Shown here piece by piece: positions 1-64,000 of a stretch of 64,000 nucleotides of DNA (positions are counted from its first letter, which is position 1; every line of letters begins with the position of its first letter). Below the pieces are notes generated by a model. That model had not been told where the DNA came from, searched no databases, and saw nothing but the letters and a program-made list of their open reading frames with translations. The translations under genes and the position numbers were made by a program. This DNA is from Paraburkholderia sprentiae WSM5005 (GTDB lineage Bacteria; Pseudomonadota; Gammaproteobacteria; Burkholderiales; Burkholderiaceae), in the NCBI RefSeq assembly GCF_001865575.2, contig NZ_CP017562.2, positions 1,550,001 to 1,614,000 of the forward strand, given 5' to 3'.

Positions 1-2
1 CG

Positions 3-641
3 CTCGTGATGCCGAACTTCACCACCACCCGCCCCGGGCCGGTGCTGTCGCCGTCGCAGCTCGCGTTTGCCGGCGTGTCGTCGCTGGTGTTGTACTGCGT
101 GTTCGTGTTCGTGCAGACGGTGCGCCATCGCGACTACTTCCTCGCCGGCGTGCCCGACGAAGACGTGCATGCCGAGCCGCCGAGCGCGCGGCTCGCAGCG
201 ATCAGTGGCGTGCTGTTGGTGGTGAGCCTCGTCGCGGTCGTGCTGCTCGCCAAAGTGCTGTCGCCGGTGGTGGAATCCGCGGTGCTGAGTGCGGGCGCGC
301 CGCCGGCAGTAGTCGGTATCGTGATTGCGTCGCTAGTGCTGTTGCCGGAAGCGTTTGCGGCGCTGCGCGCGGCGCGCGCCGATCGTCTGCAGACCAGCCT
401 GAACCTCGCGCTCGGCTCTTCGCTGGCGAGTATCGGCCTGACCATTCCCACCGTCGCCGGCGTGTTTCTGTACATCGGTCAGCCTATCGTGCTCGGCATC
501 GACGGCAAGGACATGGTGCTGCTCGCGCTCACGCTGGTGGTCGCCACGCTGACGCTCAGCACCGGACGCACGACGATTCTGCAAGGCGCCGTGCATCTGT
601 CGCTGTTCGCGGCCTATCTGTTTCTGTCGTTCGCGCCGTGA
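3..641 (+). CDS. chaA: Calcium/proton antiporter, C-terminal part (cut by window edge)
   Basis: This is the C-terminal 212 residues of a cation/proton exchanger of the CaCA superfamily, which would export Ca2+ (or Na+/K+) across the inner membrane in exchange for protons. The frame is open to the left edge, so the real start lies outside the window; internal GTG and ATG codons at 6 and 9 are not credible starts. Visible evidence is the pattern of hydrophobic helices, the acidic loop after the second helix, and the second alpha-repeat with the glutamate in VLLPEAFAALRAARADRLQ followed by NLALGSSLASIGLTIP. That is the typical repeat of ChaA-like exchangers. ChaA is favoured over other CaCA members on general resemblance only. 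The gene converges on the LysR gene at 677. Confidence 0.7.
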   Translation, partial: LVMPNFTTTRPGPVLSPSQLAFAGVSSLVLYCVFVFVQTVRHRDYFLAGVPDEDVHAEPPSARLAAISGVLLVVSLVAVVLLAKVLSPVVESAVLSAGAPPAVVGIVIASLVLLPEAFAALRAARADRLQTSLNLALGSSLASIGLTIPTVAGVFLYIGQPIVLGIDGKDMVLLALTLVVATLTLSTGRTTILQGAVHLSLFAAYLFLSFAP

Positions 642-676
642 CGCGATGCCGGATCCGACGCAGACCGACGGCCGCC

Positions 677-1570
677 TCACTCTTCCCAATGCTCGGCGAT
701 CCAGTCGCGGAACAGTTTCAGCTTCTGCTGATGCGCGACCGACTCCGGATACACGAAGTAATAGCGCCAGCCGGTCTTCAGCACGGTGTCGAACGGCCGC
801 ACGAGGCGCCGGGCGGCGACGTCCTCGTCGATCAGCGCGAGATCGCTGATCGCGACGCCGAAGCCCTGCGCGGCGGCGTTGGTCGCCATGTCGAGCGTAT
901 CGAAGCTCGGGCCCAGCTCCGCGTCGATCGTGCCGGCGCCCGACGCATCGGTTTGCGCCACTTTCGCGAGCCACATCTTCCAGTCGCGATGATCGCGCGT
1001 CGGATGCAGCAGCGTGTGCCGCGCAAGATCGGCGACCTGGGCGAGCGGCTTGTCCTTCAGCAGCTCGGGCGTGCAGACCGGCGTCAGACGTTCCTCGAAT
1101 AGCGACACCGTCTGCACGTCCGCACCGGGCGACGAACCGTAGATGATCGCGGCATCGAACGGCTCGCTCTGGAAATCGACGTCGTGCTGCCAGGTGGTCG
1201 TGATCTGCACATGCAGATCGGGATAGTCGGACTGGAAGCGCATGATCTTCGGCAGCATCCAACGCATTACGCAGGTCGGCACCTTGAGCGCCAAGTCGGT
1301 GCGCTGCCTCGTCAAGCGCAGCGACATTTCCTCGATCCGCGCGAAGCTCTCCTTGACGGCCGGCAGCAGCATTTCGCCCTCCGCGGTCAGCGTCAGCCCC
1401 TTTGCATGACGCTTGAACAGCGGAAATTTGTAGTACTCCTCGAGCGCGATGATCTGCCGACTGACCGCGCCTTGCGTCAGGCAAAGGTGATCGGCGGCAC
1501 GCGTGAAGCTGCGATGGCGCGCGACGGTTTCGAAAATCTGCAGCGCGTTGAGCGGCGGTAGGCGTCGCAT
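677..1570 (-). CDS. LysR-family transcriptional regulator, GcvA-like
   Basis: A 297-residue LysR-type regulator. The N-terminal winged helix-turn-helix covers about residues 5-65, with the typical ALQIFETVARHRSFTRAA and LTQGAVSRQI segments. It is followed by a linker helix and a periplasmic-binding-protein-like effector domain. The opening RRLPPLNALQIFE is characteristic of the GcvA subgroup. The gene is divergent from the ABC importer operon starting at 1888, the usual arrangement for a regulator acting on its neighbour, so control of that operon is inferred. The effector is not known; GcvA itself responds to glycine and purines, but many GcvA-like paralogues do other things. Confidence 0.9.
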   Translation of the reverse strand: MRRLPPLNALQIFETVARHRSFTRAADHLCLTQGAVSRQIIALEEYYKFPLFKRHAKGLTLTAEGEMLLPAVKESFARIEEMSLRLTRQRTDLALKVPTCVMRWMLPKIMRFQSDYPDLHVQITTTWQHDVDFQSEPFDAAIIYGSSPGADVQTVSLFEERLTPVCTPELLKDKPLAQVADLARHTLLHPTRDHRDWKMWLAKVAQTDASGAGTIDAELGPSFDTLDMATNAAAQGFGVAISDLALIDEDVAARRLVRPFDTVLKTGWRYYFVYPESVAHQQKLKLFRDWIAEHWEE

Positions 1571-1887
1571 CGGATGTCCGGATCAGAAAAAATCATCGTG
1601 GCTGGGGCAGCGGCCGCCGCCGCCGTGCCGACAAGCTCACAGCATACGCGATCGGCCCCACGCGCACGAGCCGGCGCGCGGGGGCAAACCCGCATGCTTC
1701 GGCCGCATCGCCAAACCGCTCGCCGCTGCGTTCGCGGGCGGCAAGCCATGAGCGCACCTCATGCGATCCATGCGCATATTTCGATTGTTGGGCGATTTTG
1801 GCAAACCTACAGTGCATTCACGCGCGGTCTATCCGGCAGCGGTCACGGCGAATCATGGGCAACAGGCGTTCAACAGAGGAGACCGCC
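1571..1887. promoter_or_regulatory. Divergent intergenic region between LysR gene and ABC operon
   Basis: These 317 bases hold no convincing gene. They must contain the promoters of both divergent genes. A weak sigma70-like match for the ABC operon is TTGTTG at 1785-1790, 17 bases, then TACAGT at 1808-1813. The ribosome binding site AGAGGAGA at 1874-1881 precedes ATG 1888. I could not define a LysR operator with confidence. Confidence 0.35.
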
Positions 1888-2982
1888 ATGCAGCAGATCA
1901 GACGGGGTAGAAGGCAGGCCATCAAGACCATCGGTACGGCGCTCGCGGCGTCCGCACTGCCGATGCCGTTCCTCAATCTGCGCGCGCAGGAACACAACTT
2001 CAGCGGCAAGACGCTGCGCATCCTCACGTGGTCGGACGATACCGGCACGGCCGCGCTGCGCAACATCGCCGCGACCTTCACCGCGAAGACCGGCGCCAAG
2101 GTCATCGCCGATCGCGCTGACGGCACCTCCGGCATGGTCGCCAAAGTCAAGGCGTCGGGCGATCGTCCGACCTACGACGTGATCACGCTCGCGGGCGTCG
2201 GCGCATCCGGCCTCGCCGACGCGGGCCTGCTGATGAAGCCCGATCTCGACCGCCTGCCGAATCTCAAGGAAGTCGCGCCGCCATACCGCACCGGCGCGAA
2301 CGGCTTCGGCGTAGGCTATCTGCTGTGGTCCGACGGTCTCATCTACAACACCGCGACGGTCAAGACGCCACCTTCGTCGTACGAAGCGCTGTGGGACCCG
2401 AAATACGCCGGCCGGGTATTCCTGCCGCCGCCGGAATGGGCCGAAGCGGTCGATCTCGCGATCATCGCCGCGAAGATGAACGGCGGCTCGCGGCAGAATA
2501 TCGAGCCAGGCTTCAAGAAACTCGCGCAGCTCAAAGACCACGTGATGACGCTCGGCGAAAACCCGAACCAGGTGGCCGACCTGTTCCGCACCGGTTCGCT
2601 CGATATCGGCGGCATCTATTCGCCGGCGTTTTTCCCGGACCAGATCCGCAAGCCCGACTACAAGATGGGCGTGACCTACGGGATGAAGGAAGGCTTCGCG
2701 ACGCAACTGATGTTCACGGTGATTCCGAAAGCGCATCCGGGCGACACCGACCTGATCCACGCGTTCATCAATCATTCGCTCGATGCCGGCGTGCAAGGCC
2801 GCATGGCGGCCGACGTGCTGAACGGCCCGGTCAATTCGAAAGCGATGATTCCGGCCGAAAGCCGCGCGTTCGTGCCGAGCCCGCAGCAGATCGCCGACAA
2901 AGCCGTGCTGCACGACGACAAGGCGCTCGCCGTCGTGCAGCCGGCATGGATCAAGCGCTACACCGAAATCTTCTCGGCGTAA
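1888..2982 (+). CDS. ABC transporter substrate-binding protein, PotD/family-1 type
   Basis: A 364-residue periplasmic solute-binding protein of the spermidine/putrescine (COG0687-like) class. The start ATG at 1888 is chosen over an upstream ATG at 1798 because it has a strong AGAGGAGA ribosome binding site and opens directly into a signal peptide. That signal is rich in arginines (RRGRRQAIKTIG) and then hydrophobic, ending near FLNLRAQ, so Tat export is possible. The mature part begins GKTLRILTWSDDTG, the usual first strand of this family. It is the first gene of a tight run with two permeases and an ATPase downstream, so it supplies substrate to that importer. The ligand is probably a polyamine-like or small organic cation, but no specific ligand can be read from sequence. 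Confidence 0.88.
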   Translation: MQQIRRGRRQAIKTIGTALAASALPMPFLNLRAQEHNFSGKTLRILTWSDDTGTAALRNIAATFTAKTGAKVIADRADGTSGMVAKVKASGDRPTYDVITLAGVGASGLADAGLLMKPDLDRLPNLKEVAPPYRTGANGFGVGYLLWSDGLIYNTATVKTPPSSYEALWDPKYAGRVFLPPPEWAEAVDLAIIAAKMNGGSRQNIEPGFKKLAQLKDHVMTLGENPNQVADLFRTGSLDIGGIYSPAFFPDQIRKPDYKMGVTYGMKEGFATQLMFTVIPKAHPGDTDLIHAFINHSLDAGVQGRMAADVLNGPVNSKAMIPAESRAFVPSPQQIADKAVLHDDKALAVVQPAWIKRYTEIFSA

Positions 2983-2987
2983 CCCCG

Positions 2988-3959
2988 ATGCTCGCGCGCT
3001 TCTCGCGGCGTGCCGCGATGATGCCGGACGAAGCGGCGCCGGGCGCCGCTGCACCCGCTTGCGCCGTCGCTGCGGCTGTCGTGGCGGACCCCGCTGCTGG
3101 CGCAACGACGCTCGCGAGCGCGCGCCCGTGGCTGCTGCTCGCGCCGATCCTGTTGTTTCTGGCCATACTCGGCGCGGCCGCGCTGGTCGTGCTGCGGATG
3201 AGCTTCGGCACGTCCGGCAACGAGTGGCGCGGCTTCACGCTGCAAAACTATGCGGACCTGCTCGACGGCTACTTCCTGAAGTCGTTGTGGCTCACGCTGC
3301 GGCTCGCGTTCCAGAGCATGCTGTGCGCGGTCGTGCTCGCGATTCCGGTCGCGCTCGCGATGGCGCGCACCACGTCGCGGCTCGCGCGCCGATTGCTGCT
3401 CGCGGGTGTGCTGCTGCCGCTGCTCGTCAATCTGTTGCTGCAAGGCTATGGCTGGCTCGTGATTCTCGGCCCGGCGGGTCTGCTCAATCACGCGCTGCTC
3501 GCGAGTGGACTGGTCGAGCGTCCGGTGATGTGGCTGTATCGCGAGCATGGCGTGCTGCTCGGGCTGATCCAGACCGCGTTTCCGCTCGCCGTGCTGCCGC
3601 TTTCCAGCGCGATGCGCGCGGTGTCGATCTCGTACGAGGAAGCCGCCGCGACGCTCGGTGCGACCCGCTGGCAAACACTGCGTCACGTGCTGCTGCCGCT
3701 CGCGATGCCGGGCCTCGTATCCGGCGCGCTGCTGGTGTTCGCGTATAACGCGAGCGCCTTCGCGGTGCCGCTGCTGCTCGGCGGCCGGCGCGTGCCGATG
3801 CTCGCCGTGCTGGTGCACGATCAGGTCGCGCCGCTCTTGAACTGGCCGGCCGCGTCCGCTTCCGGCGTCGTACTGATGGTCGCGACGCTCGCCGTGATGG
3901 CGTTGTCGCAGCGGCTCGTGCGCCGCACCCAACGTCTGACCGGGGAGCATCACGCATGA
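2988..3959 (+). CDS. ABC transporter permease, PotB-type
   Basis: A 323-residue inner-membrane permease of the PotB/binding-protein-dependent family. An alanine-rich cytoplasmic N-terminus of about 45 residues precedes the first membrane helix (WLLLAPILLFLAILGAAALV). The EAA loop that contacts the ATPase is seen as SYEEAAATLGATRWQTLRHVLLPLAMPG. The start ATG at 2988 lies 5 bases after the binding-protein stop. The gene overlaps the next permease by four bases (ATGA at 3956-3959), implying translational coupling. It forms the membrane channel with the product of 3956-4849. Confidence 0.9.
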   Translation: MLARFSRRAAMMPDEAAPGAAAPACAVAAAVVADPAAGATTLASARPWLLLAPILLFLAILGAAALVVLRMSFGTSGNEWRGFTLQNYADLLDGYFLKSLWLTLRLAFQSMLCAVVLAIPVALAMARTTSRLARRLLLAGVLLPLLVNLLLQGYGWLVILGPAGLLNHALLASGLVERPVMWLYREHGVLLGLIQTAFPLAVLPLSSAMRAVSISYEEAAATLGATRWQTLRHVLLPLAMPGLVSGALLVFAYNASAFAVPLLLGGRRVPMLAVLVHDQVAPLLNWPAASASGVVLMVATLAVMALSQRLVRRTQRLTGEHHA

Positions 3960-4849
3960 GCACGCCGCTGCCGAGCTCGCGCCTGCCGCGCACCGAACCT
4001 CGTTCGCCACGCGTGCCGCGCCTGCCTCGGACGATGCCCGGCCAGCTCGGCCGCGCGACCGCGCTCGCCGCCGGCGTGGTGCTGTTTGTCGCCGCGCTGC
4101 CGATCCTGACGATGATCGCGATGTCGTTCAGCGCGGCCGACACGCTCGAATTCCCACCGCACGCGTACAGCCTGCACTGGTATCGCGCGGCGTGGCACAG
4201 CTTCGTGTCACCGGACGCGACCGATACGCTGTCGATGAGCGCCGCGCTGACCACCAGCCTCGTCGTCGCGTTAGCGACGATGCTGATCGCGACGCTGGTC
4301 TCGGTGCCCGCCGCGTACGCGCTGTCGCGCTACCGTTTTCGCGGCAAGCCCGCGGTCGAGCAACTGGTCGCGCTGCCGCTCGTCTATCCGCTGGTGATGC
4401 TCGGCCTGTCGCTGCTGCTGGTGTTCAACGTGCTGCCGGTCGAGCTTGGCGTCGGCCGGCTGATCATCGCGCACGTGATTCTGGCGCTGCCGTTCACGGT
4501 GAAGAACTGCGCGGCGTCGGTCGCGTCGATCGGCCCCGAGTTCGAGGAAGCGGCGCTCGTGATGGGCGCGAGCCCCGGCCGCGCGCTCGTCGACGTGGTG
4601 TTGCCGCTGATGCGCCCCGGCATGCTCGCCGGCATGCTGTTCGCGTTCATCGTGTCGTTCAACGAGTTCACGGTGACGTTCTTCCTGTACAGCATCGACA
4701 CGATGACCCTGCCGGTGTGGCTCTATAGCCGCACCGTATCGTCGCTCGATCCGACCGTGTTCTGTTTCGCCGTGGTCATCGTCGCGATCGACTTCGCGTT
4801 GATCTGGCTGCTCGAAAAGCTGATCGGCGACGAGGGCGTCGCGCTGTGA
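3956..4849 (+). CDS. ABC transporter permease, PotC-type
   Basis: A 297-residue partner permease. After an N-terminal proline/arginine-rich tail of about 30 residues come six predicted helices. The EAA motif EFEEAALVMGASPGRALVDVVLPLMRPG lies near residue 195. PotC-type features include the AALTTSLVVALATMLIATLVSVPAAYALSRY stretch of the conserved permease fold. The start codon overlaps the stop of the upstream permease (ATGA). The ATPase gene starts 25 bases after its stop. Confidence 0.9.
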   Translation: MSTPLPSSRLPRTEPRSPRVPRLPRTMPGQLGRATALAAGVVLFVAALPILTMIAMSFSAADTLEFPPHAYSLHWYRAAWHSFVSPDATDTLSMSAALTTSLVVALATMLIATLVSVPAAYALSRYRFRGKPAVEQLVALPLVYPLVMLGLSLLLVFNVLPVELGVGRLIIAHVILALPFTVKNCAASVASIGPEFEEAALVMGASPGRALVDVVLPLMRPGMLAGMLFAFIVSFNEFTVTFFLYSIDTMTLPVWLYSRTVSSLDPTVFCFAVVIVAIDFALIWLLEKLIGDEGVAL

Positions 4850-4874
4850 ACCCGCCACCTTGCTGGAGCCTCCG

Positions 4875-5972
4875 ATGACCCATCTGACCTTGCAGGCCGT
4901 CACGCGGCGCTTCGGCACCGTGCATGCCGTCGACGACGTCGATCTGAGCGTGCCCGACGGCAAGCTGGTGTGCTTTCTCGGCCCGTCCGGCTGCGGCAAG
5001 ACCACGCTGCTGCGGATGATCGCCGGGCTCGAAACGCCGAGCTCGGGCAGCATCCATTTCGCCGGCCGCGACATCACGCGGCTGCCGGCCAACCAGCGCG
5101 ACTTCGGCATGGTGTTCCAGTCGCTCGCGCTGTTCCCGCATATGACGGTCGCGCAGAACGTCGCGTATCCGCTGAAGCTGCGCAAGGTCGCGAAAGACCG
5201 GCAAGCGCGCCGCGTCGCCGAGCTGCTCGAACTGATCCAGCTGCCGCACATGGCGAACCGGCCGGTCACGCAACTGTCGGGCGGCCAGCGCCAACGCGTC
5301 GCGATCGCGCGCGCGATCGCTTCGGAGCCGCAACTGCTTCTGCTCGACGAACCGCTGTCCGCGCTCGACGCGAAGCTGCGCGAAGCGATGCAGGTCGAAA
5401 TCCGCCTGCTACAGCAACGCCTCGGCATCACGACGATCATGGTCACGCACGACCAGCGCGAAGCGATGACGATGGCCGACGAGATCGTCGTGATGGAACA
5501 AGGCCGCATCGCGCAGGTCGGCAGGCCACTCGACATCTATCGCGATCCGGTCAGCGAGTTCGTCGCCGGCTTCATTGGCCTCGGCAACATCCTGCCGGTG
5601 CGGTACGACGGCGCGGGGCTCGTGAGCCTGCCGGGCGGACAGCGCATCGCGGTGACGCCGAATCCACGCGCGTCGCTCGCCGACGCGCGGCAGCCGGTTG
5701 CGGCCGGCGACGCGATCCGCCTGTTGATCCGTCCGGAGGACATCTGCGTGAAGGCGGCCACGGAAGCTCCGAACCCAAACCGCCTGCCCGGCACCGTCAC
5801 GTTCATTCGCGACGTCGGCGCCTCGCTCGAAGCGACGATCGATTGTGCGGGCTTCACACTGACCGCCGCGACCACGCCGCGCGAAACCCCTGGGCTCGTG
5901 CTCGGCATGCCGGTGTTCGCCGAACTGCCACCGCACGCGTGTAAGCTGATCGCCGCACGCGCCGCCCGATAG
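4875..5972 (+). CDS. ABC transporter ATP-binding protein, PotA-type
   Basis: A 365-residue ATPase powering the importer encoded by the three preceding genes. Seen in order: Walker A GPSGCGKTT near residue 37, Q-loop MVFQSLALFPH, signature LSGGQRQRVAIARA, Walker B LLLLDEPLSALDAKLRE, H-loop MVTHDQREA, and a C-terminal TOBE-like regulatory domain from about residue 240. ATG 4875 is preferred because a TGGAG ribosome binding site sits at 4864-4868; a TTG at 4860 would overlap that site. It is the only ATPase in the 1.9-8.3 kb run, so it might also serve the amino-acid permeases downstream, although those families usually use a different ATPase class. Confidence 0.92.
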   Translation: MTHLTLQAVTRRFGTVHAVDDVDLSVPDGKLVCFLGPSGCGKTTLLRMIAGLETPSSGSIHFAGRDITRLPANQRDFGMVFQSLALFPHMTVAQNVAYPLKLRKVAKDRQARRVAELLELIQLPHMANRPVTQLSGGQRQRVAIARAIASEPQLLLLDEPLSALDAKLREAMQVEIRLLQQRLGITTIMVTHDQREAMTMADEIVVMEQGRIAQVGRPLDIYRDPVSEFVAGFIGLGNILPVRYDGAGLVSLPGGQRIAVTPNPRASLADARQPVAAGDAIRLLIRPEDICVKAATEAPNPNRLPGTVTFIRDVGASLEATIDCAGFTLTAATTPRETPGLVLGMPVFAELPPHACKLIAARAAR

Positions 5973-6032
5973 CCGAACCCGTCACGCACGCTTTGCTTCA
6001 ATCACGACCGCACTACGACAGAGGAACAGATC

Positions 6033-6854
6033 ATGAACCAGCGCCCCGCTCTCCAATCGACCCGCCGCGTGTTCGCGACACTCGCCGCGACGCTCGCGAT
6101 GACGGCGCTCGGCGCGTTGTGCGCGCTGCCCTCAGCCGCGCATGCCGACGCGCTCGACGACATCGCGAAGTCCGGCACCGTGCGCATCGGCGTGTTCGAA
6201 GACTATCCGCCGTTCGGCTCGATCGGTCCGGACATGAAGCCGGTCGGCTACGACATCGACGTCGCCAATCTGATCGGCAAGGCGCTCAACGCGAAGGTCG
6301 AACTGGTGCCGGTCACGGGCGACAATCGCATGGCTTTCCTCGCCGACCACAAGGCAGACATGCTGCTGTCGGTCGGCCAGACGCCCGAGCGCGAAAAAGT
6401 GATCGACTTCTCGCAGCCCTACGCGCCGTACTATCTTGCGGTGTTCGGCCCGAAGTCGCTGCCGGTGAAGAGCGCCGCCGATCTCGCCGGCAAGTCGATC
6501 TCGGTCGCGCGCGGCACGCTCGAAGACCTGAGCGTGACGAAGATCGCGCCGCCGTCCGCGAACATCAAACGTTTCGACGATCCGAACGGCGCTATTTCGG
6601 CGTTTCTTTCTGGTCAGGTACAGTTGATGGTGGTCGGCAACGACGTCGGCGCGACGATTCTCGCGCGGCATCCGGCGAACGATCCGCAGCAGAAGTTCGC
6701 GCTGTTCAGCTCGCCCGATCACGTCGGTCTGAACAAGAACGAGCCGCGCCTGAAGGCGAAGGTCGACGAAACGATTGCCAAGGCCCGCAAGGACGGCACG
6801 ATGAACGCGATTTCGCAGAAGTGGCTGCGCGCGCCGCTGCCGGCCGATCTTTGA
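6033..6854 (+). CDS. Amino-acid ABC transporter substrate-binding protein, family 3
   Basis: A 273-residue periplasmic binding protein of solute-binding family 3 (polar amino acid type). A cleavable signal peptide ends around PSAAHADA. The mature domain starts DIAKSGTVRIGVFEDYPPFG and continues with GYDIDVANLIGKALN and the hinge segment MLLSVGQTPEREKVIDFSQPY, all diagnostic of the family. It begins 60 bases after the PotA-like gene on the same strand and is followed by two cognate permease genes. The ligand is unknown; the fold implies an amino acid or derivative. Confidence 0.9.
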   Translation: MNQRPALQSTRRVFATLAATLAMTALGALCALPSAAHADALDDIAKSGTVRIGVFEDYPPFGSIGPDMKPVGYDIDVANLIGKALNAKVELVPVTGDNRMAFLADHKADMLLSVGQTPEREKVIDFSQPYAPYYLAVFGPKSLPVKSAADLAGKSISVARGTLEDLSVTKIAPPSANIKRFDDPNGAISAFLSGQVQLMVVGNDVGATILARHPANDPQQKFALFSSPDHVGLNKNEPRLKAKVDETIAKARKDGTMNAISQKWLRAPLPADL

Positions 6855-6916
6855 ACCCTGTGGCGTGGTGCCCTGAAGGCCGCGCCCCCACCTGATCCTA
6901 CGATGGGCACGAGGCC

Positions 6917-7675
6917 ATGACTTACGCGTTCGATTTCAGCGGCTTCGGCCTCTATGCGGGGATGCTCGCGCGCGGCGCCGCCGTGACGCTCGGGCTCACT
7001 GCGGTCTCGACCCTGGCGGGCGGGCTCGTCGGTATCGCCGGCGCGAGCATTGCGGCGGCCGGCCCGAAGTGGGCACGCTGGCTGGTCGCGAGCTACGTCG
7101 AGCTGATCCGCAACACGCCGTTTCTGGTGCAGCTGTTCTTCGTATTCTTCGGCCTGCCGAGCCTCGGCATTCATATCGACGAGATCCAGGCCGCGATTCT
7201 CGCGATGACCGTCAATCTCGGCGCGTACGCGACCGAGATCGTGCGCGCCGGCATCGATTCGATTTCCCGCGGCCAGGTGCAGGCCGCGCAGGCGCTCGGG
7301 CTGCATGGGCGCCAGGTGTTCCGCCACGTCGTGCTGCCGCAGGCGCTCGCCAATGTGTTTCCCGCGCTGCTCGGCCAGGTGCTGATCGTGATGCTCGGCT
7401 CGGCCGTCGTGTCGCAGATCTCGGTGCCCGACCTGACCTATGCGGCGAACTTCATCCAGTCGCGCAACTTCCGCTCGTTCGAGAGCTACCTGATCATCAC
7501 GGCGACCTATCTGCTGATGTCGATCGCGTTGCGTCAGTTGTTGAACCGCTTCGGCCGTCGGCTGTTCGCGGGCCGCTCGGCACGTGCTCACAGCAGCGGC
7601 AACCACGGCTTGCTGCGCAACTGGCGCAGCCGCCTGATGTGGCGCGGCGCGCGCACCCTGCCGACGGAGCGCTGA
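6917..7675 (+). CDS. Amino-acid ABC transporter permease (HisM/GlnP family)
   Basis: A 252-residue permease of the polar-amino-acid HEQRo/GltJK family. Recognisable are YVELIRNTPFLVQLFFVFFGLP, GAYATEIVRAGIDSISRGQVQAAQALGL and the coupling loop FRHVVLPQALANVFPALLGQ. About 25 basic residues extend past the last helix at the C-terminus (RSARAHSSGNHGLLRNWRSR). The next permease starts three bases after its stop, so both are surely co-translated as a heterodimer. Confidence 0.9.
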   Translation: MTYAFDFSGFGLYAGMLARGAAVTLGLTAVSTLAGGLVGIAGASIAAAGPKWARWLVASYVELIRNTPFLVQLFFVFFGLPSLGIHIDEIQAAILAMTVNLGAYATEIVRAGIDSISRGQVQAAQALGLHGRQVFRHVVLPQALANVFPALLGQVLIVMLGSAVVSQISVPDLTYAANFIQSRNFRSFESYLIITATYLLMSIALRQLLNRFGRRLFAGRSARAHSSGNHGLLRNWRSRLMWRGARTLPTER

Positions 7676-7677
7676 TC

Positions 7678-8334
7678 ATGGTCGAATTCACGCTGTGGGA
7701 TATCGCCCGCAACCTGCTGCTCGCCGCGCGCTGGACCGTGCTGCTGTCGCTGATCGCGTTTGTCGGCGGCGGGATCGTCGGGCTCGTGCTGCTCGCGATG
7801 CGCGTGTCGCCGATCGCATGGCTACGGCGCATCGTCGTGCTGTACGTCGAGGTGTTTCAAGGCACACCGCTGCTGATGCAGCTCTTTCTGGCGTTCTTCG
7901 GTTTGCCGCTGCTTGGCATCGACGTGTCGCCGTGGGCCGCCGCGACCGTCACGCTGACGTTCTATACGAGCGCGTATCTGGTCGACATCTGGCGCGGCTG
8001 CGTCGAAGCGGTGCCGCGCGGTCAGTGGGCCGCGGGCGCGAGCCTCGGCATGACGTTCGGCCAGCAACTGCGCTATATCGTGTGGCCGCAGGCGCTCAAG
8101 ATCGCGGTCGCGCCGACCGTCGGTTTTCTCGTGCAGGTGGTGAAGAGCACGGCGCTCGCGTCGATCATCGGCTTCATCGAACTGACGAAGACCGGCACGA
8201 TGATCACGAATGCCGCGTTCCGGCCGTTTCCGATCTACGGCATGGTCGCGGTGATCTACTTCGCGATGTGCTTTCCGCTGACCTGGTATGCGCGCGTGCT
8301 CGAAAAGCGGCAGAAGGTGGGACAGCACCGGTAA
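7678..8334 (+). CDS. Amino-acid ABC transporter permease (HisQ/GltK family)
   Basis: A 218-residue second permease. Typical segments are YVEVFQGTPLLMQLFLAFFGLPLLG, AYLVDIWRGCVEAVPRGQWAAGASLGM and the coupling loop LRYIVWPQALKIAVAPTVGFLVQVVK. ATG 7678 is placed two bases after the preceding stop, and the first helix follows immediately. No ATPase gene follows: the next 114 bases hold nothing recognisable and the next gene is on the other strand. The operon therefore ends here without its usual GlnQ/HisP-type ATPase. Confidence 0.9.
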   Translation: MVEFTLWDIARNLLLAARWTVLLSLIAFVGGGIVGLVLLAMRVSPIAWLRRIVVLYVEVFQGTPLLMQLFLAFFGLPLLGIDVSPWAAATVTLTFYTSAYLVDIWRGCVEAVPRGQWAAGASLGMTFGQQLRYIVWPQALKIAVAPTVGFLVQVVKSTALASIIGFIELTKTGTMITNAAFRPFPIYGMVAVIYFAMCFPLTWYARVLEKRQKVGQHR

Positions 8335-8448
8335 CGTGGTGAAGTGAAGGCTGAACTAGCTCGAGCCTCAAAAACTTGTTCGCGGATTTCCGAGGGGCTG
8401 CTTGCGGACCGGACAGAGTCAACCGTCAACCGTCAACCGTTCAGCAGC

Positions 8449-9450
8449 TCACTGGATCCTCACGACGACCTTGCCCTTGGCGCGTCCCTGGGCCAGGTAT
8501 TCAAGCGCCTCCTTCGCTTGCTCAAACGGAAACACCTTGTCAATCACTGGACGAACCTGTTCTGACTTGAGGAGTTCGCCAATTTCGGCGAGCTGGTTTC
8601 CATCGGGGCGCACGAAGAGAAACGAATAGGCCACATCGCGCTTTTTCGCGAGCCGCATGATCTTGCGGCTCATTAGCCCGAATACCCATGTCAGAATAAA
8701 GTTCAGCCCGCGAGCACGGGCGAACGCTGCGTCCAGCGGCCCGATCAGAGACACGATCTTGCTCCCCGGTTTGAGGATGCCCATGGATTTTTCAATCGCA
8801 TCACCTCTGAGAGTGCCGAGCGCGACGTCGTAGCCGTGCAGCACTTTTTCGAACTCCTGCTTCTTATAGTCGACGACTTCGTCCGCGCCCAGACGGGTTA
8901 CCAGTTGGACATTGCCCGTACTGGTGGTCGTTCCCACCGTGGCGCCGAAGTACTTTGCCAGCTGGATCGCAAACGTGCCAATACCGCCAGCCCCTGCGGG
9001 GACGAACACCTTCTGGCCAGCTCGAAGATTGGCGCGCTCCTTCAACGCCTGCCAGGAGGTGAGCCCGACCATCGGAACGGCGGCAGCCTGCACAAAGTCC
9101 AGGTTGACCGGCTTCGACGCGGCAACGCTCTCCGGCACCGCCGCGAATTCGGCGATCGAGCCTCTACCGAGATCGAAGAGGCTGGCAAAGACTGCATCGC
9201 CCGGCTTGAAACGCGTCACGCGGCTGCCGACCTCAGTCACCACACCAGCAATATCGCTGCCGAGCGTGGCCGGCAAGTCGAACTTGAGGACGGGCTTGAA
9301 CGTTCCCGCCGGAATCATGTTGTCGATTGGGTTCAAGCCCGCCGCGTGGACCTGGACCAACAGTTCATCAGGCTTTAGCGTTGGGCGAGGCACTTCGGCG
9401 AACCCGATCTCGGGCGACTTGGCATAGCGTTTGAAGGTCAGTGCTTTCAT
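8449..9450 (-). CDS. NADP-dependent zinc-free alcohol dehydrogenase/quinone oxidoreductase family protein
   Basis: A 333-residue medium-chain dehydrogenase/reductase of the quinone oxidoreductase type. The GroES-like N-terminal half includes DELLVQVHAAGLNPIDNMIPAG. The Rossmann domain has the nucleotide-binding motif VFVPAGAGGIGTFAIQLAKYFGA. The catalytic zinc ligands of true alcohol dehydrogenases are absent, as usual for this branch. It would reduce an activated double bond or quinone with NADPH. It is the last gene of a four-gene minus-strand operon with a hydrolase, an SDR and an Old Yellow Enzyme, fitting a role in handling electrophilic carbonyl compounds. Confidence 0.85.
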   Translation of the reverse strand: MKALTFKRYAKSPEIGFAEVPRPTLKPDELLVQVHAAGLNPIDNMIPAGTFKPVLKFDLPATLGSDIAGVVTEVGSRVTRFKPGDAVFASLFDLGRGSIAEFAAVPESVAASKPVNLDFVQAAAVPMVGLTSWQALKERANLRAGQKVFVPAGAGGIGTFAIQLAKYFGATVGTTTSTGNVQLVTRLGADEVVDYKKQEFEKVLHGYDVALGTLRGDAIEKSMGILKPGSKIVSLIGPLDAAFARARGLNFILTWVFGLMSRKIMRLAKKRDVAYSFLFVRPDGNQLAEIGELLKSEQVRPVIDKVFPFEQAKEALEYLAQGRAKGKVVVRIQ

Positions 9451-9497
9451 GGTGTTCTAGATTCAATGTTGGATATCTGTCGCTGACCGTGAAGGAT

Positions 9498-10328
9498 TCA
9501 TTGCGCCAGAAACGCTAGTGCTTTGGTCACGAAGTCGGCGTGATACTGGAAGATGGCTCCGTGCCCGGCGTCCTCATAAATGACGAGCTGCGCGTTGGGA
9601 ATGCGGCGGGCCATGTCGTGGCTCAGGGCGGTGGGCACCATGATGTCGTTGTCTCCATTGGCGATCAGGACAGGCATCAGCAGGCGGGTGAGGTCCTGCG
9701 GCACCTGCTGGCCCCAGGCCTTGATCGCCTTGAGGTGGCGAAGCAACGCGCGGGGTGTCGGCCCCTTGTCGCGCCCCGCCTTGCGTTCCTTCAGCCTCTT
9801 CAGGAATGCGCTCGCTGCCTGCCGGCCGTTGGTTGTGGAAGTGAAGAACAGATACGTCTTGGGATCGCGCATCGTCACGAGGCCCTTGAGCATCAGTGGC
9901 CAGGACGTGGCCCCCACGCGATCGATGCCCTGACCGCCCGCGGGCCCCGTGCCTGTGAGGATGAGCCTATGCACCAAGTCCGGCGCCTTTAGCGCCACGT
10001 CCTGCGCCACGAAGCCGCCGAGCGAAAAGCCGAGCAGATTGACCTGATCGAAGCCCATCGCGCGGATCAACGCGATGGTGTCGCGCGCCATCTCGTCCAC
10101 GGTCTCCGACGCGATGCCGCCGGACCGACCGATTCCCCGGTAGTCGATCGCAATAACGCGTTGCTTGCGGGCCAGGCCATCGACGATGCGCGGGTCGAAG
10201 TTGTCCAGCACGGCGCCCCAGTGATTGAGGAGGATCAGCGGGACGCCGCCATGCGGGCCGAGTTCGCGATAAGCGAAGGCGGTTCCATCCGCCCTGACCT
10301 GGTTGTTCTGTGCGTGGGCATAGGACAT
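9498..10328 (-). CDS. Alpha/beta hydrolase
   Basis: A 276-residue soluble alpha/beta-hydrolase-fold protein. The oxyanion region is LILLNHWGAVLDNFDPR (HG-type loop changed to HW). The nucleophile elbow is NLLGFSLGGFVAQD with the catalytic serine in GFSLGG, the acid is in LIANGDNDIMVP, and the catalytic histidine is in YEDAGHGAIFQ. The complete triad suggests an active esterase or C-C hydrolase; the substrate cannot be told. It starts three bases after the SDR stop codon, so the two are co-translated. Confidence 0.85.
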   Translation of the reverse strand: MSYAHAQNNQVRADGTAFAYRELGPHGGVPLILLNHWGAVLDNFDPRIVDGLARKQRVIAIDYRGIGRSGGIASETVDEMARDTIALIRAMGFDQVNLLGFSLGGFVAQDVALKAPDLVHRLILTGTGPAGGQGIDRVGATSWPLMLKGLVTMRDPKTYLFFTSTTNGRQAASAFLKRLKERKAGRDKGPTPRALLRHLKAIKAWGQQVPQDLTRLLMPVLIANGDNDIMVPTALSHDMARRIPNAQLVIYEDAGHGAIFQYHADFVTKALAFLAQ

Positions 10329-10331
10329 TGA

Positions 10332-11120
10332 TCAAGCTTGCGCCCGATAGCGATCGGCCGCGTGCGCTTGTCGAATGTCCGACAGCAGCCCTTGACGCGC
10401 GCCATCCAGCGTCTCCCAGCGCGCGGCCACGTGCAGCGGCGGAATCGTGACCAGTTCGCGGCGGTCGAATCCGACCAGTGCAGCATCGACCAGTTCGCCG
10501 ACCTCCATCACCTCGGGGAGTGCGTTGACGTCGATGCCGGCGCGCTCCCAGATCTCCGTACGGGTCGTCGCCGGCAGCACCGCCTGCACGTAGACGCCCT
10601 TGGGCGACAACTCCAGGTTCAGGCCCTGCGACAGGAACAGCACGAAGGCCTTGGTGGCGCCGTAGATCGACATGCCGAACTCTGGCGCGAAACCCACCAC
10701 CGAGCCGATGTTGACGATCGCGCCAGTACCCGATTGCACGAAGCGCGGAGCGACCGCGGCGGCGAGCCGCGTGAGCGCCGTGGTATTGAGCGCGATCAGG
10801 CGTTCGATGCCCTCAGCGGTCTGCTGCACGAAGCCGCCCGACTGAGCCGCCCCGGCGTTGTTGATGAGGATACCTATGCGAGCGTCGTCGCGCAGGCGAG
10901 TCTCGACCGCGGTCAGATCCGCAGGCTGGGTTAGGTCGGCCTGCAGCACTTCGACGGCCACACCGCTTTCTTCGCGCAGGCGCGCGGCCAGCGTATCGAG
11001 CCGCGCCTTGTCGCGTGCAACCAGCACGAGGTCGTGGCCGCGGCGAGCGAAGCGCTCGGCGTAGGTGGCGCCGATGCCGGAGGAGGCGCCGGTGATGAGA
11101 ACAGTCGGAAGCGTGGTCAT
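10332..11120 (-). CDS. Short-chain dehydrogenase/reductase (SDR)
   Basis: A 262-residue classical SDR. The cofactor motif TGASSGIG sits at residues 11-18, the NNAG motif (LINNAGAAQSG) follows near residue 85, and the active-site YGATK tetrad lies at about residue 156, preceded by a serine in the VNIGSVVGF strand. It should oxidise or reduce an alcohol/carbonyl with NAD(P). It is the second gene of the minus-strand operon headed by the Old Yellow Enzyme gene, with a 53-base gap upstream and a 3-base gap downstream. Confidence 0.88.
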   Translation of the reverse strand: MTTLPTVLITGASSGIGATYAERFARRGHDLVLVARDKARLDTLAARLREESGVAVEVLQADLTQPADLTAVETRLRDDARIGILINNAGAAQSGGFVQQTAEGIERLIALNTTALTRLAAAVAPRFVQSGTGAIVNIGSVVGFAPEFGMSIYGATKAFVLFLSQGLNLELSPKGVYVQAVLPATTRTEIWERAGIDVNALPEVMEVGELVDAALVGFDRRELVTIPPLHVAARWETLDGARQGLLSDIRQAHAADRYRAQA

Positions 11121-11173
11121 GAGTTAATTCCTTTGCAAGAGAGGTTCGGACGCGGACGCAAGCAGCGCGCGCG

Positions 11174-12256
11174 TCAGGCGGCAATGGTCGGGTAGTCGGT
11201 GTAGCCGGCAGCGCCGCCACCATAGAGCGTGGCGAAGTCGGGCTGGGCCAGCGCTGCGCCGGTCTTCAGGCGTTCGACCAGGTCGGGGTTGCCGATGAAG
11301 GCACGGCCGAAGGCGAACAGGTCAGCCTTACCCTCGTTGAGCCCGGCGGCAGCGAGTCCCAGGTCGTAGCCGTTGTTGGCCAGGTAGGTTTGCCTGAACC
11401 GGCGGCGCAGCGCGTCGTAGTCGAACGGCGCGACATCGCGCGGGCCGCCCGTCGCACCCTCGACCACGTGCAGATAGACGATGCCCAGCGCGCTGAGTTG
11501 CCCGGCGATGTAGTCGTACTGCGGCTGAGGATCGCTGCTCGAGATGCCGTTTGCGGGCGACACCGGCGAGATGCGCACACCGGTGCGATCGGCGCCGATT
11601 TCTTCCGCCACGGCGGCGACGACTTCCAGTAACAGGCGCGCACGGTTCTCGACCGAGCCGCCGTAGGCGTCAGTGCGCTGATTCGCACCGTCCTTGATGA
11701 ACTGCTCGAGCAGGTAGCCGTTGGCACCGTGGATCTCGACGCCGTCGAAACCGGCGGCCATGGCATTGGCCGCGGCACGACGAAAGTCGCCAACGATGCC
11801 CGGCAATTCGTCGAGTTCGAGGGCGCGTGGCGGCGACACGTCGGCAAAGCCGTTGTTGACGAAGGTCTTCGTCGCCGCACGGATGGCCGAAGGCGCGACC
11901 GGCGCTGCGCCGCCAGGCTGGACATCGACGTGCGAAACACGGCCGACGTGCCAGAGCTGCGCAAAGATGCGCGCACCCTTGGCATGCACAGCCTCGGTGA
12001 CCTTGCGCCAGCCGGCGATTTGCTCGAGCGTGTACAGGCCCGGCGTGTCCTGATAGCCCTGAGCCTGGCGCGACACCTGAGTGGCCTCCGTGATGATCAG
12101 GCCGGCCGAGGCGCGCTGGGCGTAGTAGGTCGCGGCCAGTTCGCTGGGCACCAGGCCCGCGCCTGCGCGATTGCGGGTCAGCGGTGCCATGACAACGCGA
12201 TTGGCGAGTGTCAGGCGGCCAAGGACGTAGGGCTCGAAAAGCGTCTTTTCGGTCAT
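11174..12256 (-). CDS. nemA: Alkene reductase of the Old Yellow Enzyme family (NemA-like)
   Basis: A 360-residue FMN-dependent ene-reductase. Seen are the N-terminal LTLANRVVMAPLTRNRA FMN loop, EATQVSRQAQGYQDTPGLYT, GARIFAQLWHVGRVSH, the family hallmark in DGVEIHGANGYLLEQF followed by GGSVENRARLLLEV, and the C-terminal ADLFAFGRAFIGNPDLVERL. Length and motifs match NemA/XenB-type enzymes, which reduce activated C=C bonds, nitro compounds and N-ethylmaleimide with NAD(P)H. It heads the operon and is divergent from a TetR gene, mirroring the nemRA arrangement, so electrophile-inducible expression is inferred. Confidence 0.92.
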   Translation of the reverse strand: MTEKTLFEPYVLGRLTLANRVVMAPLTRNRAGAGLVPSELAATYYAQRASAGLIITEATQVSRQAQGYQDTPGLYTLEQIAGWRKVTEAVHAKGARIFAQLWHVGRVSHVDVQPGGAAPVAPSAIRAATKTFVNNGFADVSPPRALELDELPGIVGDFRRAAANAMAAGFDGVEIHGANGYLLEQFIKDGANQRTDAYGGSVENRARLLLEVVAAVAEEIGADRTGVRISPVSPANGISSSDPQPQYDYIAGQLSALGIVYLHVVEGATGGPRDVAPFDYDALRRRFRQTYLANNGYDLGLAAAGLNEGKADLFAFGRAFIGNPDLVERLKTGAALAQPDFATLYGGGAAGYTDYPTIAA

Positions 12257-12289
12257 GTTGCGTCAGCTTCTGGGGTTGGAATGGCGCCA

Positions 12290-12350
12290 ATAATGACGAT
12301 CATAATCTAACCTGTCAAGGTTTTGATGACGACCGACATCAATGTATAAT
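12290..12350. promoter_or_regulatory. Overlapping divergent promoters and operator of the nemA-like operon and tetR gene
   Basis: On the minus strand a promoter TTGACA (12318-12313), 17-base spacer and CATTAT (12295-12290) points to the alkene reductase gene. On the plus strand TTGATG (12323-12328), 16-base spacer and TATAAT (12345-12350) points to the TetR gene. The inverted repeat AACCT-GTCA-AGGTT (12309-12322) covers the minus-strand -35 box and abuts the plus-strand one. A second one, TTGATG-8-CATCAA (12323-12342), fills the spacer of the plus promoter. A repressor bound here would silence both directions. Confidence 0.7.
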
Positions 12351-12387
12351 TAAGCCTTCGCAGACATGCACTCACAGTGGTCAGGAA

Positions 12388-13002
12388 ATGAAGATCACCA
12401 AGGCACAGGCGCAGGCCAACCGGGAACGCGTCGTCGAGACGGCGTCGAAGCTGTTTCGGGAGCGCGGCTACGATGGGGTTGGCGTTGCCGATCTGATGGC
12501 CGCAGCCGGCTTCACGCACGGCGGCTTCTACAAGCAGTTCCGCTCCAAGGCCGATCTGATGGCGGAATCGGCGGCCTGCGGCATCGCGCAGACGGTGGCG
12601 CTGAGCGCAGGTGTGGAGGCGCCCGAGTTCGTGCGGTATTACGTTTCTCGCGAGCACCGCGACACCCGCGCGACCGGTTGCACGATGGCCGCACTGGGCG
12701 GGGATGCCGCGCGTCAGCCGGAAGCGGTCCGGGCCACGTTTGCGGCGGGCATTGAAAGCCTGCTGGCTGCGCTGAGCCCCGACGGTACTGCATCGGACGG
12801 CGCGGATCCGGCCCAGGCGCGCGCCAGGGCCCTCGACATACTGGCGCACACGGTGGGCGCCATTATCATGTCGCGGGCATGTCCGGACGACTCGCCGCTG
12901 GCGGACGAAATCCTGGCGGTTTGTCGCGACGAGATTCTTGCGTCACTGAGCCAGTCCGCGAAATCGCCGGTGCAAGCGCGTGTCGACAGTGGCGGCGCCT
13001 AG
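12388..13002 (+). CDS. TetR/AcrR-family repressor
   Basis: A 204-residue TetR-family regulator. ATG 12388 is chosen because the helix-turn-helix domain starts right after it (ANRERVVETASKLFRERGYDGVGVADLMAAAGFTHGGFYKQF read in parts). Upstream in-frame residues show no family resemblance and lie across the promoter. The C-terminal ligand domain has TGCTMAALGGDAARQ, typical of the NemR/AcuR-like branch; the single cysteine in that segment (TGCTM) could be a redox or electrophile sensor, by analogy. Divergent from the Old Yellow Enzyme operon and therefore its probable repressor. Confidence 0.88.
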   Translation: MKITKAQAQANRERVVETASKLFRERGYDGVGVADLMAAAGFTHGGFYKQFRSKADLMAESAACGIAQTVALSAGVEAPEFVRYYVSREHRDTRATGCTMAALGGDAARQPEAVRATFAAGIESLLAALSPDGTASDGADPAQARARALDILAHTVGAIIMSRACPDDSPLADEILAVCRDEILASLSQSAKSPVQARVDSGGA

Positions 13003-13170
13003 CCACGCCGTGCAACAACAAGGTAGCCGGTTCCGACTGTGGGCAATGCGGTTGTCGCACGTACGCGCCGTAAATTAGCCGCGCGCTTTGTCTTTGCACT
13101 GCCGGTAGCTCGACCGGCAGCGACGGGTCGACAAGTACCCTTCCTCACAAACCCCCGAAGCTCCCCCCAA

Positions 13171-13207
13171 AAAAGCGGCAACCGTGCGATGCAGGGTTGC
13201 CGCTTTT
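13171..13207. terminator. Bidirectional intrinsic terminator
   Basis: A perfect 13-base stem, AAAAGCGGCAACC (13171-13183) and GGTTGCCGCTTTT (13195-13207), with an 11-base loop. A run of A before and T after makes it a terminator in both directions. It ends the tetR transcript and the cytochrome c operon, which converge here. The rest of 13003-13231 has only a short hairpin (CTGCCGGT/ACCGGCAG, 13099-13120). Confidence 0.85.
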
Positions 13208-13231
13208 ACATTCACTGCACTGACCGATCGA

Positions 13232-14503
13232 TCACCGCGCTGTCTGCGTCGACTGCCGTAACTTCGCGACCTCCGCCGCACCGAGCGCCGGTGCGCCGTT
13301 GTTCCAGCCCGCGCGCACGAAGCTCAGCACGTCGGCGATCTGCCGATCGTCGAGCACCACCGCGAAGCCCGGCATCGGGAACGGCGACGGCAGCCCGTTG
13401 ATCACCAGATCGCCGGTGCCGTTCAGCGTCACGTTGATCAACGACGACGCGTCCTTCGCGAGCACGTTCGGATTGCCGGCGAGCGGCGCGAGCATCGGCG
13501 CGAAACCGCGTCCGTCGACGCCGTGGCAATGCATGCAATACGCGGTATAGACGCGCGCGCCGGCATCGTTCGCGGGGCGCTCGAGCGACACCTTCGTCGC
13601 CTGCGGATCGTAGGTATAGGGCGGCGCGCCGTTGCCGCCCGCCGGCGGCAGCGACTTCAGATACGTCGAAATCGCCGCGACGTCCTGATCGTTCATGGCT
13701 TGCGTGCTGTTGTTGATTACGCTCGTCATGGCGCCGAACGCCGACGCATGGCGATTCGCGCCGGTCTTCAGGAACGTGCGCAGATCCTCGTCGCTCCAGC
13801 GGCCGAGCCCGGTGTTGTGCTCGCCGGTCAAGTTCGACGCGAACCAGCCGTCGAGCACCGCGCCGCTCAGGAACGCGCTGCCGCTTTCGTCGAGCGCGCT
13901 TTCCTGGAACGCGACGCCGCGCGGCGTATGGCACGATCCGCAATGCCCGAGCCCTTGCACCAGATACGCGCCGCGATTCCACGCGACGTCCTTGCCCGGC
14001 TTGTCGCGATACACGCCCTTCTCGAGAAACGCCATGTTCCAGAATCTCAGCGGCCAGCGCATGCTCAGCGGCCATTTGATGTCGGACTCGCGATTCACCT
14101 GCCGCACCGGCGCGACGCCGTGCATGAAGAACGCGTACAGCGCCTTCGCGTCGTCGTCGCTGACCTTCGCGTAGGACGGATACGGCATCGCCGGATACAG
14201 GTTGTGACCGTCTTTCGCGACGCCCTCGCGCAGTGCCCGCGCGAAGTCCGCTTCCGTGTAGCCGCCGATGCCGGTCTGCGCGTCGGGCGTGATGTTGGTC
14301 ACGTAGATGCGGCCCATCGGCGTGTTCATCGGCAGGCCGCCGGCAAACGGTTTGCCTTTCGGCGCGGTATGGCAGGCCGCGCAATCGCCGAGTCGAGCGA
14401 GATAGGCGCCGCGTTGCACGAGTGTTTGATCGGCGGCAGCGTTTGCGAGAATCGGCAATGCGACGCACAACACCGCGCCGAGACCCTTCAGCATGTTTTT
14501 CAT
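13232..14503 (-). CDS. Triheme cytochrome c, electron-accepting subunit of molybdenum hydroxylase
   Basis: A 423-residue exported protein with three haem c attachment motifs: CAACH near residue 41, CGSCH near residue 190 and CMHCH near residue 330. This is the classic three-domain layout of alcohol/aldehyde dehydrogenase cytochrome subunits. A signal peptide ends at ILANAAA. The gene lies 17 bases after the Mo-subunit stop with an AAAGGAG ribosome binding site. In this family the cytochrome passes electrons from the periplasmic Mo/Fe-S enzyme to the respiratory chain. It is the last gene of the operon, followed by the 13171-13207 terminator. Confidence 0.92.
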   Translation of the reverse strand: MKNMLKGLGAVLCVALPILANAAADQTLVQRGAYLARLGDCAACHTAPKGKPFAGGLPMNTPMGRIYVTNITPDAQTGIGGYTEADFARALREGVAKDGHNLYPAMPYPSYAKVSDDDAKALYAFFMHGVAPVRQVNRESDIKWPLSMRWPLRFWNMAFLEKGVYRDKPGKDVAWNRGAYLVQGLGHCGSCHTPRGVAFQESALDESGSAFLSGAVLDGWFASNLTGEHNTGLGRWSDEDLRTFLKTGANRHASAFGAMTSVINNSTQAMNDQDVAAISTYLKSLPPAGGNGAPPYTYDPQATKVSLERPANDAGARVYTAYCMHCHGVDGRGFAPMLAPLAGNPNVLAKDASSLINVTLNGTGDLVINGLPSPFPMPGFAVVLDDRQIADVLSFVRAGWNNGAPALGAAEVAKLRQSTQTAR

Positions 14504-14520
14504 GTCGGGCTCCTTTTGCG

Positions 14521-16773
14521 TCAGGCGCTGTGCAGTTGACGGCCAACCGGCAGTTGCCGCAGCCGCTTGCCGGTGGCCGCATAGATCGCGTTGGTCAGCG
14601 CGGGCATGAGCGCCGCGGTGCCGGGCTCGCCGATACCGCCGGGCGCCTCGCCACTCTTCACGATATGCACGTCGACCGGCGGGGTCTGGTGGATGCGCAG
14701 AATCCGATAATCGGTGAAGTTGTTCTGCTCGACGCGGCCGTCCTTGATCGTGATCTCGCTATACAGCGCGCCCGTGATGCCGAAGATGATGCCGCCCTGC
14801 ACCTGCGCCTCGATCGTGTTCGGATTGACGAACATCCCGCAATCGACCGCGCAGTTGACGCGCTTGACCGTCACCTCGCCCTGCTCGACCGCGACCTCGA
14901 CGACGATCGCCAAAAAGCTGCCGAACGCGTGCATCACCGAGACGCCGCGCCCTTGCCCCTGCGGCAGCGCGCTGCCCCAGTTGCCGGCTTGCGCGGCCAC
15001 ATTGAGCACGTTCAGCGCGCGCGGCGATTTGCCGAGCAGATCGCGCCGATACTGCACCGGATCGATCTTCGCGTGCGCGGCGAGTTCGTCGATAAAACTC
15101 TCGACCACGAACGTGCCGCGCGTCGCCCCGACGCCGCGCCAGAACGCGGTGGGTACCGCGTGCGGCTCGACGCGCACGTAGTCGACCAGCTGGTTCGGCA
15201 GGTCGTACGGCAGATCGGCGGCGACTTCCACGGCGTCAGGATCGACTCCATTCTTGAACGCGGGCGGCGCGAAGCGCGCCATGATCGACGAACCGGCAAT
15301 GCGGTGCTGCCACGCGATCGGTTTGCCGTTCGCGTCGAGCCCGGCCGAGATCGTGTCGTAGTAATACGGCCGGTACATGTCATGCTGGATGTCTTCTTCG
15401 CGTGTCCATAGCACCTTGACCGGCGTCGACACGTGTTTGCCGACCTTCACGGCCTGCGTGACCATGTCGGTTTCGAGGCGCCGCCCGAAACCGCCGCCGA
15501 TCAGATGGTTGTGCACGATGATCTTGTCGGCAGGCAAGCCTGTGACCGCGACCGCCGCATCGACGACGCGCGTCGGCACCTGCGAGCCGAGCCAGATTTC
15601 GCACGCGTCGCCGCGCACGTGGACCGTGGCGTTGGCCGGCTCCATCGTGGCGTGCGCGAGAAACGGCTGCTGGTAGACCGCGTCGACGCGCGACTTCGCG
15701 TCGCCGAACGCGCGGCCGACATCGCCGTCCTTGCGTGCCACCGCGCCGCCGTGTTGCGAGGCCGCAGCGAGATCGTCGACGATGCGCTTCATCGATAGCT
15801 GCGCGCCCGCGCCTTCGTTCCACTTGATGTCGAGCGCCTGCAGGCCGCGTTTCGCGGCCCACGTATGAGCGCCGATCACCGCGACCGCGTTGTCGAGCTT
15901 GATGACCTCGCGCACGCCGGGGATCGTCTTCGCATGCGTATCGTCGACGCTCGCGAGCGTGCCGCCGAACACGGGACAGTTCGCGATCGCCGCGTAGACC
16001 ATGGCGGGCAAGCGCACGTCGAGACCGAACTGCGCGGTGCCGTCGACTTTTTCCGGCGAATCCAGACGCCTGACCGGCGTGCCGATCAGCTTGAAATCCT
16101 TCGGATCTTTCAACGGCACGTTCCGCGGCGCGGGCAGCGCGGAGGCCGCCTGCGCGAGCTGACCATAGGTCGCGCTGCGATTGCTCGCCGCGTGGATCAC
16201 CTGAGCGGCCTGCGCATGGCAACTGGACGGATCGACCTGCCACTGCTGCGCGGCGGCGTTGATCAGCAGCACGCGCGCTGTCGCGCCCGCGCGACGCATC
16301 GGCTCCCACGCGAAGCGGATCGACGTCGACCCACCGGTCAACTGCCCGCCGAGCAGCGGGTCCTTGAACAGCTGTTCGTTCGGTGGCGCATGATCGAGCG
16401 TGACTGCGTCGAGCGGCACTTCGAGTTCCTCGGCGATCAGCATCGGAATCGACGTATAGACGCCCTGCCCCATCTCGACCTTCGGCATCACGAGCGTCAC
16501 CTTGCCGGCGGTGTCGATCTGGATGAACGCGTTCGGCGCGAACACGCCGCTCTGCGGCGCCTCGTTCGCGTCGCCGCCGATCACGCTGTTGCCCGCCTTC
16601 CGATCCTCGCTCGCGGCCGGCATGCTGAAGCCGAGCAGCAGACCGCCGCCGGCCGCGGCGCCCACTGTCACGCCGAATTTGAGGAAGCTGCGCCGCGAGA
16701 TGCCGCTTACCTGCCGCGTGTCGGTGTCCGACGGCTGCGCGCCGTTCTGTGCATCGAGCAATCCTTGGGACAT
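14521..16773 (-). CDS. Molybdopterin-binding subunit of xanthine-dehydrogenase-family oxidoreductase (IorB-like)
   Basis: A 750-residue large subunit of a two-part molybdenum hydroxylase. The Tat signal RRSFLKFGVTVGAAAGGGLLLG near residue 25 (twin arginine followed by FLK) indicates export of the folded enzyme. Other landmarks are KVEMGQGVYTSIPMLIAEEL, GGGFGRRLETDMV, and the C-terminal GEAPGGIGEPGTA, which contains the catalytic glutamate of the family. ATG 16773 is taken because it places the Tat motif correctly and lies one base after the 2Fe-2S subunit stop. The likely activity is oxidation of an aldehyde or N-heteroaromatic; isoquinoline, nicotinate and aldehyde oxidoreductases share this architecture. 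The true substrate is unknown. Confidence 0.92.
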   Translation of the reverse strand: MSQGLLDAQNGAQPSDTDTRQVSGISRRSFLKFGVTVGAAAGGGLLLGFSMPAASEDRKAGNSVIGGDANEAPQSGVFAPNAFIQIDTAGKVTLVMPKVEMGQGVYTSIPMLIAEELEVPLDAVTLDHAPPNEQLFKDPLLGGQLTGGSTSIRFAWEPMRRAGATARVLLINAAAQQWQVDPSSCHAQAAQVIHAASNRSATYGQLAQAASALPAPRNVPLKDPKDFKLIGTPVRRLDSPEKVDGTAQFGLDVRLPAMVYAAIANCPVFGGTLASVDDTHAKTIPGVREVIKLDNAVAVIGAHTWAAKRGLQALDIKWNEGAGAQLSMKRIVDDLAAASQHGGAVARKDGDVGRAFGDAKSRVDAVYQQPFLAHATMEPANATVHVRGDACEIWLGSQVPTRVVDAAVAVTGLPADKIIVHNHLIGGGFGRRLETDMVTQAVKVGKHVSTPVKVLWTREEDIQHDMYRPYYYDTISAGLDANGKPIAWQHRIAGSSIMARFAPPAFKNGVDPDAVEVAADLPYDLPNQLVDYVRVEPHAVPTAFWRGVGATRGTFVVESFIDELAAHAKIDPVQYRRDLLGKSPRALNVLNVAAQAGNWGSALPQGQGRGVSVMHAFGSFLAIVVEVAVEQGEVTVKRVNCAVDCGMFVNPNTIEAQVQGGIIFGITGALYSEITIKDGRVEQNNFTDYRILRIHQTPPVDVHIVKSGEAPGGIGEPGTAALMPALTNAIYAATGKRLRQLPVGRQLHSA

Positions 16774-16774
16774 G

Positions 16775-17230
16775 TCAGGCCCCCTTCGCGGCGTGCTTGA
16801 TCGCCGCCCGCACGCGATGGTAGGTTCCGCAGCGGCAGATGTTGCCGGCCATCGCGGCATCGATGTCGGCATCGCTCGGATTAGGATTGCGCGCGAGCAG
16901 CGACGCCGCCGACATCACCTGCCCCGACTGACAGTAACCGCATTGCACGACGTCGAGTTCACGCCAGGCCTGCTGCACCTTCTGGCCCGTGGGCGTGGCG
17001 CTGACCGCTTCGATCGTGACGATCTTGCGCTCGCCGACCGCCGCAGCCGGGAACACGCACGAGCGCACCGCGACGCCATCGAGATGCACGGTGCATGCGC
17101 CGCATTGCGCGATGCCGCAGCCGAACTTGGTGCCGGTCAACCCGACGAGATCGCGCAGCACCCACAACAGGGGCATGTCGGGCGGGGCATCGACGGTATG
17201 CGTTTCGCCGTTGATATTGAACGTTGTCAT
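16775..17230 (-). CDS. 2Fe-2S subunit of xanthine-dehydrogenase-family oxidoreductase (IorA-like)
   Basis: A 151-residue small subunit with two [2Fe-2S] clusters. The plant-ferredoxin-like cluster is seen in [20 protein letters not shown], and the second cluster in [13 protein letters not shown] with [18 protein letters not shown] 17230 starts the typical beta strand FNINGE; the longer reading frame upstream has no family resemblance. It passes electrons from the Mo site to the cytochrome subunit encoded downstream. The protein has no own signal peptide and in this family rides out with the Tat-tagged large subunit. It is the first gene of a three-gene operon. Confidence 0.93.
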
Positions 17231-17589
17231 GAGCGGCTCCGGGTGGGGGGTGTCGTTGTGATCACACGGTTTAGCTTGCGACGCCGCACCAGAGCGCGAA
17301 AGGTGCCGGTTTTGTTCGGCACGTCGCGCTAATACGCGATGAAATGCGGCCTGTGATCGAGCGGGTGTCGCCAGAAAACCGGCCGATTGTAGTCGTGTCG
17401 AAAGAAGTTCGCTTTCAGGGTGCCAGGCCGAACGTGGCGTGCTATGCGCGCTGGCTCGCATGTGTCGGTGGGACCGATGCGTTACCATCGACGGATCAAT
17501 CCGTTAGCGTGATCGCGCGACCCGCTGCATCGCACTGCGCGGTGGCGACGCACGATTCCGTCGAGTCACCCCAGCCGCAGGAGCCGCCG
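17231..17589. promoter_or_regulatory. Divergent intergenic region upstream of Mo hydroxylase operon
   Basis: These 359 bases separate the divergent 2Fe-2S and small conserved genes. A hairpin/operator candidate GTGCCG-8-CGGCAC lies at 17303-17322, roughly 75 bases upstream of the hydroxylase start. No confident promoter could be picked. The ribosome binding site AGGAG for the plus-strand gene is at 17579-17583. Confidence 0.35.
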
Positions 17590-17988
17590 ATGAACGACCC
17601 GCAATGCACTCAATTCCTCACGGATATTCGCCGACCGTTGCTCGCGCTGCACAAGGCGATTCTCGATCACGAACGCGCCGCGTATGAAAAAGAGTTCGGC
17701 CCGGTCACGCCGGCGGCTTTCCTGCAGGTGCTGATCAACGGTTCGGGGTTTCGCTGGCTGACGCCGCTATCGACGGTGATCGCGAGCGTCGACGAAACGC
17801 TCGACGACGCGGAAGCCGATGCCGGCGACCGTCTCGCGACCGCCGAGGCCGTGGTCGGCCTGTTCTCGCCCGATCAACCGAACAACGGCTTTTTGCCCCG
17901 TTATCTGCCGCTATTGCAGGCCGATCCGGCGATCCTGCATCATCACGGCGAGGTTGCGCGATTGCTGCGCGGCGTGCAAACGAAGTAA
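17590..17988 (+). CDS. Small conserved protein of unknown function
   Basis: A 132-residue soluble, mostly helical protein. ATG 17590 follows an AGGAG ribosome binding site by six bases and is the best start; an in-frame extension to 17344 is compositionally different and lacks a ribosome binding site. Landmarks are RRPLLALHKAILDHERAAYE, GPVTPAAFLQVLINGSGFRWL and a conserved-looking HHHGEVARLLRG near the end. I do not recognise a function. It stands alone between the Mo hydroxylase operon (divergent) and the NlpD-like gene (convergent). Confidence 0.65.
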   Translation: MNDPQCTQFLTDIRRPLLALHKAILDHERAAYEKEFGPVTPAAFLQVLINGSGFRWLTPLSTVIASVDETLDDAEADAGDRLATAEAVVGLFSPDQPNNGFLPRYLPLLQADPAILHHHGEVARLLRGVQTK

Positions 17989-18238
17989 CGGCGGTTCATC
18001 GGCAGCACGGGGGCGGCGTATGCGTTGCGTGGCGGCTCCTGTATTTCCTCACCGTTCGTAGACGGCTGCGGGTCGAGGCCGCATCGTCGAGAGCGGGTAC
18101 TGTTTCGCGGATTGACAGGAATGCGCTCGCACGACGGTACTTTCGCAACGATTTGACGACCGCCAGACTGCGCGGTCGATCCAATTACCTGGCTTTGCTG
18201 ACTAAAATCAAGGTGAGCTTTTTCGGGACCGCCGAAGC

Positions 18239-19186
18239 TCAGCCGCGTCCCTGCGGCAGATAAGGCAGCGGATCGACCGGCTTGCCATCGCGCCGCACTT
18301 CGAAGCCGACCGATACACGCGAGTTGCTCTCGTCACCCATCTCCGCGATCTGCTGTCCCTTGCGGACGACGTCGCCCATCTTGACCAGCAGTTTGCGGTT
18401 ATGCGAATACGCGGTCAGAAAGTCCTTGTTGTGCTGCACGATGATCAGGCTGCCGTAGCTGTTCAGTCCGGTGCCCGCGTACATCACCTTGCCGTCGGCG
18501 GCGGCTCGCACCGCATCGCCCGCTTTGCCGCCGATCTCGATGCCGCGCGTTTCGCCTGGCTGGAATGCTTCGACGACGCTGCCGGCAGCGGGCCACGCGA
18601 GCGTCACGCTGCTCGCATGCCGGCGGGTTTCCTGCGTGACTTCGCGCGCTTCGGTCGCATTCGGAGCCGGCGCGGCAGCCTGCGCCGAAGCTTGCGCGGG
18701 CGCTGGTGCCGACGCTTGCGACACAGTCGGCGCCGCGGATTGCGCCGCGGCCGCCGCATTTGCCGCGGCATTGGCCATCTTCAGCGCGCGCACCGTCTCC
18801 GGTGATGCCACGTGCAGCACCTGCCCCGGCTTCAGCCGCGCCGACGCCTTCAGCCCATTCCATGCCTGCAACTGCTTGACGCCGATGTGATGACGCTGCG
18901 CGACCCGCGCAAGCGTGTCGCCGCGCCTGACGCGATACACGAGCGGCGGCGATTTTTTCGGCGGCGCGCTATCGCGGGCATCGATCGACAGCGCTGCGGC
19001 TGCCGCCTGATCGCCAGGCGCTGTTCCGGCCGGCTTCGCCGCCGGCACGCCGGACACCGTGGCGGCGCCGGTTGCCACGGTGTCCGTCGCATTCGGCTGG
19101 CCGACGTTCGCACAACCGCTGACCGCCAGCGCGACCCAAGCCCCGGCGAGACCGGCCAATAGCGTTCTATCGAAACGCTTTCTCAT
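18239..19186 (-). CDS. LysM/LytM-domain lipoprotein, NlpD-like
   Basis: A 315-residue outer-membrane-type lipoprotein. The lipobox is AVSGC at residue 25. A LysM peptidoglycan-binding domain follows at about residues 82-127 (YRVRRGDTLARVAQRHHIG ... LKPGQVLHV), then an alanine-rich linker, then a C-terminal LytM (M23) domain from about residue 200. The zinc ligands of active M23 peptidases are degenerate: the usual H-x-x-x-D region reads RGIEIGG and the final HFEIR reads GFEVR. This matches NlpD/EnvC-type proteins, which do not cut peptidoglycan but activate amidases during cell separation. That role is inferred from the family. Confidence 0.88.
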   Translation of the reverse strand: MRKRFDRTLLAGLAGAWVALAVSGCANVGQPNATDTVATGAATVSGVPAAKPAGTAPGDQAAAAALSIDARDSAPPKKSPPLVYRVRRGDTLARVAQRHHIGVKQLQAWNGLKASARLKPGQVLHVASPETVRALKMANAAANAAAAAQSAAPTVSQASAPAPAQASAQAAAPAPNATEAREVTQETRRHASSVTLAWPAAGSVVEAFQPGETRGIEIGGKAGDAVRAAADGKVMYAGTGLNSYGSLIIVQHNKDFLTAYSHNRKLLVKMGDVVRKGQQIAEMGDESNSRVSVGFEVRRDGKPVDPLPYLPQGRG

Positions 19187-19608
19187 GTTGTTCGACTCCT
19201 GCTGTATAGATGCCCAAGCCGGACGCCGCGATGCCGCTGAAGGCGCGCGATCTTCGGCCGCGCGGCCCTGCGGACGACACGGCGAAGCCGCCTCGTACGG
19301 CGCTCATCCCGCGCCTGCCCGCCGATCGAATAGGTCGCGGAATTCTAAGGTGTCGTTCGATGAAAACGCTCCGCTTCACACACTCTGATACAGACGTTAC
19401 GAGCCGTATTTCCGCGTGACGACGGCCGTGCTTTGGGACGCCAACGCGCGCACTTCGCCGCGCGCCCGCGACGCGTTGAGATTCGTTGACATTCGACTTA
19501 TCGGCAGACGCGGGCGAAACTTGAACGGCCACGCGTCGCGGCGGAGGGGCGCAAAAAAGCCAGCCCTCGAATCTGAAGGCTGGCCGAATCGCGTCGATGA
19601 GCAGCGAA
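19187..19608. other. Intergenic region between NlpD-like and porin genes
   Basis: 422 bases with no convincing gene. They contain the promoter region of the NlpD-like gene near 19187-19400, which I cannot pin down, and the porin terminator at 19553-19584. Confidence 0.4.
19553..19584 (-). terminator. Intrinsic terminator of the porin gene
   Basis: Read on the minus strand, a 7-base perfect stem GCCAGCC/GGCTGGC (19584-19578 with 19565-19559) with a 12-base loop is followed by six T (19558-19553). It lies 25 bases after the porin stop codon. Confidence 0.85.
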
Positions 19609-20787
19609 CTAGAACTTGTGCCGGATCGCCGCGCGCACGACGACCTGCCTCGACGTCGACGACGGCGACTGCGTGCCGGGGATGAATGCGTAATCGAGGA
19701 TCGACAGCGTGGAATCGCCGGTGACCTGTTGATAGGCGCCCTGCAGATAGAGGTCGGTGCGCTTGGACAGGTTGTAGTCCGCCATCAGCCCGAACGTATG
19801 GATGCGCGGCTTCACGCCGCCGTTCGATGCGTCGTAGGTTTCCATCGTGTACACGTACTGCGCGCCAACGAACAGCACCGGCGAAATCTGATACTTGCCG
19901 TTGATCTCGAAGTTCTGATACTTGAGCGAGTTCAGCAGGACGCCCGACGGCGTGACAGGTACGAGCGGCACCAGCGGCGCGATACCGAGGTAGCCGTTTG
20001 CGGTCGGCTCGAGATAGTTCGAGTTGCTATAGACGAAGCCTGCCGTCGCCGGTCCTAACGTATAGGTAATGCCGCCGCCGAACACGCGCAGGCGCGTCGC
20101 GACGAAGCCGGCGTCGTTCGTGGTGATCGCGCCGTTCGGGCCGTTGCCCGGATGATTGGCCTGCAGATAGGCCGCCGCGACCAGCAGGCCGCCGTAGGTG
20201 TATTGGCCGCCGAAGCTGTAGGCGCGATTGTTGGCAAAGCTCGTGTCGTTACTGAAGCTGTACGCGCCGCCGAACTGGAAGCCCGAGATCGACGGACTCG
20301 TGTACTTGACCGTGTTGTCGAGGCGGAACGTGTTGTCGGTGTTGTCGTTGTCGTAGGGATGCGAGAACAGCTCGCCGCCCCAGCTGCCGTTGGCCGTGGT
20401 CTGCGCCAGATAATCGACGACCGAATCATATTGTCTGCCGAACGTCAGCGTGCCGTACGGCTGCGAGCTGAGTCCGACGAAAGCCTGCCGGCCGAACAGG
20501 CGGCCGCCCTGCCCCAGCCGCCCGGAATTGAGATCGAAACCGCCCTCGAGCTGGAAAATCGCCTTCAGCCCGCCGCCGAGATCTTCCGCACCCTTCAGGC
20601 CCCAGCGGCTTCCCTGCGCAAGACCGCTCGCAAGTTCATAAACGTGGCCGTGGCCTACGTTGTTCGTGTAGTTGACGCCTTCGTCGATCACGCCATACAG
20701 CGTGACGCTAGTCTGCGCGGCGGCAGGCGCGGCAAAAACGGCAGATGCAGCAACGGAGACAGCCAGCGCGAACACGTGCTTGTTCAT
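19609..20787 (-). CDS. Trimeric porin of the Gram-negative general-porin family (Burkholderia type)
   Basis: A 392-residue outer-membrane porin. The signal peptide ends AAPAAAQ, and the mature barrel starts SSVTLYG-like as TSVTLYGVIDEGVNYTNN. The family loop GSRWGLKGAEDLGGGLKAIFQLE is present, and the protein ends in phenylalanine (VVRAAIRHKF), the outer-membrane assembly signal. ATG 20787 is set by a GGAGATC ribosome binding site and the signal peptide; an upstream ATG at 20862 would add a charged, non-signal tail. It would allow passive diffusion of small solutes. It stands as a monocistronic gene with its own terminator. Confidence 0.92.
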   Translation of the reverse strand: MNKHVFALAVSVAASAVFAAPAAAQTSVTLYGVIDEGVNYTNNVGHGHVYELASGLAQGSRWGLKGAEDLGGGLKAIFQLEGGFDLNSGRLGQGGRLFGRQAFVGLSSQPYGTLTFGRQYDSVVDYLAQTTANGSWGGELFSHPYDNDNTDNTFRLDNTVKYTSPSISGFQFGGAYSFSNDTSFANNRAYSFGGQYTYGGLLVAAAYLQANHPGNGPNGAITTNDAGFVATRLRVFGGGITYTLGPATAGFVYSNSNYLEPTANGYLGIAPLVPLVPVTPSGVLLNSLKYQNFEINGKYQISPVLFVGAQYVYTMETYDASNGGVKPRIHTFGLMADYNLSKRTDLYLQGAYQQVTGDSTLSILDYAFIPGTQSPSSTSRQVVVRAAIRHKF

Positions 20788-21300
20788 GATGATCTCCCTG
20801 CACCTCGAGTGATAGGCCAACTCGATCCGGTCGCTTTGTTCGCTACGTTCTTTTTTCGTCACTTTCGCAGCCGTTCTGAAGACGGCTCCAATGGCTGCTC
20901 TTTCCAGAAATCCTCACACGACATCGTCTGTCCGTCCATGAGAGGATGCGCCGATCGTCAAGAACGTTGCTAATTCTCCACTGCGCGTTGCTGCCTCTTT
21001 TTTCGTGGCGTCGCTTCAGGTAAACGGCAGCGGCTGCTGCCGATCTCGCTGCGTCATTGCCGCAAAAAGAAATATAATCTTGCGCCTTTGCTGCGATGCA
21101 ACGGAACTCGACGCCGCAGCGAAGGTCATCCTTACGGCCCGCTGGCGACCGCCTCGCGAAGTTGGCCGAAAGCGCCGAAGCGGACCACAGGCGAAGCCAG
21201 CATTTGACGCCTCCCGCCGCAGTATCCGATCCCATATTAAAAAGCCCTGTGAGACGCCCGCCGCGCTGAATCAGCGCGCCGTCGCACGGGGCTGCTTTTC
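20788..21300. promoter_or_regulatory. Long divergent intergenic region between porin and OpgC-like genes
   Basis: 513 bases without a recognisable gene. It must hold the porin promoter on the minus strand. On the plus strand there is a perfect -10 hexamer TATAAT at 21073-21078 without a good -35, and the strong hairpin 21243-21299 just before the next gene. The stretch between these could be a small RNA or a structured leader. Confidence 0.4.
21243..21299 (+). terminator. Terminator-like hairpin abutting the OpgC-like start codon
   Basis: Nine-base outer stem AGCCCTGTG/CACGGGGCT (21243-21251 with 21285-21293, one G-T pair), middle pairs GACG/CGTC, inner stem GCGCT/AGCGC, then GC and TTTT at 21296-21299. 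The next base after TTTTC is the ATG at 21301. It has the shape of an intrinsic terminator or attenuator. Confidence 0.6.
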
Positions 21301-22419
21301 ATGCAAACCATGACCAAGTCCTCCTCCCGTCTGATTGAACTCGACTTTTTTCGCGGACTGGTTCTGCTGATCATCGTCGTGGATCACATCGGCGGCAGCA
21401 TTCTGTCGCGCGTGACGCTGCATGCGTACGCGCTGTGCGATGCCGCCGAAGTGTTCGTGTTCCTCGGCGGCTTCGCGACCGCCACGGCCTATGCGACGCT
21501 CGCCGAGCGACGCAACGAGACGATCGCGCGCAGCCGCTTTCTGCGCCGCTCGTTCGAAATCTATCGCGCGTTTCTCGTCACCGCCGGGCTGATGCTGCTC
21601 GTCAGCGCGGTGCTCACCGCATTCAGCATCGACGGGCCGAATCTCGCCACGACCGATCTCGACGATCTGATCGACACGCCGCTTGCCGCGCTGCGCGATA
21701 TCGTACTGCTGCGCCGTCAGCCGTATCTCGCGTCGGTGCTGCCGATGTACGCGTTCTTCGCGCTGCTGGTGCCCACGATTCTGCCGCACGCGCGCAGCAA
21801 GCCGTGGCTGCTGCTTGCCGGCAGCATCGCGCTGTGGGCCGGCGCGCCGGCGATCAGCAAGTACCTGCCCGGCGCGCCCGACATGCACTGGGACTTCAAC
21901 CCGTTCGCGTGGCAGCTGATGTTCGTGCTCGGCGTGCTCGCGCGCTGCCAGCCTGTGTATCAGCGGATCAGCGCGCACCGCTTCGGCTGGCTTGTGAGCG
22001 TGCTGGCGTTCGCGGTGGTCGTGGGCGCCGCGTACTACAAGCTCGTTGTGCTGCACGCGCCGCTACCCGCGAGCCTCAAGCAAAACCTGTCCTACCTGCG
22101 CGCGGGCAACTTCGTCGCGATCGCGTGGCTTGTCGCGAATCTGATCGCGCTCGGCTGGGCCAACAAAGTCGCGCGCCGGCTGACATGGGTCGGCTTGATC
22201 GGGCGTCAGGGCTTGCTGTGCTTCATTGCCGGCGCGGTGATTTCACTGGTGATCGACTCGGTGCTCTACGCGGCGACCGATGGTTACCTGAACTATCCGC
22301 TCGGGCTGCTCGCCGATGCGGCCGCGGTCGGCGCGCTGTTCGCCGTCGCGCTGGGCGTCGAGCCGCTGAAGCGGTTGATCGGGCGGTTCGTGGCCGGGCG
22401 GCTCGGGACCTCGGGCTAA
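21301..22419 (+). CDS. OpgC-family integral membrane protein
   Basis: A 372-residue polytopic membrane protein with about ten hydrophobic helices. The start RLIELDFFRGLVLLIIVVDHIGG and CDAAEVFVFLGGFATATAYA match the OpgC/acyltransferase-3-like family, which modifies periplasmic glucans with succinyl groups. Related proteins modify other envelope glycans. ATG 21301 and ATG 21310 are both possible, and neither has a clear ribosome binding site, odd given the terminator-like hairpin immediately before. The gene is followed 109 bases later by an exported esterase gene on the same strand. Confidence 0.8.
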   Translation: MQTMTKSSSRLIELDFFRGLVLLIIVVDHIGGSILSRVTLHAYALCDAAEVFVFLGGFATATAYATLAERRNETIARSRFLRRSFEIYRAFLVTAGLMLLVSAVLTAFSIDGPNLATTDLDDLIDTPLAALRDIVLLRRQPYLASVLPMYAFFALLVPTILPHARSKPWLLLAGSIALWAGAPAISKYLPGAPDMHWDFNPFAWQLMFVLGVLARCQPVYQRISAHRFGWLVSVLAFAVVVGAAYYKLVVLHAPLPASLKQNLSYLRAGNFVAIAWLVANLIALGWANKVARRLTWVGLIGRQGLLCFIAGAVISLVIDSVLYAATDGYLNYPLGLLADAAAVGALFAVALGVEPLKRLIGRFVAGRLGTSG

Positions 22420-22528
22420 ACGAAAACCGCCGTGAAGTCTGCCCCTGTTTCCGCCTCAAATCCGGCGCCAATGCTGATAGCATGACGGCCGCGCGCGCAT
22501 CCCGCGACTGCCGGCCTTCCACACTGAC

Positions 22529-23401
22529 ATGCGTCGATTCCTCTATTTCGCCCTCGCGCTGCTTGGCTTCGCTGTCGGCGCGCCCGCGTTCGCGAGCACG
22601 GTCGCGAGCCGCAGCTTTCACTCCGATGCGCTCGGCCGCGACTGGAATTACACGATCTATCTGCCGGGCGGCTATCGCGCGGACGGTCCACGCCTGCCGG
22701 TGCTTTACCTGCTGCACGGCAATAACGGCGACGCCAACGACTGGCTCACGCAAGGTCATCTGCAGAGCGCCGCGGACACGCTGATCGAGCGCAAGGAGAT
22801 TGCGCCCGTCGTCATCGTGATGCCGCAAGGCGGCACGGACTGGTACGTCGACCGCAAGGAAAAGATGGAGAGCGCGTTCTTCGACGATCTGCTGCCCGAG
22901 ATCGAAACGCACTACGCGGTCGCGACGCAGCGAGGGGGCCGGATGATCGGCGGTGTGTCGATGGGCGGTTTCGGCGCGCTGCGCTACGCGCTGACTCACC
23001 CGGAGATGTTTTGCGGCGCGCTGCTGCTCAGTCCCGCGATCTATGCGAACGAGCCGCCGCGCGCGTCGGCGGCGCGGCGGGTCGGCGTGTTCGGCGAGCG
23101 CCATTTCGATCCGCGCGTATGGCACGAACTCAATTATCCGGCGCAGTGGGACCGGTACATGAGCCAGCCATACCGCCTGCCGATGTTCATCGCATCCGGC
23201 GACGACGACCTCGACATCCAGGCCGACGCGTCGCTGCTGTACACGCATCTGCGGCTCGCGGGCAACCCGGCCGCGCTGCGGATCATCGGCGGCGGCCACG
23301 CGTGGGACGTGTGGAGCGCGCTGCTGCCTGCCGCGCTCAAATACACGCTGGGCTGCATGAAGCCGCCGGCGCAGGAGCATCCGTCGAATCAACGGCCTTG
23401 A
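22529..23401 (+). CDS. Exported esterase, S-formylglutathione hydrolase/tributyrin esterase-like
   Basis: A 290-residue alpha/beta hydrolase with a signal peptide (LYFALALLGFAVGAPAFAS). Visible are the oxyanion region YLLHGNNGDANDW, the nucleophile elbow GGVSMGGFGALRYA with the catalytic serine, an aspartate in FIASGDDDLDIQ, and the histidine in IGGGHAWDVW. It belongs to the esterase D (COG0627-like) family. The signal peptide makes it periplasmic or secreted, so the substrate is not formylglutathione but an extracytoplasmic ester. Proximity to the OpgC-like acyltransferase gene might mean a role in removing envelope acyl groups, but that is speculation. Confidence 0.82.
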   Translation: MRRFLYFALALLGFAVGAPAFASTVASRSFHSDALGRDWNYTIYLPGGYRADGPRLPVLYLLHGNNGDANDWLTQGHLQSAADTLIERKEIAPVVIVMPQGGTDWYVDRKEKMESAFFDDLLPEIETHYAVATQRGGRMIGGVSMGGFGALRYALTHPEMFCGALLLSPAIYANEPPRASAARRVGVFGERHFDPRVWHELNYPAQWDRYMSQPYRLPMFIASGDDDLDIQADASLLYTHLRLAGNPAALRIIGGGHAWDVWSALLPAALKYTLGCMKPPAQEHPSNQRP

Positions 23402-23462
23402 GCCGGGCGGCACGGCACGGCGCGCGCAAGACCGCCCTGTCCGGCGCCCATCGACGCCCGCG

Positions 23463-24557
23463 CTACTCTACGAGATCGGTCCACAGCACCATCAGCACCG
23501 TCATCAACGCGGGGCCGATGAAAATCCCGAGCAGCCCGAACGTCTCCGCACCGCCGAGAATGCCGAACAGCACGAGCAGGAACGGCAGACGTGTCGAACT
23601 GCCGATCAGCACCGGCCGCACGAAGTGCTCGGCGACGAACACGACGATCGCGCCGAATAGCAGCAGCCCGCCCGCCGCGGCCATCGAGCCTTGCACGAGC
23701 AGCCACAAGGCCGCGAGCCCGAACACGATCGGCGCGCAGAACGGCAGCATCGCGGCGATCGCGGTGACGAAGCCGAGCAGCGCCGCGTGCGGCATGCCGG
23801 TCACAAAATAGGCGACGCCGAGCAGCAGGCCCTCGCCGACGCCGACCACGATCAACCCCGACACCGTGCCGCGCACCGCGGTCCCCATATGCGCGACGAG
23901 GTCCGCGCCGCTCTCGCCGAAACCGCGTCGCGCGGCCTTCAGCAGCGAGCCGGATAACCGCGGTCCCGCCTGAAAAATCACGAACAGCGTGATCAGCATG
24001 AACGCGAAAACCATCGCCGCATGCGCAGCGCGCGCGCCGAAATGTCGGCCGAGCGTCATCACCGTGTTGCTGTGCAGGCCCTTCATCGCGGCCGAGTCGC
24101 GCAGCGGCTGCGCGAGATTGGCCTGCCACCAGGTCGTGATCTGCTGCGCGCCGAACGGCAGACGGTTGATGAAGTCGGGCAGCGCAATGCCGTTCTCCTG
24201 CACGCCGCGGAACCAGTCGTTCAGTTCGTGCGCCTCGCGCAGCGCCTGCGCGATGCCGAGCCCGACCGGCAGCAGCACCAGCACGGCGATCACTAGCGTG
24301 AAAACCGTCGCGAGCAAGGTCGTGCGCCCCTTGAACCAGCGGCTGCCCGCCACCTTGTGCAGCAGCGGCCACAGCGCAATCGCGGCGACCCCGGCCCATG
24401 CCACCACCACGATGAAGTCGCGCACTACCCACAATGCGAGCAGCACGAGCCCGATATAGAGCACGACCGATGCCGCCTTCTGCCTTTTCAGGTGCTCGGC
24501 GGCGACGGACGACGATTCGGGAGAGTTGGGCGGGACTACCGGAGGGCGAGGAATCAT
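23463..24557 (-). CDS. AI-2E family transporter (PerM-like permease)
   Basis: A 364-residue polytopic membrane protein of the AI-2 exporter superfamily. Typical segments are VVLYIGLVLLALWVVRDF at the N-terminus, GTVSGLIVVGVGEGLLLGVAYF in the core, the FCAPIVFGLAALWLL helix and the hallmark FLLVLFGILGGAETFGLLGIFIGPALM near the C-terminus. Members export small molecules or exchange ions, and few have a proven substrate. It stands alone, converging on the esterase gene. Confidence 0.9.
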   Translation of the reverse strand: MIPRPPVVPPNSPESSSVAAEHLKRQKAASVVLYIGLVLLALWVVRDFIVVVAWAGVAAIALWPLLHKVAGSRWFKGRTTLLATVFTLVIAVLVLLPVGLGIAQALREAHELNDWFRGVQENGIALPDFINRLPFGAQQITTWWQANLAQPLRDSAAMKGLHSNTVMTLGRHFGARAAHAAMVFAFMLITLFVIFQAGPRLSGSLLKAARRGFGESGADLVAHMGTAVRGTVSGLIVVGVGEGLLLGVAYFVTGMPHAALLGFVTAIAAMLPFCAPIVFGLAALWLLVQGSMAAAGGLLLFGAIVVFVAEHFVRPVLIGSSTRLPFLLVLFGILGGAETFGLLGIFIGPALMTVLMVLWTDLVE

Positions 24558-24898
24558 GTGAACTCTTATGTTTTTAAACGGTGTGCGCGTGTGCCGACCT
24601 CAAAAATTCAAACCCGATACACTGACGGCTCAGTTCGCCGGCCCACCATCACATCTTAAAGGAAGCGTTGCCGTCCTTTTGCGGCCGCTGTCCTCGTCGC
24701 GCCGTAGGCAACACAGCGTTGCAAAAAGCCGCCTTATTAAAAAATCACATAAAAAAGCCTTGCAACGCCTGTCGTTGCGGCCCGCTGCGAATGTCAAGTC
24801 TGATTATTGCCATTCGCGGAACAGTGTTTCAACGGTGACACAATGGCTCTTCGGCGCGCGCGGGACTAAATTCGGCACTCCACAATACGGAGCCGATG
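24558..24898. promoter_or_regulatory. AT-containing leader region upstream of DUF3331 gene
   Basis: 341 bases between divergent genes. The segment 24720-24760 is AT-rich and sits inside an inverted repeat GCGTTGCAA (24716-24724) / TTGCAACGC (24760-24768). The right arm can alternatively pair with downstream bases as CAACG-5-CGTTG (24763-24777). The ribosome binding site GGAG at 24889-24892 lies before ATG 24899. Confidence 0.45.
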
Positions 24899-25186
24899 AT
24901 GACCCTAGAGTCCATCCCCCTCGACGGTAGCAATGGCGTACGCATCGAAATTCTCGAGAGCTCCGACACGACGCTGGTGATCCGCTGGGTCGAGCCGGGG
25001 CGCTGCCATTATGGCGAGCAGCGCTGGCGCCGCCGCTCGGCCCACTCGTCCGGCACCTGCGCGGTGTCGCGCCGCAAGATCCGGCGCGGTGACGCGGTAT
25101 TCAAACCGGCCGAGCGCCCGGCGCCGTCGAATGCTTCCGCGATGATCTGCGCGGACATCCTCGAACCGCTGCTCGAAGCGGCCTGA
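24899..25186 (+). CDS. DUF3331 domain protein
   Basis: A 95-residue protein of the DUF3331 family, found mostly in Burkholderiales and of unknown function. Landmarks are RIEILESSDTTLVIRWVEPG, CHYGEQRW, GTCAVSRRKIRRGDAVFKP and a C-terminal PSNASAMICADIL. Two adjacent ATGs occur at 24896 and 24899; the second has the better spacing (6 bases) from GGAG. The conserved cysteines, one in the first half and one before SRRKI, may bind metal, but only family context suggests it. It is monocistronic, with a structured leader upstream. Confidence 0.8.
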   Translation: MTLESIPLDGSNGVRIEILESSDTTLVIRWVEPGRCHYGEQRWRRRSAHSSGTCAVSRRKIRRGDAVFKPAERPAPSNASAMICADILEPLLEAA

Positions 25187-25420
25187 CGCGCCGCGGGTTT
25201 TAACGCCGCGCTCAAGGCCGGTCTCCCAAAAGTCCACGTGTCCGGCCGCCGCGCCGGCGCACGACGAACCGCGCCGCGGGTCCCGCTTCCGGTTGCCGGC
25301 CCGCGCCCTGTGCGTTAAGGTGGATTCGTTGCGCCCGCCCGAGCGCCGGCTCACTATCCGGCGCTGGCGGCGCGCCTTCCACCACCGCGCCGCGCCCGCG
25401 ACGCCGTTTGAGGGCCGATC

Positions 25421-28015
25421 ATGGCAGAAGACACGCCGCTAACCCGCGCGGCCAACGCCGCTTCCACGCCTTCCGCTTCGTCCGCTTCCTCCGCTCCTCC
25501 CGCTTCGCTGATCCCGCCGCAGCAGTTCGCGCTCGACGTGTTGCTCGAAAAATACGCGAAAGGCGACGAGCAATCGGCCGACGATGTATACCGCCGCGTC
25601 GCGCGCGGCGTCGCCGACGCCGAGCCGCCCGAATTGCGCGCGTCGGTCGAAGCGCAGTTCGTCGACAACCTGCGCCACGGCGCACTCGGCGCAGGCCGCA
25701 TCATGAGCGCGGCGGGCAGCGGCATCGCCGCGACGCTGATCAACTGCTTCGTGCAGCCGGTCGGCGATTCGATCCAGGGCGTCGACGACCAGGGCTTGCC
25801 GGGCATCTACGTGGCCCTGCTGCAGGCGGCCGAAACCATGCGCCGCGGCGGCGGCGTCGGCTACAACTTCTCCGCGATACGGCCGAAGGGCGCGCGGGTT
25901 CATACGACCAGTTCGGCCGCCTCCGGTCCGTGCAGCTACATGGACGTGTTCGACGCGTCGTGCCGCACCGTCGAAAGCGCGGGCTCGCGGCGCGGCGCGC
26001 AGATGGCGGTACTCGACTGCGACCACCCCGACCTGCTGGACTTCATCGAAGCCAAGCATTCGAAGGGGCGCTGGAACAACTTCAACGTGTCGGTCGGCGT
26101 TACTGACGAATTCATGCGCGCGGTCGAGAACGACGAGCCGTGGCAACTGGTCCATCGCGCCGAGCCGTCGCCGGCGCTGCGCGCCGCAGGCGATGTGCGG
26201 CAGCGCGAGGACGGCCTGTGGGTCTACAGCGAGCACCCGGCGAGCGCGATCTGGGACCGCATCATGCGCTCGACGTACGACGTCGCCGAGCCAGGCATCG
26301 TGTTCATGTCACGGATGAACGAGGACAACAACCTGCGGGCCGTCGAAACGATCCGCGCGACCAACCCGTGCGGCGAGCAGCCGCTGCCCGCGTACGGCTG
26401 CTGCAACCTGGGACCGCTCAACCTGACGCGCTTCGTCGTCGATCCGTTCGCGCAACTGCAGGGCCGCCAGCCGTCGTTCGACTGGGACGAACTTGCGCGA
26501 CGCACGCGCACGCAGGTGCGCTTTCTTGACGACGTGCTCGACGTCACGCTGTGGCCGCTGCCGCAGCAATACGACGAATCGCGCGCAAAGCGGCGTATCG
26601 GCGTCGGTTTCACCGGCCTGGGCGATACGCTCGTGATGCTCGGCCTGCGCTACGACTCACAGGAAGGCCGCGATTTCGCGGCGCGCATCGCGCGGCTGAT
26701 ACGCGACGAGGCGTACCGCGCGTCAGTCGAGCTCGCGAAGGAGCGCGGCGCGTTTGCGCTGTTTGACGCCGCGCGCTATCTGGAACCCGGCACCTTCGCC
26801 TCGCGCCTGCCCGAGGACATCCAGCAGGCAATCCGCCGCGACGGCATCCGCAACAGCCATCTGCTGTCCATCGCGCCGACCGGCACCGTGAGCCTCGCGT
26901 TCGCGGACAACGCGTCGAACGGCATCGAGCCGGCGTTCTCGTGGACCTATACGCGTATGAAGGTGATGGCCGACGGTGGCCGCGAATCGTTCGACGTCGA
27001 GGACTATGCGTACCGGCTTTATCGCGAGCTTGGCGGCGACGTGAGCCGGCTGCCGGACTATTTCGTCAGCGCGCTGCAGATGTCGGCGCGCGACCATCTC
27101 GACATGATGGCGGCCGTGCAACCGTACGTCGATACGTCGATCTCGAAGACCGTCAACGTGCCCGCTGACTATCCGTTCGACGCGTTCGAAAGCCTCTACT
27201 TCGATGCATGGAAAAGCGGGCTGAAGGGCCTTGCCACCTATCGCCCGAACGACACGCTCGGCGCGGTGCTGAGCGTGACGCCGGCGCAGGCCGACGACAC
27301 GCTCGCCGAGATGGACCAGGACCCACTGCGCATCGCGATCGATCATCGGCCCAAAGGCGAATTGCCGGCGATCATCGAGAAGGTCGAATATCTGACTCAG
27401 GCGGGCAAGAAGTCGCTGTACGTCGCGGTGTCGTTCATCGAGGTGACGGGGCGGCTCGGCGGCGACGAAGTGACGATCGAGCGGCCGATCGAGTTCTTCA
27501 TTCCGACCGGTCAGCGCGACGAGTCGCAGCAGTGGATCACCGCGACGATGCGTTCGCTGTCGCTTGCCGCGCGCGGCGGCTTTGTCGCGCGCAATCTTCA
27601 GGATATGCGCAAGGTGTCGTGGGATCGCGGCCAGGTGCGGCTTGGCGACGTGCAGCGTCTCGACGGTCATCGCGCGCCGCGCTGGCACGATTCCGAAGTC
27701 GCCGCGCTCGCATTCGCGATCCAGCAGATCCTGTACCGACGCGGCTTTCTCGACGCCGAGGGCAATCAGGTGTCGTCGCGGATGCTCGCGCGTTTGCCGC
27801 GCGGGCAAACGAAGACCGAGACCGCGCTGTCCGCCGATTTCGGCATCCGTCCGAATCCGGAGGATAGCTCGGACGCATTGCTGCAGCCGAACGGCACGCA
27901 AGGTCTGCATACGATGCTCGGGCGCAAATGCGGTTCGTGTGGCGCGAATGCCGTGATTCGCAAGGACGGGTGCGATTTTTGTACCGCGTGTGGGGAGGTG
28001 GGGGCGTGCGGGTAG
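25421..28015 (+). CDS. nrdJ: Adenosylcobalamin-dependent (class II) ribonucleoside-diphosphate reductase
   Basis: An 864-residue class II ribonucleotide reductase, which makes deoxyribonucleotides using coenzyme B12 and needs no oxygen. Seen are the first catalytic cysteine region LINCFVQPVGDSIQG, RRGGGVGYNFSAIRPKGA, AGSRRGAQMAVLDCDHPD, the finger-loop TNPCGEQPLPAYGCCNLGPLN (read as overlapping parts) with the active-site cysteine and glutamate, RIGVGFTGLGD and SIAPTGTVSL. The C-terminus has a cysteine-rich tail (KCGSCG ... CDFCTACG) for reduction or zinc binding. The N-terminus has an unusual Ala/Ser-rich stretch of about 20 residues. The gene is monocistronic; 25187-25420 upstream is very GC-rich, and no B12 riboswitch was recognised there. 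Confidence 0.93.
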   Translation: MAEDTPLTRAANAASTPSASSASSAPPASLIPPQQFALDVLLEKYAKGDEQSADDVYRRVARGVADAEPPELRASVEAQFVDNLRHGALGAGRIMSAAGSGIAATLINCFVQPVGDSIQGVDDQGLPGIYVALLQAAETMRRGGGVGYNFSAIRPKGARVHTTSSAASGPCSYMDVFDASCRTVESAGSRRGAQMAVLDCDHPDLLDFIEAKHSKGRWNNFNVSVGVTDEFMRAVENDEPWQLVHRAEPSPALRAAGDVRQREDGLWVYSEHPASAIWDRIMRSTYDVAEPGIVFMSRMNEDNNLRAVETIRATNPCGEQPLPAYGCCNLGPLNLTRFVVDPFAQLQGRQPSFDWDELARRTRTQVRFLDDVLDVTLWPLPQQYDESRAKRRIGVGFTGLGDTLVMLGLRYDSQEGRDFAARIARLIRDEAYRASVELAKERGAFALFDAARYLEPGTFASRLPEDIQQAIRRDGIRNSHLLSIAPTGTVSLAFADNASNGIEPAFSWTYTRMKVMADGGRESFDVEDYAYRLYRELGGDVSRLPDYFVSALQMSARDHLDMMAAVQPYVDTSISKTVNVPADYPFDAFESLYFDAWKSGLKGLATYRPNDTLGAVLSVTPAQADDTLAEMDQDPLRIAIDHRPKGELPAIIEKVEYLTQAGKKSLYVAVSFIEVTGRLGGDEVTIERPIEFFIPTGQRDESQQWITATMRSLSLAARGGFVARNLQDMRKVSWDRGQVRLGDVQRLDGHRAPRWHDSEVAALAFAIQQILYRRGFLDAEGNQVSSRMLARLPRGQTKTETALSADFGIRPNPEDSSDALLQPNGTQGLHTMLGRKCGSCGANAVIRKDGCDFCTACGEVGACG

Positions 28016-28101
28016 CGAAATGCGAACTCGGCGACGATTCCGCGTTGGAAGAGATCGGCCATTCCGCGCAGGCCGGTACGGTCGGTCCGTATGAAAAAAT
28101 C

Positions 28102-29016
28102 CTACGTCGACGGGGTGGACTCGCTGCCGGGCAGTTGCCGCACCAGCTCGATGAATGCCCGCAATCCGGCAGGAATATGTCGGCTTCCGGGAAAATAGAG
28201 AAACAGTCCGGGAATGAGCGGGCACCAATCACTCAGCACCGCAACGAGCCGCTTGCGTGCCATCGCGTCGCGCGCATACGGCTCGGGTACGTATGCAATG
28301 CCAAGTCCTTCCAGTGCCGCTTCGATCATCAACGTATTGCTGTCCATCGTGAGCGCGCCGGGCGGATCTATCGTGAAGCTCTGACCGTGACGCGCGAACT
28401 CCCATCGATATCGTTTGCCACTGGGCAGACGTTGCCGGATGCAGCGATGGGCCTGCAATTCGTCCGGCACGGCAGGCCGGCCATGCTTGCGCAGATAACG
28501 TGGCGACGCCACTGCAACGAAGCGTAAATCCTCGCTGACCCGTACCGCGATCATGTCCCTGGGTACCGCTTCACCGAGCCTTACGCCTGCATCGAAGCCT
28601 TCCGCGACGATATCGACGAAACGTCCGTCCGCAACGAGATCCAGCTCCATCTGCGGATACATCGCCAGAAAGCGCGGCACGGCAGTCTGGAGCAGTTGAC
28701 GGATCGCCCCGTCGCTTCCATTGATCCGCAGCGTGCCGCGAAGCGCCTCGTCTTCCCGTGCGACATCGTCGAGCGCGTGATCGAGATCGCTCAACACCGG
28801 ACGCAGACGTGCAAGCAGCCGCTCGCCCGCTTCCGTCAAGGACACGCTGCGAGTGGTCCGGTGCAGCAAGCGCACATCCAGATCGTTCTCGAGTCCGCGC
28901 ATCGCATGGCTCAGCGCCGAACGCGACACACCCAGTTCGCCTGCGGCCTGCACGAAGCTGCGCCGCGCGGCGACGACCATGAAAGCCCGCAGATCGTTGA
29001 GAGTCTGTTTGCCCAT
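28102..29016 (-). CDS. LysR-family transcriptional regulator
   Basis: A 304-residue LysR regulator. The N-terminal HTH is LNDLRAFMVVAARRSFVQAAGELGVSRSALSHAMRGLE, read in parts, and the effector domain is of the AaeR/DmlR-like CrgA type (GTLRINGSDGAIRQLL, FDAGVRLGEAVPRDMIAVRV). It is divergent from the SDR gene at 29117 with 100 bases between, so it very probably regulates that gene and itself. It converges with the ribonucleotide reductase gene. Confidence 0.9.
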   Translation of the reverse strand: MGKQTLNDLRAFMVVAARRSFVQAAGELGVSRSALSHAMRGLENDLDVRLLHRTTRSVSLTEAGERLLARLRPVLSDLDHALDDVAREDEALRGTLRINGSDGAIRQLLQTAVPRFLAMYPQMELDLVADGRFVDIVAEGFDAGVRLGEAVPRDMIAVRVSEDLRFVAVASPRYLRKHGRPAVPDELQAHRCIRQRLPSGKRYRWEFARHGQSFTIDPPGALTMDSNTLMIEAALEGLGIAYVPEPYARDAMARKRLVAVLSDWCPLIPGLFLYFPGSRHIPAGLRAFIELVRQLPGSESTPST

Positions 29017-29036
29017 TGGTGAATATCCTTCAACAC

Positions 29037-29056
29037 GTCATGCCGATTGGCGTGAC
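29037..29056. promoter_or_regulatory. Candidate LysR operator between divergent LysR and SDR genes
   Basis: Imperfect palindrome GTCATGCC-GATT-GGCGTGAC, eight-base arms with one mismatch. It lies 20 bases from the LysR start and 60 bases from the SDR start. Position and symmetry fit a LysR binding site; the regulator is not shown to bind it. Confidence 0.45.
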
Positions 29057-29116
29057 TTCTCCGACGAATTCCATTGTTCTAGCATGAACACCTGATCTTT
29101 CCAACGGAGTATGAGC

Positions 29117-29944
29117 ATGACGAAGAACTGGCTGATCACGGGCGCATCGAGCGGCCTCGGGCGTGGGCTGACGGAGAAGCTGCTGGCACGCGGCGACGGC
29201 GTTGTCGCGACGCTGCGCAGGCCCGGCGCATTAGACGACCTGCGCAAGCAATACAGCGGCCAACTAGAGGTCGTCACTTGCGAACTGACCAACGTCGATG
29301 CAATCAGAGCCGCTGTCGCGCAGGCATTTGCTGCGTTCGCGCGCGTCGACGTCGTCGTCAGCAACGCGGGCTACGGGCTGTTCGGCGCGGCCGAAGAGCT
29401 CGACGACACCCAAATTGCACGGCAGATCGAGACCAATCTGACCGGGTCGATCCAGTTGATACGCGCGGTCATTCCGCGTCTGCGGAAACAGGGTGGCGGA
29501 CGCATCGTGCAGGTGTCGTCGGAAGGCGGCCGCATCGGCTATCCGGCTTTTAGCATTTACCACGCGACGAAATGGGGAATCGAGGGTTTCGTCGAAGCTG
29601 CCGCGCAAGAAGTCGCACCGTTCGGCATCGACTTCGTGATCATGGAACCCGGTCCTACGCGCACCAACTTCGGCGCTGGTCTCGATCGCGCGGCGCCGAT
29701 GCGCGTGTACGACGACACGCCCGTCGGTGAAATCCGGCGCGCACTCGACGGCGGCTATTTCGATTTTGCGGATGCGGCGAAAACGGTCGACGCAATGATC
29801 GCCGCGATCGACAGTCCGGCGCCTCCGCTACGGCTTGCGCTGGGCAAGTCCGCGTACGAATCGATACGTGCGTCGCTGACAAAGCAACTCGGTAGTCTCG
29901 AAGCGCAGAAGGAGATCGCGTTGTCGGTGATGGAGCGTGGATAG
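29117..29944 (+). CDS. Short-chain dehydrogenase/reductase
   Basis: A 275-residue classical SDR with cofactor motif TGASSGLG at residues 8-15, SNAGYGLFG in place of NNAG, catalytic serine in VQVSSEGGRIG and active-site YHATKWGIEGF. ATG 29117 is preferred over ATG 29111 because GGAG at 29106-29109 is seven bases from the former and one base from the latter. The C-terminal extension resembles the retinol-dehydrogenase-like SDRs commonly regulated by an adjacent LysR. Substrate unknown. Confidence 0.88.
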   Translation: MTKNWLITGASSGLGRGLTEKLLARGDGVVATLRRPGALDDLRKQYSGQLEVVTCELTNVDAIRAAVAQAFAAFARVDVVVSNAGYGLFGAAEELDDTQIARQIETNLTGSIQLIRAVIPRLRKQGGGRIVQVSSEGGRIGYPAFSIYHATKWGIEGFVEAAAQEVAPFGIDFVIMEPGPTRTNFGAGLDRAAPMRVYDDTPVGEIRRALDGGYFDFADAAKTVDAMIAAIDSPAPPLRLALGKSAYESIRASLTKQLGSLEAQKEIALSVMERG

Positions 29945-30059
29945 CCGATTGCGAGCCACTCCCTGCCGATGACAGTGTTCATCCGGGCCGTCCGTAGTCG
30001 GCCCGGCAGCAGACGCTCGCTGATTCCCATACAAGACCGTGTGCTGCGTGCCGGTGGCG

Positions 30060-30394
30060 ACGGGGTCCGCGCACCGCTGAGCCAGCAAGGCGTCGCGAGG
30101 ATTATCGCACCGGATTATCTGCGGCTTTATCGGGCCATCGTTGCTGAGGCCGAGCGTCTTCCGGAACCCGGCCAGGTGTTTTACGAAAATGGTGCAAAGG
30201 TCGTACGAGCCTTCGCCGCAAAAATTCTGCGAAAGCGATTTGACGAATCGACTGCTGCATTGCGCGCAGCGACATTCGTCCAGTTGGTGCTAGGGGACGC
30301 GTATCTGGAACTGTCAATTGGCTACACGGTGCCCGATGTTGAAGCGCGCTTTGCGCTGCAGATTGACGAGGCGGTGACGGCTGCACTTCGCTAA
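30060..30394 (+). pseudogene. C-terminal remnant of a TetR/AcrR regulator (AefR-like)
   Basis: The translated segment IIAPDYLRLYRAIVAEAERLP, GQVFYENGAKVVRAFAAKIL and ATFVQLVLGDAYLELSIGY resembles the C-terminal ligand domain of AefR-type TetR regulators. The preceding reading frame back to 29969 does not look like a helix-turn-helix, and none of the three forward frames between 29945 and 30060 does either. The N-terminal DNA-binding half (about 100 residues) is therefore missing. It is called a decayed fragment, probably cut by a past deletion at the junction with the SDR gene. Confidence 0.6.
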
Positions 30395-30848
30395 GGAGCG
30401 CCGCATAAGATCTCGAGCCATTGGAACGAATAGCGCTTTCGCCTGCTGACCTCTAACCCTGCATTCGGCCGGCTGGGTATATTGAATCTATGGCCGGCCC
30501 GAGATTTGCAACTTCTGGATTTGACGTCCTCGTGGCTTGCACAAACCTATCCGTAATCCATGTTCCGAGATGAAAGCCGCACCGGTCCATCCTCAAAATG
30601 TCGGCAGTTGCCAATCGGTCGCGATCTGTATGCTGCGATGTTGAAATCAAGCTTCCTTCGACGCGTCGCATTTTGACCGTGCCCTTCGCGGGCCTTGCAT
30701 CGTCGCATTAACGGTAGATCAAGGCGCAAAACGCCGACAGTTCGTGTTAGTTAAGAATACAAATTGCGCCTATGCTGCTCTGGCCACGCTCTGAAACGGC
30801 GCCGGGGTCGAGTGCCATGTCATTCCGCGTGCATAAGAGGGCGAAAGT
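30395..30848. other. Intergenic region upstream of the small TpsA gene
   Basis: 454 bases. A minus-strand open frame (30671-30453, 72 codons) has no recognised similarity and I do not call it. The last 100 bases are the likely promoter of the exoprotein gene; the best match, TTAGTT then 18 bases then TATGCT just before 30780, is weak. The ribosome binding site is GAGGGCGAAAG before ATG 30849. Confidence 0.35.
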
Positions 30849-33098
30849 ATGTCACTCAATATGTTTTCCATGCGCCCGCCGCGCGGTGCGCGCAAGCTGC
30901 CCGCCGTCTCCATCGTCGTGTCGCTGCTTGGTCTGTCGTGCGCGGCACCGGTTTTTGCAGCAGGCACGTTGCCGCAAGGTGGAGCCTATGTAAGCGGAAA
31001 TGGCTCCATTGCCGGTGCCGGCAATACGCTGACCGTGACACAACCGGGTTCAACCCGCGGTGTGATCAACTGGAACAGCTTCTCTATCGGCCGAAACAAT
31101 ACCGTCGTGTTTAACAACGGTTCTGGCGCGACGCTAAATCGCGTGACAGGCGGATCGCCATCCGCGATTCTCGGCAAGCTCAACGCAACCGGGAGTGTCT
31201 ATCTGATCAATCCGCAAGGCGTGGTAGTCGGTCAACAAGGTGTCGTTAGCACTGGCGGTCGCTTTGTTGCCTCTACGCTCGACACTGACAACGCGTCGTT
31301 CATGAACGGGGGCGCACTGACGTTCTCCGGCCAGTCGGAGCAGCGTGTCGTCAATCTTGGCCGCATTGGCTCTACGAATGGCGACGTGCTGCTCATCGCC
31401 GCTAAGGAAGTAGACAACTATGGCAGCATCAGAGCGCCGCAAGGCACGGCTGAGGTCGCTGTCGGCAACAAGGTGTTACTGCAGGATTCGTCCAGCTCGC
31501 AGCAGATGTTCGTGCAGACGGCGAGCGGTGGCGCAATCGTCAACACAGGTGTGATCGAAGCCGCACAGGTGAGCCTGCAAGCCGTGGATGGCAACATCTA
31601 TGCGCTCGCCGGTTGCGACGACGTGGTACGGGCGACGGGCACCGCAACCCGGGGCGGGCATGTGTGGCTGGTTGCTGGCACCGCGGGACAGGTGATTCTT
31701 GCGGGTAACGTGGGCGCGCAGAACGCTGACGGCACTGGCGGCACGGTCGATACCAGTACGGGGCTTCTCACTTTCTGGGGCGATCTCACGAAGGTCACGA
31801 CCGGTCAATGGAACATTACGCTGCCCGCATACACGTTCGATAACGGCGCGGCGCGCACCTTTGCGCGCAGTCTGAATGCGAGCACGTCGATCGGCATGAC
31901 GACGACAGGTGCATCGGGCCAAAGCGGCGATATCGGCGTCGAGCACAGCATCCAATGGACGGGCGACTCATCACTCACATTGAACGCGGCACATGGCGTT
32001 TCAGTCGCGTCGGGCGTGACGCTCAGCAACCAGGGTGGCGGCGCGCTCACACTTCGCGCAGATGCAGGAAGCATTAATAACGGCGGCAGCGTCACCAATA
32101 GCGGCACCATTGACTGGTCTTCGAGTACCGGCATCGTGAGTGCGCTCTACGACATCAGCGGCAGCTATACGCCGGGCACCGTGCTCAGCAATAGCGCGTG
32201 GAGGCCGCCCGCCTACAGCGGTCTCGTCACGCAGATCACCGGTTACAAGCTCGTCAATTCGGTGCAGGATTTGCAGAACATAGTCGAGGAAATGGGCGGC
32301 AACTACGCACTTGGCAAGGATATTGATGCGAGCGACTATGCGTTCAGGACGCTCGGTTTCGCCACTAATGCGTCGTTTTCCGGGCAGTTCAACGGAATGT
32401 GGCACACGGTGTCGAACATCTCACCCGACGCCAATGCGGTGTTCAGCGATATTGCCGCGAACGGCGTTGTCAGAGACGTGAACGTTAACGCGAACTCACA
32501 TATTTATGCGCCCTCGTTCAGGTCCGTCGGCATTCTGGCCGGCACCAACCACGGCTTGATTGTGAACACCTTCACCTCGGGCGCGATCCGGCCGCCGAGC
32601 AACGATTCCGGCGCGACGATCGGCGGCCTGGTCGGTAGCAACTACGGCACGATCGCGCGTTCGGGCAGCAGTGCGAACGTCACAGCCGACTCGTGTGGCG
32701 GGGGGCTGGTCTATAGCAACACGGGAACGATTACCCAGTCATACGCGACCGGCGACGTGTCGAGCAACGAGTCGCGCGGCTCATCCGCTGGCCTCGTGCA
32801 CAGCAACACCGGCACAGTCACGCAGTCGTTCGCGACGGGCAAGGTCTCCGCGTTCAATGTGGCACTGGACGGCGCGGTCTGCTACTACTGCTCGGGACTC
32901 GGCAGCGATGTGTACTGGAACGTCGATACAACCGGATTGACGACTAGCGGCGGTAATCTGCCGCCTTCAAACGGGCTAACGACCGCGCAGATGAGTAATC
33001 CCGCGAGCTTCGCTGGATGGGACTTCGGTACCGGCGGGGCTTGGGCACTGCCTGCCGGCACAACGCATCCGGTGCTGCGCTGGCAGATCGAACACTAG
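30849..33098 (+). CDS. Two-partner-secretion exoprotein (short TpsA) with GLUG-type repeats
   Basis: A 749-residue secreted protein. A conventional signal peptide ends CAAPVFAAG. The N-terminal filamentous-haemagglutinin TPS domain follows (about residues 38-270), with TVTQPGSTRGVINWNSFSIG, ATLNRVTGGSPSAILGKLNA and VYLINPQGVVVG, the segments read by a TpsB pore. The C-terminal third has GLUG-like repeats (GGLVGSNYGTIARSGSSANV, GGLVYSNTGTITQSYATGDV, GLVHSNTGTVTQSFATGKV). It ends without a toxin-like domain. No TpsB gene lies next to it on the same strand; the TpsB at 40773-42542 is the probable partner. It converges with the giant TpsA gene. Confidence 0.88.
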   Translation: MSLNMFSMRPPRGARKLPAVSIVVSLLGLSCAAPVFAAGTLPQGGAYVSGNGSIAGAGNTLTVTQPGSTRGVINWNSFSIGRNNTVVFNNGSGATLNRVTGGSPSAILGKLNATGSVYLINPQGVVVGQQGVVSTGGRFVASTLDTDNASFMNGGALTFSGQSEQRVVNLGRIGSTNGDVLLIAAKEVDNYGSIRAPQGTAEVAVGNKVLLQDSSSSQQMFVQTASGGAIVNTGVIEAAQVSLQAVDGNIYALAGCDDVVRATGTATRGGHVWLVAGTAGQVILAGNVGAQNADGTGGTVDTSTGLLTFWGDLTKVTTGQWNITLPAYTFDNGAARTFARSLNASTSIGMTTTGASGQSGDIGVEHSIQWTGDSSLTLNAAHGVSVASGVTLSNQGGGALTLRADAGSINNGGSVTNSGTIDWSSSTGIVSALYDISGSYTPGTVLSNSAWRPPAYSGLVTQITGYKLVNSVQDLQNIVEEMGGNYALGKDIDASDYAFRTLGFATNASFSGQFNGMWHTVSNISPDANAVFSDIAANGVVRDVNVNANSHIYAPSFRSVGILAGTNHGLIVNTFTSGAIRPPSNDSGATIGGLVGSNYGTIARSGSSANVTADSCGGGLVYSNTGTITQSYATGDVSSNESRGSSAGLVHSNTGTVTQSFATGKVSAFNVALDGAVCYYCSGLGSDVYWNVDTTGLTTSGGNLPPSNGLTTAQMSNPASFAGWDFGTGGAWALPAGTTHPVLRWQIEH

Positions 33099-33378
33099 GC
33101 GATGGTCATCGTCGGAGCGTCGGTGGTTCTACCCAGCCGGCAACCCGCGGGGCCGCTTCGGGAGCTTCCACCCGTTGCGAGCGACGGCGAGCGTGTAGTG
33201 CGCACATACTGGCGCAAAAAACTCCGCGCGTCTGTCGACGCACGGGCTCGTTGCACCAAGGCGATCAATTCGCGCTTTCATTTCATCGTTGAATGCAAGC
33301 GATGCCACCGCAGCAACCGCCGGCCGGCCCCGCATCGCAGCGGAACCGGCTCGACTGCCGCAGCGCTACCTGCTGTCG

Positions 33379-36300
33379 TCAGCCTTGCTGGCTGTTGGAC
33401 GCCTCCAGCACCACAGCCTTGATGGCCTGGACGTGCACACCAAGCTGTTTCTTGGCGACCGCCAAGCCGTAGCTGGCTGCGTCCTCGTCGCGTTGGTGCG
33501 CGATATTGGACGGCAGATTCACGACCAGCGTGCCATCGTTGAGCAGACGCACATGCATCTCGATCAGTTCGCCATCGGCACGTGCGACCACGCCATGAAC
33601 CCAATCGCTCCCCTGCCCGGCGAGATCGGGTGTCTTGAACGCCAGATTGGCGACGCCTTCCAGTGCGATGTCGTTGCCTTGGTCGACGACTTCGAAAGTC
33701 CCCTTGTTATCGAGCTTATGGGCAGCTTCCGCGCGGTACAGGACCAACGTATTGTGCGTCGCGGGCTGTTCCTTCTCGTCGCCTAGGGCCAAACTGGTCC
33801 AGCCATTGGCTCTCACGATGGACGTATCGAGCACTGTCGTGACGGCGTTGGCATCGTTCGCCCCCTGCGGAGCACTGCCGGGCCGCGGTGCATCATAGAG
33901 CCCAGCGATCGACTGCGGCGCTCCGTCGCGCGTCGCGATGCCGTTGCCTGCTGTGTTGCTGCCGCTGCCGCTCGCATTCTGGTCGGACTTTGCCGTGCCG
34001 TTCACTCCCTGAACCGGCGCGACCGCCGCGACGGGTGAGTAATTGGCGACGATGTCCGCCTTGCCGACTTCCGCATGAGTGTCGAGCACGTAGTTGCCTG
34101 CATCGGTGCCCGCGAGCGACAACCCCGATCCAGAGACCGACTTGCTCCTACCGACGTTCTGGTCGGCGAAGCTTCCACGCCCACCGTTCACGTGGATATC
34201 GTCACCCGCGACGATGTCGCCGGCGTTCAGTACCACGTCGCTCAACTGCGCATTCGTATTGCCGTCGAAAGTCTTCCCAGCGACGGTGGCAGTTGCCGCG
34301 ATCGACTTCGGCGCGATGCTAGCCGTGGCGACCGCGCTGCTGCCGTCGAGCACATAGTTGCCCGCATCGGCACCTGTCAGCGAAAGCCCCGCGCCGAAGA
34401 CTGCCTTTTGGGCGCCGGCGTTTTTGTCGGCGAACGTTCCGGTATTGCCGGCGACGCGAAGGTCATCGCCGGACACTACGTCGCCTGCGGTCGGCTTCAC
34501 GTCGGTCAGGTGCTCTGCGGTGGTGCCGTCGTACGTCTTGTCGCCGGCGGTCGCCGTGGCCGTGACCGACTTCGGCGTGATGGCCGCAGTCGCCACCTGC
34601 GCCGACGTGTCGAGCACGTAGTTGCCTGCATCGGTGCCCGCGAGCGACAGCCCCGAGCCATCGACCGACTTGCCGGTGCCGACATTCTTCGTGTCGAAAC
34701 TGCCGGTGCTGCCCGCCGCCGACACCGTATCGCTGCCTACCAGCCCAGCGAGCGTCACGTTGCCAAGCTGAGCCGTGGTCGTGCCGTCGTACACCTTGTC
34801 GCCGGCGGTCGCCGTGGCCGTGACCGACTTCGGCGTGATGGCCGCAGTCGCCACCTGGGCGGACGTGTCAAGCACGTAGTTGCCTGCATCGGTGCCCGCG
34901 AGCGACAGCCCCGAGCCATCGACCGACTTGCCGGTGCCGACATTCTTCGTGTCGAAACTGCCGGTGCTGCCCGCCGCCGACACCGTATCGCTGCCCACCA
35001 GCCCAGCGAGTGTCACGTTGCCAAGCTGAGCCGTGGTCGTGCCGTCGTACACCTTGTCGCCGGCGGTCGCCGTGGCCGTGACCGACTTCGGCGTGATGGC
35101 CGCAGTCGCCACCTGCGCGGACGTGTCGAGCACGTAGTTGCGTGCATCGGTGCCCGCGAGCGACAGCCCCGAGCCATCGACCGACTTGCCGGTGCCGACA
35201 TTCTTCGTGTCGAAACTGCCGGTGCTGCCCGCCGCCGACACCGTATCGCTGCCCACCAGCCCAGCGAGTGTCACGTTGCCTAGCTGAGCCGTGGTCGTGC
35301 CGTCGTACACCTTGTCGCCGGCGGTCGCCGTGGCGGTAATCGACTTCGGCGTGATGGCCGCGGTCGCCACCTTGGCCGACGTGTCGAGCACGTAGTTGCC
35401 TGCATCGGTGCCCGCGAGCGACAGCCCCGAGCCATCGACCGACTTGCCGGTGCCGACATTCTTCGTGTCGAAACTGCCGGTGCTGCCCGCCGCCGACACC
35501 GTATCGCTGCCCACCAGCCCAGCGAGTGTCACGTTGCCAAGCTGAGCCGTGGTCGTGCCGTCGTACACCTTGTCGCCGGCGGTCGCCGTGGCGGTGACCG
35601 ACTTCGGCGTGATGGCGGCAGTCGCCACCTGCGCCGACGTGTCGAGCACGTAGTTGCCTGCATCGGTGCCCGCGAGCGACAGCCCCGAGCCATCGACCGA
35701 CTTGCCGGTGCCGACATTCTTCGTGTCGAAACTGCCGGTGCTGCCCGCCGCCGACACCGTATCGCTGCCCACCAGCCCAGCGAGTGTCACGTTGCCAAGC
35801 TGAGCCGTGGTCGTGCCGTCGTACACCTTGTCGCCGGCGGTCGCCGTGGCCGTGACCGACTTCGGCGTGATGGCCGCAGTCGCCACCTGCGCCGACGTGT
35901 CGAGCACGTAGTTGCCTGCATCGGTGCCCGCGAGCGACAGCCCCGAGCCATCGACCGACTTGCCGGTGCCGACATTCTTCGTGTCGAAACTGCCGGTGCT
36001 GCCCGCCGCCGACACCGTATCGCTGCCTACCAGCCCAGCGAGCGTCACGTTGCCAAGCTGAGCCGTGGTCGTGCCGTCGTACACCTTGTCGCCGGCGGTC
36101 GCCGTGGCCGTGACCGACTTCGGCGTGATGGCCGCAGTCGCCACCTGCGCCGACGTGTCGAGCACGTAGTTGCCTGCATCGGTGCCCGCGAGCGACAGCC
36201 CCGAGCCATCGACCGACTTGCCGGTGCCGACATTCTTCGTGTCGAAACTGCCGGTGCTGCCCGCCGCCGACACCGTATCGCTGCCTACCAGCCCAGCGAG

Positions 36301-39300
36301 CGTCACGTTGCCAAGCTGAGCCGTGGTCGTGCCGTCGTACACCTTGTCGCCGGCGGTCGCCGTGGCCGTGACCGACTTCGGCGTGATGGCCGCAGTCGCC
36401 ACCTGGGCGGACGTGTCAAGCACGTAGTTGCCTGCATCGGTGCCCGCGAGCGACAGCCCCGAGCCATCGACCGACTTGCCGGTGCCGACATTCTTCGTGT
36501 CGAAACTGCCGGTGCTGCCCGCCGCCGACACCGTATCGCTGCCCACCAGACCAGCGAGTGTCACGTTGCCAAGCTGAGCCGTGGTCGTGCCGTCGTACAC
36601 CTTGTCGCCAACGGTGGCCGTGGCGGTGACTGACTTCGCGGTAATGCCGGCCGTCGCGACCGCGCTGCCGTAGTCAATCGCATAGTTGCCCGCTTCAGCG
36701 CCGGTCAGCGTGAGGCCCGTGCCATAGACCGACTTGCCGCTGGCGGCGTTCCTGTCGCTGAAAACACCCGTCGTGCCGGTGACTGCGACCTTGCCGGCAT
36801 CGCCGGCGAGCACGCCTGTCACCACTTGCGGGTTGCTCAACGTGGCTGCCTTCGTGCCGTCGTAGACCTTGTTGCTGGCGGTGGCGCTGACGGTCACCGT
36901 CGCCTGGTTGATCACACCGATATCACCCTGTATCGCACCGCCCGTCGCACCGACGCCGCCGGTGCCGCCGCTCAGGTTGTAGCCGTACGCCCGGATCTGA
37001 TGGCCCGCCACGTCGTCATCGGCAGAATTGCTGTCGCCGCCGTTGGTCGCTGTGCCGATCGTCACGCCTGTGGCGCTCACCGTCTTGCCATTGGCGACCG
37101 TGACCGTGCCGGCACCGACGCTCACCGAGCCATCGGGATTCGCATTCTTGTCGCTGAACTGGGCGGACGTCAGGCCCGCCTGGCTGACCGCCACCTGCAC
37201 GTTGTCGCCGTCGATGCCGTTGCTCACGAGTTTGACGTTGCCATTGACGGTCAACGCCGAGCCCGTGGTGCCGTCCTGATACGTGACCGTTGTGTTGGTT
37301 AGCCCGGTCGTGCCATCGTAGGTCTTCGTGACCGCGCCAACGAAGGTCGCTTCCACCGTCGGCGAGATTTTGTAGACCTTGCCGTTGACCGTCGAGTTGT
37401 CGAAAGCCGTGGCGCCGGAGCCGCCCGACAGGGTCAGCAGCTGGCTGAGCGTGTGCGTGCCGTCGATCAGCCGGGTATCGGGGTGTGTATCGGACTGGGT
37501 GCCGTTCGCATAGCTGTACGTACCATCGGCCTGTGCGAAGGCGCCGTCGGCATCCAGATAGGCTGCGTTGTAGACCTTGAAGTCGTAGGTCAGCCCACCG
37601 GTCACATCCATGTCCGGCGACGTCGAATAGGTGAGCCAGCGCCCGCCTGCCGAGAACGCGTCGGAACCGCGGTCATTGACGAAATTGCCATTGGCCGACG
37701 ATGCAATGATGTCGCTGCCAGCGGCCACGGTGCCATTGCCCGTGATCGTCACGTTGCCGGTGATGTTGTCGTTGTTCGCCACTCCCGGCGTCCAGGCATG
37801 GCCGGCTGAGGGCAGCGTGCCCGCCTGGTCGATGCCGTCGCGTGCGTTCACGGCCTGCAGCACCACCGAGCCGCTACTGTTGCTCAGCGGGCCGTTCACG
37901 ACAATGTTGCCGTTGATGAGACCGAGTTCGCCGGGCACAGTGAACGTGAAGCCTGGCGTGACCGCAGCGCCCGCGCTGTTGGTGGACGATTCCACTTCCG
38001 TCGTACCGGTGCCATCGGCGCGGCCGATGATGAGACTGCGCACGCCATCGGCTTGCAGCTTCGCGAGATCGGCCTCGCTGATGAAGCTGCTACGCCCGGT
38101 CTGACCGGTGACCGTCCCATCCCGCTTGACGGTGCCATCGCCAACCATCACGCCTTGGGTGTTGTTGAGAAACAGGTTGTCGCTCGCGTTCTGGGACTTG
38201 ATCTGCAGATCGACGCTGTTCAGGCCATTGATGACCGCGCTCGAGTCGAGCGTGATCTGCGAGCCCTGCAAGCCCACGACGGACGACGTGGTGGCGTGCC
38301 CCGTCGCCTTGTCCGTCGTTGTCATCGTGACATTGCCGAGGCTGACCGATCCGGTCGTGTTCTGGATGTCGGCGCCACCCTGAATCGTATAGCCGGTCAG
38401 ATCGAGATTGGACTGCGACACGATGAGCTGGCCGCCGAGGATAACGCCACCGCTTTTGCCCCCCAGACCGGACCAGCCCATCACGTACTGGTTATAGGTG
38501 TTGTTGACGCTGCTGCCGGTAAATCCTTTGGCCTTGGCAATGTCGAGCCCCGTGTACAACTGCCCACTGCCCAGATTGGTGACGCCGGACAGGAGCGCGT
38601 ACGACGTGTCGTCCGTATAACCGAAACCCAGATACAGGTTACCGTTGTTGGTGGTCACGTTATGGCTCAGGATCACGTTCCCGACGCCGCCGCTATCCGA
38701 GTCACCAGACACCCGGATGTAACCGCCGTGCGTGGTGAGATCGCCGTTGACCGCGAGGCCATCGGCGCCTAGTAGCGTGATGCTGCCGGGCGCGGGATGA
38801 TCGGCAAGCGTGGTGTAGGCCGTGCCGAGCTGATAGTTCGTGCCGACATGCGCGGGCATGTTGGCCGGGCCAAGGTTGTACGACGGATTCGTCAGGTCGG
38901 TGTCGCTGCCCACTACAAGATTGAACACGCCATAGTTACCGGTGACAAGCTGGCCGTTGCTGTTCAGCGGTTGCCCGATCGTGCCTGTCCCAGACCCGCC
39001 CCCCTCAATGTAGATGAAGGCGTTGCCGGATACAGCCAGCGTGTTGCTGCTGTTCAAGAACTGGATCGAACTCTTCGTCGACGAAACCGACTCGACATAA
39101 ACGCTCACGCCCGGCTGCATCGTGATCATGCCGTCGCCCGTGACGTAGGCCTTCGTCAGGCCGTCGTTGGTCGGTGCCGCGTGCGTGGTAGTGGAGGCGA
39201 TCGTGCTGCCCGCGCCGTTCTTGTTCAGATCTTCGAACGTGATGTCGCCCGACGCGAGCAGCGCGACATTCGCGGTCTGCTTTTCAAGCGTGCCTTCGTA

Positions 39301-40746
39301 GATCTTCATGTCGCCGGTGCTGCTGGAGCTGTCCCAGCCGCTGGTTGCGCCGGTGCCGGGATCATCGCCGCCATAGATTTCGATGGTCGTCGGATCGAGC
39401 AGCAGGTCGCCCGTAATGCCCTTCGGAGCAAGTGCGTTGGTGAGCCCGGTGTAATGCAGCCCGCCCTTGCCCGATACTTCCGCGAGGCCGCCGTCCCCGC
39501 CGTTGGCGCCGCCGCGGATGAAAATGTTGCCGGCGAAATCGTTGTTGCCATCCGACCAGAACGTGACCGTTCCGCCATTGCCGGTGTTGGTGGCGTCGGC
39601 GTAGACGTTCACGTCCCCGCCCGTGGTGACCGAGTGAGCGTTGCCAACGCTGGCGTCTTCGCCTTTGAGACCGCCGCCGACCTTCACGGTGCCGCCGCCG
39701 GTCGCTCCGCTCGCGTTAAGCGTCGCGCCGTTGACGGCGATGTCGGTCCCCGCAACGACGATGTTGCCACCGGACCCGCTCGCGGACGAGACATCGAGCG
39801 TTCCGGAAACGGCGGTCGTACCGTTCGCGGTGTCGTTGTCGAGCACGATGCGGCCATTGCGCGACTCGAGACTCTTCGCCTCGATGACGCCGGTGTTGTT
39901 GACGACACTGCTGACGGCTGCATCTGCCGCCCGGGCGCTGAGCACCACGCTACCGCCATCGGCAGAGATCTTGCCGTCGTTACGCACGAGCGCGTTCAGC
40001 ACCCCACGGTCGACGTTGACGCTAACGAGCCCATCGCCGTCGAAATCGAGGCTGACCGCATCGCCCGCTGCCATCGCCACGCTGCCGTTCGGCGTGCTGA
40101 TCGTGCCGCTGCTGCTGACCTGCGGCCCGATCAGCGCCACCACGCCGCCTGAGGCCGTGATGTTGCCCTGGTTGATCACGGCCCCGCCTGTCGCGCCGCC
40201 GGTGAAACGTGCTTTGCCGGCGAGGAAATCATCGTCGCTGATATTGAGCGACGACGCGACGAGCCCGCCCACATTGATCTGCGCGCCTTTGCCGATCATC
40301 ACGCCGCCCGGATTGACCAGCCACACCTGGCCGTTCCCGCTCAATTTGCCGAGGATCTGGCTGGGGCCGCCGCCGCCCACGACGCGGTTCAGCGCGACGC
40401 TATCCCGGCCCGGCTGCACGAACTGGACGCTGGCATTGCTGCCGACGTCAAAGCTGCGCCAGTTCGTGACCATCCGACCGCTGGTCTGGGTGACGACCAT
40501 TTGCGTGCCCGCCTGGGCAATGTTGCCGCTGCCAGCGGTAATGGCGCCGCCGCTTGGCAGCGGTCCGCCAGCCCAGGCTGCGCTGGCGGCCGAGCCGACG
40601 GCCACGGCCAGCAAGGCGGCCGTGAGTTGCCGGCTGGCCCGGCTGCCCTTGCCGCGCGCTGATGCGTTCTCGGCTACGGCCACCCAGGCGTCCGACGATG
40701 CGCTCCAGACGAGGCGATATACGTGATTGAGTGATGCGCGTTTCAT
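33379..40746 (-). CDS. Giant filamentous-haemagglutinin-like TpsA with MBG/YDG repeats
   Basis: A 2455-residue secreted adhesin. It starts with an extended signal peptide region (MKRASLNHVYRLVWSASSDA) typical of large TPS and autotransporter proteins, followed by a hydrophobic core ending AWAGG. The TPS domain (about residues 60-320) has QTSGRMVTNWRSFDVG, ALNRVVGGGGPSQILGKLSG and VWLVNPGGVMIGKGAQ. Beta-helical sequence follows to about residue 1200. Then come divergent KVYDGT (YDG/MBG) modules, eight near-identical 86-residue modules (residues 1371-2058), two more divergent modules, and an approximately 225-residue non-repetitive C-terminus. No VENN or CdiA-type toxin tail was seen. It starts 26 bases after the TpsB stop and is co-transcribed with it. 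The likely role is surface adhesion or biofilm formation. Confidence 0.92.
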   Translation of the reverse strand: MKRASLNHVYRLVWSASSDAWVAVAENASARGKGSRASRQLTAALLAVAVGSAASAAWAGGPLPSGGAITAGSGNIAQAGTQMVVTQTSGRMVTNWRSFDVGSNASVQFVQPGRDSVALNRVVGGGGPSQILGKLSGNGQVWLVNPGGVMIGKGAQINVGGLVASSLNISDDDFLAGKARFTGGATGGAVINQGNITASGGVVALIGPQVSSSGTISTPNGSVAMAAGDAVSLDFDGDGLVSVNVDRGVLNALVRNDGKISADGGSVVLSARAADAAVSSVVNNTGVIEAKSLESRNGRIVLDNDTANGTTAVSGTLDVSSASGSGGNIVVAGTDIAVNGATLNASGATGGGTVKVGGGLKGEDASVGNAHSVTTGGDVNVYADATNTGNGGTVTFWSDGNNDFAGNIFIRGGANGGDGGLAEVSGKGGLHYTGLTNALAPKGITGDLLLDPTTIEIYGGDDPGTGATSGWDSSSSTGDMKIYEGTLEKQTANVALLASGDITFEDLNKNGAGSTIASTTTHAAPTNDGLTKAYVTGDGMITMQPGVSVYVESVSSTKSSIQFLNSSNTLAVSGNAFIYIEGGGSGTGTIGQPLNSNGQLVTGNYGVFNLVVGSDTDLTNPSYNLGPANMPAHVGTNYQLGTAYTTLADHPAPGSITLLGADGLAVNGDLTTHGGYIRVSGDSDSGGVGNVILSHNVTTNNGNLYLGFGYTDDTSYALLSGVTNLGSGQLYTGLDIAKAKGFTGSSVNNTYNQYVMGWSGLGGKSGGVILGGQLIVSQSNLDLTGYTIQGGADIQNTTGSVSLGNVTMTTTDKATGHATTSSVVGLQGSQITLDSSAVINGLNSVDLQIKSQNASDNLFLNNTQGVMVGDGTVKRDGTVTGQTGRSSFISEADLAKLQADGVRSLIIGRADGTGTTEVESSTNSAGAAVTPGFTFTVPGELGLINGNIVVNGPLSNSSGSVVLQAVNARDGIDQAGTLPSAGHAWTPGVANNDNITGNVTITGNGTVAAGSDIIASSANGNFVNDRGSDAFSAGGRWLTYSTSPDMDVTGGLTYDFKVYNAAYLDADGAFAQADGTYSYANGTQSDTHPDTRLIDGTHTLSQLLTLSGGSGATAFDNSTVNGKVYKISPTVEATFVGAVTKTYDGTTGLTNTTVTYQDGTTGSALTVNGNVKLVSNGIDGDNVQVAVSQAGLTSAQFSDKNANPDGSVSVGAGTVTVANGKTVSATGVTIGTATNGGDSNSADDDVAGHQIRAYGYNLSGGTGGVGATGGAIQGDIGVINQATVTVSATASNKVYDGTKAATLSNPQVVTGVLAGDAGKVAVTGTTGVFSDRNAASGKSVYGTGLTLTGAEAGNYAIDYGSAVATAGITAKSVTATATVGDKVYDGTTTAQLGNVTLAGLVGSDTVSAAGSTGSFDTKNVGTGKSVDGSGLSLAGTDAGNYVLDTSAQVATAAITPKSVTATATAGDKVYDGTTTAQLGNVTLAGLVGSDTVSAAGSTGSFDTKNVGTGKSVDGSGLSLAGTDAGNYVLDTSAQVATAAITPKSVTATATAGDKVYDGTTTAQLGNVTLAGLVGSDTVSAAGSTGSFDTKNVGTGKSVDGSGLSLAGTDAGNYVLDTSAQVATAAITPKSVTATATAGDKVYDGTTTAQLGNVTLAGLVGSDTVSAAGSTGSFDTKNVGTGKSVDGSGLSLAGTDAGNYVLDTSAQVATAAITPKSVTATATAGDKVYDGTTTAQLGNVTLAGLVGSDTVSAAGSTGSFDTKNVGTGKSVDGSGLSLAGTDAGNYVLDTSAKVATAAITPKSITATATAGDKVYDGTTTAQLGNVTLAGLVGSDTVSAAGSTGSFDTKNVGTGKSVDGSGLSLAGTDARNYVLDTSAQVATAAITPKSVTATATAGDKVYDGTTTAQLGNVTLAGLVGSDTVSAAGSTGSFDTKNVGTGKSVDGSGLSLAGTDAGNYVLDTSAQVATAAITPKSVTATATAGDKVYDGTTTAQLGNVTLAGLVGSDTVSAAGSTGSFDTKNVGTGKSVDGSGLSLAGTDAGNYVLDTSAQVATAAITPKSVTATATAGDKTYDGTTAEHLTDVKPTAGDVVSGDDLRVAGNTGTFADKNAGAQKAVFGAGLSLTGADAGNYVLDGSSAVATASIAPKSIAATATVAGKTFDGNTNAQLSDVVLNAGDIVAGDDIHVNGGRGSFADQNVGRSKSVSGSGLSLAGTDAGNYVLDTHAEVGKADIVANYSPVAAVAPVQGVNGTAKSDQNASGSGSNTAGNGIATRDGAPQSIAGLYDAPRPGSAPQGANDANAVTTVLDTSIVRANGWTSLALGDEKEQPATHNTLVLYRAEAAHKLDNKGTFEVVDQGNDIALEGVANLAFKTPDLAGQGSDWVHGVVARADGELIEMHVRLLNDGTLVVNLPSNIAHQRDEDAASYGLAVAKKQLGVHVQAIKAVVLEASNSQQG
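34573..36636 (-). repeat. Eight tandem 258-bp repeats inside the giant TpsA gene
   Basis: Eight direct copies of a 258-base unit fill exactly 2064 bases, in frame, coding for 86-residue modules (each with GDKVYDGTTTAQLGNV and DAGNYVLDTSA). Copies differ at only a few bases: one has DARNYV instead of DAGNYV (near 35140), one AKVATA (near 35370), one KSI for KSV (near 35340), and the first in protein order has TVGDK. Diverged copies flank the array on both sides. Confidence 0.97.
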
Positions 40747-40772
40747 GTGGAAGTCCTATCTTTTATGATTCG

Positions 40773-42542
40773 TTAGAACGCCATACCAACCTGTATCCAC
40801 GCGCGCCAGTCAGTGGCGAGCCCGTCGGCGTTTGCACCAGTCGGGCTGCTGCCCGGATTGCGGCCGATCGTGCGAGCGACGGCCCCGTGTACGTTCCAGC
40901 GGCCGCTCCACGCGTTCACGCCAAGCCCCGCGGAGGTGAGCCAATAGCTGTTGGTGTTGTCTGCATTGGGCGTCGAACCCGCCCAAGGCCGGTGATGCAG
41001 AGAGATCTGACCTGCGTCGAAGAACGCCAGCGCCTGCACCTTGACGGCAGGAAGTCCCACATCGATGTAGCGGCGCAGTTCGAGCGTGCTCAGCCAGCCT
41101 TCGTCGCCGGCTGCCTCGCCCACCGGATAGCCGCGCACGCCGGTCGGTCCGCCCAGCAGGAATTTCTCGGAGCTGTCCAGGTTCTGGTTGGCAAGCTGCG
41201 CGGCCACACCGGCGTAAAGGCTCCAGTCCTTGTCGAGCGTCTGCAGACGCGACAGGTTCAGCACCAGCTTCGCGTAGTTGCCGGCGGCGCGTGCGCTCAT
41301 GGCGTCTGCCGCCGCATCTTCTGCATTGCCTGACAGATTCGCGTGTCCCACGGTCAACGCGACACGCCCCTCCACCACCCCGCCCGCACCGAGTCCATCG
41401 AAACGGTTGCCTGCGAGCGCCAAGGTGGCGTCGTCCAGTTTGCGTTTGCTCAGGTTGGTGCCGAGTCCGTTGTCCCTGAGCTGTTTGTGCTCGTACAACG
41501 CGGTCGCATTGAGGTTCTGCGTTCGGCTGCGAATCAGCGGATAGTCGAGGCCGACCGATCCGACCACGGCGTCACCCGACAGATCGAGCGCACTGTAGGT
41601 GTCCTGATTCACCCTGTAGTGCAGATATGAGCCGCCCATCAGCAGATGCAAGCCACTTGCAGTGAGCGGCACGCTGTAGCCCAGATTAGCGACCTCGCTA
41701 CCGCTGGTCTTGCTGAGCCCCAGCGTCAGCTGGTCGCCAATGCGCAACGGATCGGCGAGCGACAGGATGGCATTGCCGCGCACGGTACCGGTGCTGCGAT
41801 TGCCATAGTTGTCGACGGATAGCTGACCGCTCACGACAGGCCCTTGCGTTGCGTTCACCAGCAACTTGCTGGTGCCGGGCTCGTCGCCTTTGGCGAGTGA
41901 CGCATGCGCAGTGATGCCCGGCTGGTCATTGATCAGCAGGAGCGCGCGCTCGAGGTCTTCCTTTTTCAGCGGAACGCCTTGCGGCAGCGCTGCTTCGGCA
42001 ATCGACGCCAGCCGTTCGTGGCTGCTGCGCGTTCGGCCGGCGATGCTGATGCGCTGATCGCCCGACTGCAGACGCCCCGCGACCAGCGTAACGATGAGAT
42101 TGCCTTCGGTCAGATCCTGCGGCGGCAGGTACGCGCGGGCCAGCACGTAGCCGCGTCCGCGCAGATATTCGGTGAGCGTGTCCGCCAGCTGCTGCAGGCC
42201 CGCATGTCCGAGCGTCTTCCCCACCATGGGCTGCGTCAATGCGGACAAGTCTTCTTTGGCCGCCAGATCGGTATCGCCGTTGAACTTGATGGAGCGCAAC
42301 TGGACGCTCAACTCGGGGGCCTGCGCGTGCAAGCCGGCCTCGGGTTGGGCAGGCAGGCCGAGTTCAGCCGGGGTGGTGGATTGCGGCTTCGGCGGTTGCG
42401 CAAGTTGTTGCTGTTGATTGAGCAGGCTACCCGCGCTCGGGAGCGCTTGTGCATGGGCATGCGACGAGGCAAGAATTCCGACCAAGGCGATGCTGCACGG
42501 AGAGACGGCTTTAATCCGGCACCAGGTGTGAGGTTTATGCAT
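40773..42542 (-). CDS. TpsB outer-membrane transporter (ShlB/FhaC/HecB family)
   Basis: A 589-residue outer-membrane pore that secretes TpsA proteins. A signal peptide (start MHKPHTW, core SIALVGILASSHAHA) precedes a Gln/Pro-rich helix region, two POTRA domains (ELSVQLRSIKFNGDT ... LTEYLRGRGYVLARAYLPPQDL; then GNLIVTLVAGRL), and a barrel with the conserved FLLGGPTGVRGYPVGEA motif of loop L6. The last residues, GMAF, give the terminal phenylalanine needed for barrel assembly. ATG 42542 is preferred; an in-frame ATG at 42584 would add 14 residues before the signal. It is first in the operon with the giant TpsA and probably also serves the short TpsA. Confidence 0.92.
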   Translation of the reverse strand: MHKPHTWCRIKAVSPCSIALVGILASSHAHAQALPSAGSLLNQQQQLAQPPKPQSTTPAELGLPAQPEAGLHAQAPELSVQLRSIKFNGDTDLAAKEDLSALTQPMVGKTLGHAGLQQLADTLTEYLRGRGYVLARAYLPPQDLTEGNLIVTLVAGRLQSGDQRISIAGRTRSSHERLASIAEAALPQGVPLKKEDLERALLLINDQPGITAHASLAKGDEPGTSKLLVNATQGPVVSGQLSVDNYGNRSTGTVRGNAILSLADPLRIGDQLTLGLSKTSGSEVANLGYSVPLTASGLHLLMGGSYLHYRVNQDTYSALDLSGDAVVGSVGLDYPLIRSRTQNLNATALYEHKQLRDNGLGTNLSKRKLDDATLALAGNRFDGLGAGGVVEGRVALTVGHANLSGNAEDAAADAMSARAAGNYAKLVLNLSRLQTLDKDWSLYAGVAAQLANQNLDSSEKFLLGGPTGVRGYPVGEAAGDEGWLSTLELRRYIDVGLPAVKVQALAFFDAGQISLHHRPWAGSTPNADNTNSYWLTSAGLGVNAWSGRWNVHGAVARTIGRNPGSSPTGANADGLATDWRAWIQVGMAF

Positions 42543-42737
42543 GAACTGATGTACCTTGCTTGTAACGTAAAGTGCATACCGCATGAACTACCGAAGCGGA
42601 CTCGGGCGGAGGCCGCGGCCACCCCGAGCCGATTCCGGCGAGCGCAATCCCAGGACCCCAGTGAGCCGGTCAATGGCAGGCGTCGCGTCACGCGAGGGCG
42701 AGCATCCACGCAGCCGCGTGCAATAGCAGGCGACTGT

Positions 42738-42920
42738 GTGACAGCAATTGGAAAAGTATTGAAATACGGCGGTCATATTCGATTAATCGAATTGACCAAA
42801 GAAGAAGAATTCCCCGTTTTGCAACAACCCAATCTTGTCGTTCAACGAACGCTATTTGGTATTGGCGGCCATTTAGAAATGAATAGTTTTGATTACGGCA
42901 ATTATGGTCAATTTCTTTAG
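42738..42920 (+). CDS. Possible small AT-rich ORF (60 aa), unrecognised
   Basis: GTG start with a weak AGG upstream; 60 codons rich in A/T third positions, unlike the neighbours. The predicted protein has natural-looking composition (KYGGHIRLIELTKEEEFPVL, FGIGGHLEMNSFDYGNYGQFL in parts) but resembles no family I know. It overlaps the palindrome at 42777. It could equally be a gene remnant or non-coding. Confidence 0.2.
   Translation: MTAIGKVLKYGGHIRLIELTKEEEFPVLQQPNLVVQRTLFGIGGHLEMNSFDYGNYGQFL
42777..42792. promoter_or_regulatory. Perfect 16-bp palindrome in tpsB upstream region
   Basis: ATTCGATTAATCGAAT is a perfect palindrome about 235 bases upstream of the tpsB start. Its length and AT-rich centre suit a dimeric regulator site. 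Confidence 0.5.
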
Positions 42921-43016
42921 AAGTGACAATAAGTTTTCAATTGTTACGGCCTTAAACATGCCGTCACGGGCTATATCTGACATAATTTAACAATTGTCGC
43001 GCGAATCCCACTATTT

Positions 43017-43172
43017 ATGGAAACCAGTGTCGCTTTATGGGAATTACGTAAAACGTTTGCGCGGAAAAAATTACCTGTTTTACGTTTCTCCGTAATCCGA
43101 TTGCGAATGGCGGAAGAGCACGGCATGGTCCTGGGCTTCGATGAATTGCAGGAAGATGCGTACTTTCGTTGA
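43017..43172 (+). CDS. Possible small basic protein (51 aa), unrecognised
   Basis: ATG 43017 to TGA 43172. The product starts METSVALWELRKTFARKKLP and ends MVLGFDELQEDAYFR, with a basic first half and an acidic tail. Codon use is AT-rich like the island around it. There is no clear ribosome binding site. The composition looks protein-like, but I recognise no family; it may be a remnant. Confidence 0.25.
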   Translation: METSVALWELRKTFARKKLPVLRFSVIRLRMAEEHGMVLGFDELQEDAYFR

Positions 43173-43308
43173 ATGACGCCGGTTAGGTAAATGTGCAGAG
43201 CAGACAACGGCCTCGCCGTTGCGGGGCGGCGCGACCTGCTGATGGACGAGGAAACGCGCACGCCGAAACGCAACGGGCGGCGCCACGCGCCGGCGCAGCG
43301 CGCAGCGT

Positions 43309-43611
43309 TCAGCCCGGCAGCTTGGCCGCCAGCACGTCCAGCTTGACGATGGCCGGTGGCGATGCGAACAGCTCGCCCGCCTTCTCCATCAACGCGGCAG
43401 CGACCTTGCCGTTCAGATGCGCGTCGCGGCCGGCTTCGTCGTCGAACGCGTCGAAAATGCCGTACGTCGACGGACCGAGCTTCAGACCGAACCACGCGGC
43501 GGTGCCCGGTTCCTGCTCCACGAGCGGAAGGCCGCCGAGCAGAAACGCCTCGACTTCCTTTTCCTTGCCGGGCTTGGCTTCCAGACGGACATACAAAGCG
43601 AGCGTGACCAT
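43309..43611 (-). CDS. Putative quinol monooxygenase (ABM domain)
   Basis: A 100-residue protein of the dimeric alpha/beta-barrel antibiotic-biosynthesis-monooxygenase (ABM) superfamily. Landmarks are LYVRLEAKPGKEKEVEAFL, the EQEPGTAAWFGLKL strand and YGIFDAFDDEAGRDAHLNG with the usual aspartate/histidine segment, then LDVLAAKLPG. Small members oxidise quinols or degrade small aromatics without a cofactor. It lies 105 bases downstream of the two-component operon on the same strand but looks independent. Confidence 0.8.
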   Translation of the reverse strand: MVTLALYVRLEAKPGKEKEVEAFLLGGLPLVEQEPGTAAWFGLKLGPSTYGIFDAFDDEAGRDAHLNGKVAAALMEKAGELFASPPAIVKLDVLAAKLPG

Positions 43612-43716
43612 GATGCGACTCCTTGTGAGTGCGGCAGCGAGCGGTCCTTTTAAGGCGTTTCGAAAAGTATAGGCGGCCTCGGCCTTAGCGGCGCCGAACT
43701 TGATGCGCGGGGCAAG

Positions 43717-45117
43717 TCACGCAGCCGGAAAGCGCAGCTCGAAACGCACGACGCCCGGCAGCGGACACACCACGCGTGCGCTGCCGCCATGCAGATGCAT
43801 GATCGCCTTCACGATCGCAAGCCCGAGTCCATTCGATTCGGTGAATGCGCTGCGCGCCGCGTCGCCGCGATAGAAGCGGTCGAACAGCCGGTCCAGCTGC
43901 GCGGCGGGGATCGGCTCGCCGTCGTTTTCCACCGTCACAAGCGCGCCCGCCTGGTCCTGCGCGCCGCGCAGGCGCACGATCGTGTCGCCCGCGCCGTAAC
44001 GCACGGCGTTGACGACCAGATTGTTGATTGCGCGGCGGCACAGCATCGGATTGGCCGATACCATGCCCGCCGCGTCGACGTCGAAACGCATTCCGCGTTC
44101 GTCGGCCAGGCCTTCGAAATAGTCGGCGATTCTGACAAGCTCGCCATGCAGATCGACCGGCTGCCGCTCGATCGACAACGCCGCATGATCCGCATGCGCG
44201 AGAAACAGGATGTTCTCCGCGATATGGCTCAGGCGGTTCAATTCCTCGAGATTCGATTCGAGCAGTTGCTGATATTCGTCGGCTTCGCGCGGCTGCGCGA
44301 GCGCCACCTGGGTCTGGCCGAGCAGCGCGCCGACCGGCGTGCGAATCTCGTGCGCGAGATCGGCGGAAAACTGCTGCAGGCGTTGATAGCCGTCGGCGAG
44401 ACGATCGAGCATCGCATTGAACGCGTGGGTGAGTTGACGCAGTTCCACGGGCGCCGCCTCGTCGTCGAGCCGCACCGCCAGATTCGTCGGGCTGATCTGC
44501 GCGGCGCGGCTGGCGATCTCGCGCACCGGTCGCAGCGCGCGGCGCAGCACGCAGTAAGCGAGCAGCGTCGCGGCCAGCATGCCGGTCAGCGTCGCCAGCA
44601 GGATGCGGTTGCGGTACTCGGCCAGCATGCGCATTTCATGCGTCATCGGATGGCCGGCGATCACTTCGACCTGGGCGCCATCCTCGCGCGCTGTCGCGGT
44701 CGCGATCGCCCAATGCACCGGCACGCCGCCGGGCAGACGCGTCTGGCGGATGTCGGCCGCGCGCGGCGGATCGTCCGCCGGGCCGGCCGGCAACTCAGGC
44801 ACCGCGAGCCTGCCCGGATTCACGTCGACGAACGGCGCTTCGCCCGGGCGGCGAAACAGCAGCACGTCCTCTTCCGCGCCGAGCATCGTCTCGAACAGCA
44901 GCGGGCGCTTTTTTAATTCGCTAACCGAATAGAGGTCGTGCACGATGCGGCTGAAATGCTCGACGCGCCCGCTCAGCACGACGTCGGCGCGGCGTTGCAG
45001 CGAGACCTCGGCGGAATGATAGAAATACGCGCCGAGCGAGCCGATCACCGCGCAGGCAATCAGCGCAAACAGCAAGGTGGTGCGCGCAATCAGCGAGCGT
45101 TCGGTCCACAGCTTCAT
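43717..45117 (-). CDS. Sensor histidine kinase, CusS/HprS-like (heavy-metal or redox sensor type)
   Basis: A 466-residue inner-membrane kinase. Transmembrane helices lie at about 11-33 and 171-191, enclosing a periplasmic sensor region of about 135 residues. Then come a HAMP domain ([15 protein letters not shown]), HisKA with the phosphorylated histidine at residue 256 ([17 protein letters not shown]), and a HATPase domain ([29 protein letters not shown]). The ATG overlaps the stop of the response regulator gene by four bases. The layout is that of CusS, PcoS, IrlS or HprS kinases. Metal or reactive-species sensing is inferred from family and from the molybdoenzyme operon opposite. Confidence 0.9.
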
Positions 45118-45785
45118 ACACCGTCGCCGAACGTGTAGCCGATGCTGCGCACGGTGTGGATCAGCTTCTTCTCGAACGGGTGATCGAGCTTCGCGCGCAG
45201 ACGCTTGATCGCCACGTCGACCACGTTGGTGTCGCTATCGAAGTTCATGTCCCACACTTCCGATGCGATCTGCGACCGCGACAGCGCTTCGCCCTCGCGG
45301 CGCACCAGCAGATGCAGCAGCATGAATTCCTTGTTGGTCAGCGCAATGTCGACGCCCTCGCGTGTGACGCGGCGGCGCAGCACGTCGAGCTTGAGGTCGG
45401 CGATTTCGAACACGTCGCTCTCGCGGATCACGCCACGGCGCAGCAACGTACGAATGCGCAGCACCAGCTCGGCGAACGAAAACGGCTTGACCAGATAATC
45501 GTCGGCGCCGAGTTCGAGACCCCGAATGCGGTCGCTGACCTGATCGCGCGCGGTCAGAAAAATCACCCGCAGATCGCGTCGCGCGCGCAACGCCCGGATG
45601 ATCTCCCAGCCGTCGATGCCGGGCAGCATCACGTCGAGCACCACGAGTTCGTAGTCGTGCTCGAGCGCCAGATGCAGGCCGTCCGTGCCGGTGCGCGCGA
45701 GGTCGACCGCGTAGCCGTTCTCGCGCAGGCCCTTCTTCAGATAATCGCCGGTCTTCGGATCGTCTTCGATGACGAGGATGCTCAT
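45114..45785 (-). CDS. OmpR-family response regulator, CusR/HprR-like
   Basis: A 223-residue regulator. The receiver domain has the acidic pair at residues 8-9, phosphorylated Asp51 ([13 protein letters not shown]), Thr78 and Lys100 (YLVKPFSF). The C-terminal winged helix ends [19 protein letters not shown] 45785 is chosen because the receiver fold starts at once ([10 protein letters not shown]); a longer frame upstream does not fit. Translationally coupled with the kinase (ATGA overlap). The palindrome 45916-45931 lies in the region shared with the divergent operon at 46015 and is its probable binding site. Confidence 0.92.
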
Positions 45786-45915
45786 GATGCTCGCTGCTCC
45801 TGCGCGCGACTGGACCCGAAGGCCTCTCACGCGTGCAAAAAACGCCTGATGAAAGCGCCTGGAAAAACATGCGGCACGCCCGTCGGCCATTCTACGTCGC
45901 GGCCATAGGCCGTTG

Positions 45916-45931
45916 ATGACGTTTTTGTCAT
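45916..45931. promoter_or_regulatory. CusR-like palindromic box
   Basis: ATGAC-GTTTTT-GTCAT: perfect five-base arms and a six-base spacer, the same half-site and spacing as the Escherichia coli CusR box (ATGAC-AANNTT-GTCAT). It sits between the response regulator gene and the divergent operon, 84 bases before ATG 46015. Confidence 0.65.
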
Positions 45932-46014
45932 GCTGCGGTCACGCTGAAGAGCCAACGCCAAGCCTACTCTGAGCGCACCGTTCACCACGCTGCATCCCTT
46001 CCTGGAGTTGCCTC

Positions 46015-46656
46015 ATGAAGACCCGCATGAAGATAGCCCGCGCACGAACGCTGCGCGCCCTCGCCGTCCCCGCCCTCGCCGCCGCGCTGTTCGCGACGAT
46101 GCCCGTCGCTTCGGCCCAGAACGCGACGCCGACCGGCGTGCGCGGCACGGTGACGTCGCTGTCGGGCGATCTGCTCAAAGTCCACACGCGCGGCGGCGAG
46201 GACGTCGACGTGAAGCTCGCCGCCGACACGCCGATTCGCGGCGTCACGCTCGCCAACGTCAGTGACATCAAGCCGGACAGCTACGTCGGCACCGCCGCGA
46301 TTGCGCAGCCCGACGGCACGCTGAAGGCGCTCGAAGTGCATGTGTTCCCGGCGAGTATGCGCGGCTCGGGCGAAGGTCATCGGCCGTGGGATCTCGGTGC
46401 GAACAGCACGATGACGAACGGCACGGTCGGCTCGCTGGTGGTCAGCAACGGCCGCACGATGACGGTGAAGTACAAGGATGGCGAGAAGAAGATCGTGATT
46501 CCGCAGGACGTGCCGATCGTCAGCCTGGAGCCGGGTAGCCGCGCGTTGCTCACGCCCGGCACGAAGGTCGTGCTGTTTGCGCACAAGGAGGCGGACGGCT
46601 CGATGGCGGCGAATTTCATTTCGGCCGGCGAACACGGGGTGACACCGCCGATGTGA
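46015..46656 (+). CDS. Exported protein, DUF5666-like
   Basis: A 213-residue periplasmic protein with a signal peptide ending MPVASAQ. The mature part has two similar beta-rich halves. The first has GVRGTVTSLSGDLLKVHTRGGEDVDVKL, read in parts, with TPIRGV, and the second NGTVGSLVVSNGRTMTVKYKDGEKKIVIP, also in parts. This repeated RGTV-x-x-L-(S/N)G pattern is that of DUF5666, an OB-like fold of unknown function. It is the first gene of a three-gene operon whose reading frames overlap, facing the CusRS-like genes. It may bind a metal or support the molybdoenzyme downstream. Confidence 0.7.
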   Translation: MKTRMKIARARTLRALAVPALAAALFATMPVASAQNATPTGVRGTVTSLSGDLLKVHTRGGEDVDVKLAADTPIRGVTLANVSDIKPDSYVGTAAIAQPDGTLKALEVHVFPASMRGSGEGHRPWDLGANSTMTNGTVGSLVVSNGRTMTVKYKDGEKKIVIPQDVPIVSLEPGSRALLTPGTKVVLFAHKEADGSMAANFISAGEHGVTPPM

Positions 46657-47348
46657 AGCCGCGCCGTTCTTTCTTCCGCACCTCGCCTTTCAAGCCAATG
46701 CCACAATCGCAAGCATCTCTGATCGTTCATCCTCTCGTCGTTCGCTTGACGCATTGGACCAACGCGTTCGCGATGGTCTGCATGGTGATGAGCGGCTGGG
46801 CGATCTATAACGCGTCGCCGATCTTTCCGTTCCGGTTTCCCGCATGGGCGACGCTCGGCGGGTGGCTCGGCGGCTCGATCGCATGGCACTTCGCGGCGAT
46901 GTGGCTGCTGTGCGCGAACGCTCTGCTGTATCTGGCGTATGGCGTGGCGAGCGGCCATTTGCATCGCAAGCTGCTGCCGGTGCGTCCCGGCGACGTGGCG
47001 CGCGATGCGGCGCTCGCGTTGCGCTTCAGGCTGCCGCATCAGCCGGGCCGATACAACGCCGTGCAGCGCGCGCTGTATCTGTTGGTGTTGCTGCTCGGCG
47101 TGCTGCTGGTGGCGTCGGGACTGTCGATCTGGAAGCCGGTGCAATTCTGCTGGCTGAGCGCGCTGTTCGGCGGCTTCGATTTCGCCCGGCGCGTGCACTT
47201 CGTCGCGATGGCCGGCGTGGTCGGCTTCCTCGTCGTGCATCTGCTGCTGGTGCTGCTGGTGCCGCGCACGTTGCCACCGATGTTCACCGGACGCGCGCGG
47301 CCGAGCGCGCCTCGCATCGATCAAGCATCCGAGAGGACTCGCGCATGA
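46653..47348 (+). CDS. Cytochrome b561-type membrane protein
   Basis: A 231-residue four-helix dihaem cytochrome b of the b561/Ni-hydrogenase b-subunit family. Candidate haem ligands are the histidines in VVRLTHWTNAFAMVCMVMSG, AWHFAAMWLL, RRVHFVAMAGVVGFLVVHLLLVL and the last helix. The GTG start at 46653 overlaps the upstream stop; an ATG at 46698 (MPQSQ) is an alternative that is closer to the first helix. The next gene overlaps it by ATGA. It would anchor and exchange electrons with the periplasmic molybdoenzyme encoded next. Confidence 0.85.
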   Translation: MKPRRSFFRTSPFKPMPQSQASLIVHPLVVRLTHWTNAFAMVCMVMSGWAIYNASPIFPFRFPAWATLGGWLGGSIAWHFAAMWLLCANALLYLAYGVASGHLHRKLLPVRPGDVARDAALALRFRLPHQPGRYNAVQRALYLLVLLLGVLLVASGLSIWKPVQFCWLSALFGGFDFARRVHFVAMAGVVGFLVVHLLLVLLVPRTLPPMFTGRARPSAPRIDQASERTRA

Positions 47349-48151
47349 GCGCCCCGCAATCAAACGATACGGCGCACGATACGCCCATCAGTGCAGAAGA
47401 CGCGGGCCGCTCCCGCATCGTGCTGGCGGAGCACCGGCCGCGGATCGAACAGTTGCAACGCCGTTTATTCCTGCGCTCGTCGCTATCGATCGGCGCGCTC
47501 GCGATGCTGTCCGGCTGCAACCTGCAGGACAACGATTCCGTCGACAAGGTGCTATGGGCGATGTCGCGCTGGAACGATCGCGTGCAGGCGTGGCTGTTCG
47601 ATCGTAACAAGCTCGCGCCGACCTATTCGGCGCGCGATATCACCGATCCATTTCCGTTCAACTCGTTCTATGCCGAGTTCGATGCGCCCGACGTCGACGG
47701 TTCGGCCTATCGGCTCGAGGTATCCGGGCTCGTCGCGGACAAACGCAGCTGGAGCCTCGAACAGTTGCGCGCGTTGCCACAGGTCTCGCAGATCACGCGT
47801 CACGTGTGCATCGAAGGATGGAGCGCGATCGGACAATGGAGCGGCGTGCCGTTTCGCACGTTCCTCGAACGGATCGGCGCCGATCTGAGCGCGCGCTACG
47901 TAGGCTTCAAATGCGCGGACCGCTACTACTCGAGCCTCGACATGGCGACCGCGCTGCATCCGCAAACGCAATTGACGCTCGATTTCCGCAACGCGCCGCT
48001 GCCGGCCAAATACGGGTATCCGCTGAAGCTGCGCGTACCGACCAAGCTCGGCTTCAAGAACCCGAAGCATATTGCCGCGATCTTCGTGACGAACACGAAT
48101 CCGGGCGGCTACTGGGAAGATCAGGGCTACAACTGGTTCAGCGGGCTTTAG
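47345..48151 (+). CDS. Molybdopterin-dependent oxidoreductase, sulfite-oxidase/YedY fold
   Basis: A 268-residue exported molybdoenzyme. Twin arginines at residues 39-40 (RRLFLRSS) start a Tat signal that ends in a lipobox-like MLSGC at residue 58, so it may be a membrane-anchored lipoprotein. The catalytic molybdenum ligand is Cys155 in TRHVCIEGWSAIGQWSG, and RVPTKLGFKNPKHI matches the cofactor-binding loop. The start overlaps the cytochrome b stop (ATGA). Together they form an enzyme-plus-haem pair like MsrPQ, though the cytochrome is of a different family. Its stop codon overlaps the convergent AraC gene stop by three bases. Confidence 0.9.
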   Translation: MSAPQSNDTAHDTPISAEDAGRSRIVLAEHRPRIEQLQRRLFLRSSLSIGALAMLSGCNLQDNDSVDKVLWAMSRWNDRVQAWLFDRNKLAPTYSARDITDPFPFNSFYAEFDAPDVDGSAYRLEVSGLVADKRSWSLEQLRALPQVSQITRHVCIEGWSAIGQWSGVPFRTFLERIGADLSARYVGFKCADRYYSSLDMATALHPQTQLTLDFRNAPLPAKYGYPLKLRVPTKLGFKNPKHIAAIFVTNTNPGGYWEDQGYNWFSGL

Positions 48152-49116
48152 ACCGCGGTGACGTAACGCGGCACCGGCTTGGGTACGCGTGGCGGCGGCG
48201 CATCGTGAGCGATGCGCATGCGCTTGACCTCGTCGACGGGACTCAGGCCGAACAGCCGCTTGAACTCGCGGCTAAACTGCGACGCGCTCTCGTACCCGAC
48301 CCGCGCGGCAGCCGCACCCGCATTCAAGCCATCCTGCACCATCAACAGACGCGCGTGATGCAGGCGCGTGGTCTTCACGTACTGCATCGGCGAGGTCGCG
48401 GTGACCGCCTTGAACTGCGCATGAAACACCGCGAGGCTCATGCCGGCTTCGGCCGCGAGCGTATCGACGTCGAGCGACGCGTGGTAGTCGCCATGAATGC
48501 GCCGCAGCGCCTTCGCGATGCGGCCGAAGTGATTCTGGTGCGTGAGCGCCGCGCGAATCGCGCCGCCCTGCTCGCCGGTCAGCACGCGATAACAGATTTC
48601 TCGCACGATGCCGGGTGCAAGGATTTGCGCGTCGAGCGGCGACGCGAGCGCTTCCATCAGACGCTGCACAGCGCTGCTCAGTGCGGAATCGAGCGGCGTC
48701 GAGTAGATGCCAGCCGGTTCGTGCTGCCCGATGGCCTGAGTTTCGTTGAGTGCCATCAGCAGCTCGGCGACCATCGTCAGATCGACGCGCACGGAGATGC
48801 CGAGAAACGGCTCCTGTTCGCTCGCCTCGGTCTCGCATTCGAACGGCAGCGGCACCGACAGCACCAGATACTGCTGCGCGTCGTACTGGAACACCTGATC
48901 GCCAAGATAGCCACGCTTGCGTCCCTGACAGACGATCACGATGCTCGGCTCGTACATGACTGGCATACGCGGCATCGGACGATTCGCGCGCAGGAAGCTG
49001 ACGCCTTCGAGGCTCGAGCGCGTCATGCCGGCATGCGGCGCGAGGAGATTGAACAGTTCCAGCACGCGGCGTTGCGCGGGGTGGTCCGTAGCGGAACCGA
49101 CAGCTTGGGTGGACAT
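48148..49116 (-). CDS. AraC-family transcriptional regulator
   Basis: A 322-residue regulator with an AraC-type N-terminal cupin domain (residues 20-190; MPVMYEPSIVIVCQGRKRGYLG) and two C-terminal helix-turn-helices (VDTLAAEAGMSLAVFHAQFK and AAAARVGYESASQFSREFKRLFG). ATG 49116 (MSTQAVGS) is favoured, with ATG 49161 as an alternative. Divergent from the alcohol dehydrogenase gene at 49451, an arrangement common in Burkholderiales, so it probably controls that gene in response to an aldehyde or alcohol. Confidence 0.9.
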   Translation of the reverse strand: MSTQAVGSATDHPAQRRVLELFNLLAPHAGMTRSSLEGVSFLRANRPMPRMPVMYEPSIVIVCQGRKRGYLGDQVFQYDAQQYLVLSVPLPFECETEASEQEPFLGISVRVDLTMVAELLMALNETQAIGQHEPAGIYSTPLDSALSSAVQRLMEALASPLDAQILAPGIVREICYRVLTGEQGGAIRAALTHQNHFGRIAKALRRIHGDYHASLDVDTLAAEAGMSLAVFHAQFKAVTATSPMQYVKTTRLHHARLLMVQDGLNAGAAAARVGYESASQFSREFKRLFGLSPVDEVKRMRIAHDAPPPRVPKPVPRYVTAV

Positions 49117-49450
49117 GACGATAGGGTGACGGTCAAGAGAATAGTGCTTGAAATTTAGCATCAAACAGCCTACCGCGCTGCCCCTCCGGAGTTTTAGGCA
49201 AACCTTCAAGACGATCAGGTATTCCCCCAGCGGTGCTGGGCTCCTAACATGGGAACCCTGCCGGATCGCCTTTTCGCCGCGCGCAGCGTGCACGGTCATC
49301 GACCGCCATGAGCCGCAGCTTGCCAACGGCGGCCACGGCGCTTGCGCCCCGATCCCGGTTCATGCTGCGGCCCGCCGCATTCGCAACCTCGTGTTGCGGA
49401 TCGCCGGCGCGTCGCAGGTTGCGCCATCACCCTTTTTGCTGGAGCTACCC
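49117..49450. promoter_or_regulatory. Divergent region between AraC and alcohol dehydrogenase genes
   Basis: 334 bases, no gene recognised. It must contain both promoters. GGAG at 49441-49444 is the ribosome binding site for ATG 49451. No AraC site was identified. Confidence 0.35.
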
Positions 49451-50503
49451 ATGACCACGACGTATGCCTATGCAGCGACCGACGCCACCACGCCGCTCGC
49501 CCCGTTCGAAATCCAGCGCCGTGCGCCGCGCGCCCATGATGTGCAGATGGAAGTGCTGTACTGCGGCGTATGCCACTCCGACCTGCATCAGGCGCGCAAC
49601 GAATGGAAGAACACGATTTACCCGGTGGTGCCGGGCCACGAGATCGTGGGCCGCGTGACCGCGGTCGGTCCGAACGTGACGAAGTACAAGGTCGGCGAAC
49701 TCGTCGCGGTGGGCTGTCTGGTCGATTCTTGTCGCACTTGTGCGAGTTGCGCGGAAGGTCTCGAGCAGTATTGCGAAAACGGTTGGGTGGGCACGTATAA
49801 CGGTGTCGATCGCGTCGACGGGCAGGTCACGTACGGCGGCTATTCGACGCAACTGGTCGTCGATGAGGCTTTCACGCTGCGCGTGCCGCAGAATCTCGAC
49901 CCCGCGGGTGTCGCACCGTTGCTGTGCGCGGGCATCACCACGTATTCGCCGCTGCGCACGTGGGGCGCGGGTCCGGGCAAGAAGGTCGGCATTGTCGGCC
50001 TCGGCGGTCTCGGCCATATGGGCGTGAAGCTGGCGCGGGCGATGGGCGCGCACGTCGTGCTGTTCACGACGTCGCCGTCGAAGATCGAGGATGCGAAGCG
50101 GCTTGGGGCGCATGAAGTGGTCGTGTCGAAGAATCCGCAGGAGATGGAAGCGCATGTGAATAGCTTCGATTTCATTCTGAATACGGTGGCTGCGCAGCAT
50201 GATCTGAATCCGTTTTTGAATCTGCTCAAGCGGGATGCGACGATGACGTTGGTCGGCGCGCCGGAGCACGATCATCCGTCGCCGCAGGTGTTCAACCTGA
50301 TCTTTAAGCGACGCCGGCTGGCGGGCTCTCTTATTGGGGGGATTGCCGAGACGCAGGAGATGCTCGATTTCTGCGGTGAGCATGGCATTACTTCTGATAT
50401 CGAAATGATTCCGATGCAGAACATCAATGAGGCTTATGAGCGCATGCTCAGGAGCGATGTGAAGTATCGGTTTGTGGTTGATATGGATTCGTTGCGGAAG
50501 TAA
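49451..50503 (+). CDS. Zinc-dependent NAD(P) alcohol dehydrogenase, YahK/cinnamyl alcohol type
   Basis: A 350-residue medium-chain alcohol dehydrogenase. Catalytic zinc ligands are in YCGVCHSDLHQ and VPGHEIVG. The structural zinc site has four cysteines in CLVDSCRTCASCAEGLEQYC. The Rossmann motif is VGIVGLGGLGHMGVKLARAMGA. Length and sequence match the YahK/AdhC aldehyde-reductase branch that reduces a wide range of aldehydes with NADPH. ATG 49451 follows GGAG by six bases. A terminator follows at 50517-50542. Confidence 0.93.
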   Translation: MTTTYAYAATDATTPLAPFEIQRRAPRAHDVQMEVLYCGVCHSDLHQARNEWKNTIYPVVPGHEIVGRVTAVGPNVTKYKVGELVAVGCLVDSCRTCASCAEGLEQYCENGWVGTYNGVDRVDGQVTYGGYSTQLVVDEAFTLRVPQNLDPAGVAPLLCAGITTYSPLRTWGAGPGKKVGIVGLGGLGHMGVKLARAMGAHVVLFTTSPSKIEDAKRLGAHEVVVSKNPQEMEAHVNSFDFILNTVAAQHDLNPFLNLLKRDATMTLVGAPEHDHPSPQVFNLIFKRRRLAGSLIGGIAETQEMLDFCGEHGITSDIEMIPMQNINEAYERMLRSDVKYRFVVDMDSLRK

Positions 50504-50516
50504 TGGTGCTTTTTTT

Positions 50517-50542
50517 CGCCGCGCGGCGGGTGGCGTTTTTTT
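50517..50542 (+). terminator. Intrinsic terminator of the alcohol dehydrogenase gene
   Basis: Six-base stem CGCCGC/GTGGCG (one G-T pair), seven-base loop, then seven T (50536-50542). It begins 14 bases after the stop codon. Confidence 0.65.
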
Positions 50543-50615
50543 GCGCCTGCGGCGCGGGTTCTGTTTGTTGTTTGTGTTTTTTTTGCCCTTGCTTTTTTTC
50601 TGTGTTCTTAGGGGG

Positions 50616-51184
50616 TTGGCCTTTCCTTGATTTGTTGTCGGTCTATTAGCGTTGCCCCTGTGCGGGGCGGCACCTACTTTCTTTGCTGCTGCAAAGAAAG
50701 TAGGCAAAGAAGACAGCTTTACACCGCAAATTCTTAAGCGGGTCCCTCGGTCTGCATCACGTAGTGGTGCATCTGGAATCTGTGGTCTCGCACATTCGGC
50801 GTTAGCGACAAGGCAGTCATACCTCCGGCGGCGCTGCGCGCGCCGACGCCCCGGACAAAAACCATCGGTCTTTCGGCGCATCGCCAAGGTGTGGCCGATG
50901 GCCCCCACCAACATAAAAAGCACCAGCGGGTTTCCCCTGCATGCCCGTCCGCGACGCACGCAGTGCGCAGCGGGAGGGATGACGGCTTTGTCACTGCCGT
51001 GGAATGTGCGGGAGCACGGATTCCAGATGCACCACTACCCCCTCCCAGCCAGGGGACCCGCTTATGAGCTGGCGGTTTAAAGCTGTCTTCTTTGCCTACT
51101 TTCTTTGCAGCAGCAAAGAAAGTAGGTGCCGCCCCGCACAGGGGCAACGCTAATAGACCGACAAGACAACAAGGAAAGGCCAAC
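50616..51184. repeat. Long imperfect inverted-repeat element
   Basis: Two copies of one sequence face each other. The arms 50635-50721 and 51078-51164 are perfect inverted repeats of 87 bases. Similarity continues outward to 50616 and 51184 and, with mismatches, inward to about 50830 and 50975, leaving a unique centre of roughly 140 bases. Each arm contains its own short palindrome (CCTACTTTCTTTG ... CAAAGAAAGTAGG). Open frames inside are by-products of the repeat, not genes. I recall similar sequences between genes in many Burkholderiales. Confidence 0.9.
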
Positions 51185-51248
51185 ACCGAAAAAGAACAAA
51201 GACAAAAAAGCCACAGGCAAAAAAAAGAAACCCATTTGGAGCAAACCA

Positions 51249-52205
51249 GTGATCGACAGAATAACTGCAATGCGCACATTCATCCGAATCGTGGACACCA
51301 ACAGCTTCACCCGCGCAGCGGAGTCATTGAACATCCCGCGTGCAACGGCGACCACGATCGTCCAGAACCTGGAAGCCCTGCTAGGCACAGCGCTCCTGGT
51401 CCGCACGACGCGCCGCCTGAGCATCACGCCAGAAGGCGCCGCCTACTACGAACGCTGTGCGCAAATCCTGGCCGACATCGACGAAATGGAAGCCAGCATC
51501 CGGAATTCGACCGACAATCTGACCGGCCGCCTACGCATCGAAATGCCAAGCGCGGTCGCCAGCGCAATCGTGCTTCCGTCGCTGGACGACTTCCACGCCC
51601 GTTATCCGAATCTCGATCTCGCAATCGGCGTCAGCAACCGCACCGTCGATATGGTCTCGGAAGCAATCGACTGCAGCATCCAGCTCGGTGAATTGCCCGA
51701 TTCCAATCTCGTCGCGCGGCAACTCGGCACACTCGATCAAGTGACCTGCGCGAGTCCAGTCTATCTGGCCCGCCACGGCACACCCGTCGATCTCGACGGG
51801 CTTCGCGCGCACGTCGCGGTCAACTGCGTGTCGCCGCATAGCGGCCGCGAATGCGACTTCGATTTCGAAGTGGATGGCGAAGCGCGCAAGGTCAAGCTCA
51901 ACGGCTTCGTGCAGGTCAGCGACGAACAGGCGTACCTGACCTGCGGACTGCAAGGACTTGGCATGATCCAGCCTGCCCGCATCGCCGCGCAGCCCTACCT
52001 CGATTCGGGCTTGCTGTGTGAAGTGCTGCCGCAATGGAAACCAGTACCGATGCCGGTCTCGGTCGCGTATGTGAAGAACCGCCGCGTCTCGCCGCGCGTG
52101 CGCGCGTTCGTCGATTGGCTGGCGGAGCTGTTCGAGAAGGCCGGGCACGTCGAGCAGGATATGTCGCGCGTGCGTCAGTTGCTGCGCGGCCTGCATCCCG
52201 CGTGA
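51249..52205 (+). CDS. LysR-family transcriptional regulator
   Basis: A 318-residue LysR regulator of the CrgA/DmlR type. GTG 51249 is the start: GGAG at 51238-51241 is seven bases upstream, and the residues IDRITAMRTFIRIVDTNSF begin the usual first helix. A longer open frame upstream only reads the lysine-rich translation of the repeat. The HTH is RAAESLNIPRATATTIVQNLE. The effector domain has GRLRIEMPSAVASAIVLPSL and CSIQLGELPDSNLVARQL. Its promoter must lie within or beside the inverted-repeat element. Target unknown; no divergent partner gene exists. Confidence 0.88.
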   Translation: MIDRITAMRTFIRIVDTNSFTRAAESLNIPRATATTIVQNLEALLGTALLVRTTRRLSITPEGAAYYERCAQILADIDEMEASIRNSTDNLTGRLRIEMPSAVASAIVLPSLDDFHARYPNLDLAIGVSNRTVDMVSEAIDCSIQLGELPDSNLVARQLGTLDQVTCASPVYLARHGTPVDLDGLRAHVAVNCVSPHSGRECDFDFEVDGEARKVKLNGFVQVSDEQAYLTCGLQGLGMIQPARIAAQPYLDSGLLCEVLPQWKPVPMPVSVAYVKNRRVSPRVRAFVDWLAELFEKAGHVEQDMSRVRQLLRGLHPA

Positions 52206-52238
52206 AGCGGATGCGGGCGCACGGCGCTCGCGCGTTCA

Positions 52239-53384
52239 CTAGTCCGGCAACCGCACCGGTACCGGCCGCGTCAACAGATCGACGTAGAAATCAAAAAACG
52301 CCGGATTATCAAATCGTTTGACGACGGTCATCTTCTGCAAACCCGGCGGCGGCGAACTCGTGTAGCCCCTTGCCTTGCCATCGTTGGCGCCGAAGCTCGT
52401 GTCCACATTCACCCACTCCTCGACGGTCTCGGTCGCGAACGACGGATGCATCAGATACGCGAGCGTCAGCGTGTCCCAGATGTTCGTCGTGTAGTTCGAA
52501 TTGGTCTCGAAGCCGTTCTTGCCGTCGAAACCATAGCCGTTCAGCGTCTTGAACAGTTGCGTGATGATGGTCTGCTTCGCCGGATCGTGCGCGACGCGGT
52601 CGTACAGCGCCTTGTCCATTTTCACGGTATCCGTCACGTCGAGCGGAATCACCGTCTGTTTGATCGGCAGACGCAGGACCGTTTTCGCCGCTTCGGGATC
52701 GAACCACCAGTTGAACTCGGCGGTGGGCGTGGTATTGCCCGGCACGTCGATCGCGCCGCCCATGTAGATGATCTGCTTGATCAGCGGCACGATCTCCGGA
52801 TGCTCGCGCGTGGCCAGCGCGATGTTGGTCAGCGGGCCGATCGCAAGGATCGTCACTTCGCCCGGATAGCGCTTGACCGATTCGACGATGAAGTCGATCG
52901 CGCTCTGGCTCTGCATGTTCGTATGCGTCGCGAAACCGTCCGGCGGCGCGACGAGGTCGCTCGCCGATTTTGGCTCCGGCTTGCTCCATGCGCCGATATA
53001 ACCATCACCGCCGGGGAATGCCTTCAGTTCCTGCTGGATCGTCGCGAAGTCGTGCGACAGCGCGTAATTGGCGCCCGCATACACGCCGATCTGTTGTTCG
53101 ACGCCGAGCCGCTCGACCGATTTCAGCGCATCGGCAACACCCTGCTTGAGCCACTGATTGCCAGACACCACGGTAATGCCGAGCACTTTCAGCGAACCCT
53201 GCGCCTGCAATTGCGCGGCCATCACGCCGAGCTGGCCGTCGTCGCCGAGCGTGTTGTAGTCGCTGTCGATGATCACCTTCGGCGGATCGCTCCGGGCATC
53301 GAGACGGCTGCTGCCGCAAGCTGCGAAATTGAGTGTGGTTGCCACGCTTGCCGCCCAGATCAATGCCAGGAGAATTCGCCTCAT
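52239..53384 (-). CDS. Exported inosine-uridine-type nucleoside hydrolase
   Basis: A 381-residue nucleoside hydrolase, splitting ribonucleosides to base and ribose. The calcium-binding motif VIIDSDYNTLGDDGQLG, the ILAIGPLTNIALA segment and YMGGAIDVPGN are family hallmarks. The N-terminus (RRILLALIWAASVATTLNFAACGSS) is a signal peptide with a lipoprotein-like cysteine, so the enzyme is periplasmic or membrane-anchored, unlike the usual cytosolic form. ATG 53384 has an excellent AAAGGAGG ribosome binding site. It is monocistronic between the LysR gene (convergent) and zwf. Confidence 0.9.
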   Translation of the reverse strand: MRRILLALIWAASVATTLNFAACGSSRLDARSDPPKVIIDSDYNTLGDDGQLGVMAAQLQAQGSLKVLGITVVSGNQWLKQGVADALKSVERLGVEQQIGVYAGANYALSHDFATIQQELKAFPGGDGYIGAWSKPEPKSASDLVAPPDGFATHTNMQSQSAIDFIVESVKRYPGEVTILAIGPLTNIALATREHPEIVPLIKQIIYMGGAIDVPGNTTPTAEFNWWFDPEAAKTVLRLPIKQTVIPLDVTDTVKMDKALYDRVAHDPAKQTIITQLFKTLNGYGFDGKNGFETNSNYTTNIWDTLTLAYLMHPSFATETVEEWVNVDTSFGANDGKARGYTSSPPPGLQKMTVVKRFDNPAFFDFYVDLLTRPVPVRLPD

Positions 53385-53452
53385 CGATGCCTCCTTTGGA
53401 ATGTCGGTGGGTGACGCTGACTGACAATCAACGCGCAAACGACAGCGAAAGC

Positions 53453-53491
53453 AAAAGCGGCTCGCGACGCCACTGCAACGTCACGAGCCGC
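53453..53491 (-). terminator. Intrinsic terminator of zwf
   Basis: On the minus strand a 13-base stem GCGGCTCGTGACG/CGTCGCGAGCCGC (53491-53479 with 53469-53457, one G-T pair), nine-base loop and TTTT (53456-53453). It starts 28 bases after the zwf stop. Confidence 0.8.
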
Positions 53492-53519
53492 CTCGAATAG
53501 CGCGCTGTCTCACACCCCG

Positions 53520-55001
53520 TTACTGCGATTCCTCCGCCCACACGGCGTTCTCCCGCGTCATCAGCGCAGTCGATGCCGCCGGCCCGAACGTGCCCGCCGA
53601 ATACGAGCGCGGCCGCTCGCCCGACTTCGCCCAGCCGTCGAGAATCGGTTCGGCCCACGCCCATGCCGCTTCGAGTTCGTCGCGGCGCATGAAGTGCGTC
53701 AGACGTCCGCGGATCACGTCGATCAGCAGACGCTCATAGGCCTCCGCGCGACGCTCGGTGAACGCCTGCTGCAGGTCCAGGTTCAGGCTCACCGGCAGCA
53801 TGTGCATGCCGCTGCCCGGCTCTTTCGCGAGCACCTGCAACTGGATCGACTCTTCCGGCTGCAACTGGATCACCAGACGATTGCCGTACGTGCGCCCACC
53901 GCTCGGGATGATCGAGAACGGCAGATCGGAGAATTCGATGACGATCTCCGACAGCTTCTTCTGCATCCGCTTGCCGGTGCGCAGGAAGAACGGCACGTTG
54001 GCCCAGCGCCAGTTGTTGATCCGCGCGCGCAACGCGACGAAGGTTTCGGCGCGGCTGCCCGCCGGCACGTTGTCTTCCTCGAGGTAGCCCTTGACCGCCT
54101 CGCCATCGACGGCGCCCGCAGTGTACTGGCCGCGCACCGTGTCGCGCGCGATGTCCTCGGGCGTCATCGGCCGCAGTGAGCGCAGCACTTTCAGTTTTTC
54201 GTCGCGCACCGCGTCGGGATCGAGCGACACCGGCGGCTCCATCGCGACGATGCACAACAGTTGCAGCAGGTGGTTCTGCACCATGTCGCGCAGCGCGCCG
54301 GTCTTGTCGTAGAACCCGGCGCGGCTGCCCACGCCGACCGTTTCGGCCACCGTGATCTGCACGCTCTTGATGTAAGGCGCCTGCCACAGCGGCCCGAAAA
54401 TCGGATTACCGAAGCGCAGCACCATCAGGTTCTGCACGGTTTCCTTGCCGAGGTAGTGGTCGATCCGGTAGATCTGCGCTTCGTCGAAATGCTTGCCGAC
54501 CGCGTTGTTGATCTCCTGCGCGGACGCGAGGTCATGGCCGAGCGGCTTTTCGAGCACTACGCGCGAATTGCCGTCGACGAGCCCGGCCGCCGCCAGGTTA
54601 TCGCAGATATGAGTGAACAGATCCGGCGACGTCGCCAGATAGAACACGCGGTTCACGCCGTCGCGCGACGCTTCCTTCAGGCGCAGGTAGTCCTCGGGCG
54701 CATCGACGTCCATCCGCACGTACTCGAAAATCGCCAGGAATTTGTCCCAGGCGGACGCGTCGAACGCTTTCTTTTCGATGAAGGGCTTCGCCTTCTGCTC
54801 CATGAATTCGCTGATGTATTCATCGCGCGACCAGGGCTTGCGGCCAATCGTCAGAATGCGGCTGTCCGGCGGCAGGTTGCCGTGCAGATGCGCCATGTAC
54901 AGCGCGGGCAGCAGCTTGCGGAACGACAGGTCGCCGGTGCCGCCGAAGATGATCATGTCGAGCGGCAGGTCGGGTGTGGCGGAAGCTTGTTGGGTCGTCA
55001 T
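53520..55001 (-). CDS. zwf: Glucose-6-phosphate 1-dehydrogenase
   Basis: A 493-residue enzyme that oxidises glucose 6-phosphate to 6-phosphogluconolactone with NADP+ (or NAD+), feeding the pentose phosphate and Entner-Doudoroff pathways. The Rossmann motif is IIFGGTGDLSFRKLLPALY, and the active-site signature is RIDHYLGKETVQNLMVLRFGN, read in parts, near residue 175. Length is normal for the family. It stands alone without the usual pgl, edd or glk neighbours, so it may be one of several zwf copies. It has its own terminator. Confidence 0.96.
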   Translation of the reverse strand: MTTQQASATPDLPLDMIIFGGTGDLSFRKLLPALYMAHLHGNLPPDSRILTIGRKPWSRDEYISEFMEQKAKPFIEKKAFDASAWDKFLAIFEYVRMDVDAPEDYLRLKEASRDGVNRVFYLATSPDLFTHICDNLAAAGLVDGNSRVVLEKPLGHDLASAQEINNAVGKHFDEAQIYRIDHYLGKETVQNLMVLRFGNPIFGPLWQAPYIKSVQITVAETVGVGSRAGFYDKTGALRDMVQNHLLQLLCIVAMEPPVSLDPDAVRDEKLKVLRSLRPMTPEDIARDTVRGQYTAGAVDGEAVKGYLEEDNVPAGSRAETFVALRARINNWRWANVPFFLRTGKRMQKKLSEIVIEFSDLPFSIIPSGGRTYGNRLVIQLQPEESIQLQVLAKEPGSGMHMLPVSLNLDLQQAFTERRAEAYERLLIDVIRGRLTHFMRRDELEAAWAWAEPILDGWAKSGERPRSYSAGTFGPAASTALMTRENAVWAEESQ

Positions 55002-55236
55002 GGCACGGTCGCAGCGTCTAGGGAAAAGGCGTCGATCAGGAATCGGCGGCCGGCGGACGGGCTAGGGCTTACGTCCGCGACGGCGCTTATTCCGGCAAAC
55101 GCCTATGGTGCAACGTTTTGAGATAGTTTGCACGGCAACATGTGCCGCAGGTTAGCGCAAGTTGCCACCTTGCGCGGCAAACGGCTGTTTTTGCGGGAAT
55201 ATCCTGCGCGATTTTTGCCGGCCGGGCCGCTGGCGG

Positions 55237-56169
55237 TCAGCCCCGCGCCAGCGCGTCGTGTGCGACCCGGCACGCGGCCAGATCCCACGCCGCGCAGCCG
55301 ACGCTCTTGAACACCACCGGGCCCGCCGGTGCGCGCTGCGTCTGATCCAGCACCGCGGCGATCCCCCCCACCCGCGCCCAGTCGACGCCGGCCTGGATGA
55401 AATCGCCGGCCTCGTGCTTCGCGCCGGCCGCGTCGTCGACGAACAGCGCGCTGCCGGCGATCGTCGTCGCGCCGATCTCGACCATCTGTGGCGTGAACGC
55501 GCCGACGCCGATCACGAGTCGCTCGGCATGCGCCGGCTCGTCATAGACCGGCTGTGTGCTCGTGGTCAAGGCGATCACGACCTCGACCGAAGCGGGAATC
55601 GTCGCGCCCGCTTGTGTGAGCGGCCGCAACTCGCGCACCTTGCCACGCTGCGCCGCGCAGAATGCGTCGGCGCGCGCGGGCGCGCTGCCCTTGACCCATA
55701 CGCACGCGTCGGGAAACAGTTCGCCGATCGCCTCCAGATGATTGAGCGCCTGCGTGCCGGTGCCGATCAGCAGAAATTCGCGCGGCATGCGCCCGGCGAA
55801 CGTCGCAATGCCGAGCATCGACATCGCCGCGGTGCGGCGGCCCGTCACGGTCGGACCGTCGAGGACGAACAGCGTCTCGCCGGTATCGGCATCGAAGGCC
55901 ATGACCTGGCCGTGGATCGTCGGCAGATGGCGCGCGCCGTTGCTCGCGCACACGTTGACGAGCTTGTGGATTGCGAGATCGGGCGCGGTGGCGGGCATCG
56001 ACAGCATGATGCCGCCGGCGTTCAACGGCACCACGAGCCGCTCGGGGCTCACGATGCGCGCTTGCGCGTAGTCGATGCTGGCGCGCCTCAATGCGTCGAC
56101 AAGCGCTGCGTAAGGCATCAGCCGCGCGGTGGCGGCGGCGTCGAAGATTCGCGTGCTCGGATGGGTCAT
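55237..56169 (-). CDS. Ornithine cyclodeaminase/mu-crystallin family reductase
   Basis: A 310-residue member of the OCD family. The dinucleotide fold is FLLIGTGTQALNHLEAI, and the substrate region has VVPLNAGGIMLSMPA and RRTAAMSMLGIATFA. Members include ornithine cyclodeaminase and the ketimine reductases acting on delta1-pyrroline-2-carboxylate and delta1-piperideine-2-carboxylate. The neighbouring FAD-dependent amino-acid oxidase gene favours the reductase role on a cyclic imino acid (inferred). It is the last gene of a three-gene minus-strand run (83-base gap to the C39-like gene). Confidence 0.85.
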   Translation of the reverse strand: MTHPSTRIFDAAATARLMPYAALVDALRRASIDYAQARIVSPERLVVPLNAGGIMLSMPATAPDLAIHKLVNVCASNGARHLPTIHGQVMAFDADTGETLFVLDGPTVTGRRTAAMSMLGIATFAGRMPREFLLIGTGTQALNHLEAIGELFPDACVWVKGSAPARADAFCAAQRGKVRELRPLTQAGATIPASVEVVIALTTSTQPVYDEPAHAERLVIGVGAFTPQMVEIGATTIAGSALFVDDAAGAKHEAGDFIQAGVDWARVGGIAAVLDQTQRAPAGPVVFKSVGCAAWDLAACRVAHDALARG

Positions 56170-56252
56170 GAGAGGGACGGTCCAATGCCGGATCGGTTGG
56201 TCATCGCGTCACCGTAACCGAGCGCAAATAAATTGGCCAGTCGTGTGCCGTT

Positions 56253-56927
56253 CTACTGCGCGCCGTTTTTGCCGCGACTTTTGTCGCCGTTCCTGCCGCT
56301 GCCGACCGTCATCCCCCGCCCCGCATAGAATCGCGACATCGTCGCGAACGGCAGGTACACGTCGGCCTGATACGGCGCGACGCCCGATGGATTGTGAAAC
56401 CACACGCCGTCGCGATCCCGGCCGTGAAGCAGAATCAGATGCCCTCCTCGCCGCCGGTTCGGCCGCGCCGGATAGCGGATCTCGGGGCTCACCGACACGA
56501 TCGCGAGCGTGTCGGGGTCGAGCCGCGCCGCGATCTCCTCGAGCGAAGCCTGCGGCAGCACGTCGATCTCCAGGCCGAACGCGGCGCCCGCCCAGTCGGC
56601 GAACGGCCGGTAGATCAGACCGTCGACGCCGCCATCGTCGCGCAGCCGGTACACGTCGTGGCGCAGCGCGTCGTCGAGCAACGCGGCGCGCGACGCGTGA
56701 TCGATGCCCCAGTAGTCGAGCGCCGATTCGAGGCAGGTCAGCCCGCACAGCCGTTGCGCCCAGAAGCGATAGCGCTCGGGGTCGGCAAAACCGCTGCGCT
56801 GCCAGTGCGGGTCTTCGCACGGGTCGCGCTGCTGTTCGACGATGTCGCGCACCCACTCGGGGCTACCCCATTGCGTGTAGTACGGAACGTCGGCGTGGCG
56901 GAGAACGGGTTCGGTCATCAGTGGCAT
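56253..56927 (-). CDS. C39-like (papain-fold) family protein
   Basis: A 224-residue protein of the peptidase C39-like superfamily. Landmarks are DVPYYTQWGSPEW, a cysteine in QRLCGLTCLESALDYWGI and a histidine in GGHLILLHGRDRDGVWFHNPSG. These give the Cys-His pair of papain-like folds. The basic C-terminus (GSGRNGDKSRGKNGAQ) looks disordered. It lies between an FAD oxidoreductase and an OCD-family gene with short gaps (23 and 83 bases), so it may be co-transcribed, although a peptidase in an imino-acid pathway is unexpected. There is no signal peptide. Whether it is an active protease or an amidase-like enzyme is unknown. Confidence 0.7.
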   Translation of the reverse strand: MPLMTEPVLRHADVPYYTQWGSPEWVRDIVEQQRDPCEDPHWQRSGFADPERYRFWAQRLCGLTCLESALDYWGIDHASRAALLDDALRHDVYRLRDDGGVDGLIYRPFADWAGAAFGLEIDVLPQASLEEIAARLDPDTLAIVSVSPEIRYPARPNRRRGGHLILLHGRDRDGVWFHNPSGVAPYQADVYLPFATMSRFYAGRGMTVGSGRNGDKSRGKNGAQ

Positions 56928-56950
56928 GTGTCGTGTTGGGTTGCACGCGG

Positions 56951-58291
56951 TTACAGCATGCTGCGCGGCCGCTTCATCGTACCGTCGAAGAAACGCTGCA
57001 AGCGGAACGCCGACAGATCGAGCGACGGTTCGCCGCCATCGTTGAATTCAGCGAGCAGCTTGCCGACGATCGGCCCCATCGCAAAACCGTGACCGCAAAA
57101 GCCGGTCGCGATGGTCAGGCCGGGCACCTGCGGCGGCGCATCGATCACCGGAATGCCGTCGGGTAATACGTCGATGAGCCCGGCCCACGACTCGACCACC
57201 TGTGCGTCGCGCAACGCCGGAAACAGCGCGCGCAGCTTTTTCAGCGCGCGCGGCGCGTGGCGCGCGTTCGGCTGAGGATGCGGGTCGCGCGGATGTAGCA
57301 CGCGTTCGGCGTCGGGCACGCCGCCCGGCAAACGCTCACGCAGATCCCGCAGACAAGCGCCGTTCAGATGGAAGCTGAACTTCTCGCGCTGCGTCCAGAG
57401 TTCCGGCAGAAACCATTTGAGGGCGCGGACATGACCGAGCGTCATGTCGACGTCGACTTGCATGTCGTCGGCGAGATTGATCGCGCCGCTCGCGCGCTGC
57501 CGGATGCCGAGGCCGTGGCCCCAGAACGTCGACGCCGTGACCGGCGGCAGCGGATTGGTGCGCATGCAGGTGCCGCGCACGGCCTGTTGCGGGAGTTCCA
57601 GGCCCAGCGTCCTGAGCAGCCGCCAGCTACTGGCACCGGCCACGCAGACGAAGCGGGAGGTACGAATCGTGCCGCGCTCGGTGACCACGCCAGCGATCGC
57701 GCCGCCCGCGCGTTCGACGCCGACCACGCCGCAGCCCTCGAAAAACAGCGCGCCGGCTTCGGCGGCGCGTGCCGCGAAGGCGGCGGCGACCCGGCGCGGC
57801 TCGGCCTGACCATCGCTCGGCGTGTACAGGCCGCCGAGCGCGGGACCCTGCATACCGGTCACGACGGCGTCGATCTGCCCACGGTCGAGCGTACGCGTAT
57901 CGAGGCCGTACTGACGCGCGACATCGATCCATTGCTGGAAGGACGTCCACTCCTCATCGCGGCTGGCGACATACAGGCAGCCGCCCTGGCGCCATTCGAG
58001 ATCGAAGTTCAGCTGACGCTCGAGTTCTTTCCACATTGGAATGCTCGCCATCATCAGCGGCACCTCGGCGGCTTCGCGACCCTGCTGACGCACGAAACCC
58101 CACGCGCGCGACGACTGCTGCCCGGCGATCCGCGACTTGTCGAGCACCACGACCGAGAGGCCATGTCGCGCCAGATAATAAGCGGCCGCGCAGCCCATGA
58201 TGCCAGCACCGGCGATCACGACGTCGGCGCGGGCGGGGAATGACTGATCGGCGCGAGTGAAGGTGGAGTGCAGCGGATAGGTCGTGGTCAT
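56951..58291 (-). CDS. FAD-dependent amino-acid oxidoreductase (DAO family)
   Basis: A 446-residue flavoprotein. The FAD-binding motif is VVIAGAGIMGCAAAYYLARHGLSVVVLDK (read in parts), then QQSSRAWGFVRQQGRE, where a histidine is often the FAD attachment site. The C-terminal ATGFCGHGFAMGPIVGKLLAEF is typical of DAO enzymes. These oxidise amines or amino acids to imines, such as D-proline, hydroxyproline or sarcosine. It heads the run with the C39-like and OCD-family genes and is divergent from hipBA. A coupled oxidation and imine reduction is inferred. Confidence 0.87.
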   Translation of the reverse strand: MTTTYPLHSTFTRADQSFPARADVVIAGAGIMGCAAAYYLARHGLSVVVLDKSRIAGQQSSRAWGFVRQQGREAAEVPLMMASIPMWKELERQLNFDLEWRQGGCLYVASRDEEWTSFQQWIDVARQYGLDTRTLDRGQIDAVVTGMQGPALGGLYTPSDGQAEPRRVAAAFAARAAEAGALFFEGCGVVGVERAGGAIAGVVTERGTIRTSRFVCVAGASSWRLLRTLGLELPQQAVRGTCMRTNPLPPVTASTFWGHGLGIRQRASGAINLADDMQVDVDMTLGHVRALKWFLPELWTQREKFSFHLNGACLRDLRERLPGGVPDAERVLHPRDPHPQPNARHAPRALKKLRALFPALRDAQVVESWAGLIDVLPDGIPVIDAPPQVPGLTIATGFCGHGFAMGPIVGKLLAEFNDGGEPSLDLSAFRLQRFFDGTMKRPRSML

Positions 58292-58387
58292 TGGGTGGGC
58301 GGGTTGCAGACGTGGGCGTCATCTTCGCAGCGTGAGCCGTTGTCCGCAATTATGCGTCGCACGAATACTCGGCATTTATCCGTCATG

Positions 58388-58428
58388 CAAATATTTGACA
58401 AATATTCGCGTAACGCATAAATTGCGTT
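58388..58428 (+). promoter_or_regulatory. hipBA promoter and operators
   Basis: A sigma70-like promoter, TTGACA at 58395-58400, 17 bases, TAAATT at 58418-58423, lies 25 bases before the hipB start. Its -35 box is inside the near-perfect palindrome AATATTTG-A-CAAATATT (58390-58406). Its -10 box is inside AACGCA-TAAAT-TGCGTT (58412-58428). A further repeat TTATGCGT (58350-58357) is the inverse of ACGCATAA (58413-58420). This layout suits autorepression by HipB. Confidence 0.7.
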
Positions 58429-58452
58429 TATTCGCCCCACAGATAATCCGTC

Positions 58453-58707
58453 ATGCTCCACCTGATCGCCACGTCGGACCAACTCGCGCAGCTGCTGGCG
58501 GCCAGCCGCCGCCAGGCCGGCCTCACGCAGATCGAGGCGGCCGCGCGCGTCGGCGTGAGCCAAAGCCGCATTTCCGCGCTCGAGACCGACGCGAGCGGGC
58601 TCACGATCACACAGCTGCTGGCTTTGTGCGGCGCCTACGGCCTGCAACTGCAGTTGCGCGACAAAAATCAGCCGGGCGCATTGCCGGCGCCGAACGTGGA
58701 GTGGTGA
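58453..58707 (+). CDS. hipB: HipB-type antitoxin, XRE-family HTH
   Basis: An 84-residue DNA-binding antitoxin. The helix-turn-helix is RRQAGLTQIEAAARVGVSQSRISALE (read in parts) at about residues 16-45, with a short C-terminal tail ending PAPNVEW, the tryptophan-ended tail known in HipB proteins. It neutralises HipA and represses the operon. Its stop is one base before the hipA start. The palindromes over the promoter are its likely operators. Confidence 0.9.
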   Translation: MLHLIATSDQLAQLLAASRRQAGLTQIEAAARVGVSQSRISALETDASGLTITQLLALCGAYGLQLQLRDKNQPGALPAPNVEW

Positions 58708-58708
58708 G

Positions 58709-60049
58709 ATGGCCCGGCAAACCGCTTCGAAGGCCTTGTCGGTGTGGGCCAACGGCGAGCGCGTCGGGCTCTGGCGGCTGCCCGCCCGCGGCCCGATGGA
58801 ATTTTCCTACGACGCCGCGTGGATCGCGTCGGCCGCGGGACGTCCGCTGTCGCTGTCGCTGCCGTTCACGCCCGGCAACATGACGCATAAAGGACCGCGG
58901 GTGCTGAACTACTTCGACAACCTGCTGCCTGACAGCGACGTCATCCGCAAACGCATCGCGCAGCGCTACCGGACCGAAACGCTCGAAGCGTTCGACCTGC
59001 TGCAGGCAATCGGCCGCGACTGCGTCGGCGCGGTCCAACTGCTCGCCGAAGACGACGCGCCGGCCGGGGTCCAGCGGATCGAAGGCACGCCGCTGTCCGA
59101 CGACGAAATCGAGGCGCTGCTCGCGCAAACGGTCGGCAAACCGCCGCTCGGCGCGCCCGACGAGGCCGACGGCTTCCGCATCTCGCTCGCCGGCGCGCAG
59201 GAGAAAACCGCGCTGCTGTGGCACCACGGGCGATGGCAGCGGCCGCTCGGCGCGACGCCGACCACGCACATCTTCAAGCTGCCGCTCGGGCTGGTTGGCA
59301 ACCGGCTCGCCGATCTCAGCACCTCGGTCGAAAACGAGTGGCTGTGTCTGCGGATTCTGCGCGCGTTCGGCCTGCCCGTCGCGAACGCCGAGGTGCTCAG
59401 GTTCGGCAAGCAGCGCGTGCTCGCCGTCGAACGCTTCGACCGGCAGATGCATTCGAGCGGCACATGGCTGCTGCGTCTGCCGCAGGAAGATTTCTGCCAG
59501 GTGTACGGCGTGCCGTCGCATCGCAAGTACGAAAACGAGGGCGGCCCCGGCGTGCTCGACCTTGCGCGGGTTCTCCAGCAATCGGTCGACGCGCGGCAGG
59601 ACATCGAGACCCTGCTCGCGAGCCAGATCCTGTTCTGGATGCTGGCCGCGCCGGACGGCCACGCGAAGAACTTCAGCATCCGCCTGCTCGCGGGTGGCCA
59701 GTACCGTCTGACGCCGCTCTACGACGTGATGTCGATCTGGCCGGTCGAAGGCAATGGCCCGAACCAGTGGTCCTGGTACAAGGCGCGGCTTGCGATGGGT
59801 CTGTGGTCGCGCAGCAAGCACGATGCGTTTCGCGACGTGCAGCGGCGTCACTTCAACGCGATGGCGTTGAAGTGCTCATATGGCGCCGACGCCGAGCCGC
59901 TGATCCAGCGCCTGATCGAACAGACGCCCGGTGTGATCGAGCGGGTCTCGGCGGAGTTGCCCGAGCGCTTTCCGGGCAAGGTCGCCGAGCGGATTTTCAA
60001 AGGACTTCACAATTCGGCGGCCCGGCTCGACACGATGCCGGCAAGCTGA
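58709..60049 (+). CDS. hipA: HipA-type toxin, serine/threonine kinase
   Basis: A 446-residue HipA kinase; the Escherichia coli homologue phosphorylates glutamyl-tRNA synthetase and causes persistence. Landmarks are the N-subdomain (LSVWANGERVGLWRL), the autophosphorylation-type Ser159 in RISLAGAQEKTALL with the ATP-loop motif GAQEK at 162-166, the catalytic Asp316 and Asn321 in APDGHAKNFS, and the metal-binding Asp339 in PLYDVMS. All catalytic residues are present, so the toxin is probably active. It overlaps nothing downstream; 322 bases follow before the next gene. Confidence 0.93.
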   Translation: MARQTASKALSVWANGERVGLWRLPARGPMEFSYDAAWIASAAGRPLSLSLPFTPGNMTHKGPRVLNYFDNLLPDSDVIRKRIAQRYRTETLEAFDLLQAIGRDCVGAVQLLAEDDAPAGVQRIEGTPLSDDEIEALLAQTVGKPPLGAPDEADGFRISLAGAQEKTALLWHHGRWQRPLGATPTTHIFKLPLGLVGNRLADLSTSVENEWLCLRILRAFGLPVANAEVLRFGKQRVLAVERFDRQMHSSGTWLLRLPQEDFCQVYGVPSHRKYENEGGPGVLDLARVLQQSVDARQDIETLLASQILFWMLAAPDGHAKNFSIRLLAGGQYRLTPLYDVMSIWPVEGNGPNQWSWYKARLAMGLWSRSKHDAFRDVQRRHFNAMALKCSYGADAEPLIQRLIEQTPGVIERVSAELPERFPGKVAERIFKGLHNSAARLDTMPAS

Positions 60050-60371
60050 AGGCGGAGCGCCCGCGCTTCGCGGCATGCAGCCCGAGTTCTCGTGCTGCGC
60101 AGTCCTCATTCGTGGATTCCCTAAAGTTTCGTCACCGTTTCACCGGTAAAATGCTTTTGATGCGTAACGCATCAGAATGCATCGGCACGGCCGTTGCGTC
60201 GCTGGCATTAGCGACTTCGCGGGCGGTCTGACAAAATCATAAATTGTGGATTTTTGAGGTACATTTGCGGTCCCGCGTCGCCGATTCATGCGCCTTGCAT
60301 GGGCAAGGTCGGCCTGCTCCTGTCGAACGCGCTTCACTTGTACCTATTAACCCGGCGGATTTTCACGCAGC
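60050..60371. promoter_or_regulatory. Intergenic region between hipA and BetR-type regulator
   Basis: 322 bases without a gene. A 17-base near-perfect palindrome TGATGCGT-A-ACGCATCA lies at 60158-60174. It shares the 11-mer GCGTAACGCAT with the hipB promoter region (58408-58418). A candidate -35 CTGACA is at 60228-60233, but no good -10 follows. The region from 60234 to 60260 is AT-rich. Confidence 0.4.
60158..60174. promoter_or_regulatory. 17-bp palindrome TGATGCGT-A-ACGCATCA
   Basis: Perfect eight-base arms around one central base, 109 bases after the hipA stop and about 200 bases before the next gene. It shares GCGTAACGCAT with the hipB promoter. Could be a HipB site or the operator of the BetR-type regulator. 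Confidence 0.5.
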
Positions 60372-61226
60372 ATGGCGAACGAAACACACTCACCCGACTC
60401 CCTCGCGGTTGCCGAGCGCGTGCGCGAGTTGATGAGCCGGCACGGAATCGGCAAGCGCCAGCAAACCACCGAGCTATGCCGCATCCTCGATCTGAGTTTT
60501 TCTCAGGGGCACCGCAAACTGCGCGGCAACAGTCCGTGGACTCTGTCGCAGATCAAGAAAGTCGCCGAGGTATTCGACGAACCTGCGGCGCAGCTGTTCG
60601 GCGCGCAGTCGCTCGATCCGGGCGTCGTCGGCGCGATCGCCCAGGAGGCGGTGTTCTGCGTCGGCGCGACCGAAATCGCCTGCACCGCATGGGTCGGCGC
60701 CGCGCTCGAACCGGGTAGCCGTCCGGAGTTCGTCGCGTATTCGCGGCTCGGTCAATGGCGCGTCGCGCGTCATGATGGCGCGCTGTATCAGAGCGCGTAC
60801 GAAGTCCACAAGATCGAGATCTATCCGCGCCGCGCCGAAACCGACAAGCCCGCCATCGCGGTGGTCGACGACGATCGCGCAAGCGCCGACAACCTGCGCG
60901 ACTATCTGGAGCGTAGCGGCTTCACGGCGGTCGCGATCTATGGCCTCGCGGCCTTCAGCGAACAGTTGCAGACGCAGGTGTTCGACGGCGTCATCATCGA
61001 TTGGCTGTTCGGCGCGCAGACCGCGGCGGCCGCGATTCGCGCGGTGCGCGCGTCGGAGAATCCGGACGCACCGATCTTCGTGCTGACCGGCGAGCTGCTG
61101 ACCGGCAAGGCCAGCGAATCCGAGATCAGCGAGGTGATCCGCGATTACGACGTCGCGTGCTACGAGAAGCCCGCGCGCATGGCGATTCTGGTCGCCGATC
61201 TGTCGAAGCGGCTGAATCGGCCTTGA
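60372..61226 (+). CDS. BetR-type DNA-binding protein with C-terminal receiver domain
   Basis: A 284-residue regulator with inverted domain order. The N-terminal helix-turn-helix region is of BetR type (residues 12-75; VAERVRELMSRHGIGKRQQTTELCRILDLSFSQ, read in parts, then RKLRGNSPWTLSQIKKVAEVF). A middle segment follows (about 80-155), then a receiver domain from residue 160 with acidic residues 166-168, phosphorylatable Asp210 (GVIIDWLF), Thr239 and Lys266 (CYEKPAR). All phosphorylation residues are present. It converges with a hybrid histidine kinase, which is the obvious candidate partner. The palindrome at 60158 may be its site. Confidence 0.85.
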   Translation: MANETHSPDSLAVAERVRELMSRHGIGKRQQTTELCRILDLSFSQGHRKLRGNSPWTLSQIKKVAEVFDEPAAQLFGAQSLDPGVVGAIAQEAVFCVGATEIACTAWVGAALEPGSRPEFVAYSRLGQWRVARHDGALYQSAYEVHKIEIYPRRAETDKPAIAVVDDDRASADNLRDYLERSGFTAVAIYGLAAFSEQLQTQVFDGVIIDWLFGAQTAAAAIRAVRASENPDAPIFVLTGELLTGKASESEISEVIRDYDVACYEKPARMAILVADLSKRLNRP

Positions 61227-61273
61227 ACCGCGGCGCCGATGCGCCCTGTGTGCGGCGCTACGCCCTCACGCCT

Positions 61274-63118
61274 TCACGCCTGATGCGCGGCCAGCGCCCG
61301 CTGCAGCGCATGCTTCAGATCCTCGTAATGGACTGGCTTTAACAGCGCCTCGAACACCGACGGCGCGCCAGTCGCGCCATGGGCACCATTGCGCGCGACC
61401 TCCGGCGCGTACGCGCTGACCACGATCACCGGCACGCCCGCCGACGGTCCGCCGCGCGTCGCGAAGTCTTCGAGAAACGTGTAGCCGTCGCGCTCCGGCA
61501 TGTGCAGATCGAGCAGCACCACTTCGCAGCGGTGTGTATCGAGCCACGCGAGCGCGTCGTCGGCATTGCCGAGTGCCAGCGAGTCGTAGCCCATGTGCGC
61601 GATCATTTCGCTGAGCGACTCGCGGATCAGTCGGTTATCGTCGATGATCAGCACGCACGGCCGCGCGCTGCCCGGCTCGGCTTGCGCCGCGACGTCGGCC
61701 GGTTCGACGGTCGCGACCGGCGCGACCGGAATCGTCACCGTGAACGTGGTGCCCTCCCCGACCGTGCTCGCGACATCGACGGTGCCGCCAAACAGCTTCA
61801 CCAGCCCCTGCACGATCGCGAGCCCCATGCCCGCGCCTTCGAAGCGGCGCGCGCGCGACGCGTCGAGCTGCGTGAACTCCTCGAAGATCAGCGGGATCTG
61901 CGCAGACGGCACGCCCGGCCCGGTATCGCTGACGACGAAAACCAGCAGCGCCGGCTGCTGCCGCAATTCGACGCGCACCGTGCCGGTCTCGGTGTAGCGG
62001 ATCGCGTTGGTGACGAGGTTGTTGACGATCTGCCGGATGCGGTGCGGGTCCGACTCGACGAGCCCGCTCACGCCGCTCGCCTCGCTTTCGAGCTTGAGCC
62101 CGCGCACTCCGGCGAACCCCGTGTGTTCATCGACGATCGATGCCAGCAGTTCGCGCGGCTCGAAATGCTGGTGCCGCAGTTCGAGCTTGCCGGCGCCCAG
62201 GCGCGCGTAATCGGTCAGATCCTTCATTTGCGCTTCGAGATGGCGCGCCGCGGTTTCGAGCCGCTGAATCACCTTGCGGTCGGCCTCCGAGTGATAGTTG
62301 AAGCCGAGCAGTTCGACCGACGACACGATCGCATGCAACGGCGTGCGCAGCTCGTGGCTGATCATGCCGAGAAACGCGTCCTTCGCGAGGCTCGCCTCGC
62401 GCGCCGCGCGGCTCGCCTGATGCTCGGCTTCCAGCGCCGCGCGTTGCTGACGCATGAGCCGCGTGCGGCGTCGGCCGTTAAGCACCAATAGCAGCGTCGC
62501 TGCGGCCGACAGCAACAGCAGCAACAGACCGCCCGCGAACAGCATGCGGCGCTTGTCGATGAAGTCGCGGTTCATCGCCTCGCGATCGGCGACATCGGCG
62601 AAGCGGCGCGACAGCGCGAGATCGTTGACCTCGCTCCAGTGCTGGCGCAGCTGCGCGTCGATCCGCACGGCACGGGCACGCTCGCGCGGCAGTACGTCGA
62701 GCTCGGGCTGGATGTCGTCGAGCACATTCTCGAGCGCGTTGATTTCGTCGAGCTGCCGCTGCAGTAAAGCGAGCCGCGACGCGAGCCGCTGCGTCGAGCC
62801 GGCCATGACGCGCAGCTTCGATTGCAGCAGCTGGAAGCGCAGCAGCAGCCGCTGATAGTCGTCGTCGGCACCGGACTCGTACAGCAGCAGCTGGTTCTCG
62901 AAGCGCGCGTACGCAATCTGCAGTTGCGCGGCGTCCCAGTAAAAACCGTCGTAGGTGCCGGTCAACTGCTCGGTCGCGCGCGGATTCAACAGGTTCGCAT
63001 ACAGGAGATAGCCGATCGCGCCGACGGGCGCCGCGAGCGCCGTTAGCCAGATCAGCACGTACAACACGCGCCGCCACGGACGGCGCGCTATTTGACGATG
63101 AGGGCCTTGATCTGCCAT
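61274..63118 (-). CDS. Hybrid sensor histidine kinase with C-terminal receiver
   Basis: A 614-residue membrane kinase. Transmembrane helices lie at about 18-42 and 193-213, with a helical periplasmic region of 150 residues between. The HisKA has His255 (GMISHELRTPLHAIVSSVELL, in parts), and the HATPase has NNLVTNAIRYT near 366, VSDTGPGV and GAGMGLAIVQGLVKLFGG. A receiver at 488-605 has Asp537 (VVLLDLHMPERDG) and Lys594 (LLKPVHYEDL). The start overlaps the end of the gene for the exported sulfite-oxidase-fold protein by 31 bases, so translation is coupled. The convergent gene at 60372 encodes a likely output regulator. Confidence 0.92.
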   Translation of the reverse strand: MADQGPHRQIARRPWRRVLYVLIWLTALAAPVGAIGYLLYANLLNPRATEQLTGTYDGFYWDAAQLQIAYARFENQLLLYESGADDDYQRLLLRFQLLQSKLRVMAGSTQRLASRLALLQRQLDEINALENVLDDIQPELDVLPRERARAVRIDAQLRQHWSEVNDLALSRRFADVADREAMNRDFIDKRRMLFAGGLLLLLLSAAATLLLVLNGRRRTRLMRQQRAALEAEHQASRAAREASLAKDAFLGMISHELRTPLHAIVSSVELLGFNYHSEADRKVIQRLETAARHLEAQMKDLTDYARLGAGKLELRHQHFEPRELLASIVDEHTGFAGVRGLKLESEASGVSGLVESDPHRIRQIVNNLVTNAIRYTETGTVRVELRQQPALLVFVVSDTGPGVPSAQIPLIFEEFTQLDASRARRFEGAGMGLAIVQGLVKLFGGTVDVASTVGEGTTFTVTIPVAPVATVEPADVAAQAEPGSARPCVLIIDDNRLIRESLSEMIAHMGYDSLALGNADDALAWLDTHRCEVVLLDLHMPERDGYTFLEDFATRGGPSAGVPVIVVSAYAPEVARNGAHGATGAPSVFEALLKPVHYEDLKHALQRALAAHQA

Positions 63119-63657
63119 ATGAATTTCGAGTCGCCGACCGCGCCAGTCAGTTCATCCGGAAAAGCGTCGCGCGGGTAGATCAGGAACAGCGGCCCGAAGT
63201 CGCTAAGTTTCAGGCGCTGGCCGTTCATGCTGTACGCGACGATTACGCCGTAGCGTTCGCAGTCCGTTACCGGCACGCTGTAGGTGTAGTCGTCGAACGT
63301 GCGGAACTCGATTTCCGTGCCGTGCGCGCCGACAGCCTTCAGGATGTCGGCGAGCCGAGGGCCGGTGAACGTCGAGCGTGGCGTCCAGGTGGTCGAGGTC
63401 GTGATCGTATGCGCGGGCAGCGCGAGCAGTTGGGCCTCGCTAAAGTGATAAGTGCGATGCGCGGCGTCGTTGGTGTTGGCGATCTTGCCCTCTACGTCGA
63501 GCGATAGCGCCGGCAACGGCCGTGCGCTCGGCTGCGCGTACGCGCAACAGACGGCCAACCCGACGACCAGCCCAGCCAGCAGCGTCAGCCGGCGCCTCGG
63601 CCAGGGCACACCAGTTCCGCCGCTCGCATTGCGCGGCGTTGCAATCACGTTGGCCAT
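63088..63657 (-). CDS. Exported sulfite-oxidase-fold protein lacking the Mo-ligand cysteine
   Basis: A 189-residue protein with a signal peptide (LTLLAGLVVGLAVCCAYAQ). The rest matches the molybdopterin oxidoreductase (SUOX) fold: LSLDVEGKIANTN, FSEAQLLALPAHTI, FTGPRLADILKAVGA and PLFLIYPRD. Aligned without gaps to the YedY-like protein at 47345, its I85-T86-T87 faces H-V-C of the latter, so threonine replaces the molybdenum-ligand cysteine. It is therefore probably not an enzyme. The gene overlaps the hybrid kinase gene by 31 bases. A periplasmic sensing or ligand-presenting subunit for that kinase is inferred. Confidence 0.8.
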   Translation of the reverse strand: MANVIATPRNASGGTGVPWPRRRLTLLAGLVVGLAVCCAYAQPSARPLPALSLDVEGKIANTNDAAHRTYHFSEAQLLALPAHTITTSTTWTPRSTFTGPRLADILKAVGAHGTEIEFRTFDDYTYSVPVTDCERYGVIVAYSMNGQRLKLSDFGPLFLIYPRDAFPDELTGAVGDSKFIWQIKALIVK

Positions 63658-63924
63658 TTCGTTTTTTTATCCGTTTTCGTTGATTCGCCGGAGCGCCGGC
63701 GGCGACACGCCCAGCCGATCTCATTGCACGCGAAGTATTACGCCGTGCCGTGCCGTCAAACGCGCGCGACCCCGACGCGCGACCTTTGACCCGCATGCAT
63801 AATATCGCCAAAATCCGCTGTCTCAAAAGCGGGCTAGCCGCAGTGCCGCGCCAGCGCGTCAGTCGCGCCGGAAGCGCATCCCGCGAACCATTGCCTTGCA
63901 TCGCGCCACGGCGCCTCGACAGTC
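63658..63924. promoter_or_regulatory. Divergent intergenic region at the right end
   Basis: 267 bases between the divergent SUOX-fold gene and the gene cut by the right edge. A CATAAT-like -10 lies near 63798 on the plus strand with no clear -35. No gene seen. Confidence 0.3.
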
Positions 63925-64000
63925 ATGAACAAGCCGGTCCTGCCTCTGACATACGAACAGCTCGATCACTGGATCGAATCGCTGCAGCCCACGCTGCTCG
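63925..64000 (+). CDS. Start of an unrecognised gene (cut by window edge)
   Basis: ATG 63925 opens a frame to the right edge; the first residues are MNKPVLPLTYEQLDHWIESL. Too short to identify. The frame, the clean upstream gap and the divergent neighbour suggest a real gene start. Confidence 0.45.
   Translation, partial: MNKPVLPLTYEQLDHWIESLQPTLL

What the first reader, a model, noticed from the sequence alone, without database searches (positions are those of the whole stretch)
60372..63657. Putative signalling module built on a dead molybdoenzyme fold
Seen: an exported SUOX-fold protein (63088-63657) overlaps the gene of a hybrid histidine kinase by 31 bases, and a BetR-type receiver protein gene converges on it. 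In a gap-free 26-residue alignment to the true YedY-like enzyme in this same window, the Mo-ligand cysteine is a threonine (T87). Known: SUOX-family enzymes bind Mo through that cysteine. Inference: the protein lost catalysis and serves as a periplasmic sensor or ligand domain for the kinase, which passes phosphate to the BetR-type regulator. I know of no described system of this composition.
Basis: partly seen in the sequence, partly recalled or inferred. Interest (0 to 1): 0.72.

Follow-up and report, generated by a model that had tools for sequence, protein, structure and literature searches.

The report
Pterin-receptor two-component system (PruR–kinase–BetR)
A soil bacterium carries a known kind of three-gene switch, in which an exported relative of a molybdenum enzyme has probably become a pterin receptor that talks to a sensor kinase and a DNA-binding regulator; relatives of the switch sit beside the transfer genes of conjugative plasmids.

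Summary
In detail: an exported SUOX-fold gene (63088-63657 -) overlaps a hybrid-kinase gene by 31 bases, a BetR-receiver gene converges on the kinase, and the Mo-ligand cysteine is Thr87. The claim of an undescribed composition is wrong. The protein matches solved PruR pterin-binding proteins (E 1e-20), which lack this cysteine and pair with DcpA-type receptors or TorS/BaeS-like kinases. The same three-gene convergent layout was published as AirMSR in Chromobacterium, and a like-composed Reg1-Reg2-BetR system in Serratia; both reports leave the signal unknown.

New here: (1) these literatures appear to describe one kind of system, so that signal is probably a pterin; (2) BetR lies within 6 kb of 96 of 99 PruR genes found in 299 family genomes, in two gene orders, and the proteins co-diverge; (3) these kinases keep the Trp of WX7E but not the Glu (0 of 156 family rows); (4) some modules hold a fourth gene: a pteridine-reductase-type SDR, a GT9-like protein or a GNAT; (5) 18 of 22 plasmid modules I picked lie beside transfer genes. 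Main counter-evidence: several genomes lost PruR but keep kinase and BetR. No binding was tested.

The parts
63088..63657 (-). pruR-type gene: exported 189-aa SUOX-fold pterin-binding-like protein (AirM/Reg1-like)
   Evidence: PF00174 38.8 bits; PDB 7kos/7rkb 'Pterin Binding Protein', E about 1e-20
63397..63399 (-). codon of Thr87, at the place of the Mo-ligand cysteine
   Evidence: no Cys in columns 83-91 of 292 sequences; Thr in 276
63286..63288 (-). codon of Tyr124, equivalent of A. tumefaciens PruR Tyr104
   Evidence: alignment; Tyr in 288 of 292; role of Tyr104 from review passages
63115..63117 (-). codon of Trp181, equivalent of A. tumefaciens PruR Trp160 (pterin contact); lies inside the overlap with the kinase gene
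   Evidence: alignment; Trp in 287 of 292
63088..63118 (-). 31-base overlap of pruR 3' end and kinase 5' end
61274..63118 (-). hybrid histidine kinase, 614 aa: helical periplasmic region about residues 43-192, HisKA, HATPase, receiver
   Evidence: best NCBIfam model TorS, 238.8 bits, below its cut-off of 676.5
62936..62938 (-). codon of Trp61 of the kinase = Trp of the WX7E motif
   Evidence: Trp in 153 of 156 family rows and 18 of 18 outside rows
62912..62914 (-). codon of Ala69 of the kinase, where WX7E has Glu
   Evidence: acidic in 0 of 156 family rows, in 18 of 18 outside rows
62354..62356 (-). codon of His255, phospho-acceptor histidine
   Evidence: invariant; His in 18 of 18 plasmid kinases
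61508..61510 (-). codon of Asp537, phospho-acceptor of the kinase's own receiver
   Evidence: invariant
60372..61226 (+). betR-type response regulator, 284 aa: BetR DNA-binding domain, then receiver
60999..61001 (+). codon of Asp210, phospho-acceptor of the BetR receiver
   Evidence: invariant; Asp in 18 of 18 plasmid BetR

Best explanation
A pterin-sensing two-component system of the PruR / AirMSR kind. Step 1 (inferred from PruR): a small, probably reduced pterin binds in the periplasm to the SUOX-fold protein, which cannot hold Mo because the ligand cysteine is Thr. Step 2 (inferred): PruR, with or without pterin, docks on the helical periplasmic region of the kinase around Trp61 and shifts its kinase/phosphatase balance. 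Step 3 (residues shown, transfer inferred): His255 passes phosphate, directly or through Asp537, to Asp210 of the BetR protein. Step 4 (inferred): BetR changes transcription. In Serratia and Chromobacterium, systems of this composition steer secretion, secondary metabolites, motility, adhesion and siderophores.
For: Homology to solved pterin-binding PruR; PruR lacks the cysteine and binds reduced pterins (review). No Cys in columns 83-91 of 292 sequences; Thr87 276, Tyr124 288, Trp181 287 of 292. Kinase adjacent in 29 of 29 fetched same-genus loci. BetR within 6 kb of 96 of 99 PruR matches, in convergent and co-directional orders. Divergent second modules in the same genome keep the set (L039, L085, L086, L087). 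Pairwise distances correlate over 32 representatives: PruR-kinase 0.82, PruR-BetR 0.84, kinase-BetR 0.91, 0 of 2000 permutations as high. A TGX3RXG pteridine-reductase-type SDR lies between kinase and BetR in 8 loci of 5 genus codes. airM was required together with airS in Chromobacterium.
Against: PruR is gone while kinase and BetR stay in several genomes, e.g. L036-L038, L088-L091, L096, L097, so PruR is not always needed. The kinase lacks the Glu of WX7E. The window module has no pteridine reductase gene in it; the nearest candidate in the genome is on another contig (43% identity). No pterin binding, complex or phosphotransfer was tested. Outside the family 0 of 20 PruR loci have a BetR above 150 bits.
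Confidence: 0.66

Rival explanations
1. The SUOX-fold protein is a redox sensor or residual oxidoreductase; the kinase reads an oxidative change through it (the idea offered for AirM).
For: Fold family of oxidoreductases; the Air authors suggest an oxidative signal; PruR ligands are redox-active.
Against: Mo-ligand cysteine absent in 292 of 292; the PruR pocket is reported as too small for Moco.
Confidence: 0.1
2. Same circuit, but the ligand of this branch is not a pterin: the pocket was re-used once more for another small molecule.
For: Kinase motif differs from WX7E; fourth genes of three unrelated families occur; position 122 is Asp in 269 and Asn in 22 of 292, a position the review links to possible specificity changes.
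Against: Pterin-contact Trp and Tyr kept; a pteridine-reductase-type SDR is built into some modules.
Confidence: 0.17
3. Kinase and BetR form the working system and sense something by themselves; PruR is an optional accessory.
For: Kinase and BetR are kept without PruR in several lineages.
Against: 96 of 99 PruR genes are beside BetR; airS without airM failed to restore the response in Chromobacterium.
Confidence: 0.12
4. BetR is a neighbour by chance and not the output of the kinase.
For: BetR occurs alone in some genomes (L092-L095, L107, L109).
Against: Two gene orders, chromosomes and plasmids, co-divergence r 0.91 with the kinase.
Confidence: 0.03

Closest known systems
AirM-AirS-AirR, Chromobacterium violaceum / subtsugae ATCC 31532 (PMC7240160, passages; PMC11019928, passages)
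   Same: Signal-peptide OxMoco protein and hybrid kinase in one operon, convergent with a BetR-receiver regulator; the authors note similar systems in Burkholderia spp.
   Different: Sequence orthology not tested here. Known phenotype is a response to translation inhibitors; not seen in ATCC 12472. The passages and word searches showed no pterin or PruR link
Reg1-Reg2-BetR (EepS-EepR), Serratia marcescens (PMC7618870, abstract and passages)
   Same: Possible periplasmic sensing protein, transmembrane kinase, BetR-family regulator as one unit
   Different: Chromosomal Serratia sequences were not reached, so Reg1 = PruR is inferred; signal reported as unknown; 'pterin' and 'molybd' do not occur in the text
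PruR-DTB systems (review PMC13259868, sections 5, 7, 8 and passages)
   Same: PruR gene directly before a kinase with a DcpA-like periplasmic region, TorS-like kinase core
   Different: WX7E acid missing; BetR output gene; the review names no response regulator and no Burkholderiaceae case of this kind in the words searched
PruA-PruR-DcpA, Agrobacterium tumefaciens (same review)
   Same: PruR receptor, periplasmic regulator domain; a pteridine reductase makes the ligand
   Different: Output is c-di-GMP turnover, not a two-component phosphorelay
TorT-TorS (recalled, no call)
   Same: A periplasmic binding protein docking on a TorS-type hybrid kinase
   Different: Unrelated binding-protein fold and ligand

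Membership tests
PruR pterin-binding proteins | SUOX-type fold, about 170 aa | tested here: met
   PF00174 above cut-off; PDB PruR matches E 1e-20; 189 aa with leader. No structure model was made
PruR pterin-binding proteins | N-terminal secretion signal | tested here: inconclusive
   Twin-basic/hydrophobic leader ending in AYAQ read by eye only
PruR pterin-binding proteins | Mo-ligand cysteine absent | tested here: met
   Thr87; 0 of 292 with Cys in columns 83-91
PruR pterin-binding proteins | pterin-contact Trp160 and Tyr104 (At numbering) | tested here: met
   Trp181 and Tyr124 in the window; 287 and 288 of 292
PruR pterin-binding proteins | binds a reduced pterin | not testable with these tools
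   needs purified protein
DTB-type kinases (PruR-DTB) | directly downstream of pruR | tested here: met
   31-base overlap
DTB-type kinases (PruR-DTB) | periplasmic region with WX7E (reported for the vast majority) | tested here: not met
   Trp61 kept, residue +8 is Ala69; acid in 0 of 156 family rows, 18 of 18 outside rows. So DTB-like, a branch without the Glu
DTB-type kinases (PruR-DTB) | TorS/BaeS-like kinase core, receiver optional | tested here: met
   best NCBIfam model TorS, below its equivalog cut-off
AirMSR / Reg1-Reg2-BetR kind | OxMoco protein + kinase operon plus BetR-receiver regulator; convergent in Air | tested here: met
   against the published description
AirMSR / Reg1-Reg2-BetR kind | sequence orthology to the named genes | not tested
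   those chromosomes were not reached
AirMSR / Reg1-Reg2-BetR kind | response to translation inhibitors; control of lifestyle genes | not testable with these tools
   needs mutants
SUOX-family Mo enzymes | Mo-ligating cysteine | tested here: not met

The most novel reading that the evidence does not exclude
BetR-coupled PruR systems are pterin-based signalling modules that conjugative plasmids have taken up, several times, as switches of their transfer genes. The fourth gene in these modules (pteridine-reductase-type SDR, GT9-like protein or GNAT, one per module in what I saw) would make or tailor the element's own pterin signal; PruR is the receptor and BetR the output, a kind of pterin quorum or mate sensing. 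The chromosomal module of the window is the older form without the fourth gene, reading the cell's own pterin pool. If translation inhibitors raise GTP, the pterin precursor (inference), this would also explain how the membrane kinase AirS notices stalled ribosomes.
Probability: 0.28. Interest if true: 0.88.

Novelty: new member of a known kind. Interest (0 to 1): 0.6.

Why it matters
Two experimentally studied regulators of bacterial competition and lifestyle (AirSR, Reg2-BetR) are reported with unknown signals. Identifying their periplasmic partner as a PruR-type protein gives a named ligand class and single residues to test. It also joins pterin signalling, so far shown for c-di-GMP, to a transcriptional two-component output. 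The plasmid modules suggest that pterins could bear on conjugation in Enterobacterales and Burkholderiales, which would be new if true.

Tried and rejected
Rejected: active Mo enzyme (no cysteine). Rejected: chance neighbours. Promoter/operator footprint upstream of betR over 80 sequences: no convincing palindrome by eye; dropped. BetR in a class-wide sample (229 genomes) and in the order of G698 (295 genomes): apart from the window's own gene only receiver-level matches below 50 bits, so chromosomal Serratia was not reached or not detected; in the family of G414 1 of 43 matched, at 64.5 bits. Protein searches did not bring Chromobacterium or Serratia proteins. Primary PruR paper: the identifier I tried, from memory, is not held, so PruR facts rest on the review. 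The last two plasmid-literature searches found 0 papers; that some claims are not in print rests on ten searches and word searches within four papers, open-access library only. Rows dropped before counts: 6 PruR matches of 65-70 bits (not counted in 99); L080 left out of the module table because its BetR is cut by the contig end; four plasmid loci (L269, L270, L272, L276) were not in the tables but are.
Full report
What is there. One search gives the three genes at the stated coordinates: betR-type regulator 60372-61226 +, hybrid kinase 61274-63118 -, exported SUOX-fold protein 63088-63657 -. The last two overlap by 31 bases; betR and kinase converge with a 47-bp gap. Domains: PF00174; HisKA, HATPase_c, Response_reg; BetR and Response_reg. 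The kinase's best NCBIfam model is TorS, below that model's cut-off.

What the small protein is. Sequence search of solved structures gives 7kos, 7rkb (E about 1e-20), 7kom (3e-17) and 7kp2 (2e-12), named pterin-binding or Oxidored_molyb-domain proteins. The review PMC13259868 (abstract, sections 5, 7, 8 and passages) calls 7KOS A. tumefaciens PruR and 7KP2 V. cholerae PruR. PruR is periplasmic, lacks the Mo cysteine, prefers tetrahydromonapterin, and pairs with DcpA (c-di-GMP) or with DTB kinases. In 292 sequences (duplicates and low-scoring paralogues kept) there is no Cys in columns 83-91; Thr87 276, Tyr124 288, Trp181 287; column 122, At Asn102, is Asp in 269 and Asn in 22. The direct comparison with the window's own Mo enzyme (46844-48151 +) is weak (E 0.12); the family alignment carries the argument.

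How conserved the set is. Same genus: PruR in 32 of 35 genomes, own included; BetR in 35 of 35 at 74% identity or more; kinase beside PruR in 29 of 29 fetched loci. One of these, G008, has two stop codons in its PruR match. Of 99 PruR matches above 100 bits, 96 have BetR within 6 kb: 67 by coordinates, 29 from fetched loci. The exceptions are G235:C3 (no kinase either) and two matches on short or cut contigs; the two PruR genes of G252:C31 share one BetR. Named genomes (Paraburkholderia, Burkholderia sp. and one Trinickia record): 75 of 80 BetR loci hold PruR, kinase and BetR, 4 BetR and kinase, 1 BetR only. The second gene order, co-directional BetR-PruR-kinase, is seen in genus codes g36 and g40; a g40 protein is identical to Robbsia andropogonis and its neighbours are mostly Burkholderia. 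Outside the family, 20 fetched PruR loci: kinase above 150 bits in 16, BetR above 150 bits in 0, one weak BetR-like ORF (67 bits, L217).

Co-divergence. From 155 modules, 32 representatives at 15% BetR distance give r = 0.82 (PruR-kinase), 0.84 (PruR-BetR) and 0.91 (kinase-BetR); none of 2000 permutations was as high. Several genomes add a second, distant module (L039, L085, L086, L087), so this is not only the species tree; shared ancestry still inflates the test.

A branch of its own. In DTB and DcpA proteins the periplasmic region carries WX7E. In 156 rows from family loci, window included and not dereplicated, Trp is kept in 153 and the +8 residue is Ala 128, Val 22, Asn 4, Ser 2, never acidic; in 18 rows from outside the family it is Glu 15, Asp 3. 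Among 18 plasmid kinases Trp aligns in 11 and an acid in 1.

Against a strict need for PruR. L036, L037 and L038 keep kinase (61-63% identity) and BetR, but no PruR frame is left beside the kinase. The same holds for L088-L091, L096, L097 and L041. Orphan BetR genes also occur (L092-L095, L107, L109).

A fourth gene. Between kinase and BetR, 8 loci of five genus codes carry an SDR with the TGX3RXG motif (L073, L075, L079, L080, L081, L083, L114; L082). The four that I scanned score best with PRK09134 and next with PRK09135 pteridine reductase, both below cut-off; a FolM structure is the second PDB match of one of them. The review gives TGX3RXG as the mark of pteridine reductases. Other modules carry a GT9-like protein (PF01075 between no match and 23 bits, cut-off 22) or a GNAT; the tested fourth genes fall into three clusters of 14, 4 and 3. 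The window module has none; its genome has a TGX3RXG SDR elsewhere (43% identity to L075's).

Plasmids. tblastn in PLSDB finds BetR in 467 records (384 conjugative) and PruR in 620, mostly Klebsiella. I fetched 24 regions, chosen from the best and spread lists, not at random. 22 hold BetR, PruR and kinase, one BetR only (L274), one PruR only (L277). Of the 22, 18 match transfer-protein queries in the stretch (L273 by its relaxase alone); L256, L265, L266 and L267 do not. Fourth gene: GT9-like 15, GNAT 3, SDR 1, none 3. The transfer systems include MPF_T, MPF_F and MPF_I; in L260 and L261 the module lies between TraY and TraM genes, in L262 between transfer genes and the TraI/MobA relaxase. Over the 155 module loci, fourth gene with transfer genes 17, fourth gene only 8, transfer genes only 1, neither 129; Fisher p 9e-16, not corrected for kinship. 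In E. coli the Typhi-plasmid form is in 66 of 5426 genomes, all 68 places on plasmids.

Known systems. AirMSR (PMC7240160; abstract and passages) has the window's composition and convergence, needs airM, and was already noted in Burkholderia spp. Reg1-Reg2-BetR (PMC7618870; abstract and passages) has the same composition. PMC11019928 (passages) did not see the Air violacein phenotype in ATCC 12472. None of the words pterin (first, second and fourth paper) or BetR (review) turned up where I searched for them. The identity AirM = Reg1 = PruR is my inference; I could not fetch those chromosomes.

Verdict. A real, ordinary member of a known kind, wrongly thought undescribed. Its worth is the bridge: a testable ligand for two systems with unknown signals, a branch without the WX7E acid, and plasmid modules with a possible signal-tailoring gene.

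Noticed in passing
L255, L257-L264, L268-L273, L275, L276, L278 (plasmid loci): BetR-PruR-kinase modules beside transfer genes of plasmids with unrelated transfer systems; a fourth gene in most.
   Followed up: partly
L073, L075, L079-L083, L114: Pteridine-reductase-type SDR (TGX3RXG) between the kinase and betR genes.
   Followed up: partly
L036-L038, L041, L088-L091, L096, L097: Kinase and BetR kept although PruR is absent.
   Followed up: partly
L092-L095, L107, L109: Orphan BetR-receiver genes without a linked kinase.
   Followed up: no
L049-L052, L055: About 200-aa PF00174 proteins with 28-38% identity to the window protein and no kinase beside them.
   Followed up: no
L084 (G235:C3): A clear PruR gene (180 bits) beside a different kinase/regulator pair and no BetR.
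   Followed up: no
window 58453-60049 +: HTH gene and HipA-type gene (HipA_C, Couple_hipA) just upstream of betR, a HipBA-like pair.
   Followed up: no
window 46844-48151 +: True SUOX-family enzyme with the Mo cysteine (Cys322 in VCIEGW).
   Followed up: partly
window 33379-40746 -: 2455-aa open frame, not examined.
   Followed up: no
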